Shown: piece by piece, positions 1-59,911 of the stretch | How the letters are laid out: each line of letters starts with the position of its first letter | Numbering within the stretch: position 1 is the first letter of the stretch | Origin: Alistipes sp. | GTDB taxonomy: Bacteria > Bacteroidota > Bacteroidia > Bacteroidales > Rikenellaceae | Assembly (NCBI GenBank): GCA_017631255.1 | Contig: JAGBTP010000006.1 | Span: 1-59,911, forward strand | Reading direction: 5' to 3' | Length of the DNA: 59,911 nucleotides | The notes under the pieces: generated by a model | Told to the model about the DNA's origin: nothing | The model's database searches: none | What the model saw: only the letters and a program-made list of their open reading frames with translations | Translations under genes and position numbers: made by a program

Positions 1-1
1 G

Positions 2-262
2 CTTATGGAGGTGAATAACGACTTCCACGACCGCCTTATCTATACCTTTGATATGATTAACGACCGCTCGTACTACCTCGAGCTTATCGATATGCAGCGC
101 CCTCAAGAGGGTTTGAAGTACCCTCGTGTGGCGTTCGAGCACGCCCCTGTGCCCGATCAGTTCGACCCTGATGCAACGGTGCAGTCGGGATCTATCTTCG
201 ATGAGATGATGAGCGACTACAACGAGTTTGACGGTGACGACAACTACGACGATGAGTACTAA
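2..262 (+). CDS. C-terminal end of an unrecognised protein (cut by window edge)
   Basis: The reading frame is open from the first bases of the window to the stop at 260-262, so this is probably the 3' end of a longer gene; the ATG at 5 need not be its start. The visible 85 residues are acidic and end in a tail rich in Asp, Glu, Asn and Tyr, with no transmembrane segment or signal peptide. I do not recognise the family. Its last 11 bases overlap the preferred start of miaA, which suggests co-transcription and translational coupling. Confidence 0.55.
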   Translation, partial: LMEVNNDFHDRLIYTFDMINDRSYYLELIDMQRPQEGLKYPRVAFEHAPVPDQFDPDATVQSGSIFDEMMSDYNEFDGDDNYDDEY

Positions 263-1160
263 ACGCGGAACGCTTATTGTGGTCGTAGGTCCAACGGGTT
301 CAGGTAAGAGTGCGCTTGCTGTAAAACTCGCTCAGCACTACAACGCCCCTGTGATATCTACCGACTCGCGTCAGGTATTCCGAAATATGGCCATCGGCAC
401 CGCTCAGCCTACGACAGAGGAGCTTGCCGCTGCGAAGCACTACTTTATTGCCGATCGTGAGGTGGAGGATGACTTCAACTGCGGTAAGTATGAGGTGGAG
501 GCTCTTGCACTACTTGAAGGGCTCTTTGCTGAGAATCGCTATGTGGTGGCGGTAGGTGGCTCAGGACTCTATATTCAGGCGTTGTGCGAGGGTATGGACT
601 CACTGCCAGAGGCCGACGATGCCCTGCGTGCTGAACTTAAGGCACGCCTTGAGAATGAGGGTCTGGAGGTGCTTGCCGACGAGTTGCGTAGGCTCGACCC
701 TAAATATGCAGAGGAGGTAGATATTCAGAATCCTGCGCGTGTGATGCGAGCCTTGGAGGTCTGCATAACTACGGGGCGCCCATACTCCGAGCAGCGTGTG
801 GGTAAGGTGGCGGAGCGACCATTTAATATCGTGAAGGTGGGCACGGATATGCCTCGTGATGTGCTCTATGAGCGTATTAATAGGCGTGTGGATATGATGG
901 TGGAGCAGGGTCTTGTCGCTGAAGCTATGGCTATGTACCCTAAGCGACACCTCAATGCGTTGCAGACGGTGGGTTATCGTGAACTCTTTGAGCATTTCGA
1001 TGGCAACTGCTCGCTCGATGAGGCTATTGAACTGATAAAGCGCAACTCGCGCCGATATGCAAAGCGTCAGCTCACTTGGTTCCGTCGTGATGAGAGTACG
1101 GGATGGTATTCGCCAGATGATATCGAGGGTGTAGTGGCATTTATTGATGGCGCGTGCTGA
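252..1160 (+). CDS. miaA: tRNA dimethylallyltransferase MiaA
   Basis: MiaA transfers the dimethylallyl group of DMAPP to N6 of A37 in tRNAs that read UNN codons. The N-terminus carries the P-loop GPTGSGKSALA, followed by the family signature STDSRQVF. Further on are GGSGLYIQAL and a C-terminal region ending in KRQLTWFRRD, both typical of MiaA. The length of 302 residues is normal. I chose the ATG at 252, eight codons after the more upstream ATG at 228, because the P-loop then sits at the usual distance from the start and the extra residues (MTVTTTTT) look like non-coding overlap with the previous gene. Confidence 0.95.
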   Translation: MSTKRGTLIVVVGPTGSGKSALAVKLAQHYNAPVISTDSRQVFRNMAIGTAQPTTEELAAAKHYFIADREVEDDFNCGKYEVEALALLEGLFAENRYVVAVGGSGLYIQALCEGMDSLPEADDALRAELKARLENEGLEVLADELRRLDPKYAEEVDIQNPARVMRALEVCITTGRPYSEQRVGKVAERPFNIVKVGTDMPRDVLYERINRRVDMMVEQGLVAEAMAMYPKRHLNALQTVGYRELFEHFDGNCSLDEAIELIKRNSRRYAKRQLTWFRRDESTGWYSPDDIEGVVAFIDGAC

Positions 1161-1286
1161 TTGAGATAAAAAATATTATGTGCCCGATTTAGATATATGT
1201 GGCTGATTAGATGATAGATGAGTGCTGGAGTGGCTCGGTATAGCTTAAAATGTCGGCGTAAAATCTAAAAATAGTGGCAAAAAATT

Positions 1287-1316
1287 TTGGATAATAGAAA
1301 AAAGTGTGTATCTTTG
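1287..1316 (+). promoter_or_regulatory. Bacteroidetes-type promoter of tRNA-His
   Basis: TTG at 1287-1289 and TATCTTTG at 1309-1316 are separated by 19 bp, matching the TTG / TAnnTTTG consensus. The tRNA begins 26 nt downstream. A short inverted repeat (CGAT/ATCG, 1320-1335) lies between the promoter and the mature tRNA end. Confidence 0.7.
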
Positions 1317-1341
1317 CACTCGATTTGAAAAAATCGATGAT

Positions 1342-1416
1342 GGTGGATGTAGCTCAGTCGGTTAGAGTAGAGGATTGTGGTTCCTAAGGTCGTGGGTTCG
1401 AATCCCATCTTCCACC
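1342..1416 (+). tRNA. tRNA-His (anticodon GTG)
   Basis: A full cloverleaf can be folded. The anticodon loop is TTGTGGT, giving GTG, which reads His codons. The gene encodes the extra 5' G (1342) that pairs with discriminator C73 (1416), the identity element of tRNA-His. The T loop is TTCGAAT. Two non-canonical positions are visible: T6 faces T67 in the acceptor stem and G27 faces A43 in the anticodon stem. CCA is not encoded. The remainder of the 470-base gap between miaA and the efflux operon holds only the promoter of this tRNA, a terminator and the next promoter. Confidence 0.93.
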
Positions 1417-1420
1417 CTGA

Positions 1421-1455
1421 AACCTTGTTACAAGCAATTGTAGCAAGGTTTTTTT
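1421..1455 (+). terminator. Rho-independent terminator after tRNA-His
   Basis: A long hairpin (arms AACCTTG and CAAGGTT, extended by TACAA/TTGTA around a GCAA loop) is followed directly by a run of T. Confidence 0.85.
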
Positions 1456-1584
1456 GTCTCTTATAGTCTCGTATGTGCTGCGGGTTGATGCAATGGCGGT
1501 AAAAAGGCCGATAGCGTAGTTTGAAGATATTGCAAAAATAGTGCAGCACGCTCATTAAAAAATCAAAAAAAATAGCCATATATA

Positions 1585-1613
1585 TTGCAAAATATATTTT
1601 TTCGTTATATTTG
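1585..1613 (+). promoter_or_regulatory. Promoter of the RND efflux operon
   Basis: TTG at 1585-1587, then 18 bp, then TATATTTG at 1606-1613. The expected transcript start lies about 12 nt before the ATG at 1632, so the leader is very short. No repressor gene or clear operator is adjacent. Confidence 0.65.
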
Positions 1614-1631
1614 TGGGATTAAATCAAAATA

Positions 1632-2786
1632 ATGAGGATTTTAGTTATGCAATACTTAAAAAAGAGCTGGCTTTGGTGTGTGATTATTGGCCTAATATGT
1701 GGTGCTATTACCATATTTATATTAAATAGGCAGAAGCCCGTTCCCGTTGTATATCCTGTGGTAGCAACTCAGCCTGTTGGTGTGGATGATGTCAAAATCT
1801 ATGGCGACTATGTAGGTCGTATCCGTGCCCAGCAGTTTGTGGAGATTCACGCGCGTGTGGAGGGATATCTCGAGAAGATGCTCTTCGACGAAGGTACATA
1901 CATCGAGAAGGGACAGACGCTATTCCAGATTGACCCCGTATTATACAGGGCGCGTGTAAAGCGTGCCGAGGCGCAGCTAAACAAGGCAAAAGCACAGGCC
2001 TTGAAGGCAGAGCGTGACCTTAATCGAATCCGTCCACTCTTCGAGTTGAATGCAGCCAGCCAGCTTGATCTTGATAATGCGATTGCTAATTACGAGGGTG
2101 CAAATGCCGATGTCGCGGTGTGCGAGGCGGATATGGTGCAGGCGCAGATGACATTGGACTATACCACGGTAAAGTCACCAATATCGGGATATATCTCGGA
2201 GCGCAATGTCGACATTGGTGCTCTTGTGGGCCCAGGTTCGCAGTCGCTGCTCGCAACGATTGTTAAGAGTGACACGGTGCAGATTGACTTTAGTATGACA
2301 TCGTTGGAGTATCTCAACTCCAAGGCGCGCAATGTGAACTTGGGACATACCGACACCACGCGTACCTGGAACCCTTATGTTACGGTGACAATGGCCGATG
2401 GTACGCACTATCCTCATCAGGGCTTGGTTAACTTTGCTGATCCGCAGATTGACCCTAAGACGGGAACATTCTCGGTGCGTGCCGAGATGCCTAATCCTGA
2501 GCAGATTCTCCTCCCAGGTCAGTTTACGCGCGTGAGGTTGTTGATGGATGTGCGTGAGAATGCGTTGGTGGTGCCTACGAAGTCTATCGTGATTGAGAGC
2601 GGTGGTGCATTTATATATGTTGTGCGTCCCGATTCGATTGTCGAGAAGCGATTTGTGGAGCTTGGTCCTGAGCTAAAGAATACTACCGTTGTGGAGCGTG
2701 GTATCGTCGAAGGTGAGCAGATCGTTGTCGAGGGTTATCACAAGCTCTCGCACGGAATTAAGGTAGAGCCCGTAAAGAGCAACTAA
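1632..2786 (+). CDS. RND efflux periplasmic adaptor (MFP/AcrA family)
   Basis: Membrane-fusion subunit of a tripartite efflux pump, joining the inner-membrane RND pump to the outer-membrane channel. An N-terminal membrane segment (about residues 11-34, WLWCVIIGLICGAITIFIL) is followed by the beta-barrel/lipoyl start (YVGRIRAQQFVEIHARVEGYL), an alpha-hairpin rich in Ala, Lys, Arg and Glu (about 95-160), the second lipoyl half (TVKSPISGYISE), and a C-terminal barrel containing LLPGQFTRVRL. All are AcrA/MexA hallmarks. At 384 residues it is full length. It has no lipobox Cys, so it is anchored by its membrane segment. It is the first gene of a three-gene operon; an ATG at 1647 is an alternative start. 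Confidence 0.93.
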   Translation: MRILVMQYLKKSWLWCVIIGLICGAITIFILNRQKPVPVVYPVVATQPVGVDDVKIYGDYVGRIRAQQFVEIHARVEGYLEKMLFDEGTYIEKGQTLFQIDPVLYRARVKRAEAQLNKAKAQALKAERDLNRIRPLFELNAASQLDLDNAIANYEGANADVAVCEADMVQAQMTLDYTTVKSPISGYISERNVDIGALVGPGSQSLLATIVKSDTVQIDFSMTSLEYLNSKARNVNLGHTDTTRTWNPYVTVTMADGTHYPHQGLVNFADPQIDPKTGTFSVRAEMPNPEQILLPGQFTRVRLLMDVRENALVVPTKSIVIESGGAFIYVVRPDSIVEKRFVELGPELKNTTVVERGIVEGEQIVVEGYHKLSHGIKVEPVKSN

Positions 2787-2799
2787 GAGGGAGGAAGGT

Positions 2800-5700
2800 A
2801 TGAAGAGAAACTTCTTTATTGAACACCCTGTATTCTCGATGGTGATATCTGTCGTTATCACCATTGTGGGTCTCATTGGTCTCTTGCTGCTGCCTATTGA
2901 CCAATATCCGCAGATTGTGCCACCGGTGGTTAAGGTGTCGGCATCGTATCCTGGTGCTGATGCGCAGACAACGACACAGGCTGTGGCGACGCCGATTGAG
3001 CAGGTGCTAAATGGCACTCCAGGTATGACATATATGGAGTCGGTATGCTCAAATTCGGGTAGCTTCTCTGCGACAATCACTTTCGATATTGATACCGATC
3101 CTGACATCGCTGCGGTAGATATTCAGAATCGAATTAAGCAGGCTGAGTCACGCCTCCCTGCCGAGGTGGTGCAGAATGGTATTGGTGTAGAGAAGCAGGC
3201 ATCGAGCAAGTTGTTGACCATCACGCTGCTGTCAAGCGACCCGAAGTACGACGAGGTGTATCTGTCGAACTATGCCACGCTCAATGTTATAGATATGTTG
3301 CGACGCGTGCCAGGTGTAGGTAGCATCTCGAATGTGGGTAGTCGTTATTACGCTATGCGAATATGGGTGATGCCCGACAAACTTACGGATATGGGTCTTA
3401 CGGTCAAGGATTTGCAGAGCGCTATCAAGGATCAGAATCGTGAGTCGGCTGCTGGTATCTTGGGTCAGGCTCCGATTGAGAATATTGATGTTACAATCCC
3501 CATTGCGGCGCAGGGTCGACTATCGTCGGTCGAGGAGTTTGAGCAGATTGTTGTGCGTGCTAATCCCGATGGCTCGATAATTCGTCTTAGGGATGTTGCG
3601 CGAATATCGCTTGAGGCGCAGTCGTACTCGACAGAGAGTGGTATCGACGGCGGCAATGCTGCGGTGATGAATGTGAATATGTTGCCAGGCTCAAATGCTA
3701 TCGAGGTGGCGGAGAATGTTAAGACGGCAATGGCGGAGATTGGTAGGAACCTGCCTGAGGGTATTACCTACTCGATACCGTTTGATATGACCACCTACAT
3801 ATCGCAATCCATCAACGAGGTCTATAAAACGCTGTTCGAGGCGTTGTTATTGGTGATTTTGGTGGTCTACCTATCGTTGCAGAATTGGAGATCGACAATC
3901 ATTCCCGTGGTGGCTGTGCCAATCTCGCTTATTGGTACATTTGGCATTATGCTCATCTTCGGCTTCTCGCTCAACCTGATGACGCTGCTCGGTCTTATCC
4001 TCGCCATTGGTATCGTTGTAGATGATGCCATTGTGGTAGTGGAGAGTGTCGATAAGATTATGAAGGAGGAACACCTCTCGCCCCGCTTGGCAACGCAGAA
4101 GGCGATGTCGAATATGACAAGTGCGCTGATTGCAACATCGCTGGTGCTATGTGCGGTATTCGTGCCTGTGAGTTTCCTCGGAGGCATAACGGGATTGCTG
4201 TATAGGCAGTTTACGATCACCATCGCGGTGTCAGTTATCATATCGACCATCGTGGCGCTAACCTTGACACCGGTGATGTGCTCGTTGATATTGAAGCCTG
4301 AGAAGGAGGGTGAGAAGCATCCCGTCTTCCAATTCATCAACCGTTGGCTGGAGAGGGGTAATAACTTCTACGGCGGCAAGGTGACATCAGCCATTAAGAA
4401 CTCGAAGAGGGTATTTGCTGGCTTCGGAGTCATCCTTGTGGGCATATATCTGCTTAATGCGTTGACGCCGCAGAGCTTTATGCCTAAGGAGGATCAGGGT
4501 TATTTTACCGTCGAGCTGGAGTTGCCAGAGGGCGCTACCATCGAGAGAACGCGTGAGGTGACAAAACGAGCGCTCGACTTTTTGATGCAGGACCCCGATG
4601 TGGAGCATATCCTTGATGTTGTAGGCTCGAGTCCACGAGTGGGCACTAATCAGGCGCGAAGCCAGCTCACCGTAATCCTCAAGCCGTGGAATGAGCGTGA
4701 GGCGGAGGATATGAACGAGATAATGGACAGAGCACGACGCGAGTTTGCGCGCTATCCTGAGGCTAAGGCCTTTATCTCGACACCGCCCGTTATCCCTGGT
4801 TTGGGTGCGTCGGGAGGCTTCGAGATGGTACTCGAAGCGCGAGGTAACGCCTCGTACAACGACTTGCAGATGGCGGTGGATACATTGATGCACTATGCTG
4901 GTAAATCACGCGAGTTGACGGGCTTGTCGGCATCTATCCAGAAAGATATTCCTCGTCTATATTTCGATGTCGATAGGGATAAGGCCCGCCTCCACGGTGT
5001 GCAGATGGCCGAAATATTCTCGACACTTAAGGCATTTACGGGCTCGCTATATGTGAACGATTTTAATCTCTATAACCGAGTGTATCGTGTTTATATTCAG
5101 GCGGAAGCGCCATATCGTGCATATAGAGAAAACCTCAATCTTTTCTCTGTAAAGGGTACAAACGGCGCTATGATTCCGATTACGGCACTCGGCAATACGG
5201 AGTACTCTACCGGCTCGGGAACGATTAAGAGATTCAATATGTTCCAGTCGGCAACCATCACGGGTGAGCCTGGTGCGGGATATAGTTCGGGTGAGGCGAT
5301 GGCGCGCTTAGAGGAGATTGTAGATAAGCACTTGCCTGAGGATATTGCTGTTGAGTGGAGCGGTTTGTCGTATCAGGAGAAGAAGGAGGGCGGCAAAACA
5401 GGAATGATTCTCGCGTTGGCGTTCTTGTTCGTATTCCTATTCTTGGCGGCTCAGTACGAGAGTTGGTCGGTGCCTATTGCGGTACTTTTGTCGCTGCCAA
5501 TCTCGATTTTGGGAGCCTATGTCGGCATCTTTGTGTGCGGCCTTGAGAATAATATCTACTTCCAGATTGGCCTTGTGATGCTCATTGGCTTGGTGGCAAA
5601 GAATGCCATCTTGATTGTTGAGTTTGCAAAGGTTGAGATGGATAAGGGTGTAGATGCACTGACGGCAGCAGTTACAGCATCGAAGCTGCGATTTAGGCCT

Positions 5701-5895
5701 ATTGTTATGACATCACTCGCCTTTATCCTCGGTTTGTTGCCCCTTGTGATGTCGTCGGGTCCTGGTTCGGCGAGCCGTCAGGGTATTGGTACTGGTGTCT
5801 TCTTCGGTATGTGTGTAGCTATCACATTGGGCATCGTATATGTACCATTCTTCTTCGTGTGGATTGATCGTATTAAAAGAAAATATCGCAAATAA
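2800..5895 (+). CDS. RND multidrug efflux pump, inner-membrane subunit (AcrB/MexB, HAE1 family)
   Basis: Proton-driven inner-membrane pump that exports drugs, bile acids or other hydrophobic compounds. The 1031 residues are full length. The start (MKRNFFIEHPVFSMVISVVI) and the motif GLLLLPIDQYPQIVPPVV are typical of HAE1 pumps. Central membrane helices contain GIVVDDAIVVVE, which carries the paired Asp of the proton relay, and the second half has GLVAKNAILIVEFA. Two large periplasmic porter regions lie at about 35-330 and 560-860. It follows the adaptor by 13 nt behind a GGAGG-like ribosome site and overlaps the channel gene by 1 nt. The substrate cannot be read from the sequence. Confidence 0.95.
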   Translation: MKRNFFIEHPVFSMVISVVITIVGLIGLLLLPIDQYPQIVPPVVKVSASYPGADAQTTTQAVATPIEQVLNGTPGMTYMESVCSNSGSFSATITFDIDTDPDIAAVDIQNRIKQAESRLPAEVVQNGIGVEKQASSKLLTITLLSSDPKYDEVYLSNYATLNVIDMLRRVPGVGSISNVGSRYYAMRIWVMPDKLTDMGLTVKDLQSAIKDQNRESAAGILGQAPIENIDVTIPIAAQGRLSSVEEFEQIVVRANPDGSIIRLRDVARISLEAQSYSTESGIDGGNAAVMNVNMLPGSNAIEVAENVKTAMAEIGRNLPEGITYSIPFDMTTYISQSINEVYKTLFEALLLVILVVYLSLQNWRSTIIPVVAVPISLIGTFGIMLIFGFSLNLMTLLGLILAIGIVVDDAIVVVESVDKIMKEEHLSPRLATQKAMSNMTSALIATSLVLCAVFVPVSFLGGITGLLYRQFTITIAVSVIISTIVALTLTPVMCSLILKPEKEGEKHPVFQFINRWLERGNNFYGGKVTSAIKNSKRVFAGFGVILVGIYLLNALTPQSFMPKEDQGYFTVELELPEGATIERTREVTKRALDFLMQDPDVEHILDVVGSSPRVGTNQARSQLTVILKPWNEREAEDMNEIMDRARREFARYPEAKAFISTPPVIPGLGASGGFEMVLEARGNASYNDLQMAVDTLMHYAGKSRELTGLSASIQKDIPRLYFDVDRDKARLHGVQMAEIFSTLKAFTGSLYVNDFNLYNRVYRVYIQAEAPYRAYRENLNLFSVKGTNGAMIPITALGNTEYSTGSGTIKRFNMFQSATITGEPGAGYSSGEAMARLEEIVDKHLPEDIAVEWSGLSYQEKKEGGKTGMILALAFLFVFLFLAAQYESWSVPIAVLLSLPISILGAYVGIFVCGLENNIYFQIGLVMLIGLVAKNAILIVEFAKVEMDKGVDALTAAVTASKLRFRPIVMTSLAFILGLLPLVMSSGPGSASRQGIGTGVFFGMCVAITLGIVYVPFFFVWIDRIKRKYRK

Positions 5896-7280
5896 TGAGA
5901 GTAATACAATATATATCGCTCTGTGTGGTACTATGTATCGCGCTCTCGTCGTGTGGCGTGGCTGTGAAGATGTGCAAGGAGCCGCAGCTAAATATGCCTA
6001 CGGAGATTGTCGAGGGGCAGCTGGATAGCCTCACCATTGCCGATTTGAAGTGGTGGGAGTTTTATGGCGATAAGACGCTATGTAAGTTTATTACGCACGC
6101 ATTGGAGAATAACAAGGATATCCTTGCTGCGGCGGCTAAGGTCGAACAGTCGCGCGAGCTTAACAAGAGTGCGCGCGCAGCGTGGTTCCCCAAGGTCGGT
6201 GCGTCGGTGATGGCGGACAACGAGATTGAGAACTATACGAATAAGGGTCGTACCGAGACGCCGCAGTTCGATGTTAAGCTCGATCTGAGCTGGGAGGTTG
6301 ACCTTTGGGGTAATATCAAGTGGACCACGCGCAAGGCTGCGGCGGAGTATTTGGCAAGTGTCGAGGCGCAGCGAGCTATGAGAATGACGATTATTGCGGA
6401 GGTGGCAACGACATACTTTCAGCTGTTGGCCCTTGAGAATGAGTTGCTTATCGTCAATCGTACGCTTCAGACGCGTAGTGAGGGTGTTCAGCAGGCAAAG
6501 TTGCGCTACGAGGGTGGCTTGACATCGGAGACGGTGTATCAGCAGGCGAAGGTGGAGTATGCCGCAACTGCGGCATTGATACCAGCCATTGAGACGCAAA
6601 TTGAGGTGACGAAGAATAGTCTCAAGGTCTTGATGGGTGAGTATTCTAACTTCGAGCTTGAGTATGCAAGGATGAAGGTGCTCGATAGGGATATTCCTAC
6701 GGAGCTGCCCGTCGGTCTGCCATCGGATTTGCTCACTCGTCGTCCCGACTTGAGGGAGGCGGAGCAGGGTCTTAAGGCGGCAACAGCAGCTGTGGGCATT
6801 GCCTACACGGATCGCTTCCCTAAGTTGGTGATAGGACTTACGGGTGGCTGGGAGAATGGCTCGCTTGTAGACTTGTTTAGTGCGCCGTATGGTCTTGTGA
6901 CGGGTAAACTTGTTGCGCCGCTATTTGAGTTCGGTCGTAGGAAGGCTAAGTATGAGGCGGCGATACAGGCATACGATGTAGCGCGATTGAACTATGAGAA
7001 GCGTGTGCTTATGGCCTTCAAGGAGACCAACGATGCATATGTTCGCTACCACAATGCTCGCAAGGCTACTGAACTAAAGAATAACTTGCGTGAGGCGGCG
7101 TTGAAGTATGTGGAGCTTGCGACATTCCAGTATAAGTATGGCGATATCAAGTATATCAATGTGCTCGATGCTCAGCGAAGCTACTTCGACTCGCAGATAG
7201 GTCTTGCAAATGCCGTTAGGGATGAGTATATCGCCCTTGTTCAGCTATACAAATCGCTTGGTGGCGGTTGGGAGGAGTAG
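5895..7280 (+). CDS. Outer-membrane efflux lipoprotein (TolC/OprM/NodT type)
   Basis: Outer-membrane channel of the RND pump. The signal peptide ends in a lipobox (ALSSC, Cys20), as in OprM/NodT-type channels. The rest is long alpha-helical hairpins in two repeats, with conserved PSDLLTRRPDLREAEQGL in the middle and a C-terminal NVLDAQRSYFDSQIGLA. At 461 residues it is normal length. Its ATG overlaps the stop of the pump gene (TAATG), so translation is coupled. Together the three genes form a complete efflux operon. Confidence 0.93.
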   Translation: MRVIQYISLCVVLCIALSSCGVAVKMCKEPQLNMPTEIVEGQLDSLTIADLKWWEFYGDKTLCKFITHALENNKDILAAAAKVEQSRELNKSARAAWFPKVGASVMADNEIENYTNKGRTETPQFDVKLDLSWEVDLWGNIKWTTRKAAAEYLASVEAQRAMRMTIIAEVATTYFQLLALENELLIVNRTLQTRSEGVQQAKLRYEGGLTSETVYQQAKVEYAATAALIPAIETQIEVTKNSLKVLMGEYSNFELEYARMKVLDRDIPTELPVGLPSDLLTRRPDLREAEQGLKAATAAVGIAYTDRFPKLVIGLTGGWENGSLVDLFSAPYGLVTGKLVAPLFEFGRRKAKYEAAIQAYDVARLNYEKRVLMAFKETNDAYVRYHNARKATELKNNLREAALKYVELATFQYKYGDIKYINVLDAQRSYFDSQIGLANAVRDEYIALVQLYKSLGGGWEE

Positions 7281-7308
7281 TATACCCCCCCCCTTCAAAA
7301 ATGAAATA

Positions 7309-7335
7309 GGTGCGAGTCCCGGAGGAACTCGCACC
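7309..7335. terminator. Bidirectional terminator between the efflux operon and yajC
   Basis: A perfect stem GGTGCGAGT/ACTCGCACC lies at 7309-7317 and 7327-7335. It is T-rich on both sides and lies between two convergent genes. A run of nine C (7285-7293) precedes it. Confidence 0.75.
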
Positions 7336-7360
7336 TTGTGTTTGTTGTGTAGTCTATCTA

Positions 7361-7717
7361 CTACTGGTTGATTACGCCCTGAGTAGGATCGCCAACAACC
7401 ATATTCTTGTCGATACGGAGAGTTACATTGCTGTCAACCTCGATGAGGAGTGATGTCTCGTGTACCTCCTTAACAACGCCATAGATACCACCTGCGGTGA
7501 TGATCTTGTCGCCCTTCTTCAAACCCTTGCGGAAGTTCTCCATCTGCTTGCGACGCTTAGACTCTGGACGCCACATAAAGAAGTACATAATTGCGATCAT
7601 CGCAATGATCATAATCCAGAAGGTCCAGCCGCTACCAGCAGGAGCAGCCTGAGCGGTCTCAGTTGCAACCTCGTTCAAGGTCTCAACAGCCTCGCCATCA
7701 ATAAAAAGTAAGTTCAT
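7361..7717 (-). CDS. yajC: Sec translocase accessory subunit YajC
   Basis: YajC is a small single-span inner-membrane protein that associates with SecDF and YidC at the Sec translocon. The protein has 118 residues: a short N-terminal tail, one membrane helix (about 31-48, WTFWIMIIAMIAIMYFFMW) ending in the conserved RPESKRRKQME, then a cytosolic domain with GLKKGDKIITAGGIYG. It is the last gene of the nusB-DUF1573-yajC set, but it also has its own promoter about 50 nt upstream of the ATG. Confidence 0.95.
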   Translation of the reverse strand: MNLLFIDGEAVETLNEVATETAQAAPAGSGWTFWIMIIAMIAIMYFFMWRPESKRRKQMENFRKGLKKGDKIITAGGIYGVVKEVHETSLLIEVDSNVTLRIDKNMVVGDPTQGVINQ

Positions 7718-7767
7718 AATTTCTAATTTTAATGTTTATCTGTTTGCAATCTTTTGTCTTATAAGCG

Positions 7768-7798
7768 CAAATATACGCAAATATATTGTATCGCACAA
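7768..7798 (-). promoter_or_regulatory. Promoter of yajC with a doubled -7 box
   Basis: On the minus strand, TATATTTG lies at 7775-7768, with TTG at 7798-7796 upstream and a 20-bp spacer. A second identical TATATTTG lies exactly 10 bp further upstream (7785-7778) and has no TTG at the right distance. The promoter lies between DUF1573 and yajC, so yajC can be made independently of nusB. Confidence 0.65.
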
Positions 7799-7822
7799 AA
7801 ATATAGTCCTTACGGCCATATT

Positions 7823-8284
7823 TTACTCCACTTCGGCAGCTATCCACAACACGATGGGTGCTGCCTCACGCGAAGTGGTAATCTTGATATAGTTGCCCAC
7901 TGAGCCCCACTCACCTCGCGAGTCAAACGATAGCTCTATGTCGCTATACTCGCCCGGCATAATGGGCTCACGCGAATAATCGAGCCACATACAGCGGCAC
8001 TGTGTGGTGTAGTCAACAAGAACAAGTGGGGTGGTGCCTTGGTTTATTACTCTAATAGTCTTAACTGTTGTAGATGAGTATGGTACGCTTTCAAAGTCAA
8101 CCAATACTTCACATACATCGTCACTCACCTCGGCAACGATACCACTATACGCATTAGCCTCCTGCGTAGCACTCTCAGCCTCTCGCCTCCTATTATCAGA
8201 CTCAGAGTCGACGATACGCAAAACGAGTGCCAAAGCAGCTATTGCAACAAGCAGTGCTGCAACAATGAGCCAGCGGTGCTTCAT
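7823..8284 (-). CDS. DUF1573 domain protein, membrane-anchored
   Basis: 153 residues with an N-terminal membrane anchor (LIVAALLVAIAALALVLRIV) and one Ig-like DUF1573 domain in the periplasm. The domain shows FESVPYSSTTVKTIRVINQG, then TQCRCMWLDYSREPIMPGE, the usual position of the Cys-containing turn, and a C-terminal beta strand pair. The biochemical function of DUF1573 is unknown. In Bacteroidetes it commonly sits between nusB and yajC, as here (8 nt after nusB). Confidence 0.8.
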   Translation of the reverse strand: MKHRWLIVAALLVAIAALALVLRIVDSESDNRRREAESATQEANAYSGIVAEVSDDVCEVLVDFESVPYSSTTVKTIRVINQGTTPLVLVDYTTQCRCMWLDYSREPIMPGEYSDIELSFDSRGEWGSVGNYIKITTSREAAPIVLWIAAEVE

Positions 8285-8292
8285 ATTTTTGT

Positions 8293-9228
8293 TTAGAGCA
8301 GGCCGCGACCCGACTTGTTGATGCGGCCGCTCTCGGTAAAGTCGGCAACGATCTTATCAAGGACACCATTTACGAAGTTGCTGCTCGTAGGTGACGAGTA
8401 GTACTTAGCGATGTCGATCCACTCGTCGAGGGTAACCTTAACGGGGATAGACTCGAAGTGGGTGAGCTCAACAATGGCAATAGAGATGATAAGGCTATCC
8501 ATAAATACCACGCGCTCAACATCCCAATTCTTTGAGTACTTGTCAACAATCTCTTGATTGTCGTCATACTGAACGAGGGTCTTTACAAGGAGGGTCTTGG
8601 CGAAGGCGAAGTCATCCTCGCTCTTGAACTTGGGCAATACCTTAACCTCGGTATGGCTACGCTTGAGGTGCTGTACGGTGCGGATAGCGAGGTACAGGGC
8701 AAAGCCGTAGTCGTCAGACCAGAAGAGCGACATCTCGTTTACGATATCTGCCAAAGCCTCGTCATCCTCGAGCCAAGCGAAGAACTCCTCGACAAACTTG
8801 CGGTCGTCGGTAAAGGTAGATACGGGGGCAGACATATAACGCTTATAGAAATCGGCCTCTATAAGACGGTTGTACACCTCCTTCGCAGCGTCTGGCTGTG
8901 TTGCCCAGCCAAGCTTGCGCGATGCGAGTACATCGTTTATAGAGTCGCTATTTGCAATAAGGTTAATCACAGCATTATCAACAAAGCGGCGATTTGGGTT
9001 GAGATCCTCATAGGTTGGCAGCTTCTTCTGCTTAGCCCACTCGATACGAGACTCGGCATAGCGTGCTACCTCCACGATGAAAGACATCATCTGGAAATAG
9101 AGGTCATAGGCTTTGTCAATAGATTCAACGAGATTCTTCTCCGAGGCCTTAAGGTTATCGGAGCCTGATTTTAGATGTGCGTAAAGTGTCTTAGCAACCT
9201 TTACTCTGAGCAATCTTCTACTCAACAT
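8293..9228 (-). CDS. nusB: Transcription antitermination factor NusB (long Bacteroidetes form)
   Basis: NusB with NusE (S10) binds boxA RNA and supports rRNA antitermination. The 311 residues are about twice the length of E. coli NusB, which is usual in Bacteroidetes. The N-terminal half (RLLRVKVAKTLYAHL) is helical and lineage-specific. The C-terminal half (about 165-300) holds the NusB fold, with DSLIISIAIVELTHFESIPVKV and the terminal FVNGVLDKI. It is the first gene of the minus-strand set with DUF1573. Confidence 0.9.
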   Translation of the reverse strand: MLSRRLLRVKVAKTLYAHLKSGSDNLKASEKNLVESIDKAYDLYFQMMSFIVEVARYAESRIEWAKQKKLPTYEDLNPNRRFVDNAVINLIANSDSINDVLASRKLGWATQPDAAKEVYNRLIEADFYKRYMSAPVSTFTDDRKFVEEFFAWLEDDEALADIVNEMSLFWSDDYGFALYLAIRTVQHLKRSHTEVKVLPKFKSEDDFAFAKTLLVKTLVQYDDNQEIVDKYSKNWDVERVVFMDSLIISIAIVELTHFESIPVKVTLDEWIDIAKYYSSPTSSNFVNGVLDKIVADFTESGRINKSGRGLL

Positions 9229-9265
9229 AACTAATGAACTGAATCGGTTAATGCTTAATGCGCCG

Positions 9266-9273
9266 CAAAGATA
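9266..9273 (-). promoter_or_regulatory. Probable -7 box of the nusB promoter
   Basis: TATCTTTG on the minus strand, 38 nt before the nusB ATG, matches TAnnTTTG. I do not see a TTG at the expected distance. Confidence 0.5.
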
Positions 9274-9391
9274 GTAAAAAAATGTGTAATACTGAAATAA
9301 AGATGACCATAAATTGAGCTGTGAGCAACAAATTATACCTTCGTCCCTGGGCTTTGGCTCGGTCGTTGAGCGAGTATCTTGAGAAAGGTAT

Positions 9392-9421
9392 TTGTTTTGT
9401 CGCCAATTTTTCGTATATTTG
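9392..9421 (+). promoter_or_regulatory. Promoter of the alcohol dehydrogenase gene
   Basis: TTG at 9392-9394, a 19-bp spacer and TATATTTG at 9414-9421 match the Bacteroidetes consensus, 36 nt before the ATG. Confidence 0.65.
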
Positions 9422-9457
9422 CAGATAGTAACAATCGAAACCTAAAACAATACTACG

Positions 9458-10627
9458 ATGAATAGCTTTGTATATAACATCCCGACGAAGGTGTATTTTG
9501 GCGAGAATCAGCTTGGCAATCTAACCAAGGAGCTCCTCAAGTTTGGTAAGCGTGTGCTTATGGCTTATGGAGGCGGCTCAATTAAGCGTATCGGTCTCTA
9601 CGATAAGGTGATTGGTGAACTTAATGCTGCTGGTATGGAGGTCTACGAGCTTGCGGGCATCGAACCAAACCCTCGTATCGAGTCGGTGCGTGCTGGCGTT
9701 AAGTTATGCAAGGAGCATAATATTGATGTGATTCTAGCCGTTGGCGGTGGCTCGACTATCGACGCTGCTAAGTTTATGGCGGCGGGCTCGTGTGTAGAGC
9801 ACGATCCCTGGGAGTTCTTCGGTGCAAATGCTAAGCCTATCGACAATGCGTTGCCAATCGTCACCATCCTTACTCTTGCGGCTACGGGTTCTGAAATGGA
9901 TACTGCGGGCGTAATATCAAATCTTGAGACGGGAGATAAGCTTGGTCGTTTGGCACCTGCGCTTCTTCCAAAGGTGTCGTTCCTCGACCCTACACTCACA
10001 TACTCTGTGAGCAAGTTCCAGACGGCGTGTGGTGCGGCGGACATTATGTCGCATATTATAGAGGTATATTTCAATACGCAGGTGGATCTGTTTATGCTCG
10101 ACTGTTTTATGGAGGGTATGCTCAAGACTATCGTTAAGTTTGCCCCTGAGGCACTTGCCGATCCAGAAAACTACGAGGCGCGCGCTAACCTTATGTGGAC
10201 ATCGTCGTGGGCAATCAATGGCTTTATCAATGGCGGTAAGCGTAAGGCGTGGAGCTGTCACCCTATGGAGCACGAGTTATCGGCTGTTTATGATATCACA
10301 CACGGCCTCGGCTTGGCAATCCTGACACCACGATGGATGGAGTACTGTCTCGATGAGAGTAATGTGGATAAGTATGTGCAGTATGGCGTCAATGTCTTTG
10401 GCATCGACTCGTCACTCGATAAGATGGACATCGCACGCCAGAGTATTCGCCTAACTGCTGAGTTCCTATTCGATACGCTTGGCCTCCAGCGCACATTTAC
10501 CGAGGTGGGTATCAAGCGTGAGGACTTTGAACTTATGGCTCGCAAGGCGTGCCGCTATGGCGAAATCAAGGGCTTCAAGACCCTCACTCAGGCAGATGTG
10601 GTTAATATATTTGAGATGTGCCTTTAG
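9458..10627 (+). CDS. Iron-containing alcohol dehydrogenase (YqhD/butanol dehydrogenase type)
   Basis: NAD(P)H-dependent group III alcohol dehydrogenase that reduces aldehydes to alcohols, or the reverse, in the cytoplasm. The N-terminal Rossmann-like part has VLMAYGGGS and AVGGGSTIDAAKF, which binds the dinucleotide phosphate. The C-terminal helical part carries the metal ligands: Asp and His in AADIMSHIIE (about 195-199) and two His in HPMEHELSAVYDITHG (about 270-285). The 389 residues match YqhD and BdhA rather than the shorter AdhB group. It stands alone behind its own promoter. The real substrate is unknown; detoxification of short aldehydes is the common role in this subgroup. Confidence 0.92.
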   Translation: MNSFVYNIPTKVYFGENQLGNLTKELLKFGKRVLMAYGGGSIKRIGLYDKVIGELNAAGMEVYELAGIEPNPRIESVRAGVKLCKEHNIDVILAVGGGSTIDAAKFMAAGSCVEHDPWEFFGANAKPIDNALPIVTILTLAATGSEMDTAGVISNLETGDKLGRLAPALLPKVSFLDPTLTYSVSKFQTACGAADIMSHIIEVYFNTQVDLFMLDCFMEGMLKTIVKFAPEALADPENYEARANLMWTSSWAINGFINGGKRKAWSCHPMEHELSAVYDITHGLGLAILTPRWMEYCLDESNVDKYVQYGVNVFGIDSSLDKMDIARQSIRLTAEFLFDTLGLQRTFTEVGIKREDFELMARKACRYGEIKGFKTLTQADVVNIFEMCL

Positions 10628-10646
10628 TAGCATATCTGTATAAATT

Positions 10647-10683
10647 AAAAATAGCGCAGCCTTGTTGCAGGTTGCGCTATTTT
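10647..10683. terminator. Bidirectional terminator
   Basis: Stem AAAATAGCGCA/TGCGCTATTTT, flanked by A on the left and T on the right, lies between two convergent genes. Confidence 0.85.
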
Positions 10684-10701
10684 GTTTATGATTGTGTGGA
10701 G

Positions 10702-12201
10702 TTACTCCTCAAGGTCAATGACAATCTCGTATGTGCTGTTAGGCTCGAAGTTGGGATTGTAAACAAGAAGGAAGTTCTCGTCCACAACAGCCTCCCATCC
10801 CTGGCCCTCGGCAAGGCAAGGTGACTTAAGACGCTCAGGGAAGAAGTAGCTAAATGGCAAGTCGAGGACATGCTCCTGCTTGAACTTATCGCCTTGCATA
10901 CGCTCCAGCGAGAAGTTGGCATTGGTGGTGATAGTTACGATGCACTTACCCTTACTAATGGTTGAAGTAATCTCGTAATCTCGTTCAGAGTCAATGCTCT
11001 GCAACATAATGCTCCACTTAGGGTCGCCGTAGTATGCCAACACATCACGATCGTGCCAGAAGCCCATCATATCCCAATCCTGAGCGCTGTCAATATCGAC
11101 CTCACGACCAAGCTCCTGCGATAAGCGCTCCGCTGCGGTTGTAAGCTCCTCCCAGAAGCCGTCGCAGTAGTTGTATGGCTCGTTGAGTAGACCTGGAGTC
11201 CAGGCGTTGTGCTGGTGGAGAAAGTCCTGCTGGTTGAGATATACCGCCTCGGCAAGGGTATAGCGATGTGGATTTGTAACCCAATACTTAAGTGCGCCCC
11301 AGCCGCTGCGACCGTGCCATGTGGTGACAACATAACCAATCATCGTTGCGGCATTTGAGCCATTCATCCACGCCGCAGCCATACTCTCAGCCGTGTTGTT
11401 CATATCGCCGATAAGGCAGTTACCAACAGCGGTGTAGACTCTGCGCTTGCCCGACTCGTTGATGAAGCGCTCCTCGCCAGTAAAAATATTCTCGGAGTAG
11501 AGCTTGCCATCGCGTGGTTTGAGGTTGCCGAGTGAGTATGGCATCTCGAGGTTCTTTTGCGTAGCGTGTGCAGCGGTGACAATAAGGTCTGGGTCGTAGG
11601 CCTCATAAAGCTCACAGAACTTGTCCAATACCTGCTCCTTTTCGACCATCGAGGTCACAATCTCAGCATCACGACCATTTTTATATCCCCAAAGGCCACG
11701 GGTATGGTCGTCGACCCACGCGTAGTTGTCAAACCACTTTGCCGAGTTGAGCTCCATAATGGTTGCTACGGCATCCTTGATTACAAGTGGCTCGGTGCTA
11801 TTGTTGACCATCTTCATAGCCGCCTCAGCATTGTAGCCGGTGATGATACCCCAGAGGTAGTCGCCGTAGATGTCGCTATCCATCTCGCGACACATACGGT
11901 GAAGATCCATAACATATTCGCTGCCAATATTTTCAGGCTTGTCGACAATGGCCACATAGCGAGGGTATGCCTCGATAATCTGTGTCAACGCCTCACGAGG
12001 CTCAGTGGTGAAGGTTACGATGTCGGCATTGTGCTTTGTGGCGATAGCATTTGCCACCTCTGCCCACTCAGCATCCTGCATCACGCCCTCCGACGCTATG
12101 ACCAAGTAGTCGCTCTTTGTACGGTCACCGGCCGTAGCAACGAAGTACATCACTAAGCCGAAAAGCATACAGACGATCGTATAAAGTATGTTTCGTTTCA
12201 T
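10702..12201 (-). CDS. Exported protein of unknown function with a possible clan-CD (gingipain-like) protease core
   Basis: 499 residues beginning with a signal peptide or anchor (ILYTIVCMLFGLVMYFVATA). I do not recognise a characterised family. The middle shows alternating beta strands and helices. It contains LIVTAAHAT (His near 212) and, 50 residues later, VYTAVGNCLIGD (Cys near 262). A His after a hydrophobic strand followed by a Cys after the next strand is the arrangement of clan-CD cysteine peptidases such as gingipains, so a peptidase role is possible but unproven. The last 80 residues look like an Ig-type beta domain, as seen after the gingipain catalytic domain. The gene starts 2 nt after udk and probably belongs to a gyrB-udk operon. 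Confidence 0.6.
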   Translation of the reverse strand: MKRNILYTIVCMLFGLVMYFVATAGDRTKSDYLVIASEGVMQDAEWAEVANAIATKHNADIVTFTTEPREALTQIIEAYPRYVAIVDKPENIGSEYVMDLHRMCREMDSDIYGDYLWGIITGYNAEAAMKMVNNSTEPLVIKDAVATIMELNSAKWFDNYAWVDDHTRGLWGYKNGRDAEIVTSMVEKEQVLDKFCELYEAYDPDLIVTAAHATQKNLEMPYSLGNLKPRDGKLYSENIFTGEERFINESGKRRVYTAVGNCLIGDMNNTAESMAAAWMNGSNAATMIGYVVTTWHGRSGWGALKYWVTNPHRYTLAEAVYLNQQDFLHQHNAWTPGLLNEPYNYCDGFWEELTTAAERLSQELGREVDIDSAQDWDMMGFWHDRDVLAYYGDPKWSIMLQSIDSERDYEITSTISKGKCIVTITTNANFSLERMQGDKFKQEHVLDLPFSYFFPERLKSPCLAEGQGWEAVVDENFLLVYNPNFEPNSTYEIVIDLEE

Positions 12202-12203
12202 AG

Positions 12204-12824
12204 TTACTCTTTATTAATTAGTGAGCGGATATTTTCGATAAGCATACCCACTGCGACGGAGTTGAAGCCGCCCTCAGGGATGATGACATCTGCATACTTC
12301 TTCGATGGCTCGACAAACTCCTCGTGCATAGGCTTAACCGTCGTGGTATATTGGTCGATGACAGACTGCATCGTGCGGCCACGCTCGCATACATCTCTAA
12401 GGATGCGGCGGGCAAGGCGTACATCGGCATCGGTATCAACGAATACCTTGATGTCCATCAGATCTCTAAGCTCCTTGTGCTCAAAGATAAGGATGCCGTC
12501 AACTATAATAACCCTTGAGGGCTTAACGAGCACCGTATCCTCGGTGCGGTTATGCTCGACAAATGAGTAAACGGGGTGCTCGATTGGCACATTCAACTTG
12601 AGTGTGCGGATGTGTTCGACAAGCATATCGGTATCGAATGCCGCAGGGTGGTCGTAGTTGAGCTTGGTGCGCTCCTCGTATGTCAGTTCAGGGTGAGCCT
12701 TGTAATAGTAGTCGTGGCATAGCGTTGCCACATCGTCGTTTTTGAACGCCTCCTGTAAGCGTTTTACAAGTGTCGACTTACCAGAGCCTGTGCCACCTGC
12801 AACTCCAATAACTGTAACTTTCAT
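12204..12824 (-). CDS. udk: Uridine kinase
   Basis: Phosphorylates uridine and cytidine to UMP and CMP in pyrimidine salvage. The P-loop GVAGGTGSGKSTL lies at residues 6-18, with DYYYKAHPELTYEERTKLNYDHPAAFD following, the nucleoside-binding region, and a lid RRILRDVCERGR. At 206 residues it matches bacterial Udk. I chose the ATG at 12824 because the P-loop then begins at residue 6; the ATG 42 nt upstream adds residues that fit no Udk start. It lies 54 nt after gyrB and 2 nt before the unknown exported protein. Confidence 0.93.
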   Translation of the reverse strand: MKVTVIGVAGGTGSGKSTLVKRLQEAFKNDDVATLCHDYYYKAHPELTYEERTKLNYDHPAAFDTDMLVEHIRTLKLNVPIEHPVYSFVEHNRTEDTVLVKPSRVIIVDGILIFEHKELRDLMDIKVFVDTDADVRLARRILRDVCERGRTMQSVIDQYTTTVKPMHEEFVEPSKKYADVIIPEGGFNSVAVGMLIENIRSLINKE

Positions 12825-12878
12825 AGTGGTATATCTTTTATAATTAAGGGTCACGCAAATGCGCAACCCCTAAATTTA

Positions 12879-14849
<1,971 letters not shown>

Positions 14850-14876
14850 TTATTTATATATTCTATATAAAACGCA

Positions 14877-14907
14877 CAAAGATAGCAAATAAAATCGCAA
14901 TATGCAA
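14877..14907 (-). promoter_or_regulatory. Promoter of gyrB
   Basis: Minus strand: TATCTTTG at 14884-14877, preceded by a 20-bp spacer and TTG at 14907-14905. The transcript would start about 30 nt before the ATG. Confidence 0.65.
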
Positions 14908-15031
14908 ATATTTCGCTATCTAAGATTCTTGAAACCTTGACCTTGCAATTTGCTCGCTTGCACCTTATGTCGAGCTTCAGCTCTCTCGTCGGTAATATTC
15001 TACCGCTCGGTGAAAAAATATGACGAGTAAG

Positions 15032-15062
15032 TTGCATTTTATGCATAAAATGTTTAATTTTG
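15032..15062 (+). promoter_or_regulatory. Promoter of the HAD phosphatase gene with an 18-bp palindrome in its spacer
   Basis: TTG at 15032-15034, a 20-bp spacer and TAATTTTG at 15055-15062 give a consensus promoter. Positions 15035-15052 form a perfect palindrome, CATTTTATGCATAAAATG, which fills the spacer and is well placed for a dimeric regulator. The -7 box ends 6 nt before the ATG, so the mRNA should have almost no leader. Confidence 0.7.
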
Positions 15063-15068
15063 TGTGAT

Positions 15069-15668
15069 ATGAACGAGATTAAAAATGTTGTTTTCGACTT
15101 AGGAGGAGTGGTATTCGCTCGTGATCCTCGCAAGTTTGAGCCCGAATTTATAAAGTTTTTTTCATACATAATGCTGCCTGAGATGCCTCGCTTCTGGGAG
15201 GAGTATGATAGGGGTATGAGTACTTATGATGAGGTGATTACAAATCTTGCAGAGTACAATTCGTGCGACAGAGAGCTTGCCGAAAAGAACCTCCGTCGCT
15301 CGATACTAACTCAGGAGGAGATACCCGCAACCAAGAGCCTCGTAGAAGCTCTCAAGGCAGCTGGTTATAGACTCTATGTGCTGTCGAATATGTCGCTTGA
15401 GTTTATAGAGTTCCTTCATACCAAGGAGGTCTACAAAAATTTCGAGGGCGAGGTGGTGTCGTGCTACGAGCATATCATAAAACCTGAGGCTGAGATATAC
15501 AAAATTCTCGTCGATAGGTATCAGCTAAACGAGGCGGAGACGCTCTTTATTGATGATCGCAAGGCTAACATCGAGGCGGCGATAGAGTCGGGTTGGCAGG
15601 GCTTCCATTTCGATGCTCATAACCCAAATGAGAGTTGCGATAAGTTGCGCAGTATGTTGCTAAAGTAA
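15069..15668 (+). CDS. HAD-superfamily phosphatase (YihX-like)
   Basis: 199-residue HAD hydrolase. Motif I is VVFDLGGVVF with the nucleophile Asp near residue 10; the DxG form of this motif is shared with E. coli YihX, a glucose-1-phosphatase. Motif II is YVLSNMS, and motifs III/IV are KPEAEIYKIL and TLFIDDRKANIEAA. The cap is the small helical type. I start at the ATG 15069; the TTG at 15060 overlaps the promoter box and is unlikely to be used. The next gene is a 4-alpha-glucanotransferase, so a role in glucose-1-phosphate or glycogen turnover is plausible but is inference. Confidence 0.85.
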   Translation: MNEIKNVVFDLGGVVFARDPRKFEPEFIKFFSYIMLPEMPRFWEEYDRGMSTYDEVITNLAEYNSCDRELAEKNLRRSILTQEEIPATKSLVEALKAAGYRLYVLSNMSLEFIEFLHTKEVYKNFEGEVVSCYEHIIKPEAEIYKILVDRYQLNEAETLFIDDRKANIEAAIESGWQGFHFDAHNPNESCDKLRSMLLK

Positions 15669-15764
15669 AACGGTATGTTGCAAAAGCTAATATGTTGTTT
15701 TATTGTAAATTAGTAGGGTTTGATACGGTTGAAAAACACAATAACAATTATTATATAAATAAGT

Positions 15765-18218
15765 ATGATACTAAATCTTAGATTAGAGTACCAGACACCT
15801 TATGGCCAGGAGCTGTATGTTGTCGTAGGTGCTGAGAAGGAGAAGTCTTATGCTATGCAGTACCTCGGCGATAGCGTGTGGGGAGCTGAGCTTAAGCTTG
15901 CCGCCGCTACTGAGTTGGTGTATCGCTATGAGGTACGCTATGGTAGCGAGGTGGTGCGTAAGGAGTGGGGTGCTAAGCATTCGCTCGTGCTCGATAAGAA
16001 GGCTACTGAGGTGCGCATCTTGGATAAGTGGCACGCTATGCCTGTGGACCGCTCATTCCACTCGTCGATGTTTGTCGATGGTGTATTCCATCGCGAGAAG
16101 GCTAAGAAGGTTCAGGCTGCTGCCGCAGGCTACCTTACCATTCGTGCCGATGTTGCCGTAGTGCGCTCGTCGCAGAGCCTCGTCCTTGTGGGAAGCTGCA
16201 AGGCGCTAGGTAATTGGAATGTAGCTAAGGGCGTCGTTATGAACGATGCCGATGCGCCTATCTGGAGTGCACGCATCAAGGCTCCAAAGGAGGGCTTTGC
16301 ATATAAGTTCGTGATTGTTGATACAGCGTCGGGCAATGTTGTTGCTTGGCAGGCGGGCGAGAATTACTACTACAACGAGACTATGAAGGAGGGCGAGTCG
16401 CTCGTAGTCGACGGTCTTACACCTCAGTTTGATATGGCACCTTGGCGTGGTGCAGGTGTGGCAATTCCTGTGTTCTCACTCCGCTCTAAGTCGAGCTTCG
16501 GTGTTGGTGAGTTCAACGATATCAAGTTGATGGTCGACTGGGCTGCCGCTACGGGTCAGTCAATCATTCAGATTCTGCCTATCAACGACACCACAATGAC
16601 TGGCACTTGGCAGGACTCATATCCATACAACGCTAACTCTACATTTGCGCTCCACCCACAGTTCCTCCATCTCCCAGCAGTTGGTGAGCTTAAGGATAAG
16701 GAGGCGTCAGCACGCTTCGAGACACTCGGCAAGGAGCTTAACATCTTGCCAAATGTGGACTACGAGCGCGTGAACAACGCTAAGCAAGAGTACTTGCACC
16801 TCGTATTCGAGCAGGAGGGTAAGAAGACCCTCGCATCGAAGGAGTTTAAGGCCTTTATGGTAGCTAACGAGGAGTGGCTTCGTCCTTACGCCGTATTCTG
16901 CGCATTGCGTGACGAGAAGGGTACGCCAGACTTCAGCAAGTGGGGTGCTATGGCTAAGTATAGTAAGGCCAAGGCTGCGAAGTATGAGAAGGAGCACAGC
17001 GATGCCGTTGCTTACAACTACTTCGTTCAGTATCACCTCTCTAAGCAGCTTCGTGAGGTGCGCGACTATGCACACTCTAAGGGTGTAGTTTTGAAGGGCG
17101 ATATTCCAATCGGTATCTCTCGCACCAGCGTCGACGCTTGGGTATATCCTGAACTCTTCCATATGAACTCATCGGCGGGTGCTCCACCAGATGACTTCTC
17201 GGTTATGGGTCAGAACTGGGGTTTCCCAACATACAACTGGGCTAAGATGGCTGAGGATGGCTATGCGTGGTGGAAGGCTCGCTTTGTGAAGATGGCGGAG
17301 TACTTCGACGCATATCGTATCGACCACATCTTGGGCTTCTTCCGTATCTGGGAGATTCCACTCGACGCAGTAAACGCACTTCTTGGTCGCTTCAATCCTG
17401 CGTTGCCATATAGCTATGAGGAGATCTCATCTTACGGTTTCCGCTTTGAGGATTGGCATAGAGGTAATATTGCAGAGACTGACAATGTACTCTTCGTAGA
17501 GGACGCTATTCAGAAGGGTAAGTTCCACCCACGCATCTCAGCATACAACACCGACTGCTACAAGTGGCTTGCTGATGATCAGAAGGAGGCTTACAACCGC
17601 TTGTATAACGACTTCTTCTATCGCCGTCACAACGACTTCTGGAAGTGGGAGGCGCTCAAGAAGTTGCCACCACTCACCGAGGCTACGGGTATGCTCGTAT
17701 GCGGTGAGGACCTCGGTATGATTCCTGATTGCGTGCCTTCGGTGATGTCGGGTGAGCAGATTTTGTCGCTCGAGATTCAGCGTATGCCTAAGGATCCTAA
17801 GGTGGAGTTTGGTTCTACATACGACTACCCATACCTCTCAATTTGTACTACCGGCACACACGATATGAATCCATTGCGTGCTTGGTGGGAGGAGGATAGA
17901 GGCGTGACACAGCGCTTCTACAACCATGTTCTCGGTGCTTGGGGCGAGGCTCCTTACTTCTGCGAGCCTTGGATTTGCGAGCAGGTGGTGTCTATGCACC
18001 TTAAGTCGCCAGCAATGCTCACTGTATTGCCATGGCAGGATTGGATAGCTATGGATGGCTCGCTCCGCAGAGAGAATCCACACGATGAGCGAATCAATGT
18101 GCCTGCGAACTCACGCCACTACTGGCGCTATCGTATGCATATGTTCATTGAGGAGCTTCTCGAGTCGGAGGATCTAAACAAGATGATCAGTCAGAAAATC
18201 GCAGAGTCGGGTCGTTAA
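15765..18218 (+). CDS. malQ: 4-alpha-glucanotransferase (GH77) with two starch-binding modules
   Basis: Disproportionating enzyme that transfers alpha-1,4-glucan segments between maltodextrins, used in starch and glycogen metabolism. The N-terminus holds two CBM20-like modules (about 1-90 and 120-230; LVLVGSCKALGNWNVAKGV is the second). The GH77 barrel follows (WRGAGVAIPVFSLRSKSSFGVGEF onward). Catalytic residues are present: nucleophile Asp520 in YRIDH, acid/base Glu648 in CGEDLGMIP, and Asp700 in TGTHDMNPLRAWWEE. The tandem CBM20 plus GH77 layout is common in Bacteroidetes and plants (DPE2-like). No signal peptide is present, so it is cytoplasmic. The start is the ATG at 15765. Confidence 0.93.
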   Translation: MILNLRLEYQTPYGQELYVVVGAEKEKSYAMQYLGDSVWGAELKLAAATELVYRYEVRYGSEVVRKEWGAKHSLVLDKKATEVRILDKWHAMPVDRSFHSSMFVDGVFHREKAKKVQAAAAGYLTIRADVAVVRSSQSLVLVGSCKALGNWNVAKGVVMNDADAPIWSARIKAPKEGFAYKFVIVDTASGNVVAWQAGENYYYNETMKEGESLVVDGLTPQFDMAPWRGAGVAIPVFSLRSKSSFGVGEFNDIKLMVDWAAATGQSIIQILPINDTTMTGTWQDSYPYNANSTFALHPQFLHLPAVGELKDKEASARFETLGKELNILPNVDYERVNNAKQEYLHLVFEQEGKKTLASKEFKAFMVANEEWLRPYAVFCALRDEKGTPDFSKWGAMAKYSKAKAAKYEKEHSDAVAYNYFVQYHLSKQLREVRDYAHSKGVVLKGDIPIGISRTSVDAWVYPELFHMNSSAGAPPDDFSVMGQNWGFPTYNWAKMAEDGYAWWKARFVKMAEYFDAYRIDHILGFFRIWEIPLDAVNALLGRFNPALPYSYEEISSYGFRFEDWHRGNIAETDNVLFVEDAIQKGKFHPRISAYNTDCYKWLADDQKEAYNRLYNDFFYRRHNDFWKWEALKKLPPLTEATGMLVCGEDLGMIPDCVPSVMSGEQILSLEIQRMPKDPKVEFGSTYDYPYLSICTTGTHDMNPLRAWWEEDRGVTQRFYNHVLGAWGEAPYFCEPWICEQVVSMHLKSPAMLTVLPWQDWIAMDGSLRRENPHDERINVPANSRHYWRYRMHMFIEELLESEDLNKMISQKIAESGR

Positions 18219-18238
18219 AAGAGTCGATATACATTGAG

Positions 18239-18267
18239 GAGGGTTGCAGAGATGCGACCCTCTTTTG
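18239..18267 (+). terminator. Terminator after malQ
   Basis: Stem GAGGG/CCCTC with an inner GCA/TGC pairing, followed by TTTTGTT. Confidence 0.75.
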
Positions 18268-18444
18268 TTATAAAGTGGAGCTGAAATTTTGTATCTCTAC
18301 AAAATATTGTAACTTTGTAGCACGATAGTCGCCAATAGCGTGACTGTCGAGATTATTGTAGTGTGATGCTGCGACGAAATAGTGAGTAATGGCGGGCGCT
18401 AAATGATATATGCGGCAATGAGGTAGACTCATAGCCGCATATGG

Positions 18445-18519
18445 TGGTGACTCCGAAAGGATTCGAACCTTCATCGTAAGAACCGGAATCTTAAATTCTA
18501 TCCATTGAACTACGGAGCC
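18445..18519 (-). tRNA. tRNA-Arg (anticodon CCG)
   Basis: The minus strand folds into a full cloverleaf: acceptor GGCTCCG/CGGAGTC, anticodon loop TTCCGGT (anticodon CCG, reads CGG), T loop TTCGAAT. The 3' end continues with encoded CCA after discriminator A. It stands alone in the 380-base gap between malQ and the next regulator gene; apart from it and its promoter I see nothing else there. Confidence 0.92.
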
Positions 18520-18525
18520 GTAGCG

Positions 18526-18556
18526 CAAAGATATTACTTTTTTTTAATATCGACAA
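18526..18556 (-). promoter_or_regulatory. Promoter of tRNA-Arg
   Basis: Minus strand: TATCTTTG at 18533-18526, a 20-bp spacer and TTG at 18556-18554. The box ends 6 nt before the mature tRNA, so transcription should start at or next to the tRNA 5' end. Confidence 0.7.
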
Positions 18557-18600
18557 TAATCGAGCAGAATAGAGTAGACAAGTGAAGAATTTATTTCTCA

Positions 18601-19239
18601 ATGACAAATAAGTTTAATAATTGGGAGAGACTATCTCAGGTGATTGAGCGCTTTGGTGTTACCATAAACCAATTTGCTAAGATCGTCGGCCTGCAACGCT
18701 CCGAGACGCTGTACCATATTCGTAAGGGTACCTTTGGTATCTCGGCAGATCTGGCCGATCGCATTGTTGCTGCCGATAGCAATATCGACCGCACTTGGTT
18801 GTTGTCGGGCGTAGGCAATATGCTGCGCAGCGAGCCTGTGGCGTGTGAGAAGTTGCCGTTTTATCGTTGTGAGATGGAGGGCATTCTTGCCGAAATTGAG
18901 AACTACCCAAGCGATGGAGAGATGAATGTGCCTTATAGTACGGGTAGCGACTATGTGGTGCGTTCCTTCTCGAAGGCAATGAGCGACACGGTGACTGCTG
19001 CTAATGATCTCTTCCTCAAGCGTGTTGATAAAATCGAGGATGTGGTGCAGGGCAACGAGTATGTGTTGCAGGTGAGTAATAAGATTCTATGGCGCAGGGT
19101 GCGATTCGTGAAGGATAATCCACGACGCTGGCGTTTGGTATCGGATAATAGAACCGACTTCCCCGATATATATGTAAATGTAGAGGATGTCGTTAAGGCG
19201 TGGCGTGTGATGGCGCGCGTTGCAATCCTTGAGAGCTAA
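18601..19239 (+). CDS. HTH (XRE-type) regulator with a LexA/CI-like C-terminal domain
   Basis: 212 residues. The N-terminal helix-turn-helix (about 8-70) has INQFAKIVGLQRSETLYHIRKGTFGISADLADRIV, then DRTWLLSGVGNML, a pattern common to Bacteroidetes XRE regulators with S24-type C-termini. The C-terminal half (about 125-200) has beta strands such as NEYVLQVSNKILWRRV that resemble the S24 fold, but I do not find the usual GDSM serine motif, so self-cleavage is doubtful. It sits 29 nt before lgt and may be co-transcribed. The target is unknown. Confidence 0.7.
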   Translation: MTNKFNNWERLSQVIERFGVTINQFAKIVGLQRSETLYHIRKGTFGISADLADRIVAADSNIDRTWLLSGVGNMLRSEPVACEKLPFYRCEMEGILAEIENYPSDGEMNVPYSTGSDYVVRSFSKAMSDTVTAANDLFLKRVDKIEDVVQGNEYVLQVSNKILWRRVRFVKDNPRRWRLVSDNRTDFPDIYVNVEDVVKAWRVMARVAILES

Positions 19240-19268
19240 AAGAGTAAACGGTAAACTGAAAAATAGGT

Positions 19269-20201
19269 ATGAATATATTGTCAATAGTATGGAATTGGGA
19301 CCCAACGCTCGTGATGTTGGGCGACCTCGATATCAGATGGTACGGCCTTATGTGGGCTATTGCTATCCTTGCCGCTGAGCGCATCTGTAATTATATGTTC
19401 AAGCACGAGGGCTTGCCTCCACGCACTCTCGAGTCTGCGTTTATTTGGGTTGTGCTCGGTACATTCATAGGCGCGCGCGTCGGACACTGTTTGTTCTATG
19501 AGCCTGAGGTCTATCTTCCTGAGCCTTGGCGTATTATTACTGATATCCGCGATGGCGGTATGGCCAGCCATGGAGCTACTATTGGTATCATCTTCGGCAT
19601 ATGGATGTGCGTTAGACGCAATCATCTGCCTTTCGTCTGGGGACTCGACCGCATTGCGATTGTGGCACCGTTGAGTGGCGCGATTATTCGCCTCGGCAAC
19701 CTATTTAACTCGGAGATTGTCGGCTATCCTACCGATTCTGCCTTCGGATTTAAGTTTGTCTACCATGATGCGCGTCGTGCGTGGTATGAGTTTGCTGGTG
19801 ATGTACCTCAAGAGATTATCGACGCTATTCCTGCGCGTCACCCCGCACAGCTATATGAAGCATTGTGTTACTTCTTGACTTTCGGTGTGTTGATGTGGTT
19901 ATACTCGCGCAAAGATTTAGGTCGTCGTCGCCCAGGATTCCTCTTTGGTGTGGCTGTGATTGGCATCTTCCTCACCCGTTTCTTTATTGAGTTCTTGAAG
20001 GAGCGTCAGGTAGATTTTGAGATGGGTATGGCTCTTGATATGGGTCAGCTATTGAGCCTTCCATTCATTCTTCTCGGTCTGTTTATGATTGCGCGAGCAA
20101 TGTTACGCCCGGCTGTGGCTGATATTGATGCCGTTGTGGCTCACGCAAATAAAGAGTATGCGCGTGAGGATAAGAAGCGTGGTAAGGGTAAAAAGCGTTA
20201 G
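19269..20201 (+). CDS. lgt: Prolipoprotein diacylglyceryl transferase
   Basis: Lgt moves diacylglycerol from phosphatidylglycerol to the lipobox Cys of preprolipoproteins, the first step of lipoprotein maturation in the inner membrane. The protein has 310 residues with about seven membrane segments. Family motifs are visible: RWYGLMWA near the start, DGGMASHGATIGI (the HGG-like catalytic loop), SGAIIRLGNLFNSEIVG (the Lgt signature with the essential Arg and Asn), and RHPAQLYEAL. The C-terminus is extended and Lys-rich (KKRGKGKKR). This is fitting in a region that encodes many lipoproteins. Confidence 0.95.
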   Translation: MNILSIVWNWDPTLVMLGDLDIRWYGLMWAIAILAAERICNYMFKHEGLPPRTLESAFIWVVLGTFIGARVGHCLFYEPEVYLPEPWRIITDIRDGGMASHGATIGIIFGIWMCVRRNHLPFVWGLDRIAIVAPLSGAIIRLGNLFNSEIVGYPTDSAFGFKFVYHDARRAWYEFAGDVPQEIIDAIPARHPAQLYEALCYFLTFGVLMWLYSRKDLGRRRPGFLFGVAVIGIFLTRFFIEFLKERQVDFEMGMALDMGQLLSLPFILLGLFMIARAMLRPAVADIDAVVAHANKEYAREDKKRGKGKKR

Positions 20202-20205
20202 TAGA

Positions 20206-21135
20206 ATGGTCTCTGAGGTTAATAAGTTGATATTCAATGCGCTGATCTCCGAGGGTGCTGTTCATCTCCCTGAGGTTGGTACTCTGTTTGTAGAGCGAAT
20301 ACCGGCTGGTATGGTGGCACGCAATGGCGTTGGTGTGCCAAGCTATGCTATTTCGTTCTCTAACCATAGGGATGCGCGATCTATTGTTGATATAATTGCG
20401 CAAATAGCTGATATTGAGACATCTCAAGCAATGGATATTTACGAACGCTGGCTTGATAAGGTGCGCCACGGAAATGAGTTAGCAATCGAAGGTGTAGGTG
20501 TTCTTCATAATAAGAGCTTTGTTGCCGATAAAGAACTTCTTATGCAGCTTAATCCATTGGGTATCAATGAACTTACTATTTCAAGACGACGAGGCAGTGG
20601 GGTAGTTGCGCCAATTTTTGTGTTGGCAATTTTGTTACTTTGTATTGGTGGAGGTGCTTATTATTACTTTACTACTCACGCAGAGGTTGAGTCTCAAAAT
20701 GATGTGGTAGTAGCTTCTAATGATGTAGTTGTTGAGGAGGAGGTTGCCGAGGTTGTTGCGTCTGAGTTGGCAGAATCATCTTCATCAAGTGACTCAGTAG
20801 CTGAGGAGGTGTATATTCCTGAAAATGAAAGTGAAACTATTGATAGCAGCGATGCTATTATAGAAAATATTGTAGAGGATTGGCGTACAAATGCGGATAT
20901 CAGGCACTATGTCGTTGTCGGTAGTTATTCAACTGAGAAGAATGTCGAGCGCGCTATAAACGAGCTAAGTAGCAAGTATAATGAATTAATGTTCAGCTAC
21001 TTCCAACTCGGCTCAATGTATGCTGTGGCAGCGTTTGGAAGTACTAATCGTGAGGATTGCGAGCGTTTTGTTAGCGAGTATAAGCAGTCATTCCCACAAG
21101 TGTGGATTCATACGCCACGAAAGCATAAGAATTAG
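20206..21135 (+). CDS. HU (CCDC81-like) and SPOR domain membrane protein
   Basis: 309 residues in three parts. Residues 1-120 resemble the Bacteroidetes HU-family domain of the CCDC81 type (MVSEVNKLIFNALISEGAVH, then PEVGTLFVERIPAG). A membrane helix lies near 132-150 (VAPIFVLAILLLCIGGGAYYYF), followed by an acidic, Ser-rich linker (about 155-225). The last 75 residues resemble a SPOR domain (HYVVVGSYSTEKNVERAINEL), which in known cases binds denuded septal peptidoglycan. The start at 20206 lies 4 nt after lgt; an upstream in-frame start inside lgt is improbable. Its topology would put the HU-like part in the cytoplasm and SPOR in the periplasm. Confidence 0.78.
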   Translation: MVSEVNKLIFNALISEGAVHLPEVGTLFVERIPAGMVARNGVGVPSYAISFSNHRDARSIVDIIAQIADIETSQAMDIYERWLDKVRHGNELAIEGVGVLHNKSFVADKELLMQLNPLGINELTISRRRGSGVVAPIFVLAILLLCIGGGAYYYFTTHAEVESQNDVVVASNDVVVEEEVAEVVASELAESSSSSDSVAEEVYIPENESETIDSSDAIIENIVEDWRTNADIRHYVVVGSYSTEKNVERAINELSSKYNELMFSYFQLGSMYAVAAFGSTNREDCERFVSEYKQSFPQVWIHTPRKHKN

Positions 21136-21140
21136 ATAAT

Positions 21141-21629
21141 ATGAGCATCGCAAAGGTACTTATATCCGTGATTGATAGGCTGTATGTAAAGCCAATAAGT
21201 GTGGTCGTATCGCGCGAGATTTTTGGATATGGTTTTTGTGGTGCTTTGAATATGTCGCTCGATATTGTGTGGTATTTTTTGATATACCATTTTATTGTTG
21301 CAGAGCGATTTATAGATCTTGGCGTTGTTGTAATCTCACCACATATCTCAACGCTATTTGTGGTGTTCCCGATAACATTTTTTACGGGATTTTGGCTCAA
21401 TCGTAATGTTGCTTTTCGGGTTGCTGAATACAGAACTCGTAGGCAGCTTATTCGCTACGCGCTTTCTGTTGTTGGCTCCATTGTGATTAACTATGTGTGT
21501 ATGAAAGTCTTTGTCGAGGCATTGCACATCTGGCCAACACCTTCAAAGATGATAACAACAGCTGTATCAGTCATATACAGCTACATCGCAGCGCGATATT
21601 TCACCTTTGTTCGAGAGAGTATAAATTAG
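21141..21629 (+). CDS. GtrA-family membrane protein
   Basis: 162 residues with four predicted membrane helices in the GtrA pattern (FGYGFCGALNMSLDIVWYFLIY; ISTLFVVFPITFFTGFWLNRNVAF; LIRYALSVVGSIVINYVCMK; VSVIYSYIAARYFTF). GtrA proteins are thought to help flip lipid-linked sugars during polysaccharide or teichoic-acid glycosylation. The gene follows the HU-SPOR gene by 5 nt and so closes the lgt operon. Confidence 0.85.
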   Translation: MSIAKVLISVIDRLYVKPISVVVSREIFGYGFCGALNMSLDIVWYFLIYHFIVAERFIDLGVVVISPHISTLFVVFPITFFTGFWLNRNVAFRVAEYRTRRQLIRYALSVVGSIVINYVCMKVFVEALHIWPTPSKMITTAVSVIYSYIAARYFTFVRESIN

Positions 21630-21754
21630 TTTGTGTGTCATTTTGAACTCTAGCCTTAAGTTAATTTAACATAATGTAAATATTACGACATAAGCTTGGT
21701 GGGTAGTAAATCGAGGCCTTTCGTTGTAAATTGGTTCGAAGTATTGTTTATATG

Positions 21755-21785
21755 TTGTGTGTCCCGAAAAGTTTAATTACTTTTG
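21755..21785 (+). promoter_or_regulatory. Promoter of the DUF456 gene
   Basis: TTG at 21755-21757, 20-bp spacer, TACTTTTG at 21778-21785, 26 nt before the preferred ATG. Confidence 0.65.
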
Positions 21786-21810
21786 CTAAATAAAACAGTT
21801 GAATGAAGCT

Positions 21811-22299
21811 ATGGACTTGACATTGGCGATAGTTGCCCTGATAATGGGCATCGTTGGTCTTTTGGGCGTGATATTGCCTGTGCTGCCTGGTACGATATTC
21901 TCGTATGCAGGTTTGTTGTGCGTATATTTTACGACAGTATCATCGATAACTATCACGCAGTTAGCGGTTTGCGGAATACTATCTGTTGCTGCTATCGTGT
22001 TGGACTATGTATTGCCCGGCTATTTTAGTAAGCTCTTTGGAGGTACGAAGGCGGGAATCACAGGAGCAACGGTTGGTACATTTGTCGGAATACTATTTGG
22101 TATACCTGGCATTATCTTCGGCCCGTTCATTGGTGCGGTTATTGGCGAAATGTATGGCAGCAAGGTGGCGTTTGATCAGGCAATTAAGGTTGGCTTTGGC
22201 TCAATGCTCTCGTTCTTCGTGGGTTCGGGAATCAAGCTCCTGCTTGGTTTATATATGCTATATTACATCGCAAAGGAGTTTATTATGGTGGTAATATAG
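21811..22299 (+). CDS. DUF456 family membrane protein
   Basis: 162 residues, nearly all hydrophobic, with glycine-rich repeats typical of DUF456 (LPVLPGTIFSYAGLL; YFSKLFGGTKAGITGATVGTFVG; GPFIGAVIGEMYG). The fold resembles small glycine-zipper membrane proteins. Function unknown. I start at the ATG 21811 rather than the TTG four codons upstream. It is a single-gene unit with its own promoter. Confidence 0.85.
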   Translation: MDLTLAIVALIMGIVGLLGVILPVLPGTIFSYAGLLCVYFTTVSSITITQLAVCGILSVAAIVLDYVLPGYFSKLFGGTKAGITGATVGTFVGILFGIPGIIFGPFIGAVIGEMYGSKVAFDQAIKVGFGSMLSFFVGSGIKLLLGLYMLYYIAKEFIMVVI

Positions 22300-22313
22300 T
22301 GTGTGTTAATACT

Positions 22314-23042
22314 CTAAAAATCAAGTAATTGATATTTCTCTCGTGTTGCGGTAATGGATATTATCTCCTCAAAATGCCACCACTCACGACGATAGGGATA
22401 GAGGCCGGCCTCGTGCATTACCTCTATTAATAATATGCGGTTTTGTGCTGCTACCCTACTTATTAGTCCCTGATCGCAAAGCGAATTGATGTATTGGCGG
22501 TACACCTCGACCGTGCGTGTTGTGGGATCACTGTTGTCGGGTGTGCCTTTAACAGATGCGGCATCGGTAAAATCATCAAAACCAACTCCCATATCGAGTG
22601 GTGTGCCATCCATAGTGGCGATTGTGAGGTCAACCGCAACGCCATAGTTGTGCCTCCCGCCTCGTGTGCCATCGGCAACAAATCCCTCGAAGGGCGTGCC
22701 CTCAACAATGCTGCGCATAGTGCGCTGAACACTTATCGGACGCGCAGCATCGTAGATTAGGAGTGTGTATTTGGGGTGTCTCTGCTTAAGAATCTTCTGC
22801 GCTCGCACTACCTTACTTGCAAATTCTGCCTCTAAGTAGGCTTCGTTAAGCTCACCATACATATCGACGCCAACGAAGTTGTCAATAGATGAATACTTCA
22901 AATCTATCAATATTTCGCCGTCAAGTGATTGTATATCAACGAGTCCATACTCTTGCATCTTGCGTGTAAAATCGTCGGGAGATGTGGCTGCGGCAGGCTG
23001 CGCGCAGAGTGATAGGAGTAATATAGCGATTAGAAATGACAT
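22314..23042 (-). CDS. D-alanyl-D-alanine dipeptidase (VanX/DdpX-like, M15D)
   Basis: Zinc dipeptidase, probably periplasmic, that cleaves D-Ala-D-Ala or related peptidoglycan fragments. A signal peptide (FLIAILLLSLCAQPAAA) precedes 220 residues of catalytic domain. Zinc ligands are visible in RGGRHNYGVAVDLT (His near 131, Asp near 138) and in the late EWWHFE (His near 222). In Gram-negatives such enzymes usually take part in cell-wall recycling, not vancomycin resistance; no vanH or vanA ligase is nearby. A TATATTTG box on the minus strand (23062-23055) lies just upstream. Confidence 0.9.
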   Translation of the reverse strand: MSFLIAILLLSLCAQPAAATSPDDFTRKMQEYGLVDIQSLDGEILIDLKYSSIDNFVGVDMYGELNEAYLEAEFASKVVRAQKILKQRHPKYTLLIYDAARPISVQRTMRSIVEGTPFEGFVADGTRGGRHNYGVAVDLTIATMDGTPLDMGVGFDDFTDAASVKGTPDNSDPTTRTVEVYRQYINSLCDQGLISRVAAQNRILLIEVMHEAGLYPYRREWWHFEEIISITATREKYQLLDF

Positions 23043-23079
23043 AATGTTTTATTGCAAATATAGCGAATTAATCGCACTA

Positions 23080-23112
23080 TTGAGGCATTTAGCAATAAAA
23101 TAATTATCTTTG
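23080..23112 (+). promoter_or_regulatory. Promoter of the BACON lipoprotein gene at 23.1 kb
   Basis: TTG at 23080-23082 and TATCTTTG at 23105-23112, with a 22-bp spacer, slightly long. A divergent TATATTTG for the dipeptidase lies at 23062-23055, so the two genes share a compact intergenic region. Confidence 0.55.
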
Positions 23113-23144
23113 CGAGCATAAAAATAAACTTAAAACAAACTATA

Positions 23145-23960
23145 ATGAAAAAGGTACTATTTATTTTTGGCATAATCGCTACCATCCTTACGGCGTGTGA
23201 GAAGGGCGAGAATGTTGCTGGTGAGTCGTTGTTGAAGGTTACATCGAATACGGAGATCTCTGTGGGCCATGGTAATGTTCAGGGCATCATCACATACGAA
23301 TTAATAAACCCTGTCGTAGGCGAAACAGTTGAAGCAGTAGCTAATGTGGAGTGGATTAACTCGTTTGATTATAGTATTATGGGCAAAATTGGATATAAGG
23401 TTGATGCTAATGTTTCGTATGAGGGTAGAGCGGGTGTCATAACCATTTACTATGGAGGTCAGAGCACAGATATCACTCTTACGCAAAGTGCTAAGCCTCG
23501 TCCAGAGGTGGTGAATATTGAGGTGCCATACCTGCTTGGCCATTACTATGGTGACTATACACGCCTAAACTACAACTACTATTTGGTGTTCTCAGAGAGT
23601 AACTATGATTCAAAAGATTCGTTCTACAGCGCTGGTTACAAGTATTTTATAGATATCTACTCGTCGGAGCGTCCAGAGGATTATAACAATATTCGCGTGC
23701 CAAATGGTGTCTACACCTTTAATCCAGACAACGATGGTCGTGCGGGTACATTCTTGGAGTCGTTCAGCATCTACAAAGAGTACGATCTCTCAGGTGCTGA
23801 GATTGGCGAGGAGCCGTACGAAGAGGGTACACTCACCGTTACGGATGACCTTGTAAAGCTCGAGGTTAGGTTTGCTAGCGAGAACAAACTTCGTGTCTTG
23901 ACATATGATGGTGAGTATAAGCTTCTCGATCGTCGTAGCGAGGCGGGTGGCATCTACTAA
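23145..23960 (+). CDS. BACON-domain lipoprotein
   Basis: 271 residues. The signal peptide ends in a lipobox (ILTAC, Cys18). Residues about 28-115 form a BACON-type Ig domain, ending in the familiar pattern of a YGG turn followed by ITLTQS. The remaining 150 residues, rich in Tyr, Asp and Ser, hold PNGVYTF and GTLTVTDD and match in layout the C-terminal domain of the BACON lipoprotein at 47.5-48.8 kb. BACON domains are linked to carbohydrate or mucin binding, but no enzyme is fused here. It is probably a surface or periplasmic lipoprotein; the ligand is unknown. Confidence 0.82.
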   Translation: MKKVLFIFGIIATILTACEKGENVAGESLLKVTSNTEISVGHGNVQGIITYELINPVVGETVEAVANVEWINSFDYSIMGKIGYKVDANVSYEGRAGVITIYYGGQSTDITLTQSAKPRPEVVNIEVPYLLGHYYGDYTRLNYNYYLVFSESNYDSKDSFYSAGYKYFIDIYSSERPEDYNNIRVPNGVYTFNPDNDGRAGTFLESFSIYKEYDLSGAEIGEEPYEEGTLTVTDDLVKLEVRFASENKLRVLTYDGEYKLLDRRSEAGGIY

Positions 23961-23979
23961 TCTACTGCCTATAAAACAG

Positions 23980-24008
23980 AGGGCTGCTTACAAATTGTAG
24001 GCAGCCCT
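23980..24008. terminator. Bidirectional terminator
   Basis: Stem AGGGCTGC/GCAGCCCT extended by TACAA/TTGTA, between convergent genes; T-rich on the minus side. Confidence 0.7.
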
Positions 24009-24027
24009 TAACTTTAGGTGGATATGG

Positions 24028-24624
24028 TTAAATATCTGATAATGAGACAATGTTATTCAATACGGCATAGACCGTGAGTCGGCCGATTGAACGCGTATTG
24101 AGCTTCTCGGAGATATTGTTGCGGTGAAATACAACGGTTGTGAGCGATATCTTAAGCTGCTCAGCTATCTCCTTATTTATAAAGCCCTTAACAAGTAGTG
24201 CCAACACATCCTTCTCGCGCGACGACAGCAGTGGCGTGTGCGATATCTCGCTGTGGTGTGCGGGGCAAATGTTTATCGGATGGCCACCAGGGTGTCCTGT
24301 CGAGTGAATCTCCATAATCTGGCGCACGATATGCTGCTCCGAAACGGTGACATCAATGGTCTTAAACCCAGACTGCACAAATGGCGATGCCTCGCCCTCG
24401 GTGAGCACAAAGGTGCGCTGCATATGAGGATGAAAGAACTCAGGATTGCGGAACAAAACGCCTGCTGATACGAAGAAGTGTGCCACGCGAGGTGATTCCG
24501 TACGAAACTCATCTACGCTCTTGTAGTAGACGATATCCATATCTGACACCACATCTAATAGCAGGCTACGCAGGGCCATTGAGCTCAGTGTATTCTCACA
24601 TATTATTGCGATGTGTGGTGTCAT
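24028..24624 (-). CDS. LuxR-type regulator with a degenerate receiver-like domain
   Basis: 198 residues. The C-terminal LuxR/NarL helix-turn-helix (about 133-180) is clear: LSSREKDVLALLVKGFINK then EIAEQLKISLTTVVFHRNNI. The N-terminal 110 residues follow the alternating pattern of a response-regulator receiver (IAIICENTLSSMALRSLL), but the phosphoacceptor Asp and the acidic pair after strand 1 are absent, so it is probably phosphorylation-independent. A 15-residue Gly/Pro/His-rich linker joins the parts. It lies 20 nt after manA and is the last gene of the cysteate synthase-manA unit. Confidence 0.82.
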   Translation of the reverse strand: MTPHIAIICENTLSSMALRSLLLDVVSDMDIVYYKSVDEFRTESPRVAHFFVSAGVLFRNPEFFHPHMQRTFVLTEGEASPFVQSGFKTIDVTVSEQHIVRQIMEIHSTGHPGGHPINICPAHHSEISHTPLLSSREKDVLALLVKGFINKEIAEQLKISLTTVVFHRNNISEKLNTRSIGRLTVYAVLNNIVSLSDI

Positions 24625-24644
24625 AATCAGCGCGTTGTATCAAG

Positions 24645-25628
24645 TTACTTAATGTAAACCTCCATCAACTTACCACTACCCTTAATGGTGATGTCTCCCA
24701 CCTCTGCTGGAATAAGCACCACCTCACCCTCGTCGAGTGTCTCGCTATTACCGTCGGCGATAATCTGCATCGAACCCTTAATAGCGATGTAGATAATAAA
24801 TGAGTCGATCATAGAGCGGTCGAACTCCCCCTCGCCGTCAATCTCGTGGAGTGTCATGGTGAAGTAGTCGGACTCAATGACCTTATAGCTCTCGCCAGCC
24901 TTCAAGTCATACTTCTTATGTAGCAAGTCGGCATCGGCCTCGAAGTCAATGGCGTCAACTGCAAGTGCGGTGTGTAGTTCACGACCCTTGCCCGCAGCGT
25001 CGACTCTATCCCAGTCGTAGATGCGGTAGGTAATGTCGGATGTCTGCTGCACCTCTACAACCTCGATACCTGCACCGAGTGCGTGGACCGTGCCCGCAGG
25101 GATGAAGAATACATCGCCTGGCTTAACCTCTACCCTATTCAACAACGACTCGAGTCGTGACTCGGCTACGGCAGCGATATACTCCTCGCGTGTGATGTTC
25201 AAGTCCTTGAAACCGAGATATATGGCAGCGCCTGGTTTGCAATCTACTACATACCAAGCCTCAGTCTTGCCGAAACTGTCGTGACGCTCGAGTGCCAGAG
25301 CATCGTCGGGATGCACCTGCACTGAAAGCTTGTCGTTGCAGTCGAGGTACTTGACCAACAGCGGAAACTCGAGGCCGTAGCGCTCGAATATCTCTTCGCC
25401 AACAAGTTCGCCCATATAGACCTCGATGATCTCCTGAAGGTTGTTACCTTTAAGGAAACCGTTGGTCACAACCGAGATGTCGCCTTTCACTGAAGAGAGG
25501 TCCCAACTCTCGCCGTATAGCTTATCCTTAGCAAGGCGACCCGCCGCCTTACCTTTCTTGCTGAGTATTGCCTGTCCGCCCCAGATGCGCTCCTTGACGC
25601 GTGGCTTAAACTTTAAGGGATAGAGCAT
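24645..25628 (-). CDS. manA: Mannose-6-phosphate isomerase, class I
   Basis: Zinc enzyme interconverting mannose-6-phosphate and fructose-6-phosphate, for mannose use or GDP-sugar synthesis. The start LKFKPRVKERIWGGQAI is typical of short Bacteroidetes/Firmicutes ManA. Zinc and active-site segments are visible: LLVKYLDCNDKLSVQVHPDD, KTEAWYVVD, and PGDVFFIPAGTVHALG. The 327 residues are normal for this type. It follows cysteate synthase by 10 nt. Confidence 0.93.
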   Translation of the reverse strand: MLYPLKFKPRVKERIWGGQAILSKKGKAAGRLAKDKLYGESWDLSSVKGDISVVTNGFLKGNNLQEIIEVYMGELVGEEIFERYGLEFPLLVKYLDCNDKLSVQVHPDDALALERHDSFGKTEAWYVVDCKPGAAIYLGFKDLNITREEYIAAVAESRLESLLNRVEVKPGDVFFIPAGTVHALGAGIEVVEVQQTSDITYRIYDWDRVDAAGKGRELHTALAVDAIDFEADADLLHKKYDLKAGESYKVIESDYFTMTLHEIDGEGEFDRSMIDSFIIYIAIKGSMQIIADGNSETLDEGEVVLIPAEVGDITIKGSGKLMEVYIK

Positions 25629-25638
25629 ATAACTTTAG

Positions 25639-26928
25639 TTAAAATAGTGATTCTACATAGTTTATAATCTCATCGTGGTCAGCCATAAGTGTGAACACCT
25701 TGCTTGGCTTGAGATTCCACAATGTGCGATTTTGCTTCGCAGCCTCCTCGCCAGCACCTGTGATGTTGAGCATAATGCAAGCATCCTTATCAATGGTGCC
25801 AGCCTCGACCATCTTGATGAGTGATGCGAGTGCAACGCCTGGTGCTGGATGGATATCGATGCCCTCAAGCTCCTTGAAGAGCTTGCAAGCACGACGCGCT
25901 TGGGCGTTTGTTGTAACCATCACATCGCCTTCAGTGGCCTTAAGAGCATCGTACAAGCCGCCCGCAATGCCGTATGGTGGTCGTCGGTTAGAGAGAACCT
26001 TAGCGTCTATGAGTGACGCATCACGACGGGCCTTCTTCATATCGTACTGCAACATCTCTCGTGAATCGGCTCGCCAAGCGTCGTAGATAGGTACGAATGG
26101 TGCATTCTGCGATACAATGAGTTTCATAGTATTGGTGCCATAGCGGCCATCCTCGATGAGTCGCATATTTGCCTCCCAAGCAGCAATAGCACCTGTACCG
26201 CTGCCAACAGCCTGGAAGTAGTAATCAGGGATACGGCCGATGGTTGTCGCTGCCGATAGTACGGTGGTAGCCATACCGTCGCGTCGCGCAACATTTTTGG
26301 CACCGCCCTCAGCATAGAAGCGTGATGACTTAAGTACTATGTTGCTCAAGTGTATAGCATCGTAGTAGTCACCACCCTTCTCGCAAGCGATGAGCTTCAC
26401 ACAGTCGTTAAGTGGCTCGGTAAACCATAGTGCGTCGAGATTGTCGGCTGGTACAACAAGCAACAATTTGATGTTATTCTCCGAGCAAACCTTTGCGAAT
26501 GCGCGCGCGGTGTTACCAGCAGAGGCAACGACAAGCACTCGCTCCTCCTTCTCGTCGATGCGACCGCAAACGGTGTATGCCTCGGTCTCCTTGAACGAGC
26601 AGGTCGACATCTTTACGCCGTGGCGTGGGCAGTAGCCGCTAAGGGTAATCCATAGATTTGTCAAGCCAAGGTGCTTTGCCAGAGCCTCACTCTTGTATGT
26701 CGCAGGGGCTGATGAACCCTGAAGCGCGCGCTTCACAGGAAGCCAATCGCAGAACTTATAAAGGCCATAGTCGTCGGACTTTACTTCCAGTTGCTTATTT
26801 TCATAGTTTGCGCGCACCAGTGATGGCGCCTTGCACTCTGCATCATCCAATACCCAGCCGGTATCATCGAACTGGCGACCAGTGGCTACACACGACAAAG
26901 TGTACTTTGTTGACTTGAAATTTTCCAT
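25639..26928 (-). CDS. Cysteate synthase (PLP-dependent, threonine-synthase-like)
   Basis: 429-residue fold-type II PLP enzyme. The probable Schiff-base Lys is K113 in STCSFKETEAY, and ASAGNTARAFAKV (about 134) is the phosphate-binding region; QAVGSGTGAIAAWEAN is a further cofactor loop. The N-terminus YTLSCVATGRQFDDTGW resembles the modified zinc-less start of cysteate synthases. These convert O-phosphoserine and sulfite to cysteate, used for coenzyme M in some methanogens and believed to feed sulfonolipid (capnine) synthesis in Bacteroidetes. I favour this over threonine synthase because the whole sequence lacks the usual ThrC N-terminal signature, but substrate assignment is from family memory. 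The acyltransferase for the next step is not in this window. It starts a manA-luxR unit. Confidence 0.78.
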   Translation of the reverse strand: MENFKSTKYTLSCVATGRQFDDTGWVLDDAECKAPSLVRANYENKQLEVKSDDYGLYKFCDWLPVKRALQGSSAPATYKSEALAKHLGLTNLWITLSGYCPRHGVKMSTCSFKETEAYTVCGRIDEKEERVLVVASAGNTARAFAKVCSENNIKLLLVVPADNLDALWFTEPLNDCVKLIACEKGGDYYDAIHLSNIVLKSSRFYAEGGAKNVARRDGMATTVLSAATTIGRIPDYYFQAVGSGTGAIAAWEANMRLIEDGRYGTNTMKLIVSQNAPFVPIYDAWRADSREMLQYDMKKARRDASLIDAKVLSNRRPPYGIAGGLYDALKATEGDVMVTTNAQARRACKLFKELEGIDIHPAPGVALASLIKMVEAGTIDKDACIMLNITGAGEEAAKQNRTLWNLKPSKVFTLMADHDEIINYVESLF

Positions 26929-26966
26929 ATTTAAGTTTTAGTTATTCCCTCAAATAATTTATCGTG

Positions 26967-26997
26967 CAAAATTACACTTTTTTTTCGTGAAAATCAA
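26967..26997 (-). promoter_or_regulatory. Promoter of the cysteate synthase operon
   Basis: Minus strand: TAATTTTG at 26974-26967, 20-bp spacer, TTG at 26997-26995. It is a consensus promoter about 38 nt before the ATG. Confidence 0.7.
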
Positions 26998-27063
26998 GAA
27001 TAACTGCGGATATTATTCTTGATAAATAGCTGCTATTAAGTGCTATTTTTGAAAAATAATTTA

Positions 27064-27071
27064 TACCTTTG
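27064..27071 (+). promoter_or_regulatory. Probable -7 box upstream of the DUF4836-ABC operon
   Basis: TACCTTTG matches TAnnTTTG; no TTG lies at the right spacing. It would give a leader of about 100 nt. The AT-rich 247-base gap between the divergent operons holds this box and the cysteate synthase promoter, plus near-repeats of TGCTATT (27031-27047). Confidence 0.5.
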
Positions 27072-27175
27072 TATGGCTTATAGTGTACATAATCGTTATT
27101 ATGTAGTGATAGCGAGAAATGCTATATAGTGTTAACTTAAAGTGATGATTAATTTGAAGTATAGAAATAAAGCAT

Positions 27176-28783
27176 ATGAAAACAAGTACTTTAATTCTTA
27201 GAATAGTCGCGATTTTAGTTGTTTGTGCAGCGGTGGTCTTGCTCTTTCTTAAACGGGATAGTATCTTTGGTGAGAAGGAGCCTGAGCGAGCTCCGATAAC
27301 TGAAGCTATGGTCTACTATTTCGATGTTCAGCAGCTTGCGACTAAGGCGGCGATTAGTAAGCATATCGGCCCTGAGCAGCGTCGTCTGCTGGCAACTGCG
27401 GCAGCGGCGAATATCGAGGATAGTATCCTTGCATCGCACGCAGAGGCTATTTTTAATGACTTTAATCAGAGCGGTATCGACTTTACAAAGCCTATTTATG
27501 GCTACTTGCACAAGGGGAACAATGCTTTTGTTCATGTCGCTGAGGTGTGCGATGTAGATAACCTCAATAAGACTTTTGATGTCCTCTCCTATTTAGCAGA
27601 GCAAGAGACGGATGTGCCACTTAATATCGAGTGTTTTGATGATTATAGGGCTGTCTATTTTAATGAGTTTACAGTCTATTACAATGATAGCCGATTGGCG
27701 GCCATTGTGGTAGATGGTGCTGATGCTGCCGTGGTTGCAGATGAGGTTATGAGTTTGCCACTTTTGGATTTGTCTCTATTTGGTGATGCCGATGCAGCAC
27801 TCTATGTGGATATTAATCCAGCACTTAGCTATGTCGAGCAGAAGTATGCGGATGATGGTTACTCTAATCTTGTCGGTGCCCACGAAAATATTGGCGAGAA
27901 TGCTCAGCTTATCACATCGCTTACATTCGACCCGGGTAGAGTGATTGTAAGTACTCAGATTAGTGGAGTAGATACTTTGTCGCAAGATATTGAGAAAAAG
28001 ATTGTTAGTAATAATCATCTAAACTATATTAATGATGATGCTCTTGCGCTACTTGGAGCAAGAGTTGATGGTGTAAAGCTGGCCGAAATGCTTAAGCCTA
28101 TGCTCAGTCGTGAGCACTTGGCAAGGGTTGGCGTTGGATACAATAATGAGACTAGTATGGCCATTGCCATTATGCTTGATGCTATCGAGACCATAGATGG
28201 CGACTTGACAATCGCACTCGATTCGCTCGATATGAAACTTAAAAAGCACATAAACTATTATTGGGATAGCGCATCATATTACCCTGAGTTTAAGAGTGTT
28301 GATGCTGCGATTATGGCAGATGTGTCCGATACATATATCATCTCGAATGTTGCTCAGTTCGGTGCAGGCTTGTTGCAGAAGGTTGGTAATAATCACTACG
28401 CTTTGAAGCTTGGTGATTATGCGTTTAACCTCAAGCAGGATGAGAACCTACTCTTTGCTGGAGTGAATATGTTGCCAGAGCCTGCTGCATCGCCTGTTTC
28501 AAATGCTAGGTGGTTTGAGGATGTTAAAGAGAGTGTTTTCTACTTCGTTGTTAATGTTGATGAGGTGGAGAAAAATGGAGCGTATAGGTCGTATATTGAG
28601 TACACTGATGATGAATATTTAGCTGCTGTTATTGAGATGCTTAGTTATACTTACCTCACATGTGGTGCAGATTATAATATGGAGCTTGCAGTGGTATTTG
28701 ATAATGCAGAGGTCAATGCGCTTGAGCAGTTGAGTGATATCGTTATTCCTGTGTTCATTCAAGAAATGGATAGTCTTTATTAA
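27176..28783 (+). CDS. Anchored periplasmic protein, DUF4836-like
   Basis: 535 residues. The N-terminus is a membrane anchor (LILRIVAILVVCAAVVLLFL) without a proper lipobox, so it probably stays in the inner membrane facing the periplasm. The body resembles the Bacteroidetes DUF4836 family: it opens with a strand that names a shape (AMVYYFDVQQLATKAAI), has a hydrophobic core repeated twice, and includes DADAALYVDINPALSYVEQKY and LLGARVDGVKLAEMLKPML. I assign this from pattern memory only. Function unknown. It is the first gene of a set with an ABC ATPase and an FtsX-like permease, so it may be the periplasmic partner of that transporter. Confidence 0.7.
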   Translation: MKTSTLILRIVAILVVCAAVVLLFLKRDSIFGEKEPERAPITEAMVYYFDVQQLATKAAISKHIGPEQRRLLATAAAANIEDSILASHAEAIFNDFNQSGIDFTKPIYGYLHKGNNAFVHVAEVCDVDNLNKTFDVLSYLAEQETDVPLNIECFDDYRAVYFNEFTVYYNDSRLAAIVVDGADAAVVADEVMSLPLLDLSLFGDADAALYVDINPALSYVEQKYADDGYSNLVGAHENIGENAQLITSLTFDPGRVIVSTQISGVDTLSQDIEKKIVSNNHLNYINDDALALLGARVDGVKLAEMLKPMLSREHLARVGVGYNNETSMAIAIMLDAIETIDGDLTIALDSLDMKLKKHINYYWDSASYYPEFKSVDAAIMADVSDTYIISNVAQFGAGLLQKVGNNHYALKLGDYAFNLKQDENLLFAGVNMLPEPAASPVSNARWFEDVKESVFYFVVNVDEVEKNGAYRSYIEYTDDEYLAAVIEMLSYTYLTCGADYNMELAVVFDNAEVNALEQLSDIVIPVFIQEMDSLY

Positions 28784-28796
28784 ATAGTTTGGAGTT

Positions 28797-29441
28797 GTGA
28801 ATGAGATAAAATTACACTATGTAGTGCCAGAGATCTTTGCGCAGCGAGAAGGTCTCAGCTCCGATATTTGGCGCTCTGATATAGTTTTTGAGCGAGGTAA
28901 AAGCTATCTTATCAAGGCTGTGTCGGGCACGGGTAAATCGTCGTTGTGTAGTTATATGTATGGTCAGCGAGGAGACTATCGTGGTGATATCCTTTTTGAT
29001 GGCGAAAATATCTCAAGTTTTACTACAAATAGATGGTGTGATGTTCGTCAGCGCGAGATATCTATATTATTTCAGGATCTTAAACTCTTTGGCGAGCTGA
29101 CTGCGCTGCAAAATGTTGAGATTAAGAACAATATTACCAATACCAAGAGTCTTGCGGAGATAGTATCTTTGTTCGAGGAGCTGGGTATTGTAGATAAGCT
29201 CCACGCTCGCGCAGATCATATGTCTTTTGGTCAGCAGCAGCGTGTGGCGCTTATTCGCGCTCTGTGTCAGCCGTACGATTTTATTCTTTTGGATGAGCCA
29301 ATATCGCATCTCGATGATTGTAATAGCGATATTATGCGCGATATTGTGGTGCGCGAGGCTAAGCAGCGTGGTGCAGGTATTATCGCAACATCCATCGGTA
29401 AACATATGAATATAGATTACGATATATGTCTAAGTCTATGA
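28797..29441 (+). CDS. ABC transporter ATPase (FtsE/LolD-like)
   Basis: 214-residue ATP-binding subunit. Walker A is SGTGKSS (about 43-49), the Q loop is LFQDLKLFGEL, the signature is MSFGQQQRVAL instead of LSGGQ, and Walker B is FILLDEPISHLDD. The size and the absence of extra domains fit FtsE, LolD or MacB-type ATPases. The start is GTG at 28797; no ATG in frame is better placed. It lies 13 nt after the DUF4836-like gene and overlaps the permease gene by 16 nt, indicating tight coupling. Confidence 0.85.
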   Translation: MNEIKLHYVVPEIFAQREGLSSDIWRSDIVFERGKSYLIKAVSGTGKSSLCSYMYGQRGDYRGDILFDGENISSFTTNRWCDVRQREISILFQDLKLFGELTALQNVEIKNNITNTKSLAEIVSLFEELGIVDKLHARADHMSFGQQQRVALIRALCQPYDFILLDEPISHLDDCNSDIMRDIVVREAKQRGAGIIATSIGKHMNIDYDICLSL

Positions 29442-30622
29442 TACTTATATGGCAGCTTCTAAGGAAGCACATTAGCATCTTCGAGCTGGCGATTTTCTTC
29501 GTTGCCAACTTAATAGGTATGACCGTGATTCTGGCGGGTGTTCAGCTATATAGCGACCTAAAGCCTATGCTGTCGGGCGAGCAGGCGCTAATTGGAAGTG
29601 ATTATCTCGTAATCACGCACCCTGTTAAGCGTGTGGGTATAAATGCGACTTCGTTTAGTAGCGAAGATATTGCGGACTTGGTAAATCAGGAGTTTGTTGA
29701 GTCGGTCGGAGCCTTCTCTGCCTCGAAGTTTGAGGTTGACGGAAGTATTGTGTTCAATGGTCGTAGGCTGTCGACGATGCTATTCTTTGAGAGTGTGCCC
29801 GATGAGTTTCTGGATGTCGAAAGCAGGGGGTGGAAGTTTGATGCTAATAGTTCAATTATTCCTATAATTATACCTCGTAACTACCTGAATTTGTACAATT
29901 TTGGATTCAGTGCAACGCAGCAACTACCACAGATTACCGAGGATATGATAAAGAGTGTAAGCCTTGATATTCGCCTTCTTGGTAATGGTATGGCGGGTGA
30001 GTTTGTGGGGCGCATCGTAGGTTTTTCGAACCGCATAAACACCATCCTTGTGCCTGAGGAATTTATGGTGTGGGCAAATGCTTACTATGGTGGAGTTGAG
30101 TCAGTGGAGCCAACTCGCCTTATTTTGAAGGTTGGTAACCCGAGTGACCCTGCGTTAATGGCCTATTTGGCGGATCAAAATTACGAGATTGAGAATCAGC
30201 CTTCGGAGAGCAGCAAGGCTCTATTTATACTTAAAGTATGCGTTGCGATAATAATATGTATAGGTGTGTTATTTACGGTGTTATCGCTAATTATACTTAC
30301 GCTTAGTATCTATCTTTTGTTGCAGAAGAATATCACGAAACTTGAGAATTTGGTTCTTATTGGATACCCCCCTGCTCGCGTGGCAGTGCCGTATAATCTC
30401 ATTGCACTTGTGTTAAACCTCACAATACTTGCAGTGAGCCTTGTTATCATCTTCCTCTCTCAGGATTTGTATATGGCGCAGCTGTCGGAGATCGCTGGCT
30501 ATGAGATCTCGTCGTCACCGATGGTGGCAATACTTGTTGGCATCGCCTTTACGGCTCTGATTATAACATTCAACTTCTTTATAATCAATAGAAAGATAAG
30601 AAGTATATCAAGGAAAAGATGA
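29426..30622 (+). CDS. FtsX/MacB-like ABC permease
   Basis: 398 residues in the type VII ABC layout: helix 1 (about 18-42, ELAIFFVANLIGMTVILAGV), a large periplasmic domain (about 45-270), then three C-terminal helices (272-303, 325-350, 372-393), each typical of the FtsX/LolC/MacB core (VLFTVLSLIILTLSIYLLLQ). Such permeases drive mechanical work across the envelope and do not move substrate through a channel. Only one permease is encoded, so it would act as a homodimer, unlike LolCE. It is coupled to the ATPase and to the GNAT gene downstream (overlap of 4 nt). Confidence 0.82.
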   Translation: MSKSMILIWQLLRKHISIFELAIFFVANLIGMTVILAGVQLYSDLKPMLSGEQALIGSDYLVITHPVKRVGINATSFSSEDIADLVNQEFVESVGAFSASKFEVDGSIVFNGRRLSTMLFFESVPDEFLDVESRGWKFDANSSIIPIIIPRNYLNLYNFGFSATQQLPQITEDMIKSVSLDIRLLGNGMAGEFVGRIVGFSNRINTILVPEEFMVWANAYYGGVESVEPTRLILKVGNPSDPALMAYLADQNYEIENQPSESSKALFILKVCVAIIICIGVLFTVLSLIILTLSIYLLLQKNITKLENLVLIGYPPARVAVPYNLIALVLNLTILAVSLVIIFLSQDLYMAQLSEIAGYEISSSPMVAILVGIAFTALIITFNFFIINRKIRSISRKR

Positions 30623-31137
30623 TTAGAAAGACCGTAAGCACTGACATAGAGCCGATTATGGCTATAGTACACGATGCCCAGCAGGCATTGCGCGAACTTG
30701 GCATCGATCAGTGGCAAAATGGCTACCCTACGCGTGATATAATTCTGGGTGATATTGCCGATGGTGTGGGCTTTGTGTGTGTTGATGGAGAGGGCACTGT
30801 GTTGGGTTATGTGGCAATAGTGTTAACGGGTGAGGTGGTCTATAAGCAACTTGATGATAGTGCGTGGCATACTGGTGAGGACTATGTTGTGGTGCATCGT
30901 TTGTGTGTTAAGTCAGGCTCCTATCGCAAGGGTGTTGCGACTGCGCTTATGCGCTATGCAGCGGATTGTGCGCGTAAACACGCCTTTACGGGCTTCCGTA
31001 TCGATACGCATCGAGGCAATACAAGGATGCTCAATATGTTGGCGACCTTGGGTTTTGAGCCTACGGGAGTGATTGATTATGATGGCAGCGAGAGGGTCGC
31101 GTATGACCTAAATCTTGGTTTAAGTAAAATATTGTAA
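30619..31137 (+). CDS. GNAT-family N-acetyltransferase
   Basis: 172 residues with the acetyl-CoA binding motif in SYRKGVATALMRYAADCARK (R-x-x-G-x-A form) and the later FRIDTHRGNTRMLNMLATLGFEPTG, both typical of GNAT enzymes. Substrate unknown. It overlaps the permease stop by 4 nt (ATGA), so it is translated with the ABC operon, though no functional link is shown. Confidence 0.88.
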   Translation: MIRKTVSTDIEPIMAIVHDAQQALRELGIDQWQNGYPTRDIILGDIADGVGFVCVDGEGTVLGYVAIVLTGEVVYKQLDDSAWHTGEDYVVVHRLCVKSGSYRKGVATALMRYAADCARKHAFTGFRIDTHRGNTRMLNMLATLGFEPTGVIDYDGSERVAYDLNLGLSKIL

Positions 31138-31148
31138 CGAACAAATAT

Positions 31149-33017
31149 ATGGCAAGTTATCTGCAAGTAGATAATATTTCAAAATCCTATGGCGATAGGA
31201 CACTGTTTAGAAACATCAGTTTCAACATCAATGAGGGTGACAAGATAGCACTTGTTGCACCTAACGGCACGGGAAAGTCGTCGCTCTTGAAAATCCTTGC
31301 TGGCGTGGAGCACTCCGATGGTGGTGGCGAAGTGAAGTTTATGAAGGACATCCGTGTGGCGTTCCTCGATCAGGATATGATCTTCGATCCTAAGCGCACC
31401 ATATTCGAGGAGGTATATGCGCGCATCGGAGATATATCGCCAGAGCTCAGTGAGTATGAGGCGGCGCTTACGGCGGGTGACGAGAAGCGTCTTGAGCTTG
31501 CTATTGCGGCAATGGATGCCTCGGATGGTTGGAATATTGAGCAAAAGATTCGTCAGGTGCTCACCTCGCTAAAGATTGAGCGCTGGGAGCAGGCTATGGG
31601 TGAGTTGTCGGGTGGCGAGGCAAAGCGCGTGGCGCTGGCATGTATGATATTGCAGAACGCCGAGTTCCTGATAATGGATGAGCCAACGAACCATCTCGAT
31701 ATCGACATTATCGAGTACTTGGAGGGTTACTTACAGCGTTCACGATGCACCTTGCTTATGGTAACTCACGATCGCTATTTCCTTGATCGTGTGTGCAATA
31801 CGATTATGGAGATAGATCGTGGCAGTATCTATACCTATCGTGGTAACTATACCAAGTACCTCGAGAAACGCGAGGAGCGATATACGAATATGCAGGCTGA
31901 GATTGATAAGTCGCGCAACCTGCTGCGTCGTGAATTGGAGTGGATTCGTAGTACGCCACAGGCGCGTACGGGCAAGGCGCGATACCGTATAAATGCCTTC
32001 TACGATCTAAAGGATAAGGCTTCGGTGAGCCTGCGTACAGATAACATTGAGATTGATGTGGCAACATCGCGCTTAGGTCGTAAGATTATAGACTGTATGG
32101 ATGTGAGTCTTGCCTACGAGGGTCGCAAGATGCTCGACAGCTTCTCGTATAAGTTTACGCGTGGTGAGCGAGTAGGTATTGTCGGTCGTAATGGTGTGGG
32201 TAAGACCACTTTCCTTAATCTTATCTCAGGTAAAATAGAGCCTGATGCGGGCGTTATCGAGCAGGGTGAGACGCTGCGTGTGGGTTACTACTCGCAGCGA
32301 GGCATATCGTTTAAGCCAGGTCAGACCGTACTCGAGTGTGTGCAGGAGATTGCTGATGTTGTTAAGGCTTCGGATGGTCACGCCATCTCGGCTACGACAT
32401 ACCTCAATCGTTTTCTCTTTCCGCACGATAGCTTCAACAAGCGCGTGGATATATTGAGCGGCGGTGAGCGTCGTCGCCTCTACCTCCTTATGGTGCTGAT
32501 GCAGAACCCTAATATGCTTATCCTCGATGAGCCAACTAACGATCTCGATATTATGACACTCAATGTGTTGGAGGAGTACTTGCAGGAGTTTAAGGGTTCG
32601 CTTATCATTGTTTCGCACGACCGCTACTTCCTCGATAAGTGTGTCGACCATCTCTTTGTATTCGAGGGTGATGGCCGAATTAAGGACTTTGTGGGTCATT
32701 ATAGCGAGTATCGTGAATATATCAAGGAGAAGGAGAGCGCTGAGCGTAGTGCCGAGCGCAGTGCAGCTCCACAGAAGAGTGCACCGACGCGAACACACAA
32801 CACTTCGAAGCGCAAACTATCATACAAGGAGCAGCGTGAGTTGGAGCAGATTGAGGCTGACCTTTCGGCACTTGCGGAGGAGCGTGCGCAGCTTGAGAGT
32901 GAGATATCATCGGGCACACTACCCTACGACCGCCTTAGTGAGGTGTCGAAGCGCATTGAAGCCATCATCACTATAGTCGACGAGAAGGAGATGCGTTGGC
33001 TGGAGCTAAATGAGTAA
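31149..33017 (+). CDS. ABC-F family ATPase (Uup-like)
   Basis: 622 residues, two ABC domains, no membrane part. Domain 1: Walker A APNGTGKSSLLK (about 36-47), signature ELSGGEAKRVA, Walker B FLIMDEPTNHLD. Domain 2: Walker A GRNGVGKTTFLN, signature ILSGGERRRLY, Walker B MLILDEPTNDLD. The linker carries the P-site tRNA-interaction type motif (RRELEWIRSTPQARTGKARYRI) and a coiled-coil C-terminus (about 540-620) as in Uup. ABC-F proteins act on ribosomes, and Uup also has a role in DNA stability. It starts 11 nt after the GNAT gene. Confidence 0.9.
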   Translation: MASYLQVDNISKSYGDRTLFRNISFNINEGDKIALVAPNGTGKSSLLKILAGVEHSDGGGEVKFMKDIRVAFLDQDMIFDPKRTIFEEVYARIGDISPELSEYEAALTAGDEKRLELAIAAMDASDGWNIEQKIRQVLTSLKIERWEQAMGELSGGEAKRVALACMILQNAEFLIMDEPTNHLDIDIIEYLEGYLQRSRCTLLMVTHDRYFLDRVCNTIMEIDRGSIYTYRGNYTKYLEKREERYTNMQAEIDKSRNLLRRELEWIRSTPQARTGKARYRINAFYDLKDKASVSLRTDNIEIDVATSRLGRKIIDCMDVSLAYEGRKMLDSFSYKFTRGERVGIVGRNGVGKTTFLNLISGKIEPDAGVIEQGETLRVGYYSQRGISFKPGQTVLECVQEIADVVKASDGHAISATTYLNRFLFPHDSFNKRVDILSGGERRRLYLLMVLMQNPNMLILDEPTNDLDIMTLNVLEEYLQEFKGSLIIVSHDRYFLDKCVDHLFVFEGDGRIKDFVGHYSEYREYIKEKESAERSAERSAAPQKSAPTRTHNTSKRKLSYKEQRELEQIEADLSALAEERAQLESEISSGTLPYDRLSEVSKRIEAIITIVDEKEMRWLELNE

Positions 33018-33085
33018 ATGTGAGAGCTAAGGGTAGTTAGTCAATACCCTACTACCTGCAGTATTGATAAATTCGCATAATTACA

Positions 33086-33128
33086 AAATGCCTTGCAGTG
33101 TTCAGTATCGAATCGCTGCAAGGCATTT
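33086..33128. terminator. Bidirectional terminator
   Basis: Arms AAATGCCTTGCAG and CTGCAAGGCATTT form a 13-bp perfect stem, between convergent operons. Confidence 0.88.
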
Positions 33129-33141
33129 ATTTATGTCGTAA

Positions 33142-33438
33142 TTAACCTCTCTTACCCCAGGTGTTGATGATGCCGATGGCGACAAAGGCGAGGATGAAGA
33201 GGAGGATAGCGATGAGGATGGTGTAAATCTCAGGCATTATCTGCATAAGAAAAACTGCGCCCGCAACAACAAACATAAGCGTACCGAGCACTCCTCGTAC
33301 CCTGCGCATATTGTACCTCTCTCGCTCTTCGTGCGATGCGGTGTTATACCCTGCTATCAGCCAATCTCCTTTGCCTAAGAGTATTACAATTCCAAGTACA
33401 AGCAAAAGTCCAGGGATTATGAAAAGCCCAAATGACAT
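33142..33438 (-). CDS. DUF3784 family membrane protein
   Basis: 98 residues with three membrane segments (about 4-24, 50-70, 73-93) and the DUF3784-type middle GKGDWLIAGYNTASHEERERYN. Function unknown. It lies 3 nt after the DUF1963 gene and is the last gene of a four-gene set. Confidence 0.85.
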   Translation of the reverse strand: MSFGLFIIPGLLLVLGIVILLGKGDWLIAGYNTASHEERERYNMRRVRGVLGTLMFVVAGAVFLMQIMPEIYTILIAILLFILAFVAIGIINTWGKRG

Positions 33439-33441
33439 AGG

Positions 33442-34065
33442 TTAATAAGAATGGAGGGTGAATTTCACATCGTCGAAGTTTTGCTTGGCAAGGGCGTCGG
33501 GCTTCATCGTAAAGTTGATAAGGCCGCAGTCGTAGAAGCGCAAGTTCCAGCGCTCCTCCTCGTCGACCTGAAGTAGCGAGATATCATCGGCTTCGTCCTC
33601 GTAACCCTCTGTCATTGCAGGTCTACCGAGGAGTTTATGTCCGAAACTGCAATCGTCAGTGGGCTCAAAAGTCATCTTCTCGGCAGCAAGCACAGCTGAG
33701 CTGCCATCCTCCCAATAGGCTTCGTGAGTACATAGCTCGTTGCAGTTGGGTGAGTATATCACCTTAAAAGACTCCTTGTCCCAATCGCCGATGCACTCCA
33801 CCATAGCATCCTCGTCGCCACAAAAGTAGTCGATGTCGGCAAAGAACCATAGCATACCGCTATGAGGAAGTAATCCCTCGGTGTCGAGATGTGCGATATC
33901 CTCAAGGCGAATCTGGCATATGAATGTCAGGAGTGCCTCGCCCTCATCGTCGCTGCCAGCACGACAAGGCCATGCTACACCCTTTGGAAGGTCGGGTGTA
34001 CCCCACCAATGACTCTTACCACGAAGGTCCTCGGTTGTCGGCTCTGTTAAAATCTTAATTGCCAT
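33442..34065 (-). CDS. DUF1963 (YwqG-like) protein
   Basis: 207 residues, cytoplasmic, acidic. The pattern SHWWGTPDLPKGVAWPC followed by LTFICQIRLEDIAHLD and MLWFFADIDY is that of the YwqG/DUF1963 family, and the end LINFTMKPDALAKQNFDDVKF is also typical. The function is unproven; DUF1963 proteins often occur beside toxin or immunity genes, but no toxin is visible here. It lies 12 nt after the Sel1-repeat gene. Confidence 0.8.
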   Translation of the reverse strand: MAIKILTEPTTEDLRGKSHWWGTPDLPKGVAWPCRAGSDDEGEALLTFICQIRLEDIAHLDTEGLLPHSGMLWFFADIDYFCGDEDAMVECIGDWDKESFKVIYSPNCNELCTHEAYWEDGSSAVLAAEKMTFEPTDDCSFGHKLLGRPAMTEGYEDEADDISLLQVDEEERWNLRFYDCGLINFTMKPDALAKQNFDDVKFTLHSY

Positions 34066-34077
34066 AGTATCATCAAT

Positions 34078-35211
34078 TTAAGCCCAAGCATCGTAACGAC
34101 CATCGTCGTCCATCTCTGGGTCTGCCATATCGTTGTAAATAGGGATAAAATACTTCTCAATCTCGTCGGCGTACTCCTTTAGTCTACCCTCGTAGTAGGC
34201 GTCAACCGTAGCAACAACGAGCCTTTCCGAGCCACCGCGTGCGCCTTTGAGGGCGCATTGGTCGCTAAGTTCGTTATCCTCATCCAATGCAGCAAAGAAG
34301 TCGTTTTGAAGCATATCGTACATTGCCTCGACACATATAACAGAGTTGAAGAGCACACCTCGCTTATATATCTCCATGGCCATACCATAGTCTACATCTT
34401 GGCCATAAAGACCATTCTCATAGACCTTGCCGAGGAGATAGCACGCAACAGGAAGACCCGCTTTGTAGCCCGTATCGTATGCACTGATGATGCTGTTGGC
34501 AAGGGCGGCCTTCTCCGCTGCATCCTCGTTACTCATCTCCTCCCAATCCTTTGCTATGTGGCAAGCGTAATGCACGAGCGATGTCGTGTCGTTTCTATCA
34601 ATGCCCTCTTGAAGTGTCTCCTTGTACCACTCCTCATCCTCTATCTCGTAGTCATCGTCGAAGGCCCGCGCTACGGCCAAGTTGTACCACGCGTCGTCGT
34701 AGCCACCATTCACAGCACCTTCGTACCATACTGTCGAGAAGTAGAGCCCATCCTTAATTTCGGTGGCCAGACCCATCATATGATGCCATATTGGGTTGTC
34801 GCTGGTTTGCAGGAGTTCTGAAAGAAGCTCTATGGCCTTGTCCAAATCGACCTCATAGCCCCACTTGCCGAAGATGATGTTCTCGATATATACCTTGGTG
34901 GCATACTCACTCTTGTTCTCAAGTGCGAGCTCCAGGAGTTCTTGCGCATCTAAGAACATTTCAGGTAGCATACCCTCTTCGCAGAGTATCGCAGCCTTTG
35001 CTACATAGGCATCTATGACGCCACCCTCTGCTGCGGTTGCCAGAAGCGGATCTACTTGATCAAGATAGTCGTCCGTATCGCGCCACGCAAGCAGAATCTG
35101 TGCCAGCTTATAACTTGCTACGGGGTCGCCCTCGCTCGCACGCTGCTCGATAATTGTAATTTCACTCTCAGGAAGATTCCTCACCTTCGATGGTATAAAA
35201 AAGTCTCTCAT
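34078..35211 (-). CDS. Sel1-like repeat protein
   Basis: 377 residues built from helical repeats of the Sel1/TPR type: GDPVASYKLAQILLAW, GYDDAWYNLAVARAF and AGLPVACYLLGKVYENGLYG fit the repeat (A-x-Y-x-L-G-x-x-Y-x-x-G). It has no signal peptide, so it is cytoplasmic, and it is probably a protein-binding scaffold. I start at the ATG 35211 (MRDFFIPSKV); the ATG 102 nt upstream would run back into the next gene. It lies between a DUF1963 gene and an unknown gene in the same operon. Confidence 0.8.
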   Translation of the reverse strand: MRDFFIPSKVRNLPESEITIIEQRASEGDPVASYKLAQILLAWRDTDDYLDQVDPLLATAAEGGVIDAYVAKAAILCEEGMLPEMFLDAQELLELALENKSEYATKVYIENIIFGKWGYEVDLDKAIELLSELLQTSDNPIWHHMMGLATEIKDGLYFSTVWYEGAVNGGYDDAWYNLAVARAFDDDYEIEDEEWYKETLQEGIDRNDTTSLVHYACHIAKDWEEMSNEDAAEKAALANSIISAYDTGYKAGLPVACYLLGKVYENGLYGQDVDYGMAMEIYKRGVLFNSVICVEAMYDMLQNDFFAALDEDNELSDQCALKGARGGSERLVVATVDAYYEGRLKEYADEIEKYFIPIYNDMADPEMDDDGRYDAWA

Positions 35212-35225
35212 AGTCGTATTCGTTG

Positions 35226-36158
35226 TTAGTCGAACATAACTCGTGGGTTCATCGTTGCGACGCTTCGCCACTCGATGCCTCTGCTGGCGAGGGCCGCCCT
35301 CTTGGCACTCCAATATGCGTGGCAGAAGCCCATACCGCGTAGCTCATCCTTGAACATATCATCGAGCTCGCACTCTACCTCGTAGATTGACTCCTCGTAT
35401 TTGCGTGACATCTGCACGGTATCTCTCTTTAGCATTCCTCCGAGGCCCTGCCATAGCTCCTTCGCATGGTCGCTAGGCGTCTCCTCAACTATCCAGCATA
35501 GCTTATCACGATACTCGTCGACCTGCGTGAAGAAACAGCGTTGTAGGTCTTGGCCAATCTCTTTGTCGCACGCATCAAAGTCTACAAACTCCAGCATATG
35601 TCGATAGTACTCGCAGAATGATTGATAGAGGCGAGGCGCCTCGGTAATCTCTATCATATCCTCGTCGATTACGCGCTGACAAACAAGTAGTCGTAGTTCT
35701 GGTAGGAACTCTGCATCGTTAAATGAGATGCAGTGTTTCATTAGTCTCAAGCACTCACGACCAAGCGCGATATTCTTCCAAAAGTTGCCCTCGTTGGCAT
35801 TGGCGAACATCCTGTTAAATGCCTCGACAAACGCATCGGTAGCACCCTCCTTTGTTACCTCGTTTGACTCAAAGAAAAGTATATAGCGCTCAGTGATAGA
35901 TAGATGTTCGTTTGGAACGCCATATGCGGGAGTGCCGAGCACCTGCCAATCGCGATTTAAGACCATCGTTGCGTTATGATAGCTAAGCTCCACCTTGGTA
36001 TCATCGACTGACACAATGCACAGAGGTGCGTCGAAAACCTCAAATTGTGCACCTTCGACAATCTCTGCCGCATCAATCTTTGCGTAGTGTCTGCTGCGGT
36101 TGCAGAGGCTCATATCCCACGACTCGACTATCTTTATGATGTTTAATGATTGCTCCAT
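35226..36158 (-). CDS. Unrecognised cytoplasmic protein
   Basis: 310 residues, no signal peptide or membrane segment. I do not recognise the family. The N-terminal 90 residues are beta-rich (FEVFDAPLCIVSVDDTKVELSY), the middle is helical and Cys/Glu-rich, and the end contains Arg/Tyr-rich helices. It is the first gene of the set Unknown-Sel1-DUF1963-DUF3784, 14 nt before the Sel1 gene. No TAnnTTTG match is visible in front of it. Confidence 0.6.
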   Translation of the reverse strand: MEQSLNIIKIVESWDMSLCNRSRHYAKIDAAEIVEGAQFEVFDAPLCIVSVDDTKVELSYHNATMVLNRDWQVLGTPAYGVPNEHLSITERYILFFESNEVTKEGATDAFVEAFNRMFANANEGNFWKNIALGRECLRLMKHCISFNDAEFLPELRLLVCQRVIDEDMIEITEAPRLYQSFCEYYRHMLEFVDFDACDKEIGQDLQRCFFTQVDEYRDKLCWIVEETPSDHAKELWQGLGGMLKRDTVQMSRKYEESIYEVECELDDMFKDELRGMGFCHAYWSAKRAALASRGIEWRSVATMNPRVMFD

Positions 36159-36483
36159 AGCCTAAAGTGTAAAAAAAGTTAAAACCTACCTTGTGGTGTA
36201 ATGTTTAGATGGGGGCGGGTTGCAAGGTCTCGACATATGCCGTAGCGGCATAGTTAAGCATTGTAAAGTTAGTATAAAATATTGGAATCTCCAAATAATA
36301 GGTGTTGTATCCACGAACATAGTGGCGATATGTAAGGAGCGCGCGTGATGGTGAGGTGCTGTGGATACAAAAAAGCCCTGCCGTGGATGCGTACATCTTC
36401 GAGCAGGGCTTCGGTGTTAGTGCGTGATTTTGCAATCGTCGCGCTGTGTAGTATTTACGACACAAAAGTGTCGGTTGAGAGGG
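36159..36483. other. Intergenic stretch without a convincing gene
   Basis: About 325 bases between two minus-strand operons. It holds the terminator of the lipoprotein operon (36367-36411). The rest is AT-rich without codon structure; the short open frames there look like chance. Confidence 0.6.
36367..36411 (-). terminator. Terminator of the lipoprotein operon
   Basis: Stem AAGCCCTGC/GCAGGGCTT at 36373-36381 and 36403-36411, followed on the minus strand by a T run, about 70 nt after the last lipoprotein gene. Confidence 0.8.
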
Positions 36484-36948
36484 TTAGAACCAGCGGGTGT
36501 CGAGGTCAGCATTGTCGTTAATCGACTTAGCTGTGTAAGGCGCTATTGCAGAGTTCTTAACATCGTCTGGAATAGTTGTCTTGGTGTAAATCATTGCCTC
36601 CTCCGAGCTGTTGGTTGCGGTAAGAATCATATTCTCGCCGTCGAAAGACACCTGGTAGCTACTACCCCAGCTCTCGCCGTCGGAGTATGTGCCGTTAAGG
36701 ATATCCTTCTCGACAAACCAAGTGCCCGCATAATGGCGGTAGCGACCCTCGCCGATGCGCTGGTAGTGGTTGAAAGAACCCTCAGTGTCGAATGCAACAT
36801 ATACATCGACATCGTAACCCTCAGGTGCGCAGTGCCACTCGCCAACCACGAGCGATGTGAGGTTTATGGACTCAGCCTTCTCCTTCGAGCAGCCCAACAA
36901 GGCAAATGTGCATAGCACAAGCGCCATCATATAAAATCTTGCTTTCAT
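36484..36948 (-). CDS. Small lipocalin-like lipoprotein
   Basis: 154 residues. Lipobox ALLGC (Cys20) after the start MKARFYMMALVL. The rest is a single beta-barrel type domain: VVGEWHCAPEGYDVDVYVAF, then SFNHYQRIGEGRYRHYAGTW and YQVSFDGENMILTATN, the G-x-W start and strand order of the lipocalin-like lipoproteins common in Bacteroidetes. Its ATG overlaps the stop of the subtilase gene (TAATG), so it is translationally coupled to the protease. This makes an inhibitor or chaperone role conceivable, but that is inference. Confidence 0.78.
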   Translation of the reverse strand: MKARFYMMALVLCTFALLGCSKEKAESINLTSLVVGEWHCAPEGYDVDVYVAFDTEGSFNHYQRIGEGRYRHYAGTWFVEKDILNGTYSDGESWGSSYQVSFDGENMILTATNSSEEAMIYTKTTIPDDVKNSAIAPYTAKSINDNADLDTRWF

Positions 36949-38963
36949 TAGAACCATCCTCCATTAGTTGAATATACACCACGCGAGATGATCGACACCT
37001 CACGCTTAATCTCGGTACCACCAATGTTATTGCCGCCGCCAAGCTGACCGCCACCAGCGATAGCCGATACGGTAATCTTAGCAGAGCCATTCTTGGTACA
37101 CTTAATCTCAAGTAAGCCCTTCTTCATCGTTGGGTTGCCGCTGATGCCGAGTGTCTCCTTTGCCTCGTCGCTAACCTCCACACCTAGGTATGTGAGGTCT
37201 GTTGCTGAGCCGCCAAAGTACTCCGCAAGGTCGATGCTGCAACGCTCGCCTGTGGCTACCACGATAGATGGTGTGCCCTCGATCTGCATAAAGAGGCGCC
37301 AAGTGTCGATAGCGCCTGTACCCATACGCTTGTAGTAGTCGTTGAGCACCACAGCGTTAGAGACACCGTTGTAAGGCTTGGTGCCGTCCAAAAGGAGTGA
37401 GTTGATGTCGTTGACTGATGTGAGAACGATATCGCGATACTCGTCGCCATTGAACTTCTTGCCAATCTTTGCAGCGTACGAGATGCCGAGTGCCACAACG
37501 CCTGAAACATGTGGGCAAGCCATAGAGGTACCCTCCATCCAAACATAGTCGTCGCCCGCTACCTCTCTAACGCAAGTAGAGAGAATCTGGCTCTTGTTCG
37601 ATGAGTTCTGCGCGCCGATTGAGTAGTCGCCACCAGGGGCTGCGATGTTGCAACCACGACCATAGTTAGTGTAGCCCGTAGGCAGGTAATCAGGACCGTA
37701 GGCAGTCACAGATACGCAGATAGGTAATGCACCAGGATAGCCTGCGTTGGATGTGGTCTCGTTGCCCGATGCGAAGATTACAAGGTTCTGTCCGATAGAT
37801 GGGTGGTTGCAGTTCTCTGGGTTAACGAAATACTTGATGGCGTTGTACTCGAGCGATGTCGCGTTGATATAGGCGTTATCGCTAGCGTATGAGCCTGGGT
37901 CGTAGCCGTATGAGCACTGTGCGATGCAAGCGCCATTGTCGGCAGCGTAGATAAAGGCGTTGCTCATATCACGATCGCTGGCAGCATAGCTACCGTCAAA
38001 TACCTGACAACCCATAATTCTTACGCCGTCGCCATTGCCTGAACCACCTGCCACTGAGCTTACGCCGATGCCGTTGTTGTTGACGGCGGCGATGATGCCC
38101 GCAACATGGGTGCCGTGTCCTGACTCGCCACTTGTGGTCCAATTAATCTGGCCATTAGAGTAGCCCGCAGTGTTGAAGTTATAGCCGTAGATGTCGTCGA
38201 CATACTTGTTGCCGTCGTCATCTACACCTGCAACGCCATTAAGCTCCGCCTCGTTGACCCACATAGAGGCCGCAAGATCGGGGTGGGTGTACTTCACAGG
38301 GCCGTCGATAACCGCTACAACGACATCGGGTGATCCTGCGCACAATGTCCACGCGTCGAGTACACCTACATCGGCACCCTCGCGTGCTGTTTCAGCGATG
38401 CTCTTATCGCCCGTATTGTGCAGATTCCACTGATAATGAGCGTATAGATCGTTAAACGATATCTCGGTAGCTTTAGTATCGGCATAGCTGCCCTCACTAA
38501 ATGGGCGTACCTTATAGTCAGCAGCAAGTGTCACCATTGTATTGTACTCAATGGCAGAGATGTGCTTGCTAGGTGCAACCTCGGCAGCGAACTTGCGAAC
38601 AGGGATATTGCTGTCGAAGGTGACGCTATACCAGCGGTGCAAGCCGAGTTCGCGTGCAAGGCGCTCGTTCTTAGGGGTGCGGAGCGCTGGCTCGAAGCAG
38701 ATAATATTCTTATCGACGAAAATGTCGCTCTTAACAGCCTCCATTTCGCCACTCTCAATGCGTGCGATAGTCTCCTCCTCGAGGAACAAAAGCAGAGTAC
38801 CCTCCTTGCAGTTGTCGATGGTGTTGCCCACGAGTTTCTGCGAAAGGATGACCTCTGCATCTGTTGCCATCTCTCCCTCGACCACTCCTGCATCTTTGGT
38901 GCAGGAGATGGTCATAAGGATAGATATAATAGCAACGCTAATCGCTATTAATGAGTTCTTCAT
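36948..38963 (-). CDS. Subtilisin-like serine protease, lipoprotein
   Basis: 671 residues, a secreted S8 peptidase anchored by lipid (lipobox MTISC, Cys21). A propeptide of about 170 residues precedes the catalytic domain. The triad is complete: Asp in VVVAVIDGPVKYTHPDLA (near 219), His in HGTHVAGIIAAV (near 284), Ser in GTSMACPHVSGVVAL (near 478); the oxyanion Asn is in VIFASGNE. The C-terminal 120 residues look like an Ig-type domain ending in a Gly-rich segment. It is flanked in a tight operon by four other lipoproteins (1 nt after the BACON protein). The substrate is unknown. I see no type IX secretion C-terminal domain. Confidence 0.93.
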   Translation of the reverse strand: MKNSLIAISVAIISILMTISCTKDAGVVEGEMATDAEVILSQKLVGNTIDNCKEGTLLLFLEEETIARIESGEMEAVKSDIFVDKNIICFEPALRTPKNERLARELGLHRWYSVTFDSNIPVRKFAAEVAPSKHISAIEYNTMVTLAADYKVRPFSEGSYADTKATEISFNDLYAHYQWNLHNTGDKSIAETAREGADVGVLDAWTLCAGSPDVVVAVIDGPVKYTHPDLAASMWVNEAELNGVAGVDDDGNKYVDDIYGYNFNTAGYSNGQINWTTSGESGHGTHVAGIIAAVNNNGIGVSSVAGGSGNGDGVRIMGCQVFDGSYAASDRDMSNAFIYAADNGACIAQCSYGYDPGSYASDNAYINATSLEYNAIKYFVNPENCNHPSIGQNLVIFASGNETTSNAGYPGALPICVSVTAYGPDYLPTGYTNYGRGCNIAAPGGDYSIGAQNSSNKSQILSTCVREVAGDDYVWMEGTSMACPHVSGVVALGISYAAKIGKKFNGDEYRDIVLTSVNDINSLLLDGTKPYNGVSNAVVLNDYYKRMGTGAIDTWRLFMQIEGTPSIVVATGERCSIDLAEYFGGSATDLTYLGVEVSDEAKETLGISGNPTMKKGLLEIKCTKNGSAKITVSAIAGGGQLGGGNNIGGTEIKREVSIISRGVYSTNGGWF

Positions 38964-38964
38964 G

Positions 38965-40884
38965 CTACTTTACGAATTTGCGTGCTGACTTACTCATTGC
39001 CACTGCAGATGGGTCGTATGGAAACTCCGACGCATCGGCGCAGTTGTTTGGATCGAGATACAATGGCACGCGTACCACAGGGCTATTGTTATCATCCGAG
39101 TCCTTAGAGAAGTAGATAAGGGTCAATGGCTCGTAGAAGTAGCAGTACGACATTGTGAGAGGCGCGTTCTTCTTACCATACTGCACGAGGTCGAGGATAA
39201 TCTCGTCGTCGGTAGGGTAAGTCGTGTCTGTCACATCGCCAACATATACATCGTAGTAGTAGTCCACAACATCTCCGTGAATCTCCACCTCGAGTGGCAA
39301 TACTGCCCAGCCGTCAGCATCGCTGAACTCCTCGGGGTAGAGCTCGATAAGCTCAAAGCCATCGTAGTAGTTGTCGGTGTTGATGGTGATGTACGATGAA
39401 GATACCGCCTTAGCAGGTGTTGTAATCACATCCGAGAAGTAGACATCGGTATTGAACTCGCCACTATGCTCGTCGATGCCGAATACATATACGCGATACT
39501 GCGACTCAGGGTAGAGACCTGTAAACTCGAATGTCTGCGAGCCCTTGTTACCAACGATGCGGTAGCAGGTTGCGATGTTGTCGTAGTAGCCTTTGTCTAC
39601 ATACCACTGTGCCGCCTCACGGATAGTCTCCTGAAGCTCCTCGGCAGTGTCATTAATGCCACATATATCAATGTAGTATAGTGATGTTGTAGGCTCTACA
39701 TCAAGTGATGCTTTAACACGGTAGTGGGTAACCTTGTCGATTGTAATCTCGAACGATGGCACAGCCTCAGGATTGTAGGTGAGGGTGTGAATCTTCTCGC
39801 GCTTAATCTCGGTGGTAGCCATACCGTACTCATAGCCGAAGTAGTAGATGTAGTAGTCGGTATCCTCCTCGTGAAGAAGGTATGACTTAGAGCAAGAGCC
39901 GAAGTTTAGGTATGACACATAGCCATCAATCTTGTTAAAGTAAGCGATGAACTCATCGTCGGTAAACTCCTCTACCACAGTGGCTGGTAGTACGATAGTA
40001 GCGTACTGATCCATATTCGAAGCAGTGATATCATACGATACGCGATCTGTGTTCACTGCCACATTTGAGAGTGTGAGCACATTCTCCGATGGAGCAACAG
40101 GGCCTGTCTTGAAGGTTGTGTAGACCACATCCGACTTAATCTCGCCCTTATTGCTTACTGCGCAACCAAAGGCGTAGAACTCAGTGTCGCCATTGAGCTC
40201 AAACTGCTGTGTTGCTTTGCCAACAAGGGTAATCTCTGCCACAGCGGCCTCTGCGTCGTAGCCAGCGTATGCACCGTAGTAGATTGCATTTGAAATATCA
40301 ACCTCGATAAGACGCTCGAAGTACATCTCAATAGTAACACCTGGCGACTGCTCCAAGGCTGTCTCCATACTCTTCACTGAGTAGTACCACGCGTAGTAGC
40401 GGATGTTCTCAGGCGTAGGTGTGGTGGTCATACTAACGAAAGGACCGTTGATCTCAAACGCGAAGTCGATATTCATCTCAACCTCAACAGCCTCGCCACT
40501 CTGTGTAACGACGATCTTATCCTTGCTCTTGCCATAGTTGAGCGTAATCTCAGCAAGTCGTGTCGAGCCGGTGATGTTGGTATCTACAACGAAGCATACC
40601 TCGCCCTCGGTTGAGAAGTCGAACGAGTGAATCCAGTCGACATTGTTGCTCACCTTTGCACTCATAAGCTCTGCGTTGAAGCTCTGAATAGGCTCGCCAT
40701 CCTCAGTCTCAAGGGTGTAGGTGAAGTAGTAGTCACCACCATCGGCCTTTACCTGGACTGCATTATCATCAATCTTCAATACGACAGATTCGGTTGGGGG
40801 AGTGGGCTCCGTCTTTGGCTTCTCGCAAGAGGCAAGACCAAGGAGTGCCACTGCCAATATCAAAAATGATTTGAAAGCGTTCAT
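38965..40884 (-). CDS. BACON-domain lipoprotein with three Ig/FN3-like modules
   Basis: 639 residues. Lipobox GLASC (Cys20). Residues about 25-125 form a BACON domain (VSNNVDWIHSFDFSTEG, then AEITLNYGKSKDKIVVTQS). The rest is three modules of about 110-120 residues, each ending in a motif of the type Y-x-x-Y-x-F-G followed by a TT/T strand (FYAFGCAV near 236, YYIYYFGYE near 343, YRVYVFGID near 463), then a last beta region. The same module is repeated five times in the lipoprotein at 41.5-43.5 kb. It is probably a surface adhesin or binding protein; the ligand is unknown. Confidence 0.8.
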   Translation of the reverse strand: MNAFKSFLILAVALLGLASCEKPKTEPTPPTESVVLKIDDNAVQVKADGGDYYFTYTLETEDGEPIQSFNAELMSAKVSNNVDWIHSFDFSTEGEVCFVVDTNITGSTRLAEITLNYGKSKDKIVVTQSGEAVEVEMNIDFAFEINGPFVSMTTTPTPENIRYYAWYYSVKSMETALEQSPGVTIEMYFERLIEVDISNAIYYGAYAGYDAEAAVAEITLVGKATQQFELNGDTEFYAFGCAVSNKGEIKSDVVYTTFKTGPVAPSENVLTLSNVAVNTDRVSYDITASNMDQYATIVLPATVVEEFTDDEFIAYFNKIDGYVSYLNFGSCSKSYLLHEEDTDYYIYYFGYEYGMATTEIKREKIHTLTYNPEAVPSFEITIDKVTHYRVKASLDVEPTTSLYYIDICGINDTAEELQETIREAAQWYVDKGYYDNIATCYRIVGNKGSQTFEFTGLYPESQYRVYVFGIDEHSGEFNTDVYFSDVITTPAKAVSSSYITINTDNYYDGFELIELYPEEFSDADGWAVLPLEVEIHGDVVDYYYDVYVGDVTDTTYPTDDEIILDLVQYGKKNAPLTMSYCYFYEPLTLIYFSKDSDDNNSPVVRVPLYLDPNNCADASEFPYDPSAVAMSKSARKFVK

Positions 40885-40898
40885 AATGAATACTATAA

Positions 40899-41534
40899 TT
40901 AAAATTTTCTCATCGCTCGTACGCGATTGATAGCCTTCTTATCGTGACCATAGTCCGCAAAGTCGCCCGTTGCAAAGCTTATAGCATATGCGCCCTGCAC
41001 GCCGTACTCCTCCGATGACCAGTAACCGTCGTTTACGCCGGTAGCGATGGTCTCAAAGCCCTTCTCCGCAAGGGTTGCGTTAATAGCCTCGACATTTGCG
41101 GCAGCCTTAGCAAGCTCGCTAGGTGCTGGAAGGTACCACGACGAGAGACCAAGGGCGTTCTTGTTGTCGCACCAAGCAACGGCGGGATAAATCTCCTCCC
41201 AATTCTCCTGCTGCTTGATGTATGCGGTGTTGCGCGCGCCATCCTCACGCGAGAACTCACCGCCCTGAACAACCAACATAATGTAGTCGGTAGACCACTG
41301 TGTCATACCCTCGTCAACTGAGATGATAAGACCGTGCTCGCCGCTCTCGTCGACATATGCAACGATACCCTCTGCGATACCTGATTTGTAGTAGTCTCCT
41401 GGCTTGTACTTAGGCTCCTCGGTTACGGGTGGCTCTGGCTCGACGCCTGGTTCAGGGTCGGTGGTTACCGACTCTGAACAAGCGAATACGAGCATTACCA
41501 TAGCCAAAAGAAAAGGTATAAACTCTCTTTTCAT
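40899..41534 (-). CDS. DUF1566-like lipoprotein
   Basis: 211 residues. Lipobox VFAC (Cys19), a Pro/Glu-rich linker (TDPEPGVEPEPPV), then one globular domain with the pattern WYLPAPSELAKAAANV and YWSSEEYGVQGAYAISFATG and a final INRVRAMRKF. That resembles the DUF1566/Lcl-type lectin-like domain also found in fibrous surface proteins. Function unknown; such domains may bind protein or carbohydrate. It lies 3 nt after the large modular lipoprotein and 14 nt before the BACON lipoprotein. Confidence 0.78.
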   Translation of the reverse strand: MKREFIPFLLAMVMLVFACSESVTTDPEPGVEPEPPVTEEPKYKPGDYYKSGIAEGIVAYVDESGEHGLIISVDEGMTQWSTDYIMLVVQGGEFSREDGARNTAYIKQQENWEEIYPAVAWCDNKNALGLSSWYLPAPSELAKAAANVEAINATLAEKGFETIATGVNDGYWSSEEYGVQGAYAISFATGDFADYGHDKKAINRVRAMRKF

Positions 41535-41537
41535 AGT

Positions 41538-43463
41538 TTACTGCTGTGGATAGGTTGTACGAATGATTGTGTAGTTGCCGTCTGGATCGTAAACAGCACC
41601 TGCATAGTAGATTACATCACCGTTCTCGTAGTTCTTGTCGAAGATGGAGAAGTAGTACTGGTTGGTAACCTCGTTTACATAGGTTGTCTCGTGCTCCTCC
41701 TGAAGGTATGCAAGGAGAGCCTCATCTGACATAGTGTAAACAGAGTCGTCGTTCACGATGTGGCTCATAGCGAACTTAGAAACAGCGGTCTCATCGTCGA
41801 TGTAGAACCAAGCTGCGATGGTTGTACCCTCCTTATTGAAGAGAATCTCCTCTACATGAGGGCCCTCCTTCATCTCCTTGGTCTTGATCTCCTTGAAGAA
41901 TGCCTGAGTTGTGTATGTGCCATCAGGTACCAAACCTACGGCGTAAACAATGTACTGAGTGTTAGGCTCGAGATCTGTGATTCTCCAAGAGTTGTAAGAT
42001 GTCTCCAATGCGCGTGACAACCACTCCTCACGACTCATCTTCGATGGATCCCACAACTGGTTGATAAGCTCGTCGTTATACTTCTTGATAGCTGCGTCGT
42101 TGCGACCATACTCACGGTAAACTGAGTAAGGCATAATGTTGAACATATGAGGCATAGGGGTTACATATGGGTCGAACGATACAGAAGCCTCGGTTGTGGT
42201 AACCTCAGCTACGGTAACAAGGATATCAGCGTCTACCATATCAGCCTCCTTGGTGTGGAACGACACCTTTGTGAGAGGAGTAGTGATCTCGCCACCGAAG
42301 TAACCGAATACCAAACAGTAGTAATCCTTGTTAGGAATAAGTGGGCACTCGCTTACAGAAGATGTACCAGAGTAGATGTGGTTGCCGAGGTAGCTGCCCT
42401 GAGAGCGGATGATCTCAGACATAATCTGCTCGTCAGAGATGGTGTTGCCATTCTCGTCGATGAAGTACTCCTGCAACTCGAAGAGAGCTACATATGACTC
42501 AGAGTGGTCTGGTGCGACATAGAATGTAGCGCGGTCATCCTCAATGTTACCCTGAGTTACCTCAAAGGTATTCATAGGAGGACGAGCGGTCTGTACCATC
42601 TGTACGGTAGCCTCAGTGGTAGCAGTACCGTCAGCACCAATACCGATAGCAAATACATAGTATGCGTTAGAAGCCTCGATACCATCCTCAGCGGTAAAGT
42701 CGTGAGCGATAGTGCCGAATGCTGAGATAGCACCAACGGCATAAGGTACGGTTACGCTATTCTCCGATGCCAATGCAACGATGTAGTCAGCGATGAATGC
42801 TGGCAAGTTGGCAGCGTCACTCAAGCAGTACTCCTCGTACATAGCAGCTGGGAATACATCGTAGTAGTAACCTACGGTGTCGTCCGATGGGATGATGGTC
42901 ACTGAGAATGAGGTAGCAGTTACATTGTCGCCAATCAAGATCTCGAAGTCGCAGTCGAGCTGCTGAACCTTGGTAGTGGTGAATGTGAACTGGTTTACGG
43001 TAGTCTGAGCCTCGCCAGTGGTGCTGATGCCGTACATATAGAGTACATACTCGGTGTGAGCCTCGAGGCTTTTGTAACGCCACTCTATATCGCCATAAAC
43101 GAGGTTATCGTTTAGGAGTTGAGTAAGCGTCATGCCGTAGTAGTCAGCCACATAGTTGAAGTACTCGATGTCGGTAGCAATAATTGCCTCGTCGGTCTCA
43201 GGCATCTCCTCCTTGATCTGGAGTGAGTACCAATAGGTCATCTCCTTGTTGTTTGGCTCGATTGAGAACAAAACATCGCCAGAGTGGAGTGCCTCAAGCG
43301 TAACGGTGAAGTCCTCCATAGCGTAAGGCTTGCCCACCTCTACGGTGTTCTCGTCGCCTGGCTCAGGGGTTACAGGTGTAGTTTTCTCCTTGGTACAGCT
43401 TGCTGCTCCGAATGAGAGTGCTGTAACGAGAAACATTGACACTAAAGAATAGAGTTTTCTCAT
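41538..43463 (-). CDS. Lipoprotein of five tandem Ig/FN3-like modules
   Basis: 641 residues, lipobox GAASC (Cys23), first gene of the operon. After a short linker there are five modules of about 120 residues. The conserved end of each falls near residues 138, 265, 381, 503 and 621 (EYVLYMYGIS, YYVFAIGIGA, YYCLVFGYFG, QYIVYAVGLV, VIYYAGAVYD), followed by TT and a T-rich strand. Between the first and last strands each module has a helical insertion (for example PAAMYEEY and PYSVYREYG). I do not recognise a described family. The same module appears in the neighbouring BACON lipoprotein, so they probably share a job. Surface exposure is likely but not proven. Confidence 0.75.
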   Translation of the reverse strand: MRKLYSLVSMFLVTALSFGAASCTKEKTTPVTPEPGDENTVEVGKPYAMEDFTVTLEALHSGDVLFSIEPNNKEMTYWYSLQIKEEMPETDEAIIATDIEYFNYVADYYGMTLTQLLNDNLVYGDIEWRYKSLEAHTEYVLYMYGISTTGEAQTTVNQFTFTTTKVQQLDCDFEILIGDNVTATSFSVTIIPSDDTVGYYYDVFPAAMYEEYCLSDAANLPAFIADYIVALASENSVTVPYAVGAISAFGTIAHDFTAEDGIEASNAYYVFAIGIGADGTATTEATVQMVQTARPPMNTFEVTQGNIEDDRATFYVAPDHSESYVALFELQEYFIDENGNTISDEQIMSEIIRSQGSYLGNHIYSGTSSVSECPLIPNKDYYCLVFGYFGGEITTPLTKVSFHTKEADMVDADILVTVAEVTTTEASVSFDPYVTPMPHMFNIMPYSVYREYGRNDAAIKKYNDELINQLWDPSKMSREEWLSRALETSYNSWRITDLEPNTQYIVYAVGLVPDGTYTTQAFFKEIKTKEMKEGPHVEEILFNKEGTTIAAWFYIDDETAVSKFAMSHIVNDDSVYTMSDEALLAYLQEEHETTYVNEVTNQYYFSIFDKNYENGDVIYYAGAVYDPDGNYTIIRTTYPQQ

Positions 43464-43620
43464 AGCTAAAAATTTAGAAGTTAATATTTGATAATGTGTT
43501 TTTGTGTCGTAGTACCACTACCCCACAATTTGTCGCACCGATGTCGGTGGCGGAAATTTCTTATTTGTGGAGTTTAGGAATCTGTTTTTGCAACTTATAC
43601 TTGTAGTAAACTTCAGCGGG

Positions 43621-43650
43621 CAAATGTAAATAAAAAATCGAATTTTGCAA
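43621..43650 (-). promoter_or_regulatory. Promoter of the five-lipoprotein operon
   Basis: Minus strand: TACATTTG at 43628-43621, a 19-bp spacer and TTG at 43650-43648. It is the only good match in front of the operon and implies a leader of about 150 nt. Confidence 0.65.
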
Positions 43651-43786
43651 AATTGTTGCATTTTTTCACCTTCTAAAACACTGTTATTCACCATATAATC
43701 TCACGCGCATATGCGCCCAGAGGTGGTTGCAGGGCGATTTTACTTGTGTTATAAATTTTACTTATGTGTAAATCAAAATTTCCGAT

Positions 43787-43817
43787 TTGCAGCTTATAAT
43801 TATTTGTATTAATTTTG
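43787..43817 (+). promoter_or_regulatory. Promoter of the small-gene cluster
   Basis: TTG at 43787-43789, a 20-bp spacer and TAATTTTG at 43810-43817: a strong consensus, 66 nt before the first ATG. Confidence 0.72.
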
Positions 43818-43883
43818 CAGTGCAAAAAGAAAATAACAACAAATGAAAAGAGCTTAAAACGAACATAAAAAAGCAACTAAGTT

Positions 43884-44090
43884 ATGACCGCACCAAGCAT
43901 AGAGTACAGCACTCGAGAAGAGCGACTTAGCTATGTCTTAGATAGATGGGAGTGTCGATGCAGCTGCGAGTTATGCGGCAAGTGCGCCATCCTCAAAGGA
44001 CGCGATGCGGAGATTGTCTACGAAGACTACATCGAGGGCAAGAAGTCATACAGAGATATAACAATGGAGATTAGAAATTATAACTATTAA
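43884..44090 (+). CDS. Small Cys-rich (possible zinc) protein
   Basis: 68 residues, no signal peptide. Four Cys lie close together in [14 protein letters not shown] (a C-x-C-x-C-x2-C-x2-C pattern), suitable for zinc or an iron-sulfur site, with helices on both sides. I do not recognise the family. It is the first gene of a short plus-strand pair behind a strong promoter and 13 nt before the mini winged-helix gene. Confidence 0.55.
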
Positions 44091-44103
44091 AACTATTAAG
44101 ATT

Positions 44104-44283
44104 ATGAACGCAAAAGAGAAAGTATTGGCAACTATGGTAGAGGCTGGTGAGCCTATGAACGCAGGTAAGATTGCAGAGCTCAGTGGCCTTGATCGCAAGG
44201 AGGTAGACAAGGCGATGAAGGAGCTCAAGGAGGAGGGCGCTATCGTGTCACCTGTGCGTTGCAAGTGGGCGCCAGCAAAGTAA
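44104..44283 (+). CDS. Mini winged-helix protein (59 residues)
   Basis: 59 residues with the segment [20 protein letters not shown], followed by [18 protein letters not shown]. This is the helix-turn-helix plus wing of a MarR/Lrp-like fold reduced to its core: helix 1 ([14 protein letters not shown]), helix 2 (AGKIAELSG), recognition helix ([16 protein letters not shown]), wing strands. It could be a small DNA-binding regulator or a protein-protein module. It follows the Cys-rich gene by 13 nt and ends before a strong terminator. It belongs to a known short protein family in Bacteroidales by appearance, but I cannot name it. Confidence 0.72.
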
Positions 44284-44328
44284 TAAAGATATAAACCAAC
44301 CAAGCCTAAAACAAAACCAAAATGAGCG

Positions 44329-44365
44329 TGTCCCAGGGGTAGCAATACCCTTGGGACATATTTTT
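44329..44365 (+). terminator. Terminator after the mini winged-helix gene
   Basis: Stem TGTCCCA/TGGGACA with an inner GGGTA/TACCC pairing, followed by TATTTTTG. Confidence 0.85.
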
Positions 44366-44444
44366 GTGCGTGGTGCTGCGGGTGGAGTTTGAGGTTATGG
44401 TCCACTGCGTACCAAACTCCCACGAGTGCACGACTATCGAAAAC

Positions 44445-44489
44445 AAAAATCCCTGACACTGCGACCATTACGATCGGCAATATCAGGGA
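44445..44489 (-). terminator. Terminator of the histone-H1-like gene
   Basis: Minus strand: arms TCCCTGA/TCAGGGA around an inner paired region, followed by TTTTTG. The 248 bases between the two convergent small genes hold the two terminators and nothing else I can support. Confidence 0.8.
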
Positions 44490-44531
44490 ATATAGATAGG
44501 CGTAAAGCTAACCTATTGGCTCTGTCGGTGC

Positions 44532-44708
44532 TTACTTCTTAGCCTCCTCGACAGATACCTGACGGAACTCCTTCAAAAGCTTAGAGAGCTCCAATGCTGC
44601 CTTACGAGCACGAGTACCCGCTGCCTTATTATTCTTCTCTACCTGCAATGCTGCGTTAGCTGCAAAAGCCTCATACTGAGCTGCGATGTTTTCTACCAAA
44701 GTCTTCAT
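44532..44708 (-). CDS. Histone-H1-like small basic protein
   Basis: 58 residues, a single helical protein rich in Ala, Lys and Glu: MKTLVENIAAQYEAFAANAA then NNKAAGTRARKAALELSKLL. This matches the small histone H1-like (Hc1-type) proteins found throughout Bacteroidetes, which bind DNA. It has its own promoter (44741-44769) and terminator. The gene is convergent with the mini winged-helix gene. Confidence 0.85.
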   Translation of the reverse strand: MKTLVENIAAQYEAFAANAALQVEKNNKAAGTRARKAALELSKLLKEFRQVSVEEAKK

Positions 44709-44740
44709 ATCAAATAGTTTTATTAAGGTTTTTCGTTCTG

Positions 44741-44769
44741 CAAAGTTATAAAATATTTTTATTCTGCAA
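44741..44769 (-). promoter_or_regulatory. Promoter of the histone-H1-like gene
   Basis: Minus strand: TAACTTTG at 44748-44741, 18-bp spacer, TTG at 44769-44767, about 33 nt before the ATG. Confidence 0.65.
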
Positions 44770-44880
44770 GTAATTTGCCCATTTTTTTAAGCATAAGGCG
44801 GTGATTTTCGGGCAAATCGCCCACCTTGAGCCGCATCGCGTAGCACAACTTAGCTATTCATTGCAGCGCTAAAAAAGCAA

Positions 44881-44939
44881 AATCCCTAAATGTGGGGATT
44901 GCGCTAATCGATGATAATATATACCTTTGCGCACAGTAA
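44881..44939 (+). promoter_or_regulatory. Promoter region of feoAB
   Basis: TACCTTTG at 44932-44939 matches the -7 box, 25 nt before the ATG; a good TTG is missing. An inverted repeat AATCCC/GGGATT lies upstream (44881-44900). Iron control by a Fur-type repressor would be expected, but I do not see a clear Fur box. Confidence 0.45.
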
Positions 44940-44963
44940 TGAATAAATAATTAAAATAGCACA

Positions 44964-47330
44964 ATGCGTCTAAGCGAACTTAAAACAGGAGAGTGTGCTA
45001 CCGTGGTCAAGGTACTTGGCTATGGAGGCTTTCGTCGTCGAATAATGGAGATGGGCTTTGTGCGCGGACAAGAGGTTACGGTAATTCTCGATGCACCACT
45101 CAAGGATCCAATCGAGTACCACATAATGGGTTACGACATCTCGCTCCGAAGGAAGGAGGCCGAAATGATTGTCGTGATGACACGCGAGGAGGCGGCGAAA
45201 TTAACCGCTGCGGAGAGTATGACCATTATCGAGGGCGAGGACTTGATGAGCGAGGCGGTGCGCAGTAGCCATAATCACATCAGCGTAGGCCTTGTCGGCA
45301 ACCCAAACTCAGGCAAGACATCACTTTTTAATACCCTCTGTGGCCGTAGCGAGCATGTTGGTAATTATAGCGGCGTGACCGTAGATGCCAAGCGAGGAAC
45401 ACTCAGCTACAAGGGTTATACCATCGAAATCACCGACCTACCAGGAACTTATGCCCTATCGGCATACTCACCTGAGGAGGTCTATGTGCGTAGGCATCTC
45501 ATCGAGCAGACGCCCGATATCATCATTAACACCGTCGTTGCATCAAACCTCGAGCGCAACCTATATCTTACTACCGAGCTTATCGACATAAGCCCGAAGA
45601 TGGTTATTGCGCTTAATATGTACGATGAGTTGGAGCGCAGTGGTGCCAATTTCGACCACGAGGCACTCGGTAAGATGATTGGTGTGCCTATCATTCCTGT
45701 GGTTACGCCTACGGCAAGGGGTATCGAGGAGTTATTGAATAGTGTTATCGCCGTGTACGAGAATCGTGAGCAGAGCGTGCGACATATCCACATCGGCTAC
45801 GGTTCAGTTATCGAGGAGCACCTCAAGGCTCTTAACGACGATATGCGCCACTACTACACCGAGTTGACGGCACACTTCCCACCCCGCTACTTTGCACTCA
45901 AACTCATCGAGGGTGATAAGGAGATTATCGAGTTGCTGCACACCGCACCGCACTTTGAGAGGTGGCAGACGATGGCGCAGCGTGCGCGCAAGGCTATTGA
46001 GCAGGCGCTCGACGAGGATATTGAGACAGCACTTGCGGAGGAGAAATATGGCTTTATATCGGGAGCGCTAAAGGAGACATATACGGCAGCGGAGTATAAG
46101 CGTAACACCCTCGGTGATAAGCTCGATGCCATAGTTACACATCGTGTGTGGGGATTCCCTATATTCTTGGCGCTGTTGTGGTTTATGTTCTACTGCACCT
46201 TTTCGCTTGGTGCCTATCCGCAGGGGTGGATTGAGGCTGGTGTGGGTTGGTTGTACGACACAGTAAGTGGTATGATGGCCGAAGGAGCGCTGCGCGATAT
46301 GCTCACCGATGGTATTATCAATGGCGTGGGTAGCGTGCTTGTCTTCCTGCCCAACATTATGATTCTCTACCTCTTCATCTCGCTACTCGAGGATTCTGGT
46401 TATCTGGCACGAGCTGCGTTTATTATGGATAAGGTGATGCACCATATGGGCGTGCACGGCAAGTCATTCATCCCTATGATTATGGGCTTTGGATGCAATG
46501 TTCCTGCGGTTATGGCGTGCCGCACCATCGAGTGCCGCACATCACGCATTATTACAATAATGGTAGTGCCGTTTATGTCGTGCAGCGCGCGACTGCCTAT
46601 CTATATGATGATTGTCGGCACCTTCTTCCCCAGCTATGCCGGTACAGCACTTTTCCTGCTCTACCTCTTCGGTATGCTTATGGCTGTAGTATCGGCACGC
46701 CTTATGCGTCGCTTTATGTTTCGTGAGCAGGAGGCGCCATTCGTAATGGAGCTATCGCCCTATCGTGTGCCTACGGCAAAGACCACGCTGCGCCATATGT
46801 GGACGAAGTGTGCGCAGTATATAAAGAAGATGGGTGGCTTGATTCTTATTGCTTCGATAATTGTTTGGTTGCTAAGCTACTACCCTCGTCCAACTAACAA
46901 TGCAAGTGAGGTGGATGCTCCAAACTACGAGATGTCATATATGGGTAGGATTGGTCAGTTCTGCGAGCCTGTGTTTGCGCCTATGGATATGGAGTGGCAG
47001 GCGACCGTAGCCCTTATTTCGGGTATTCCAGCCAAGGAGATTGTCGTGAGTACGATGAATGTGCTCTACGCTCAACCTGGTGATGCGGAGCCTGAGAGTG
47101 ATGATGAGCTTTCGCCAAGCGTGAGCGATAGAATTGCACGCAGTATGTCGCTGCCTTCTGCTATAGCCTTCCTTATCTTCTCGCTGCTCTATCTGCCTTG
47201 TATTGCTACTATCGTAGGTATTGGCTCGGAACTTAATTGGAAGTGGGCTGTTGGTTCGGCAGTCTATAATACCGCTATTGCGTGGGTTATAGCCTGGTTG
47301 GGCTACTTAATAACCGGCTTAATCGTGTAG
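44964..47330 (+). CDS. feoB: Ferrous iron transporter FeoAB fusion
   Basis: 788-residue fused Fe2+ transporter. Residues 1-75 are FeoA (SH3-like: LKTGECATVVKVLGYGGFRRRIMEMGF). Then the FeoB G domain has G1 GLVGNPNSGKTSLFN (about 110), G2/G3 YSGVTVDAKRGTLSY and ITDLPGTYAL, and G4 in the NMYD motif. The membrane part (about 400-780) contains the two Gate motifs, with conserved Cys in MGFGCNVPAVMACRTIE and PFMSCSARLPIYMM. The FeoA-FeoB fusion is common in Bacteroidetes. The small FeoB-associated gene follows directly. Confidence 0.95.
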   Translation: MRLSELKTGECATVVKVLGYGGFRRRIMEMGFVRGQEVTVILDAPLKDPIEYHIMGYDISLRRKEAEMIVVMTREEAAKLTAAESMTIIEGEDLMSEAVRSSHNHISVGLVGNPNSGKTSLFNTLCGRSEHVGNYSGVTVDAKRGTLSYKGYTIEITDLPGTYALSAYSPEEVYVRRHLIEQTPDIIINTVVASNLERNLYLTTELIDISPKMVIALNMYDELERSGANFDHEALGKMIGVPIIPVVTPTARGIEELLNSVIAVYENREQSVRHIHIGYGSVIEEHLKALNDDMRHYYTELTAHFPPRYFALKLIEGDKEIIELLHTAPHFERWQTMAQRARKAIEQALDEDIETALAEEKYGFISGALKETYTAAEYKRNTLGDKLDAIVTHRVWGFPIFLALLWFMFYCTFSLGAYPQGWIEAGVGWLYDTVSGMMAEGALRDMLTDGIINGVGSVLVFLPNIMILYLFISLLEDSGYLARAAFIMDKVMHHMGVHGKSFIPMIMGFGCNVPAVMACRTIECRTSRIITIMVVPFMSCSARLPIYMMIVGTFFPSYAGTALFLLYLFGMLMAVVSARLMRRFMFREQEAPFVMELSPYRVPTAKTTLRHMWTKCAQYIKKMGGLILIASIIVWLLSYYPRPTNNASEVDAPNYEMSYMGRIGQFCEPVFAPMDMEWQATVALISGIPAKEIVVSTMNVLYAQPGDAEPESDDELSPSVSDRIARSMSLPSAIAFLIFSLLYLPCIATIVGIGSELNWKWAVGSAVYNTAIAWVIAWLGYLITGLIV

Positions 47331-47332
47331 TT

Positions 47333-47482
47333 ATGGGCTGGCAGGATTGGGCAGTGGCCGTCATCGGCATTGTGGCGGTGGCGGTAGTCGTGCGGCGCGC
47401 GTGGAGGCTATTCGTTTGTGGCGATAGCTCAGCTTGCGCAGAGTGCGCAAAGGATTGTAAACTGCGAAAGCGAGATAGATAA
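47333..47482 (+). CDS. FeoB-associated Cys-rich membrane protein
   Basis: 49 residues: one membrane helix (AVAVIGIVAVAVVVRRAW) followed by a Cys-rich tail (CGDSSACAECAKDC). This is the layout of the small FeoB-associated family that stands in for FeoC in Bacteroidetes and Firmicutes; the Cys may bind iron or an iron-sulfur cluster. It starts 2 nt after feoB. Confidence 0.88.
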   Translation: MGWQDWAVAVIGIVAVAVVVRRAWRLFVCGDSSACAECAKDCKLRKRDR

Positions 47483-47483
47483 G

Positions 47484-47520
47484 AATAATGGGTTACCTCG
47501 AGAGGATAACCCATTATTTG
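47484..47520. terminator. Bidirectional terminator
   Basis: Stem AATAATGGGTTA/TAACCCATTATT, with T on the right and A on the left side, between convergent genes. Confidence 0.85.
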
Positions 47521-47540
47521 TTTTATGGTGTCGGTAAACA

Positions 47541-48791
47541 CTACCAGTCGATAAACTCGCCACTACCCTTGAATGTGCCTCGGATGATGTTGCCCCTATC
47601 GTCGGCAGTGTCGAGCGTAAAGATGTACATATCGCCCTCCTTGGCTACGGTAATACTGCCTCGTACGAGTGGCGCAAACTCAACATAACCTGCAGTCATA
47701 TACCAGCTATTCTGCTGCATATACTGGCCACCAAGATCCTCTGCTGAGCCTGGGATGAAGTGGCCCGCAGTTGTTCCGTGTGTATAAGTACCGCATACAT
47801 CGCGGCTACCAGCGGGCAACTGCAAATCAATCTGGAACTGATCACCACGCTCCTCACCAGTCTCATAATCGAGGTACTCGTACATAAATACTTGGCAGGT
47901 GTTGCAACCGTTGTACATCAAATCGCCAACGAAAGCCCCTACAAATACGCCATTCTCAATATCGAAATAGTGATCATCAACCAATGTGCTAAGACCCTCG
48001 GTTACAGTGTTAGAATATACGGGTATCTCAAGTGATCCGTTATACTCGATACGGTGGTTCTCGCCATCTGCGAGCGACACATTGGCAATGATGCTACCAT
48101 CCGAAACGACAACCTCTGCATCGCTGAATGCAATCTCATCGCCGTACAGGTAGTAGCTATACATATAGTTAATCGAACGGTCGCTCAACTCGCCAGTTGT
48201 CGAGAGGCGGTATGTGCCGTTTGGGATTGTTGTAGATGCAGCCTCCTTCGATGGTGCCTCTGTTGCATAGAGATCGAAGCAGTAATACTTTGCAGTGGCA
48301 TACATCGAACCATCCTCTTTTACGCCCTGAGTCGAGAGTACTACGAAGTAGCTATGTACATTGTTTGTGTTGTCGCAGTGCTGGAAGAGGCTACCGGCTG
48401 TTGTTGTGGCTTTGAACTCCTGGTCAATCTTGAAGTGCTGCATTACTGTAACCTCAGCCTTTGCCTTGCCATACTTGAGATTAATCTTACCACGACGCTC
48501 GCCACTCTCATCGTTGGCCTTGACGAGGTACGACACGACGCTCTCCTTGATCTCGAGCACCCTAATCCAATCGACATTGCTATCGGCCTCCAATTTTGTC
48601 CCCTCGCTTGCGTTGGTGATTGCGTACTCAATCTCGTAGATACCCTCTACGCTATCTACCCATTGTGTCTCCTCGGAGAGGATTGTGATGGTGGTGTCCT
48701 GTGGATTTGTCTGACCAGGGTCGGTGCCCTCCTTCTTATCGCAGGCAATGGCTGCCACAGCGATAGCAAACAACATTAAAAATCTTTTCAT
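47541..48791 (-). CDS. BACON-domain lipoprotein with two beta domains
   Basis: 416 residues. I start at MKRFLMLFAIAVAAIAC (lipobox Cys17); the ATG two codons upstream is also possible, but the ATG 99 nt further upstream is not, because a promoter-like box follows it. The N-terminal domain (about 30-125) is BACON-like (DSNVDWIRVLEIKESV, then GKINLKYGKAKAEVTVMQ). The rest is two related beta domains, the first with IPNGTYRLSTTG and VVVSDGSII, the second with PAGSRDVCGTYTHG and GSITVAKEGDMYIFTLD. The first resembles the C-terminal domain of the BACON lipoprotein at 23.1 kb. Confidence 0.8.
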   Translation of the reverse strand: MKRFLMLFAIAVAAIACDKKEGTDPGQTNPQDTTITILSEETQWVDSVEGIYEIEYAITNASEGTKLEADSNVDWIRVLEIKESVVSYLVKANDESGERRGKINLKYGKAKAEVTVMQHFKIDQEFKATTTAGSLFQHCDNTNNVHSYFVVLSTQGVKEDGSMYATAKYYCFDLYATEAPSKEAASTTIPNGTYRLSTTGELSDRSINYMYSYYLYGDEIAFSDAEVVVSDGSIIANVSLADGENHRIEYNGSLEIPVYSNTVTEGLSTLVDDHYFDIENGVFVGAFVGDLMYNGCNTCQVFMYEYLDYETGEERGDQFQIDLQLPAGSRDVCGTYTHGTTAGHFIPGSAEDLGGQYMQQNSWYMTAGYVEFAPLVRGSITVAKEGDMYIFTLDTADDRGNIIRGTFKGSGEFIDW

Positions 48792-48851
48792 TCTCATTAA
48801 ATTTAGTAGTTTATAGGTGTTGCCAGTGGGTAAAAATCTCATTGGCAAATA

Positions 48852-48859
48852 CAAAGATA
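48852..48859 (-). promoter_or_regulatory. Probable -7 box of the BACON lipoprotein gene at 47.5 kb
   Basis: TATCTTTG on the minus strand, about 60 nt before the start; no TTG at the right distance. Its position inside the longest open frame argues for the downstream start. Confidence 0.5.
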
Positions 48860-48900
48860 CAAAAATATCACTTATTGCCATATATAACAATCAGTTTTTG

Positions 48901-50067
48901 TCAGTTTTTGTCTGCCGCAACCCTCTCCGCGATAATTGCGCATACGAAATATAATGCAGCAAGCAGGGTAAGGAGCCATATATTATGCTCCACATCAGCG
49001 AGCGATGCACCCGCAGTGCCCACCATAACGAAGGCATTAACAGCACTGCTACTTGGTAGGGTGTGACCCAATATGTAGAGCCACTCTGGAAAGGCCTCGT
49101 GAGGGTATGAGATACCAGCAAGCAAGAGTATTGGCACAGAACTCCATAGTAGTAGCATTAGCGGAGCTTCTCTGCGACGGAAGAGGTGAGAAAGGGTTAA
49201 GCCCAGCGAGCACGCAGCGGTGATATATAGCAGCATAATCACGGCAATACTGAAAATATTACCCGCACTCGGGAAGCCAAAGATGGGCCAAATGATACCT
49301 AATATAATGATTAAGTTGATGCCATATATTGCAATGTAAATCACTATTTTCATAGCGACTATCTTTGCCGCATAGAGTAGTGTTACTCCCCTACTTTTTA
49401 TGCCCATATTCCTACGCCTTACTGCAAGCATCGCAAGGCCTATGATAAGTGTTTGCTGAATGATGACCACCACGATTGATGGCATCACGAACGATCCATA
49501 GCCAAGCGACGGATTGTAGAGAATATGGCCATCGTATGTGACGGGTTCGGCGATAGCCTCAGCCACAATATCACTTTCGCCAGCTGCTGCGAGGTGCATA
49601 ATCTCAATTTCGGCGCAGTGTGTGAGAATGTCTGCCGTCACCTGCTCGAGGACTTGTCGATAGATGAGCAGGTGGCTGCCGTCCAAGATGAGTGCGATAT
49701 TTCCCTGAACGCCAGCGGTCACATCTCGCTCAAAGTTGTCTGGTATATAGACTATTGCGCTCACCTTCCGGTCAAAGTATAACTCCTTGGCACTATTTAT
49801 ATTAGTTGGCTCATACGCGAGGTTGGTGTTAGGCCCTGAGCGCAGTCCCGATATAATCTCACGACTCATCGGTGTCTTATCCTCATCCACAACTGCAATC
49901 GGCACACACTCCACCACCTCACGACCATAGGCCACGGAGTAGATGATCGTATAAATAAGCATTGCGAAGAGTAGTAGAAGCATAGCTCCGCTGTCGGAAG
50001 CTATACCCCTAAGTTCCTCTTTTGTTATGTCAAATATTGTTGTGTTATTTGATTTTGCGTCGCTCAT
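48901..50067 (-). CDS. ABC-2 type permease (YhhJ/YbhR-like), second copy
   Basis: 388 residues. One N-terminal membrane helix (LLLLFAMLIYTIIYSVAYG), a periplasmic domain (about 45-185, beginning ECVPIAVVDEDKTPMSREI), then five helices including SFVMPSIVVVIIQQTLIIGLAML and the GISYPHEAFPEWLYILGHTLPSSSAVNAF amphipathic ABC-2 element. It is a paralogue of the next gene upstream, with which it probably forms a heterodimer. I start at 50067, 1 nt after the upstream stop. No ATP-binding subunit is encoded near it. It is the last gene of the exporter operon. Confidence 0.85.
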   Translation of the reverse strand: MSDAKSNNTTIFDITKEELRGIASDSGAMLLLLFAMLIYTIIYSVAYGREVVECVPIAVVDEDKTPMSREIISGLRSGPNTNLAYEPTNINSAKELYFDRKVSAIVYIPDNFERDVTAGVQGNIALILDGSHLLIYRQVLEQVTADILTHCAEIEIMHLAAAGESDIVAEAIAEPVTYDGHILYNPSLGYGSFVMPSIVVVIIQQTLIIGLAMLAVRRRNMGIKSRGVTLLYAAKIVAMKIVIYIAIYGINLIIILGIIWPIFGFPSAGNIFSIAVIMLLYITAACSLGLTLSHLFRRREAPLMLLLWSSVPILLLAGISYPHEAFPEWLYILGHTLPSSSAVNAFVMVGTAGASLADVEHNIWLLTLLAALYFVCAIIAERVAADKN

Positions 50068-50068
50068 A

Positions 50069-51241
50069 TCAATCTCTACTCCAATAGATCTCATTTGTCA
50101 TTATTCGTCTCAATCGCCTCCATACAAGTGGTACAAGGAACAAGAATAGACTAAGGCACAGCAGATTGTTCACATTGTATAAAATAGGCGCGCCAACAAC
50201 GGCCTGATCAATCAGTATATCGCTAAAATAACCCAATGGAAAGAGTTTGGATAACCATTGTGCAATGCTGTACATCGCAATTACGGGAAAGGTGATGCCT
50301 GAGAATGTAAATGCCATTACCGCATAGCCGCCACCGAGAGATAGGCCAAGTCTAAGATTGGCTGTGAGCGTAACTATGAAAATAGCAAAAGATTGATAAG
50401 CAAGAATAAGTAGTATGTTACATATTGTTAACATTAGGTAACTACCTTTGCACTCCATGCCCATAATCACAAACAGAATTGCGAATGCTAACTGTGAGAT
50501 TATGGCCATTGCAAGGGTGATTGGTAGCGCCTTGCCAACGACTGCGGAGAGGAGTGATCCGTTGGCTGAGGTTATCCACTCCGGCGCCGTTGCATAGCGT
50601 AGCTCGCGACCGAAGGCGTAGATTGTCGCTACGACGATAAAGATTACAATGCCCATAAACATAAATATCGGAGCGAGGTAGTAGTCATAGTTTAGATACG
50701 GATTACCTACTATGTTGTTCTGTATGTTAATAGGCATTATATCAATCATCGCTTCATTATATCCTATTCCCATAGCCTGCAACCTATTTAGTGCAATTCC
50801 TGAGGCAAATGTCATTACCGTCTGCTCAATATCTCGACCTATCACGCCGCTGGCTGAAATATTCGTTCCAAGTAGGTAGCACTCTATCTTTGTCGGCACG
50901 CCACCATATATATCAGCCTCAAAGCCTCGCTTTATGTAGACTATTCCTAATGACTGAGAACTAAGTATTTGTCTCTCTGCCTCAGCGATTGATTGTACTT
51001 GGTAGGCAATCTCCACTCCCCGTGTTGCATCAATCATCAAGCATAGCTGGCGAGACATAGGCGTATTGTCGTGGTCAACAACGGTAATAGGTAGTTCATC
51101 GATGGAGCCTTTGTAGAAAATCACGGCAAAAAAGGCGAGCATTACAAGAGGTAGAATGAGTACAACTGATAGGTATAGTCGTGATTTTCGCACCTCATCT
51201 ACTTCGCGTATGAATGATGATAATACTCTATTACAAAACAT
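50069..51241 (-). CDS. ABC-2 type permease, first copy
   Basis: 390 residues with the same plan as its neighbour: N-terminal helix (LYLSVVLILPLVMLAFFAVIFY), periplasmic domain starting ELPITVVDHDNTPMSRQLC, then five helices (IFMFMGIVIFIVVATIYAFG; LPITLAMAIISQLAFAILFVIMG) and the conserved FSGITFPVIAMYSIAQWLSKLFPL element. The shared start of the periplasmic domain (V-V-D-x-D-x-T-P-M-S-R) shows the two arose by duplication. I chose the ATG 51241; a GTG 9 nt upstream overlaps the HlyD stop. Confidence 0.86.
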   Translation of the reverse strand: MFCNRVLSSFIREVDEVRKSRLYLSVVLILPLVMLAFFAVIFYKGSIDELPITVVDHDNTPMSRQLCLMIDATRGVEIAYQVQSIAEAERQILSSQSLGIVYIKRGFEADIYGGVPTKIECYLLGTNISASGVIGRDIEQTVMTFASGIALNRLQAMGIGYNEAMIDIMPINIQNNIVGNPYLNYDYYLAPIFMFMGIVIFIVVATIYAFGRELRYATAPEWITSANGSLLSAVVGKALPITLAMAIISQLAFAILFVIMGMECKGSYLMLTICNILLILAYQSFAIFIVTLTANLRLGLSLGGGYAVMAFTFSGITFPVIAMYSIAQWLSKLFPLGYFSDILIDQAVVGAPILYNVNNLLCLSLFLFLVPLVWRRLRRIMTNEIYWSRD

Positions 51242-51249
51242 ATTATGCA

Positions 51250-52233
51250 CTATAACCTACTACTGTTAACAACTATACTCATACCTGGTAAAATAGCGGT
51301 ATCTTTATCCACTCTCCTTGCTCGCACCTCAAAGGTTCTGATATCAAATCCTCCTCTTGCGCGTGTTGCACTCCAGGTGGCAAAGTCCGCCTCGGCAGCG
51401 ATGTGGTAGACCTCAAAAGTCGCACTCTGCTTAAGCGCGGGGATATATGCCTCGAATTGTGTTCCAATGGTGATGCCGGCCATATTATCCTCCTTGATAT
51501 TGAATGTCGCCCACAACTCCGATAGGTCGAGAATCACAACCACGGGATAACCTGCCGACGCAAGCTCGCCTGGCTCTGCGATTATACTTGACACGCGCCC
51601 GGTGATTGGTGCATAGACACGCGCATCGTCGAGGTATGAGTTTACCTCGGCAACGGCGGCCTGAGCCTCGCGCATCTTTGCTGCTGCAGCCTCTCGTTGT
51701 TCGCGCGTTGCTCCTTCGATAACTAATTCATACTCAGCCTTTGCGCTATTGGCTGTAGCTATCATAGCTTCGTAGTTTGCTAATGCCTCGTCATACTGCT
51801 GGCGTGGTACGACACCCTTTTCGTAGAGATTCTTCACTCTAATATAACTCTTCTCCGCCAGCGATTGCCCGACAAGCGCCTTTTGCCATATATTTTCAAC
51901 GGCTACGATTTGCTCCTTGCGCGCACCTCGCTCCACCTCTCTGTTGAGTGCTGCCGCAGCGACCTCTAACGCCTCTACTTGTCTAAGTTTCGCATCTAGT
52001 TCAGGGGTGGAGATGGTGTATAGAAGCTCGCCAGTCCTAATCCAATCGCCCTCAGCGACGAAAAGGGAGTCGATGCGCCCCGCAAGTTTGGATGAGGCTC
52101 GGTAGGTTCGGCACTCAACAATACCCTCGATTACGGGACGATTCTCCTTTTCGGCAAGCCACCATATTAATAGCGACAAGATAACTATTGCAAGTGCTAC
52201 TAATATGGTATATGTAATGTTTTTAGTTTTCAT
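51250..52233 (-). CDS. HlyD/EmrA-type membrane fusion protein
   Basis: 327 residues. N-terminal membrane helix (ITYTILVALAIVILSLLIWWL), then the biotinyl-lipoyl half (SSKLAGRIDSLFVAEGDWIRTGELLYTI), a coiled-coil hairpin with Ala/Glu/Lys repeats (about 75-190), the second lipoyl half (DARVYAPITGRVSSIIAEPGEL) and a barrel domain ending in VDKDTAILPGMSIVV. This is the YbhG/YhiI-type adaptor that joins ABC-2 permeases to TolC. It lies between the TolC gene (30 nt) and the first permease. Confidence 0.92.
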   Translation of the reverse strand: MKTKNITYTILVALAIVILSLLIWWLAEKENRPVIEGIVECRTYRASSKLAGRIDSLFVAEGDWIRTGELLYTISTPELDAKLRQVEALEVAAAALNREVERGARKEQIVAVENIWQKALVGQSLAEKSYIRVKNLYEKGVVPRQQYDEALANYEAMIATANSAKAEYELVIEGATREQREAAAAKMREAQAAVAEVNSYLDDARVYAPITGRVSSIIAEPGELASAGYPVVVILDLSELWATFNIKEDNMAGITIGTQFEAYIPALKQSATFEVYHIAAEADFATWSATRARGGFDIRTFEVRARRVDKDTAILPGMSIVVNSSRL

Positions 52234-52263
52234 AATCAAATGTTTATGTGTTTTATATAAACC

Positions 52264-53703
52264 CTATTCGATGTCGATATTACCGCAATTAACACGATAT
52301 AAATCGAGGGTGGAACTTAAGCCCGACGCCTCGAGCAACCTTGCAAGAGCAACGCAAGAGTTGTAGGCGGCATTGAGATACTCCACGCGTGAAGCGGCTA
52401 ATTCTGCGCAGGCATCCATAAGATCGGAGCCAGAGGTTAAACCCTCGTTAAAGCCTACTATCGCGGAGTTGTAGTAGCTTTCGGCAAACTCTATGGCACG
52501 CGCAGATGTAGTGACATCTTGCAGTGAGTTTTCTAATGTAAAATACTCTTTATCAATAAGTAGAAGTATGTTATCTCTTGCGTTATCCACCATCTCGCTG
52601 ACGCCCATTGCGGCACTCTGTGCTGCTTTGAGTCTGCGCTCCTTGCCAAGTCCGTTGAATAGGGTGAAATTAATACCGACACCCACGGTCCAGCGAGGCA
52701 GAATGTCACTTAATTGGTATCCGTATATAACAGCGCCTCCCATTGCAACCACCTCGGGAAGGAGTGCTGCTCGCGCCAACCTAACACCCTCATTGGCTAT
52801 ATTTTGTTCGGCCTCAGCCTCCTGAAGTATGTGGTTAAGGTTAAGCGCTGCTTCGCGATAGTAATCAATGCTTTGAATATTGTTAGATAGAAAAATTCCA
52901 TCAGTAGGATTTACTATTACATCCTCTCCGACTATTGTGGATAGGGCATATTCTGCTACCCTGTTTTTGCTCTCCGCATCACGCAGTTTTCCCTCCTCCT
53001 CAGATAGGCGATATTGCAGATAGACGACAACGCTATGTGCCACAAGCCCCTCCTCCTCCATTGCTTTTGCGTCGGCAAGATGTTGCGATACTGCGTTCAC
53101 AACCATCTGGCGTACCTCTACCACCTTGCGAGTGAGGATAACGCCATAGTATCGCTCCACAAGCTCGGTAAGGAGGTGCGACTCTGTGGCATCGAGGCTA
53201 TATCTTGCCATATCGAGTTGCTGCTTAGCAATGTGGTTGGCGATGTTTACTCTGCCGCCGGCGTATATGGGTATTGTGATGGTTGTGCCTATGTAGCCAA
53301 CTGTCCATTTTTGTAGTGTATAACGCCAATCGGCTCCTATAATCGGAGCCAAACCTTGCGATAGTAATGATGCTAAATCATTACTTAATATGCCACTATT
53401 AACTCCGTTGTTAATAAGTGATTGTAAGGAATTAGTCACAATGCCTTTTGCGCCTCCTAAATCAATACTTATATCGCGTTGAAGGAGCGTAAATCCTCCC
53501 ATCATATTAATCGTCGGCAAATACATTCCTCGCGTAGCGCGCATATTATCGTACGCCGCATCGAGTAGATATCGTTCACCACGCATAGCGCTATTATTCT
53601 CGAGCATAGCGCTGCGCGCAACACTAAAGCTCATATCCTGCTGCGCCAAGCTAAGGTGTGATGCTATGCATACGGACACAAGAGTCAAAAGTAGTCGTCT
53701 CAT
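52264..53703 (-). CDS. TolC-family outer-membrane channel
   Basis: 479 residues with a cleavable signal peptide (LLLTLVSVCIASHLSLAQ) and no lipobox. Two repeats of long helices with short beta strands: TVGYIGTTITIPIYAGGRVN and TVGVGINFTLFNGLGKERR are the paired barrel strands, and FAESYYNSAIVGFNEGLTSGSDLMDACAEL the second hairpin. It is the outer-membrane part of the exporter and the first gene of its operon. An insertion rich in Leu, Ser and Asn (about 80-115) is unusual. No perfect TAnnTTTG lies in front of it; the nearest is GATATTTG at 53737-53730. Confidence 0.9.
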   Translation of the reverse strand: MRRLLLTLVSVCIASHLSLAQQDMSFSVARSAMLENNSAMRGERYLLDAAYDNMRATRGMYLPTINMMGGFTLLQRDISIDLGGAKGIVTNSLQSLINNGVNSGILSNDLASLLSQGLAPIIGADWRYTLQKWTVGYIGTTITIPIYAGGRVNIANHIAKQQLDMARYSLDATESHLLTELVERYYGVILTRKVVEVRQMVVNAVSQHLADAKAMEEEGLVAHSVVVYLQYRLSEEEGKLRDAESKNRVAEYALSTIVGEDVIVNPTDGIFLSNNIQSIDYYREAALNLNHILQEAEAEQNIANEGVRLARAALLPEVVAMGGAVIYGYQLSDILPRWTVGVGINFTLFNGLGKERRLKAAQSAAMGVSEMVDNARDNILLLIDKEYFTLENSLQDVTTSARAIEFAESYYNSAIVGFNEGLTSGSDLMDACAELAASRVEYLNAAYNSCVALARLLEASGLSSTLDLYRVNCGNIDIE

Positions 53704-53853
53704 TGCACAAGTTTTTCCTCTCGCTCTATCAAATATCGCGCATAAACTGCCTTGTCGGGCTATAAATATCGGCTCTACTATTTGGCATATAACTTGTGAA
53801 GTGTTGAGTCGTCATACAAACTATAAAAATTGTTAACTTAAAAAACTTTCAGT

Positions 53854-55185
53854 ATGAAACGATTTAGACTTTTCTGGGCACTGCTACTCTTGGCAACACT
53901 CCAGACTGCTCCTATCCTCGCACAAGGCGTCACCTATTATGAGGTGGAGGAGTATACGCCAACGGTATATATGATTGCAGTAGGTGAGACACTGCAAGAG
54001 TATGACCCTGAGGCGTCGCGCCAGACTGTTGTGGATGACTTCAAGAAAACACATAGGTGCGGCTTCCAACAGTCTCACAATCCGCAGTTTATATTTGCAA
54101 CGCGCAATAATCGCTTTGCGCTGGGAATAGGTGGTTTTGTTAACCTTCGCACCAGCTTCGACTTCGATGGCGCAATGGGTAATATTGACTTTATTCCATA
54201 CGACATCCCGATGAGTAAGGGCTATGCCAACAAGCAGCGCATTATGATGGACGCCTCTACCTCGCGCGTATTCCTCAAGGCTATCATCAATAGCCAGACG
54301 CTTGGCAAGGTGCAGATCTACACCGACATAGACTTTCGTGGTGGTGATCAGTTCTCCTATATCCCTCGACTCAGGTCGGCCTATATCAAGGTCAAGGGCT
54401 TTACCGTCGGACGCGATGTGACCACCTTCTGCGACTTGGCGGCAGCTCCTCAGACCATTGATTTCCAGGGCCCTAACGCCTACAACTTTGCCTTCAATGA
54501 GATGATACGCTACGAGCACAGCTTCCTCAAGAATCGCCTAACAGTGGGTATTGCGGCTGAGATGCCATCAGTTAATGGTACATATGGCGAGAACTTTTCG
54601 CCTATCTATCAGCGAGTTCCAGATGGTATCCTCTACGCACAGTACGCCTGGGGTAAGGAGCGTATGAGTCACATCAGAGTATCAGGTGTTGTGCGCGATA
54701 TGTACCTTCATGACAATGTTAACGGCGAGAATACCACACAGGTAGGTTGGGGTGTTCAGCTTAGTGGTCACATTGGCATTACTCGCTGGGTTGACATCTA
54801 TATGAATGGTGTATATGGCAAGGGTATTACGCCTTATATTCAGGATCTTGCTGGCTCGCCATACGACTTTGGATACAATCCTGAGAACCCTGAGCAGATA
54901 CAGACCATGCCTATGTGGGGCTGGCAGGCTGCGGCACAGGTTAATATCATTCCAAGCCGATTGTGGCTCGCTGGTGGCTACTCACAGGTGACGCTCGATA
55001 AGCACAATGGCTATCTCAGCGATAATCAATACCATAGGGGTGACTACATCTTCGGCAATGCCTTCTTTAATCTTACCTCTAATTTGACGCTTGCCGTAGA
55101 GTACCTGCACGGTAGCCGCAAGGATATGAGTGGTGTGAAGAATTCGGCAAATCGCTTTAGCATTATGGCGCAGTATAACTTCTAA
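53854..55185 (+). CDS. Porin-like outer-membrane beta-barrel protein (DcaP/OprO-like)
   Basis: 443 residues with signal peptide (LFWALLLLATLQTAPILAQ). A short periplasmic segment (about 20-80) precedes the barrel, which begins NNRFALGIGGFVNLRTSFDF and ends in the outer-membrane signal FSIMAQYNF with C-terminal Phe. The middle holds repeated aromatic beta strands (KVQIYTDIDFRG, AYIKVKGFTVGRD). The pattern resembles DcaP/phosphate-selective porins in Gram-negatives. The substrate is not clear. It is divergent from the exporter operon and followed by a terminator. Confidence 0.8.
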   Translation: MKRFRLFWALLLLATLQTAPILAQGVTYYEVEEYTPTVYMIAVGETLQEYDPEASRQTVVDDFKKTHRCGFQQSHNPQFIFATRNNRFALGIGGFVNLRTSFDFDGAMGNIDFIPYDIPMSKGYANKQRIMMDASTSRVFLKAIINSQTLGKVQIYTDIDFRGGDQFSYIPRLRSAYIKVKGFTVGRDVTTFCDLAAAPQTIDFQGPNAYNFAFNEMIRYEHSFLKNRLTVGIAAEMPSVNGTYGENFSPIYQRVPDGILYAQYAWGKERMSHIRVSGVVRDMYLHDNVNGENTTQVGWGVQLSGHIGITRWVDIYMNGVYGKGITPYIQDLAGSPYDFGYNPENPEQIQTMPMWGWQAAAQVNIIPSRLWLAGGYSQVTLDKHNGYLSDNQYHRGDYIFGNAFFNLTSNLTLAVEYLHGSRKDMSGVKNSANRFSIMAQYNF

Positions 55186-55216
55186 AAATCTCAAAAACTA
55201 TCACATATGATAGGTG

Positions 55217-55243
55217 TGCAACCCTTTCGGGGGTTGCATTTTC
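55217..55243 (+). terminator. Terminator after the porin gene
   Basis: Stem TGCAACCC/GGGTTGCA with a short loop, followed by TTTTCTTT. Confidence 0.82.
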
Positions 55244-55247
55244 TTTG

Positions 55248-55255
55248 TATATTTG
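55248..55255 (+). promoter_or_regulatory. Probable -7 box of the DUF4491 gene
   Basis: TATATTTG, 33 nt before the ATG; it lies directly behind the terminator of the porin gene. No TTG at the right distance. Confidence 0.5.
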
Positions 55256-55288
55256 TGGCGTAAAATTAATATTAATGAATATATAATT

Positions 55289-55612
55289 ATGGAGCTAAAC
55301 TTTGACGGAGTGATAATTGGTGTCACTACATTTTTAATAATAGGACTTTTTCACCCGCTGGTAATCAAGGGTGAGTATTACTTTGGCGTGAAGATATGGT
55401 GGGTATTCCTGCTTAGCGGTATTATCACGGGTGTCTGCGCACTACTCGTTGCAGATATCCTCTACTCTACACTCCTTGCCATATGGTCAGCCTCGTCGCT
55501 ATGGAGCATAGGTGAACTCTTCGAGCAGCGTGAACGCGTCGCAAAGGGGTGGTTCCCAGAGCGCAAAGAGGGAAAACTTTGGCAAAAGAGAGATGATACG
55601 GCGAAAAAATAG
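55289..55612 (+). CDS. DUF4491 family membrane protein
   Basis: 107 residues, three membrane segments, with the DUF4491 pattern MELNFDGVIIGVTTFLIIGL, then FHPLVIKGEYYFGVKIWW and SLWSIGELFEQRERVAKGWF. Function unknown. I start at the ATG 55289; an upstream in-frame start would include the terminator and promoter. Confidence 0.88.
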   Translation: MELNFDGVIIGVTTFLIIGLFHPLVIKGEYYFGVKIWWVFLLSGIITGVCALLVADILYSTLLAIWSASSLWSIGELFEQRERVAKGWFPERKEGKLWQKRDDTAKK

Positions 55613-55634
55613 CGAAAAATAACGGCTGCAATGT

Positions 55635-55642
55635 TACATTTG
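55635..55642 (+). promoter_or_regulatory. Probable -7 box of the ECF sigma operon
   Basis: TACATTTG ends at 55642, the first base of a possible GTG start. The box therefore argues that the protein starts further downstream (TTG at 55687). A TTG at -33 is not seen. Confidence 0.45.
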
Positions 55643-55686
55643 TGGCCGTTATTCGTTATATAGGCAAACAGAAGGATAAACGAGCT

Positions 55687-56193
55687 TTGAATACGGAGAG
55701 AGAATATATTAAACTTGTAGCCCAACTACGGGAGACGCTATACCGTCTGGCGAGGAGCATCGTGACGGATGATGCCGAGGCGGAGGATATTGTTCAGGAT
55801 GCCTTGGAGCGTGGTTGGCGACTACGCGATGCTGTTATGGAGAGTGAACATCCGAGGGCTTACATTTGCCGTATCGCACACAACTTAGCCGTAGATCGTG
55901 TGAGACACAGGAGTCGAGAACGAGCCTTTGAGATAAGTGGAGATGGCGAAAGACATAGTGATGGTGAGAGGAGTATTGACATAAGCAATATGGCAAGTCT
56001 TACGATGGCTCTAATTAACACTCTGCCGGACAAGCAGCGAATCACGATACATATGCGCGATGTGGAGGGGTATGAATTAAGTGAGATTGCCACTATTATC
56101 GAGAGCGACGAGGTGAGTGTAAGGATGAACCTCTCGAGGGCAAGAAAGCGAATTAGAGAGGAATTAACTAAGATAATCAACTATGGAGTTTAA
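55687..56193 (+). CDS. ECF-type RNA polymerase sigma factor
   Basis: 168 residues from the TTG at 55687 (start uncertain; GTG at 55642 overlaps the promoter box). Region 2: LRETLYRLARSIVTDDAEAE then DIVQDALERGWRLRD; region 4: TLPDKQRITIHMRDVEGYE followed by LSEIATIIESDEVSVRMNLSRARKR. These are the two conserved parts of ECF sigma-70 factors. It overlaps the putative anti-sigma gene by 11 nt, the usual coupling. It probably controls its own operon. Confidence 0.92.
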   Translation: MNTEREYIKLVAQLRETLYRLARSIVTDDAEAEDIVQDALERGWRLRDAVMESEHPRAYICRIAHNLAVDRVRHRSRERAFEISGDGERHSDGERSIDISNMASLTMALINTLPDKQRITIHMRDVEGYELSEIATIIESDEVSVRMNLSRARKRIREELTKIINYGV

Positions 56194-56653
56194 TGATATT
56201 AACAACCTAATAAATAGGTATTTCGACGGTGATACTTCACAAGAGGATGAGTTGGTGTTGGCGCGCTATTTTGAGGAGTGTAGCGACCTGCCTGAGGAGC
56301 ATAAGGTGGTGAAGGCGATGTTCGACTCCTTTGCTCAAATTCGCACCGAAAAGCCTTTGCAGCGTACCACGCCTACTCGTAGATGGGCGATCTCGTGGCG
56401 CAAGGTTAATCACTATGTTGCGAGTATTGCGGCGGCGGTTTGTGGTGTAATTTGCATTACTGTTATTGCGCTTACGAGTGCTAAGGAGGAGGTTACATTG
56501 CCAAGTGAGTGCTTGGTATGTCACATTGACGGCGTGAGGATTAACGACCAGAGTATTGCGATGGCTGAGACGAACAGAATACTCGAGGGTGTTGCGGTGA
56601 ATGTGCAATCGGCGATGCAGTGCGTCAATAGCATCACAAATCTATCGAAATAA
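56183..56653 (+). CDS. Putative anti-sigma factor (single-span)
   Basis: 156 residues. N-terminal 70 residues are acidic and helical (INNLINRYFDGDTSQEDELVLA), as in the cytoplasmic sigma-binding part of Bacteroidetes anti-sigma factors, then a membrane helix (VASIAAAVCGVICITVIAL) and a periplasmic tail with two close Cys (CLVC) and a third (QCV). The position after the ECF sigma gene, with an 11-nt overlap, is the main evidence. No HxxxCxxC zinc motif is visible. Confidence 0.75.
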   Translation: MEFNDINNLINRYFDGDTSQEDELVLARYFEECSDLPEEHKVVKAMFDSFAQIRTEKPLQRTTPTRRWAISWRKVNHYVASIAAAVCGVICITVIALTSAKEEVTLPSECLVCHIDGVRINDQSIAMAETNRILEGVAVNVQSAMQCVNSITNLSK

Positions 56654-56682
56654 AAGATTTATATAACAAATATTAACTCACA

Positions 56683-57579
56683 ATGAAACAGCTAACTACT
56701 ATAATCGCTGCAATATTTATGACCATTGGTGTGGTTGCAGCGCAGCAGACTGAAACAAAGGGCGAAGAGACCATCATCCACCTCAGCGGTGATGGCAGTA
56801 ACACCATATCGGCCAACAATGGCAAGCTCTCGATAATGCTTAATGGTGCACAATTCGAGATTGGTGGCAATGCCACCAAGACAGAGATGGGTCAAGCATC
56901 GCTTGAGGATAAAATGGAACTTAATGGTGCAGATAACGATAAGCGAGTATATGTGGCTTGGTTGGGTATTGGAGCGCCTCGATTCAATCACTTTGCGGCA
57001 ATGGAGTATGGTGTCAGTCCGCTGGTGAACACGGGTTATAGTATATATACGCCTGAGGAGGCTACTGCGCTGATGTTCAACAATAATAAGTCATTCAACG
57101 CAAACTTTAATTTAATTACACTCAATGTAGCACTTATGAAGAGTCGTGCTCTTGCGCTCTCTATGGCTTTCGGCTTCGCGTACGAGGACTATGTTTTTGC
57201 CGATAAGTACACGATGAAATACGACCAGGGTGTAATGCGCCCAGTATATCTGGATGGAGACAGAATTACTAAGTCGAAGCTTAGTGTGTCGTATATTCAT
57301 ATACCTATCACGCTCGATTGGAACATAAAGCAAAACTTCTTTATATCAGCGGGCATAAACTTCGATATATTAATGGGTTGTCAGACGGTATTTAAGAAGC
57401 CTCGCACCAGCATTAAACACGACACCATAACGCTTAATCCGATTCAGCTCGGAGCAACAGCTCGCATTGGCTGGAAGAGATTGTACCTATATGCCAACTA
57501 CTCCTTCTTGCAGATGTTCAAGAAGGGCACAGGTCCTGAGGCGAATAGAATGTCGATGGGTGTGGGCATTTGGTTCTAA
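56683..57579 (+). CDS. Outer-membrane beta-barrel protein (PorT-like)
   Basis: 298 residues with a signal peptide (LTTIIAAIFMTIGVVAAQQ). A periplasmic segment of about 80 residues with SGDGSNTISANNGKLSIMLN precedes a small barrel: RFNHFAAMEYGVSPL, ALALSMAFGFAYEDYVF, IPITLDWNIKQNFFISAGIN, and it ends RMSMGVGIWF with terminal Phe. This is the outer_membrane_beta-barrel (PorT-like) pattern. It follows the anti-sigma gene by 29 nt and is a likely output of the sigma factor. Confidence 0.8.
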   Translation: MKQLTTIIAAIFMTIGVVAAQQTETKGEETIIHLSGDGSNTISANNGKLSIMLNGAQFEIGGNATKTEMGQASLEDKMELNGADNDKRVYVAWLGIGAPRFNHFAAMEYGVSPLVNTGYSIYTPEEATALMFNNNKSFNANFNLITLNVALMKSRALALSMAFGFAYEDYVFADKYTMKYDQGVMRPVYLDGDRITKSKLSVSYIHIPITLDWNIKQNFFISAGINFDILMGCQTVFKKPRTSIKHDTITLNPIQLGATARIGWKRLYLYANYSFLQMFKKGTGPEANRMSMGVGIWF

Positions 57580-57602
57580 AAACTACATAAAAATAGGTTG
57601 AT

Positions 57603-58031
57603 ATGAAACGGTTTATTCTATTAATAATAACGCTGCTGCCTGCTACTCTCTTTGCGCAGAGCATAAGCTTTGACGATATGATTAGCGAGTACTCGACTAA
57701 GAAGGGATGTACGGCCATAACCATGTCAAATGTAATGCTTGAGACTATGGGCGTGGAGGTAGGTGCTGAGAACCTGAGTGCGATATCTGTGGAGAATAGC
57801 GAGCTACTACCCCGTTTTAATGAGCAGATAGCCGAATTGGTCAAGGGGATGGAGGTTATGATGACGGTGAATCACGATGGCCAGTGCGTGAATATCTATC
57901 TAACCAGACAAAAGGATGTCGTGAGGCAGATAGTCATCGTGACAAGTGATAGCGACAAATGTATACTGATGGTGCTATGGGGAAATAACCTTGAGTTACA
58001 GATGGTTAATTCGTTTATAAACAATAAGTAG
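57603..58031 (+). CDS. DUF4252 protein
   Basis: 142 residues with a signal peptide (FILLIITLLPATLFAQS) and the DUF4252-type start SFDDMISEYSTKKGCTAITMSNVM. Exported; function unknown. In Bacteroidetes DUF4252 genes often follow ECF sigma/anti-sigma pairs, as here (23 nt after the barrel gene). Confidence 0.85.
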   Translation: MKRFILLIITLLPATLFAQSISFDDMISEYSTKKGCTAITMSNVMLETMGVEVGAENLSAISVENSELLPRFNEQIAELVKGMEVMMTVNHDGQCVNIYLTRQKDVVRQIVIVTSDSDKCILMVLWGNNLELQMVNSFINNK

Positions 58032-58064
58032 ACATCTGTGAAATAACACAGACTTAATAAAAGT

Positions 58065-58104
58065 AGTCGTAATACTCTAAAGATATGAGCATTACGACTC
58101 TTTT
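58065..58104. terminator. Bidirectional terminator overlapping the end of the EamA gene
   Basis: Stem AGTCGTAAT/ATTACGACT with an inner CTC/GAG pairing. T follows on the right; A-rich on the left, so it serves both convergent units. The stop codon of the EamA gene (58092-58094) lies inside the stem. Confidence 0.8.
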
Positions 58105-58979
58105 GCTTTAGTCTGTGCAATTACAAGTATCACCGCTAAAATAATTAATATAAGGCCGGCAACACTCGTAGCATCAAAGTGTTCGTCAAAGTAGACTACG
58201 CCCACAATAACCGCTGTAAGCGGCTCCATAGACCCGAGTATGGATGTGCGGGTTGAGCCGATGCGTTTGATGGCCAATATCAGTGTATAATCGGAGAGTA
58301 CGGTGCATAGCAGAGCGAGCATCGCGAGGTCTCGCCAATCGCTTAATCGATGGATGGGCTCGATGCCGCTGGTGAGAAGAGCATATACAAATATCAGTGC
58401 GGCGCCTATGACCAGCACATAGAATGTGAGGGTGATGGAGTCGACCCTCGCCACACGGCTGCGCATAACTCCGACGATATATGCTGCATATGTCACTACG
58501 GTTATGAGTGCAAGTGTTACACCTCGCCTAAAATCACCCTCTGTATGGTTGCCCCAGGCAAGCAGTGCAACGCCAATGATGGAGACGGCAACGGCAATGT
58601 AGGTCACCACCGTTGTCTTCTCCTTGAAAAACCACGCCATAGTAAGCGTCACAACGAGGGGATAGAGAAAGTGGATGGTTGTGGCTATTCCGCTCGGAAT
58701 ATACTCGTAGCTCTCGATAAGGATTATTGCTGTTGCGGCATATAGTATCGAGAGGGCTATTATCATCCCAATATGACCATGCTCGAGGCGAAAACTGCGG
58801 CGGCTGAGCAGCATAATCACTGCCATAGCTATGGCCGCAAGCAGAAAGCGATAACATAGTATCGTCGGCGCGCCGATGCCTACATTGAGGAGTGGTAAGG
58901 AGAATAGCGGTATAAGTCCAAATGTTGTGGATGATAGCACAGCAAACACCACTCCTGTGACTCTATCCCATTGTGACAT
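58092..58979 (-). CDS. EamA-family (DMT) transporter
   Basis: 295 residues with ten predicted membrane helices in two EamA repeats. Repeat 1 starts GVVFAVLSSTTFGLIPLFSL and repeat 2 FRRGVTLALITVVTYAAYIV; the ends of both show the typical G-[ST]-x-x-E-P-L-x-A motif (here LGSMEPLTAVIVGVVYF). A drug/metabolite exporter or importer of unknown substrate. It lies 60 nt after rubrerythrin on the same strand. Confidence 0.9.
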   Translation of the reverse strand: MSQWDRVTGVVFAVLSSTTFGLIPLFSLPLLNVGIGAPTILCYRFLLAAIAMAVIMLLSRRSFRLEHGHIGMIIALSILYAATAIILIESYEYIPSGIATTIHFLYPLVVTLTMAWFFKEKTTVVTYIAVAVSIIGVALLAWGNHTEGDFRRGVTLALITVVTYAAYIVGVMRSRVARVDSITLTFYVLVIGAALIFVYALLTSGIEPIHRLSDWRDLAMLALLCTVLSDYTLILAIKRIGSTRTSILGSMEPLTAVIVGVVYFDEHFDATSVAGLILIILAVILVIAQTKAKES

Positions 58980-59039
58980 ACCTCATATGGTTAATCATTG
59001 GTTACAAATATTATAATGGCTACTATATAAACAATGTGT

Positions 59040-59621
59040 TTAATAGTTATCAGCCATTGGCTCGAAGTACTTTTGCTCGTGCTCACACGATGGACATAGC
59101 TTCGGTGCGATGCTTGCCTTAATAATGTAGCCGCAGTTGCGACACTGCCAAACGATCTCGCCATTGCGACGGAAGAAGTCGCCATCGGTGAGGCGGCTAA
59201 GTAGCTTTAGGTAGCGCCTCTCGTGTTCCTTTTCGACCTCGGCGACATGTTTGAATGTGAGTGCAATCTTCTGAAAGCCCTCGGCGTGTGCTGTTTCAGC
59301 AAATGAGGCATAGAGTATCTCCCACTCCTCGTGCTCGCCAGCCGCCGCTGCGACGAGGTTGTTCTCTGTGGTGGAGATTATGCCTGCGGGGAAGGTGGCA
59401 TTGTGAATGGTGGCCATACCGCCCTCGAGGTATTTGAAGAAGCGCTTGGCGTGCTCCCGCTCCTGGTCGGCGGTGGTGTTAAATATGGCAGCTATCTGCT
59501 CGTAGCCATCCTTCGATGCTTGCGAAGCGAAGTAGTTGTAGCGGTTGCGCGCTTGGCTCTCGCCAGCAAATGCCTTTAGCAAATTCTCCTCGGTAAGAGT
59601 TCCTTTAAGTATGCTTTTCAT
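59040..59621 (-). CDS. Rubrerythrin
   Basis: 193-residue non-haem diiron peroxidase that reduces hydrogen peroxide in anaerobes. The four-helix part carries the diiron ligands in LKAFAGESQARNRYNYFASQ (Glu), DQEREHAKRFF (Glu, His), HAEGFQKIALTFKHVAEVEK and EHERRY; the C-terminal rubredoxin domain has the two C-x2-C pairs (CRNCGY and CPSCEH). It stands in the divergent region with ettA and has an inverted repeat in its promoter. Confidence 0.95.
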   Translation of the reverse strand: MKSILKGTLTEENLLKAFAGESQARNRYNYFASQASKDGYEQIAAIFNTTADQEREHAKRFFKYLEGGMATIHNATFPAGIISTTENNLVAAAAGEHEEWEILYASFAETAHAEGFQKIALTFKHVAEVEKEHERRYLKLLSRLTDGDFFRRNGEIVWQCRNCGYIIKASIAPKLCPSCEHEQKYFEPMADNY

Positions 59622-59666
59622 ATCAGTTTGATTTTTGATTCACACCTTGCAGTGCAAATAGAGAGC

Positions 59667-59690
59667 CAAATCTATTTCCATTAGGAAATA
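59667..59690 (-). promoter_or_regulatory. Promoter of rubrerythrin with an inverted repeat
   Basis: Minus strand: TAGATTTG at 59674-59667 (-7 box), 46 nt before the ATG. A 7-bp inverted repeat TATTTCC-ATTA-GGAAATA (59673-59690) lies directly upstream, overlapping the box by 2 bp, a natural place for a peroxide- or iron-responsive repressor. No TTG at the right distance is seen. Confidence 0.5.
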
Positions 59691-59704
59691 TCATTTTTTT
59701 TACC

Positions 59705-59712
59705 TACTTTTG
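59705..59712 (+). promoter_or_regulatory. Probable -7 box of ettA
   Basis: TACTTTTG on the plus strand, 60 nt before the ATG. No TTG at the expected distance. Confidence 0.45.
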
Positions 59713-59771
59713 TGCCTTAATAGGCAGTCGCTGCACAATGACGAAAACAATAATTTAATACACAATACAAT

Positions 59772-59911
59772 ATGGCAGACGAGAAAATTATATTTTCGAT
59801 GGTTGGCGTGAGCAAGGTTCTCACCAACAACAAGAAGATTTTGAACAACATCTACCTGTCGTTCTTCTATGGCGCAAAGATCGGTATCATCGGTCTTAAC
59901 GGCTCGGGTAA
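59772..59911 (+). CDS. ettA: Energy-dependent translational throttle protein EttA (5' part)
   Basis: The first 46 codons are present before the window ends. The start MADEKIIFSMVGVSKVLTNN and the Walker A GIIGLNGSGK (about 37-46) are those of EttA, an ABC-F ATPase that regulates entry of the ribosome into elongation. It differs clearly from the Uup-like protein at 31-33 kb. Divergent from rubrerythrin. Confidence 0.88.
   Translation, partial: MADEKIIFSMVGVSKVLTNNKKILNNIYLSFFYGAKIGIIGLNGSG

Follow-up and report, generated by a model that had tools for sequence, protein, structure and literature searches.

A subtilase and a small lipoprotein form the conserved unit within a putative five-gene lipoprotein operon of Alistipes

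The window, a stretch of 59,911 nucleotides from an Alistipes sp. genome, contains five adjacent lipoprotein genes, one of which encodes a subtilase. The locus raises the question of whether the five products act together, as a sequence-only reading had proposed in describing a single membrane-anchored complex that would capture an outside substrate and cut it, or whether a smaller part of the set is the conserved unit. We found that the conserved unit is the S8 protease with the small lipoprotein encoded next to it, and not the five genes.

The five genes are co-directional on the minus strand. Gene 1 (41538..43463) encodes a 641-aa modular FN3-like lipoprotein (Cys23) that belongs to a multi-copy family of the genus, gene 2 (40899..41534) a 211-aa lipoprotein resembling Lcl_C/DUF1566 (Cys19), and gene 3 (38965..40884) a 639-aa lipoprotein (Cys20) with a weak BACON match and with FN3-like modules that belong to the gene 1 family. 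Gene 4 (36948..38963) encodes a 671-aa lipoprotein pro-subtilase (Cys21), and gene 5 (36484..36957) its conserved partner, a 157-aa small lipoprotein resembling Lipocalin_4. The gaps are 3, 14, 1 and -1 nt, as first read. A lipobox Cys was likewise confirmed in all five proteins, in the first four by script and in gene 5 as Cys20 counted from Met4. The last gap depends on the start of gene 5: it is -10 with the 157-aa start of the ORF list and -1 with the internal start at Met4 (36948). We favor Met4 because the family profile begins there. In alignment A2 the lipid Cys, which is Cys23 when counted from the 157-aa start and Cys20 when counted from Met4, is almost invariant.

The five genes are likely transcribed as one unit, and there are candidate signals at both ends. 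The Bacteroidota promoter consensus is TTTG-N19-TAnnTTTG, and one strict match (TTTG-N19-TACATTTG, positions 43651-43621 on the minus strand) was found within 1.5 kb upstream, 188 nt from gene 1. One strong intrinsic-terminator-like hairpin with a U run (about 36411-36369, minus strand) closes the operon, and a 161-nt stretch there folds at z -4.39. A match for the single promoter and a candidate for the single terminator described earlier were recovered in this way. A generic promoter scan was uninformative (20 promoter-like sites vs 16.3 in shuffles); a generic terminator scan gave 13 sites vs 8.5 in shuffles, and the hairpin was missing from its list. An Rfam search of 35-46 kb gave no match.

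Gene 4 encodes a complete S8 protease, in agreement with the original description. The protein matches Pfam Peptidase_S8 at residues 213-519 (121.2 bits, cut-off 21.8) and Peptidase_S8_N at residues 97-185 (58.8 bits, cut-off 30.5). D220, H283, N401 and S480 are invariant in 26/26 aligned sequences, including that of the window; we take D220, H283 and S480 to be the catalytic triad and N401 to be the oxyanion Asn. The C-terminal domain of the window protein had no Pfam match. The gene 5 protein scored 20.6 bits against Pfam Lipocalin_4, below the cut-off. When 38 partner domains were scanned with Pfam, 32 matched Lipocalin_4 and 7 matched DUF5640; each of four further families matched 1-2 members.

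We found that the subtilase and the small lipoprotein are in most cases encoded close together. In a survey of 61 genomes, 70/74 strong partner matches lay within 3.5 kb of an S8 match, 69 of them on the same strand, and 70/78 S8 matches had a partner nearby, the nearest being downstream in 65/70 (S8 matches below 169 bits and partner matches below 70 bits were left out of these counts). Four of the 74 strong partner matches had no S8 nearby. Of the eight S8 matches without a partner, two were in genomes positive for SprA, two were at contig ends and four are unexplained. In the window's own genome, pairing was 5/5. Among the fetched loci, 57/61 S8 genes had a same-strand partner within 1.5 kb; three of the other four are less than 0.9 kb from a contig end and one has a partner on the opposite strand. 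The distance matrices of the two proteins were correlated (r 0.79), as expected of any linked pair. Partners swapped within genomes reached this value in 0/5000 trials, and in a subset of 34 pairs in 3/5000.

The pair stays joined across unlike gene settings. Elsewhere it is found inside SusC/SusD loci, and in many other loci there are other lipoproteins directly upstream of the S8 gene (neighbors were viewed for 32/80 named loci). Over stretches of 1.4-3.6 kb, loci of Alistipes montrealensis (L112) and of an 'Alistipes sp.' MAG (L110) are 66-76% identical at the DNA level to loci of the genus, which suggests a place in Rikenellaceae. A literature search that covered few subscription papers found no prior description of the S8/lipocalin pair or of its tail.

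Both proteins of the pair end in a short hydrophobic tail in the window. The subtilase ends in the conserved N-G-G-W-F-COOH (36951..36965, minus strand) and the partner in D-T-R-W-F-COOH (36487..36501, minus strand). A W-L/F/M end after a variable linker was present in 61/61 S8 proteins of the gene 4 type; the profile that selected them was made from GWL-type sequences (E 1e-60), and the count therefore describes the GWL family and not all S8 proteins. Among unique S8 ORFs of all types, 74/140 had the tail (ends were viewed for 60 of the 66 tailless ones). An end of the form [FWY][LFM] was found in 44/44 S8 proteins, 9/9 long proteins with a partner domain and 20/32 small partners. The controls gave 0/94 for other lipoproteins, 8/358 for non-lipoproteins, 0/30 for SusD and 0/29 for efflux proteins. 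Counting all proteins with a partner domain, 40/60 had this end and 47/60 had a wider hydrophobic pair. [TS]R occurred in the last 16 residues of 42/47 tailed partners vs 5/94 other lipoproteins; the window partner is without the usual spacing of this site. Partners in SusCD/LRR-type loci have no hydrophobic tail and their S8 proteins retain theirs, which indicates that the partner tail is dispensable in some loci. We considered the tail as a genome-wide sorting signal and rejected this. The pattern GGNTGGYTNTRA gave 10 matches in the genome vs 8 in the reversed control (TAG stops lay outside the pattern, and other matches were counted regardless of reading frame), and so there was no sign of wider use.

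The subtilase carries a second conserved site, in the linker before the catalytic domain. [TS][RK]x was found within the 40 residues preceding that domain in 52/61 S8 proteins, compared to 45/305 windows of 40 residues drawn at random from further along these proteins and to 36/430 in other lipoproteins. The linker of the window S8 reads TKA, not TRA. Since the lipid precedes the prodomain, the mature enzyme is probably freed of its own lipid anchor.

Surface exposure of the five lipoproteins is plausible because of the residues behind the lipid Cys. A single acidic residue lies between Cys+1 and Cys+4 in every one of them. In three the sequence is C-X-K-[DE], which lacks one acid compared to the optimal Capnocytophaga canimorsus export signal C-X-K-(D/E)2-X (PMC5080379). 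An acid at Cys+1 to +4 was present in 43/44 S8 proteins, 24/32 partners and 19/22 SusD proteins, and in 0/2 periplasmic controls, a set in which only 2/29 efflux proteins are lipoproteins.

Among known systems, one of the closest is dentilisin (PrcB-PrcA-PrtP) of Treponema denticola, which also combines a lipoprotein operon, an acylated pro-subtilase and a small lipoprotein. Its subtilase is reported to lose the N-terminus that bears the acyl group and has been proposed to be retained by the lipoproteins PrcB and PrcA; no PrtP was detected when PrcB was absent (PMC8167434). The dentilisin protease has, like that of the window, conserved C-terminal residues (eight of them) after a variable domain. 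A His-tag at the C-terminus of PrtP left activity unharmed (PMC8167434), so a free C-terminus is not required in dentilisin. We do not assign the window pair to this system. Gene 4 scored 52.1 bits against NF033595 denti_PrtP (cut-off 300), and its best NCBIfam score, to mycosin, was also below cut-off (67.1 vs 278.75); 26/26 S8 relatives matched both models at E 1e-4 or better, as S8 enzymes do. The window partner resembles Lipocalin_4, whereas PrcB is reported to have no homologues outside oral Treponema, and no PrcB family appeared in the Pfam scan of the 38 partner domains. Dentilisin is from a spirochaete, whereas the window is from Bacteroidota, with no PrcA counterpart identified. The best reading is that the subtilase-partner pair would work like dentilisin without belonging to it.

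Based on these results we suggest a two-gene core, in which the pro-subtilase loses its lipid on maturation and the lipoprotein partner then retains it at the outer membrane and controls it. We rate this reading, which rests on sequence, as about evenly balanced between right and wrong. The subtilase would be exported as a lipoprotein, with the lipid in front of an inhibitory prodomain. A cut at the [TS][RK] linker site, or close to it, would separate the enzyme from the prodomain and so release the protease from the lipid. The partner, which would keep its lipid, would bind the mature protease and so hold and control it. Contact is likely to be made through the C-terminal tails, -NGGW[L/F] on the protease and a comparable pair on most partners. 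The products of genes 1-3 (FN3-like, Lcl_C and BACON), which precede the cassette in the window, would probably serve to bind a protein substrate or a matrix outside the cell; in other loci the cassette has SusC/SusD and further lipoproteins as neighbors.

The partner might instead be a cognate inhibitor that keeps the subtilase from harming the cell that makes it, in the style of the potempin/KLIKK systems of Tannerella forsythia, a possibility that we consider less likely than not. Its tail may then enter the active cleft as a propeptide end does. A subtilase S1 pocket would accommodate Phe-Leu or Trp-Phe ends. In T. forsythia, as in the window, a small lipoprotein gene adjoins the protease gene, and here the pair is co-inherited. 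The KLIKK protease mirolase is an S8 enzyme, like the window subtilase, and our S8 profile matches it (8ehe, E 6e-30); many subtilases score better. Potempin genes lie immediately upstream of KLIKK protease genes, and their products are said to inhibit the protease encoded next to them (PMC7296668, citing then-unpublished work). The adjacency described above has the same character, except that the partner gene is usually downstream of the protease gene whereas the potempin gene is upstream. KLIKK proteases are also described as type IX cargo with a C-terminal domain (PMC7296668, PMC4404884), which is absent from the window S8. Membership of the partner among potempins was rejected: in a comparison that covered the potempins with PDB chains, potempin E (8ehd) matched at E 0.0019 with the signal peptide present and gave no match at E 10 once it was trimmed, so the match was driven by the signal peptide. 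Inhibition through the tail also sits poorly with the tailless partners of one locus type, and the protease already has its own prodomain.

Genes 1-3 proved far less constant than the pair. The DUF1566-like, BACON and lipocalin-like calls made earlier correspond to weak matches that we also saw, but all are below Pfam cut-offs in the window proteins. Gene 2 scored 29.2 bits against Lcl_C, the family formerly named DUF1566 (cut-off 34.9), and BACON in gene 3 scored 18.8 bits. Pfam fn3 matched genes 1 and 3 at E 0.02-0.03. The claim that these two proteins share the same modules was not borne out by direct BLASTP (E 0.13), but both match the same third proteins. With a joint gene 1/3 profile, matches to FN3 structures of the fibronectin type had E values from 1e-4 to 2e-3; in most of them no single stretch passed alone. 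Relatives of gene 1 and of gene 3 are multi-copy families (in 16/61 and 15/61 genomes, respectively), and gene 2 relatives are in 37/61. Seventeen loci were opened for gene 1 and gene 3 relatives, and none of these relatives was beside an S8 gene. A set of 51 loci contains 61 S8 genes, that of the window included; genes 1-3 occurred in order beside 0/60 of the others, so that in our sample the five-gene order was not conserved outside this strain, the outcome that the earlier reading had named as refuting it. Six single-gene matches to genes 1, 2 or 3 in four other loci were distant, on the other strand or weak. The five genes and the four genes downstream had no match to SusC or SusD and none was evident in the ORF lists, in accord with the earlier view that the locus is no PUL.

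These data bear on whether the five genes are plain neighbors, a proteolytic pair and three unrelated lipoproteins that came to share a promoter after a rearrangement and have no joint function. The five-gene composite is unique to the window genome in our sample and the pair occurs in many settings, as this would predict. Such tight spacing (3, 14, 1, -1) is unusual among unrelated genes, however, and lipoproteins directly upstream of S8 recur in many loci, and we consider the reading unlikely. It fits the two-gene core and conflicts with substrate capture by genes 1-3. That all five lipoproteins form one surface complex acting on one substrate is improbable. In its favor are the close packing of the genes between one promoter match and one terminator-like hairpin, the binding-type domains encoded upstream of the protease, and the gene 2-like and gene 1-like genes that adjoin in G026 (L233) and, with weaker matches, in G025 (L083). 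It is unsupported because the order was not found at the other 60 S8 genes of the fetched loci, and the gene 1/3 relatives are multi-copy, with none beside S8 in the loci opened. From the original interpretation, the lipid-anchored, complete S8 protease in a lipoprotein operon is supported and the five-part complex is not.

The two-gene core can be set against the type IX subtilases of other Bacteroidota (for example L117, L124, L128, L131, L135 and L148). These have the same catalytic domain family, share Peptidase_S8_N where scanned (L121, L128), and several are in SusC/SusD-like settings. They have a sorting domain, and L128, where the neighbors were scanned, has a PorV-like gene downstream; the window instead has the GWL-type tail and the lipocalin-like partner. 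A type IX sorting domain was found in 20/22 scanned S8 relatives outside the GWL group (13/13 preselected by sorting-domain-like ends and 7/9 others, one below cut-off); 28 S8 C-terminal domains of our set gave no sorting-domain Pfam match. SprA was not found in 37/37 genus genomes searched, including G000 (85.9% complete), and was present in 23/24 genomes outside the genus. Strong partner matches were in 31/38 SprA-negative vs 0/23 SprA-positive genomes (counted by hand), with weak partner-profile matches (<=30 bits) in five of the latter. The contrast comprises few independent events because it involves one genus and one genome. In the S8 tree, which kept 35/61 GWL and 9/13 CTD rows (the rest were lost in domain cutting), the GWL group needs one change, but on a branch with support of only 83/66. 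The idea that the GWL-type C-terminal domain derives from the type IX CTD was unsupported (hhalign probability 0.5%, E 0.12).

A bolder version, which we think doubtful, is that in a lineage of gut Bacteroidales loss of type IX secretion was followed by replacement of the sorting domain with a five-residue handle, -NGGWL-COOH, that would dock in an aromatic-lined, lipocalin-like barrel of the partner and so keep the subtilases at the surface. The partner's hydrophobic C-terminus, behind a [TS]R site that is frequent there, would be a second handle and would block or gate the active site, making the pair a portable anchor-and-switch cassette in many nutrient loci. If the two-gene core is right, it would explain how Bacteroidota display proteases where the type IX machine is not found, and would give a gut lineage a linear C-terminal signal that is easily tested. 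The S8-partner pair would also be a marker for protein-utilization loci, which PUL searches may miss because SusC and SusD need not be present.

The window carries five minus-strand genes in close succession. In transcription order, they encode an FN3-like lipoprotein (gene 1, 43463-41538), an Lcl_C/DUF1566-like protein (gene 2, 41534-40899), a weakly BACON-like and FN3-like protein (gene 3, 40884-38965), a Peptidase_S8 pro-subtilase (gene 4, S8, 38963-36948) and a small Lipocalin_4-like lipoprotein (gene 5, the partner, 36957-36484). The first four ORFs are separated by 3, 14 and 1 nt, and genes 4 and 5 overlap, by 1 nt if gene 5 begins at Met4, where the partner family profile starts. All five proteins have a lipobox Cys (sequence inspection and partner alignment). 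A motif search predicted a promoter, a strict Bacteroidota-type match, at 43651-43621 (minus strand), and hairpin search and folding gave a strong terminator-like hairpin with a U run at about 36411-36369 (minus strand). By domain scan the pro-subtilase is complete, and none of the 26 sequences aligned, its own included, departs from its catalytic residues. These results confirm the observation, made in the sequence-only reading, of five lipoprotein genes with a complete S8 between one promoter and one terminator. Genes 1-3 are probably binding modules. The window is contig C70 of its genome, G000 (1.82 Mb, 85.9% complete, 76 contigs), in which S8 of this type is encoded five times. Two further small ORFs, at 44532-44708 (minus) and 44104-44283 (plus), precede the operon; by eye they resemble a histone H1-like protein and a small regulator of the winged-helix type.

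In the loci examined, the five-gene order was not conserved. Gene 4 had matches in 44 of the 61 genomes searched; we examined 40 neighbourhoods in G000 and 20 further genomes, and fetched 80 named loci, viewing neighbours for 32. Among 51 loci with 61 S8 genes of this type, genes 1-3 lay in window order beside S8 only at the window's own gene, and the order was found at none of the 60 others. Six single-gene matches to genes 1, 2 or 3 fell in four other loci: three in L083, on the strand opposite to S8 and 2-6 kb off; one, gene 2-like (E 5e-13), in L093, on the other strand 0.6 kb away; one in L075, at 7.7 kb; and one, gene 3-like (E 5e-4), in L078, a small BACON lipoprotein at 2.3 kb. Relatives of genes 1, 2 and 3 occurred in 16, 37 and 15 of the 61 genomes, respectively, and seven genomes of the genus (37 genomes, G000 among them), including G000, hold the families of genes 1 and 3 in many copies. 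None of 17 loci examined for gene 1 or gene 3 relatives had S8 beside them. A gene 2-like gene is again paired with a gene 1-like one in G026 (L233) and, with weak matches, in G025 (L083). With the order unique to the window among the loci examined, the proposal that the five lipoproteins form one complex is not supported. The conserved part is a two-gene core, S8 and the small lipoprotein.

S8 and its partner were mostly found together. Across the 61 genomes, 70 of 74 strong partner-family matches lay within 3.5 kb of an S8 match, and 70 of 78 S8 matches had a partner nearby, downstream in 65. Of the eight without one, two were in genomes positive for SprA (a marker of the type IX secretion machine), two were at contig ends and four had no explanation. 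In the fetched loci, 57 of 61 S8 genes had a same-strand partner within 1.5 kb. Protein distances of S8 and partner were correlated (r 0.79), a value reached in 0/2000 full shuffles and in 0/5000 shuffles of partners within genomes (3/5000 for a 34-pair subset). The pair has therefore been duplicated and inherited as a unit; such co-inheritance can arise from linkage alone. The pair nearest to both window proteins in the distance comparison was from a goat caecum genome (L106).

Both proteins of the pair often share a hydrophobic C-terminal tail. All 61 fetched S8 proteins, gathered with a profile made from such tailed sequences, end in W-[LFM] (GWL-type), after a linker that varies in both length and sequence; in the S8 alignment A1, G669 and W670 show no variation. 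When S8 ORFs of every kind were taken together, 140 unique ones in all, the tail was present in 74 and absent from 66. In the window and 40 neighbourhoods, after an overlap filter, [FWY][LFM] ends were found in 44/44 lipoprotein S8, 9/9 long and 20/32 small partners, 0/94 other lipoproteins and 8/358 non-lipoproteins, and also in 0/30 SusD and 0/29 efflux proteins. Among 60 partner-domain proteins, 40 had this end and 47 a wider hydrophobic pair. [TS]R occurred within the last 16 residues of 42/47 hydrophobic-tailed partners vs 5/94 other lipoproteins. In SusCD/LRR-type loci, the partners lack the tail and S8 has it. Two partner-domain proteins with a -PFL tail (L237:6228-7718 and L239:8121-8609) have no S8 gene nearby; each is near a gene sharing its last ten residues.

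Most of the more distant S8 relatives carry a type IX sorting domain at their end. This domain was present in 13/13 distant S8 relatives picked for type IX-like ends (CTD-type) and in 7/9 others (one of the seven below cut-off), L130 and L132 giving no match; the scan covered only the stronger S8 relatives. One scanned neighbour gene in L128 was PorV-like. Comparison of the GWL-type C-terminal domain with type IX sorting domains gave no similarity, and the window S8 is not type IX cargo. A search for SprA found it in 0/37 genomes of the genus, not in G044, and in 23/24 genomes of other orders. By hand count, strong partner matches occurred in 31/38 SprA-negative vs 0/23 SprA-positive genomes; five SprA-positive genomes had weak ones, and two (G046, G053) had a strong S8 match and no partner. 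On the S8 tree the GWL group needs one change (branch support modest, 83/66), and its nearest CTD-type row, L113, is labelled Rikenellaceae. This pattern fits a single replacement, but it comes from essentially one lineage. G044, the only other-order genome without SprA, has a GWL-type S8 and partner in a SusCD/LRR-type locus (C2, L103). By eye, 12 of the 13 sorting-domain S8 proteins (L113, L117, L121, L122, L123, two in L124, L125, L128, L131, L135 and L148; exception L134) have a lipobox-like signal peptide at the start, which is an unusual combination of signals for type IX cargo.

In subtilases, the cut falls between prodomain and enzyme. The lipid Cys of S8 precedes the prodomain, and a [TS][RK]x motif occurs in the 40 residues N-terminal to the catalytic domain in 52/61 S8, vs 45/305 random same-length windows later in the same S8 and 36/430 in other lipoproteins. 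S8 would be severed at or near this linker site, and the mature enzyme would thereby lose its lipid. In dentilisin, the acylated subtilase PrtP sheds its acylated N-terminus and is proposed to be retained by the lipoproteins PrcB and PrcA; PrtP is not detected when PrcB is missing (PMC8167434). By analogy with dentilisin, the small lipocalin-like lipoprotein most likely anchors and regulates S8, with the tails as putative contacts. PrtP is reported to have eight conserved C-terminal residues after a variable domain, but also to keep its activity with a C-terminal His-tag (PMC8167434). The main rival, that the partner is a protease inhibitor akin to the potempins (PMC7296668), seems to us somewhat less likely. 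The partner domain matches Lipocalin_4 at E 0.01 in 32/38. The partner's profile match to potempin E was driven by the signal peptide, and the pair is not a potempin pair by sequence.

The S8-partner pair was found in several settings. As the sequence-only reading had it, the window operon is not a PUL; elsewhere, however, the pair sits in SusC/SusD loci. One arrangement is SusC-SusD-lipoprotein-S8-partner, to which a further S8-partner pair, a C10 protease and a BACON lipoprotein are often added; others are SusC-SusD-DUF4984-LRR/BACON-S8-DUF1573-partner and SusCD-Mx1 peptidase-DUF4302-S8-partner. The pair also occurs as GH53-GH2-S8-partner, and near tRNA-synthetase genes as S8 with a longer protein that has the partner domain at its C-terminal end. 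Loci of the L078 type (L078:14039-15778 and 15781-16368; relatives in L067, L075, L077, L079 and L081) have SusCD with tandem S8-partner pairs and a streptopain-like C10 protease that includes a Spi inhibitor domain; most of them also encode a small BACON lipoprotein. Domains were scanned in L078 only; each is a protease-rich utilization locus. By analogy the pair may work as dentilisin does, yet it misses the score test of that family. The S8-partner pair is a portable cassette, and the window operon adds another to its settings.
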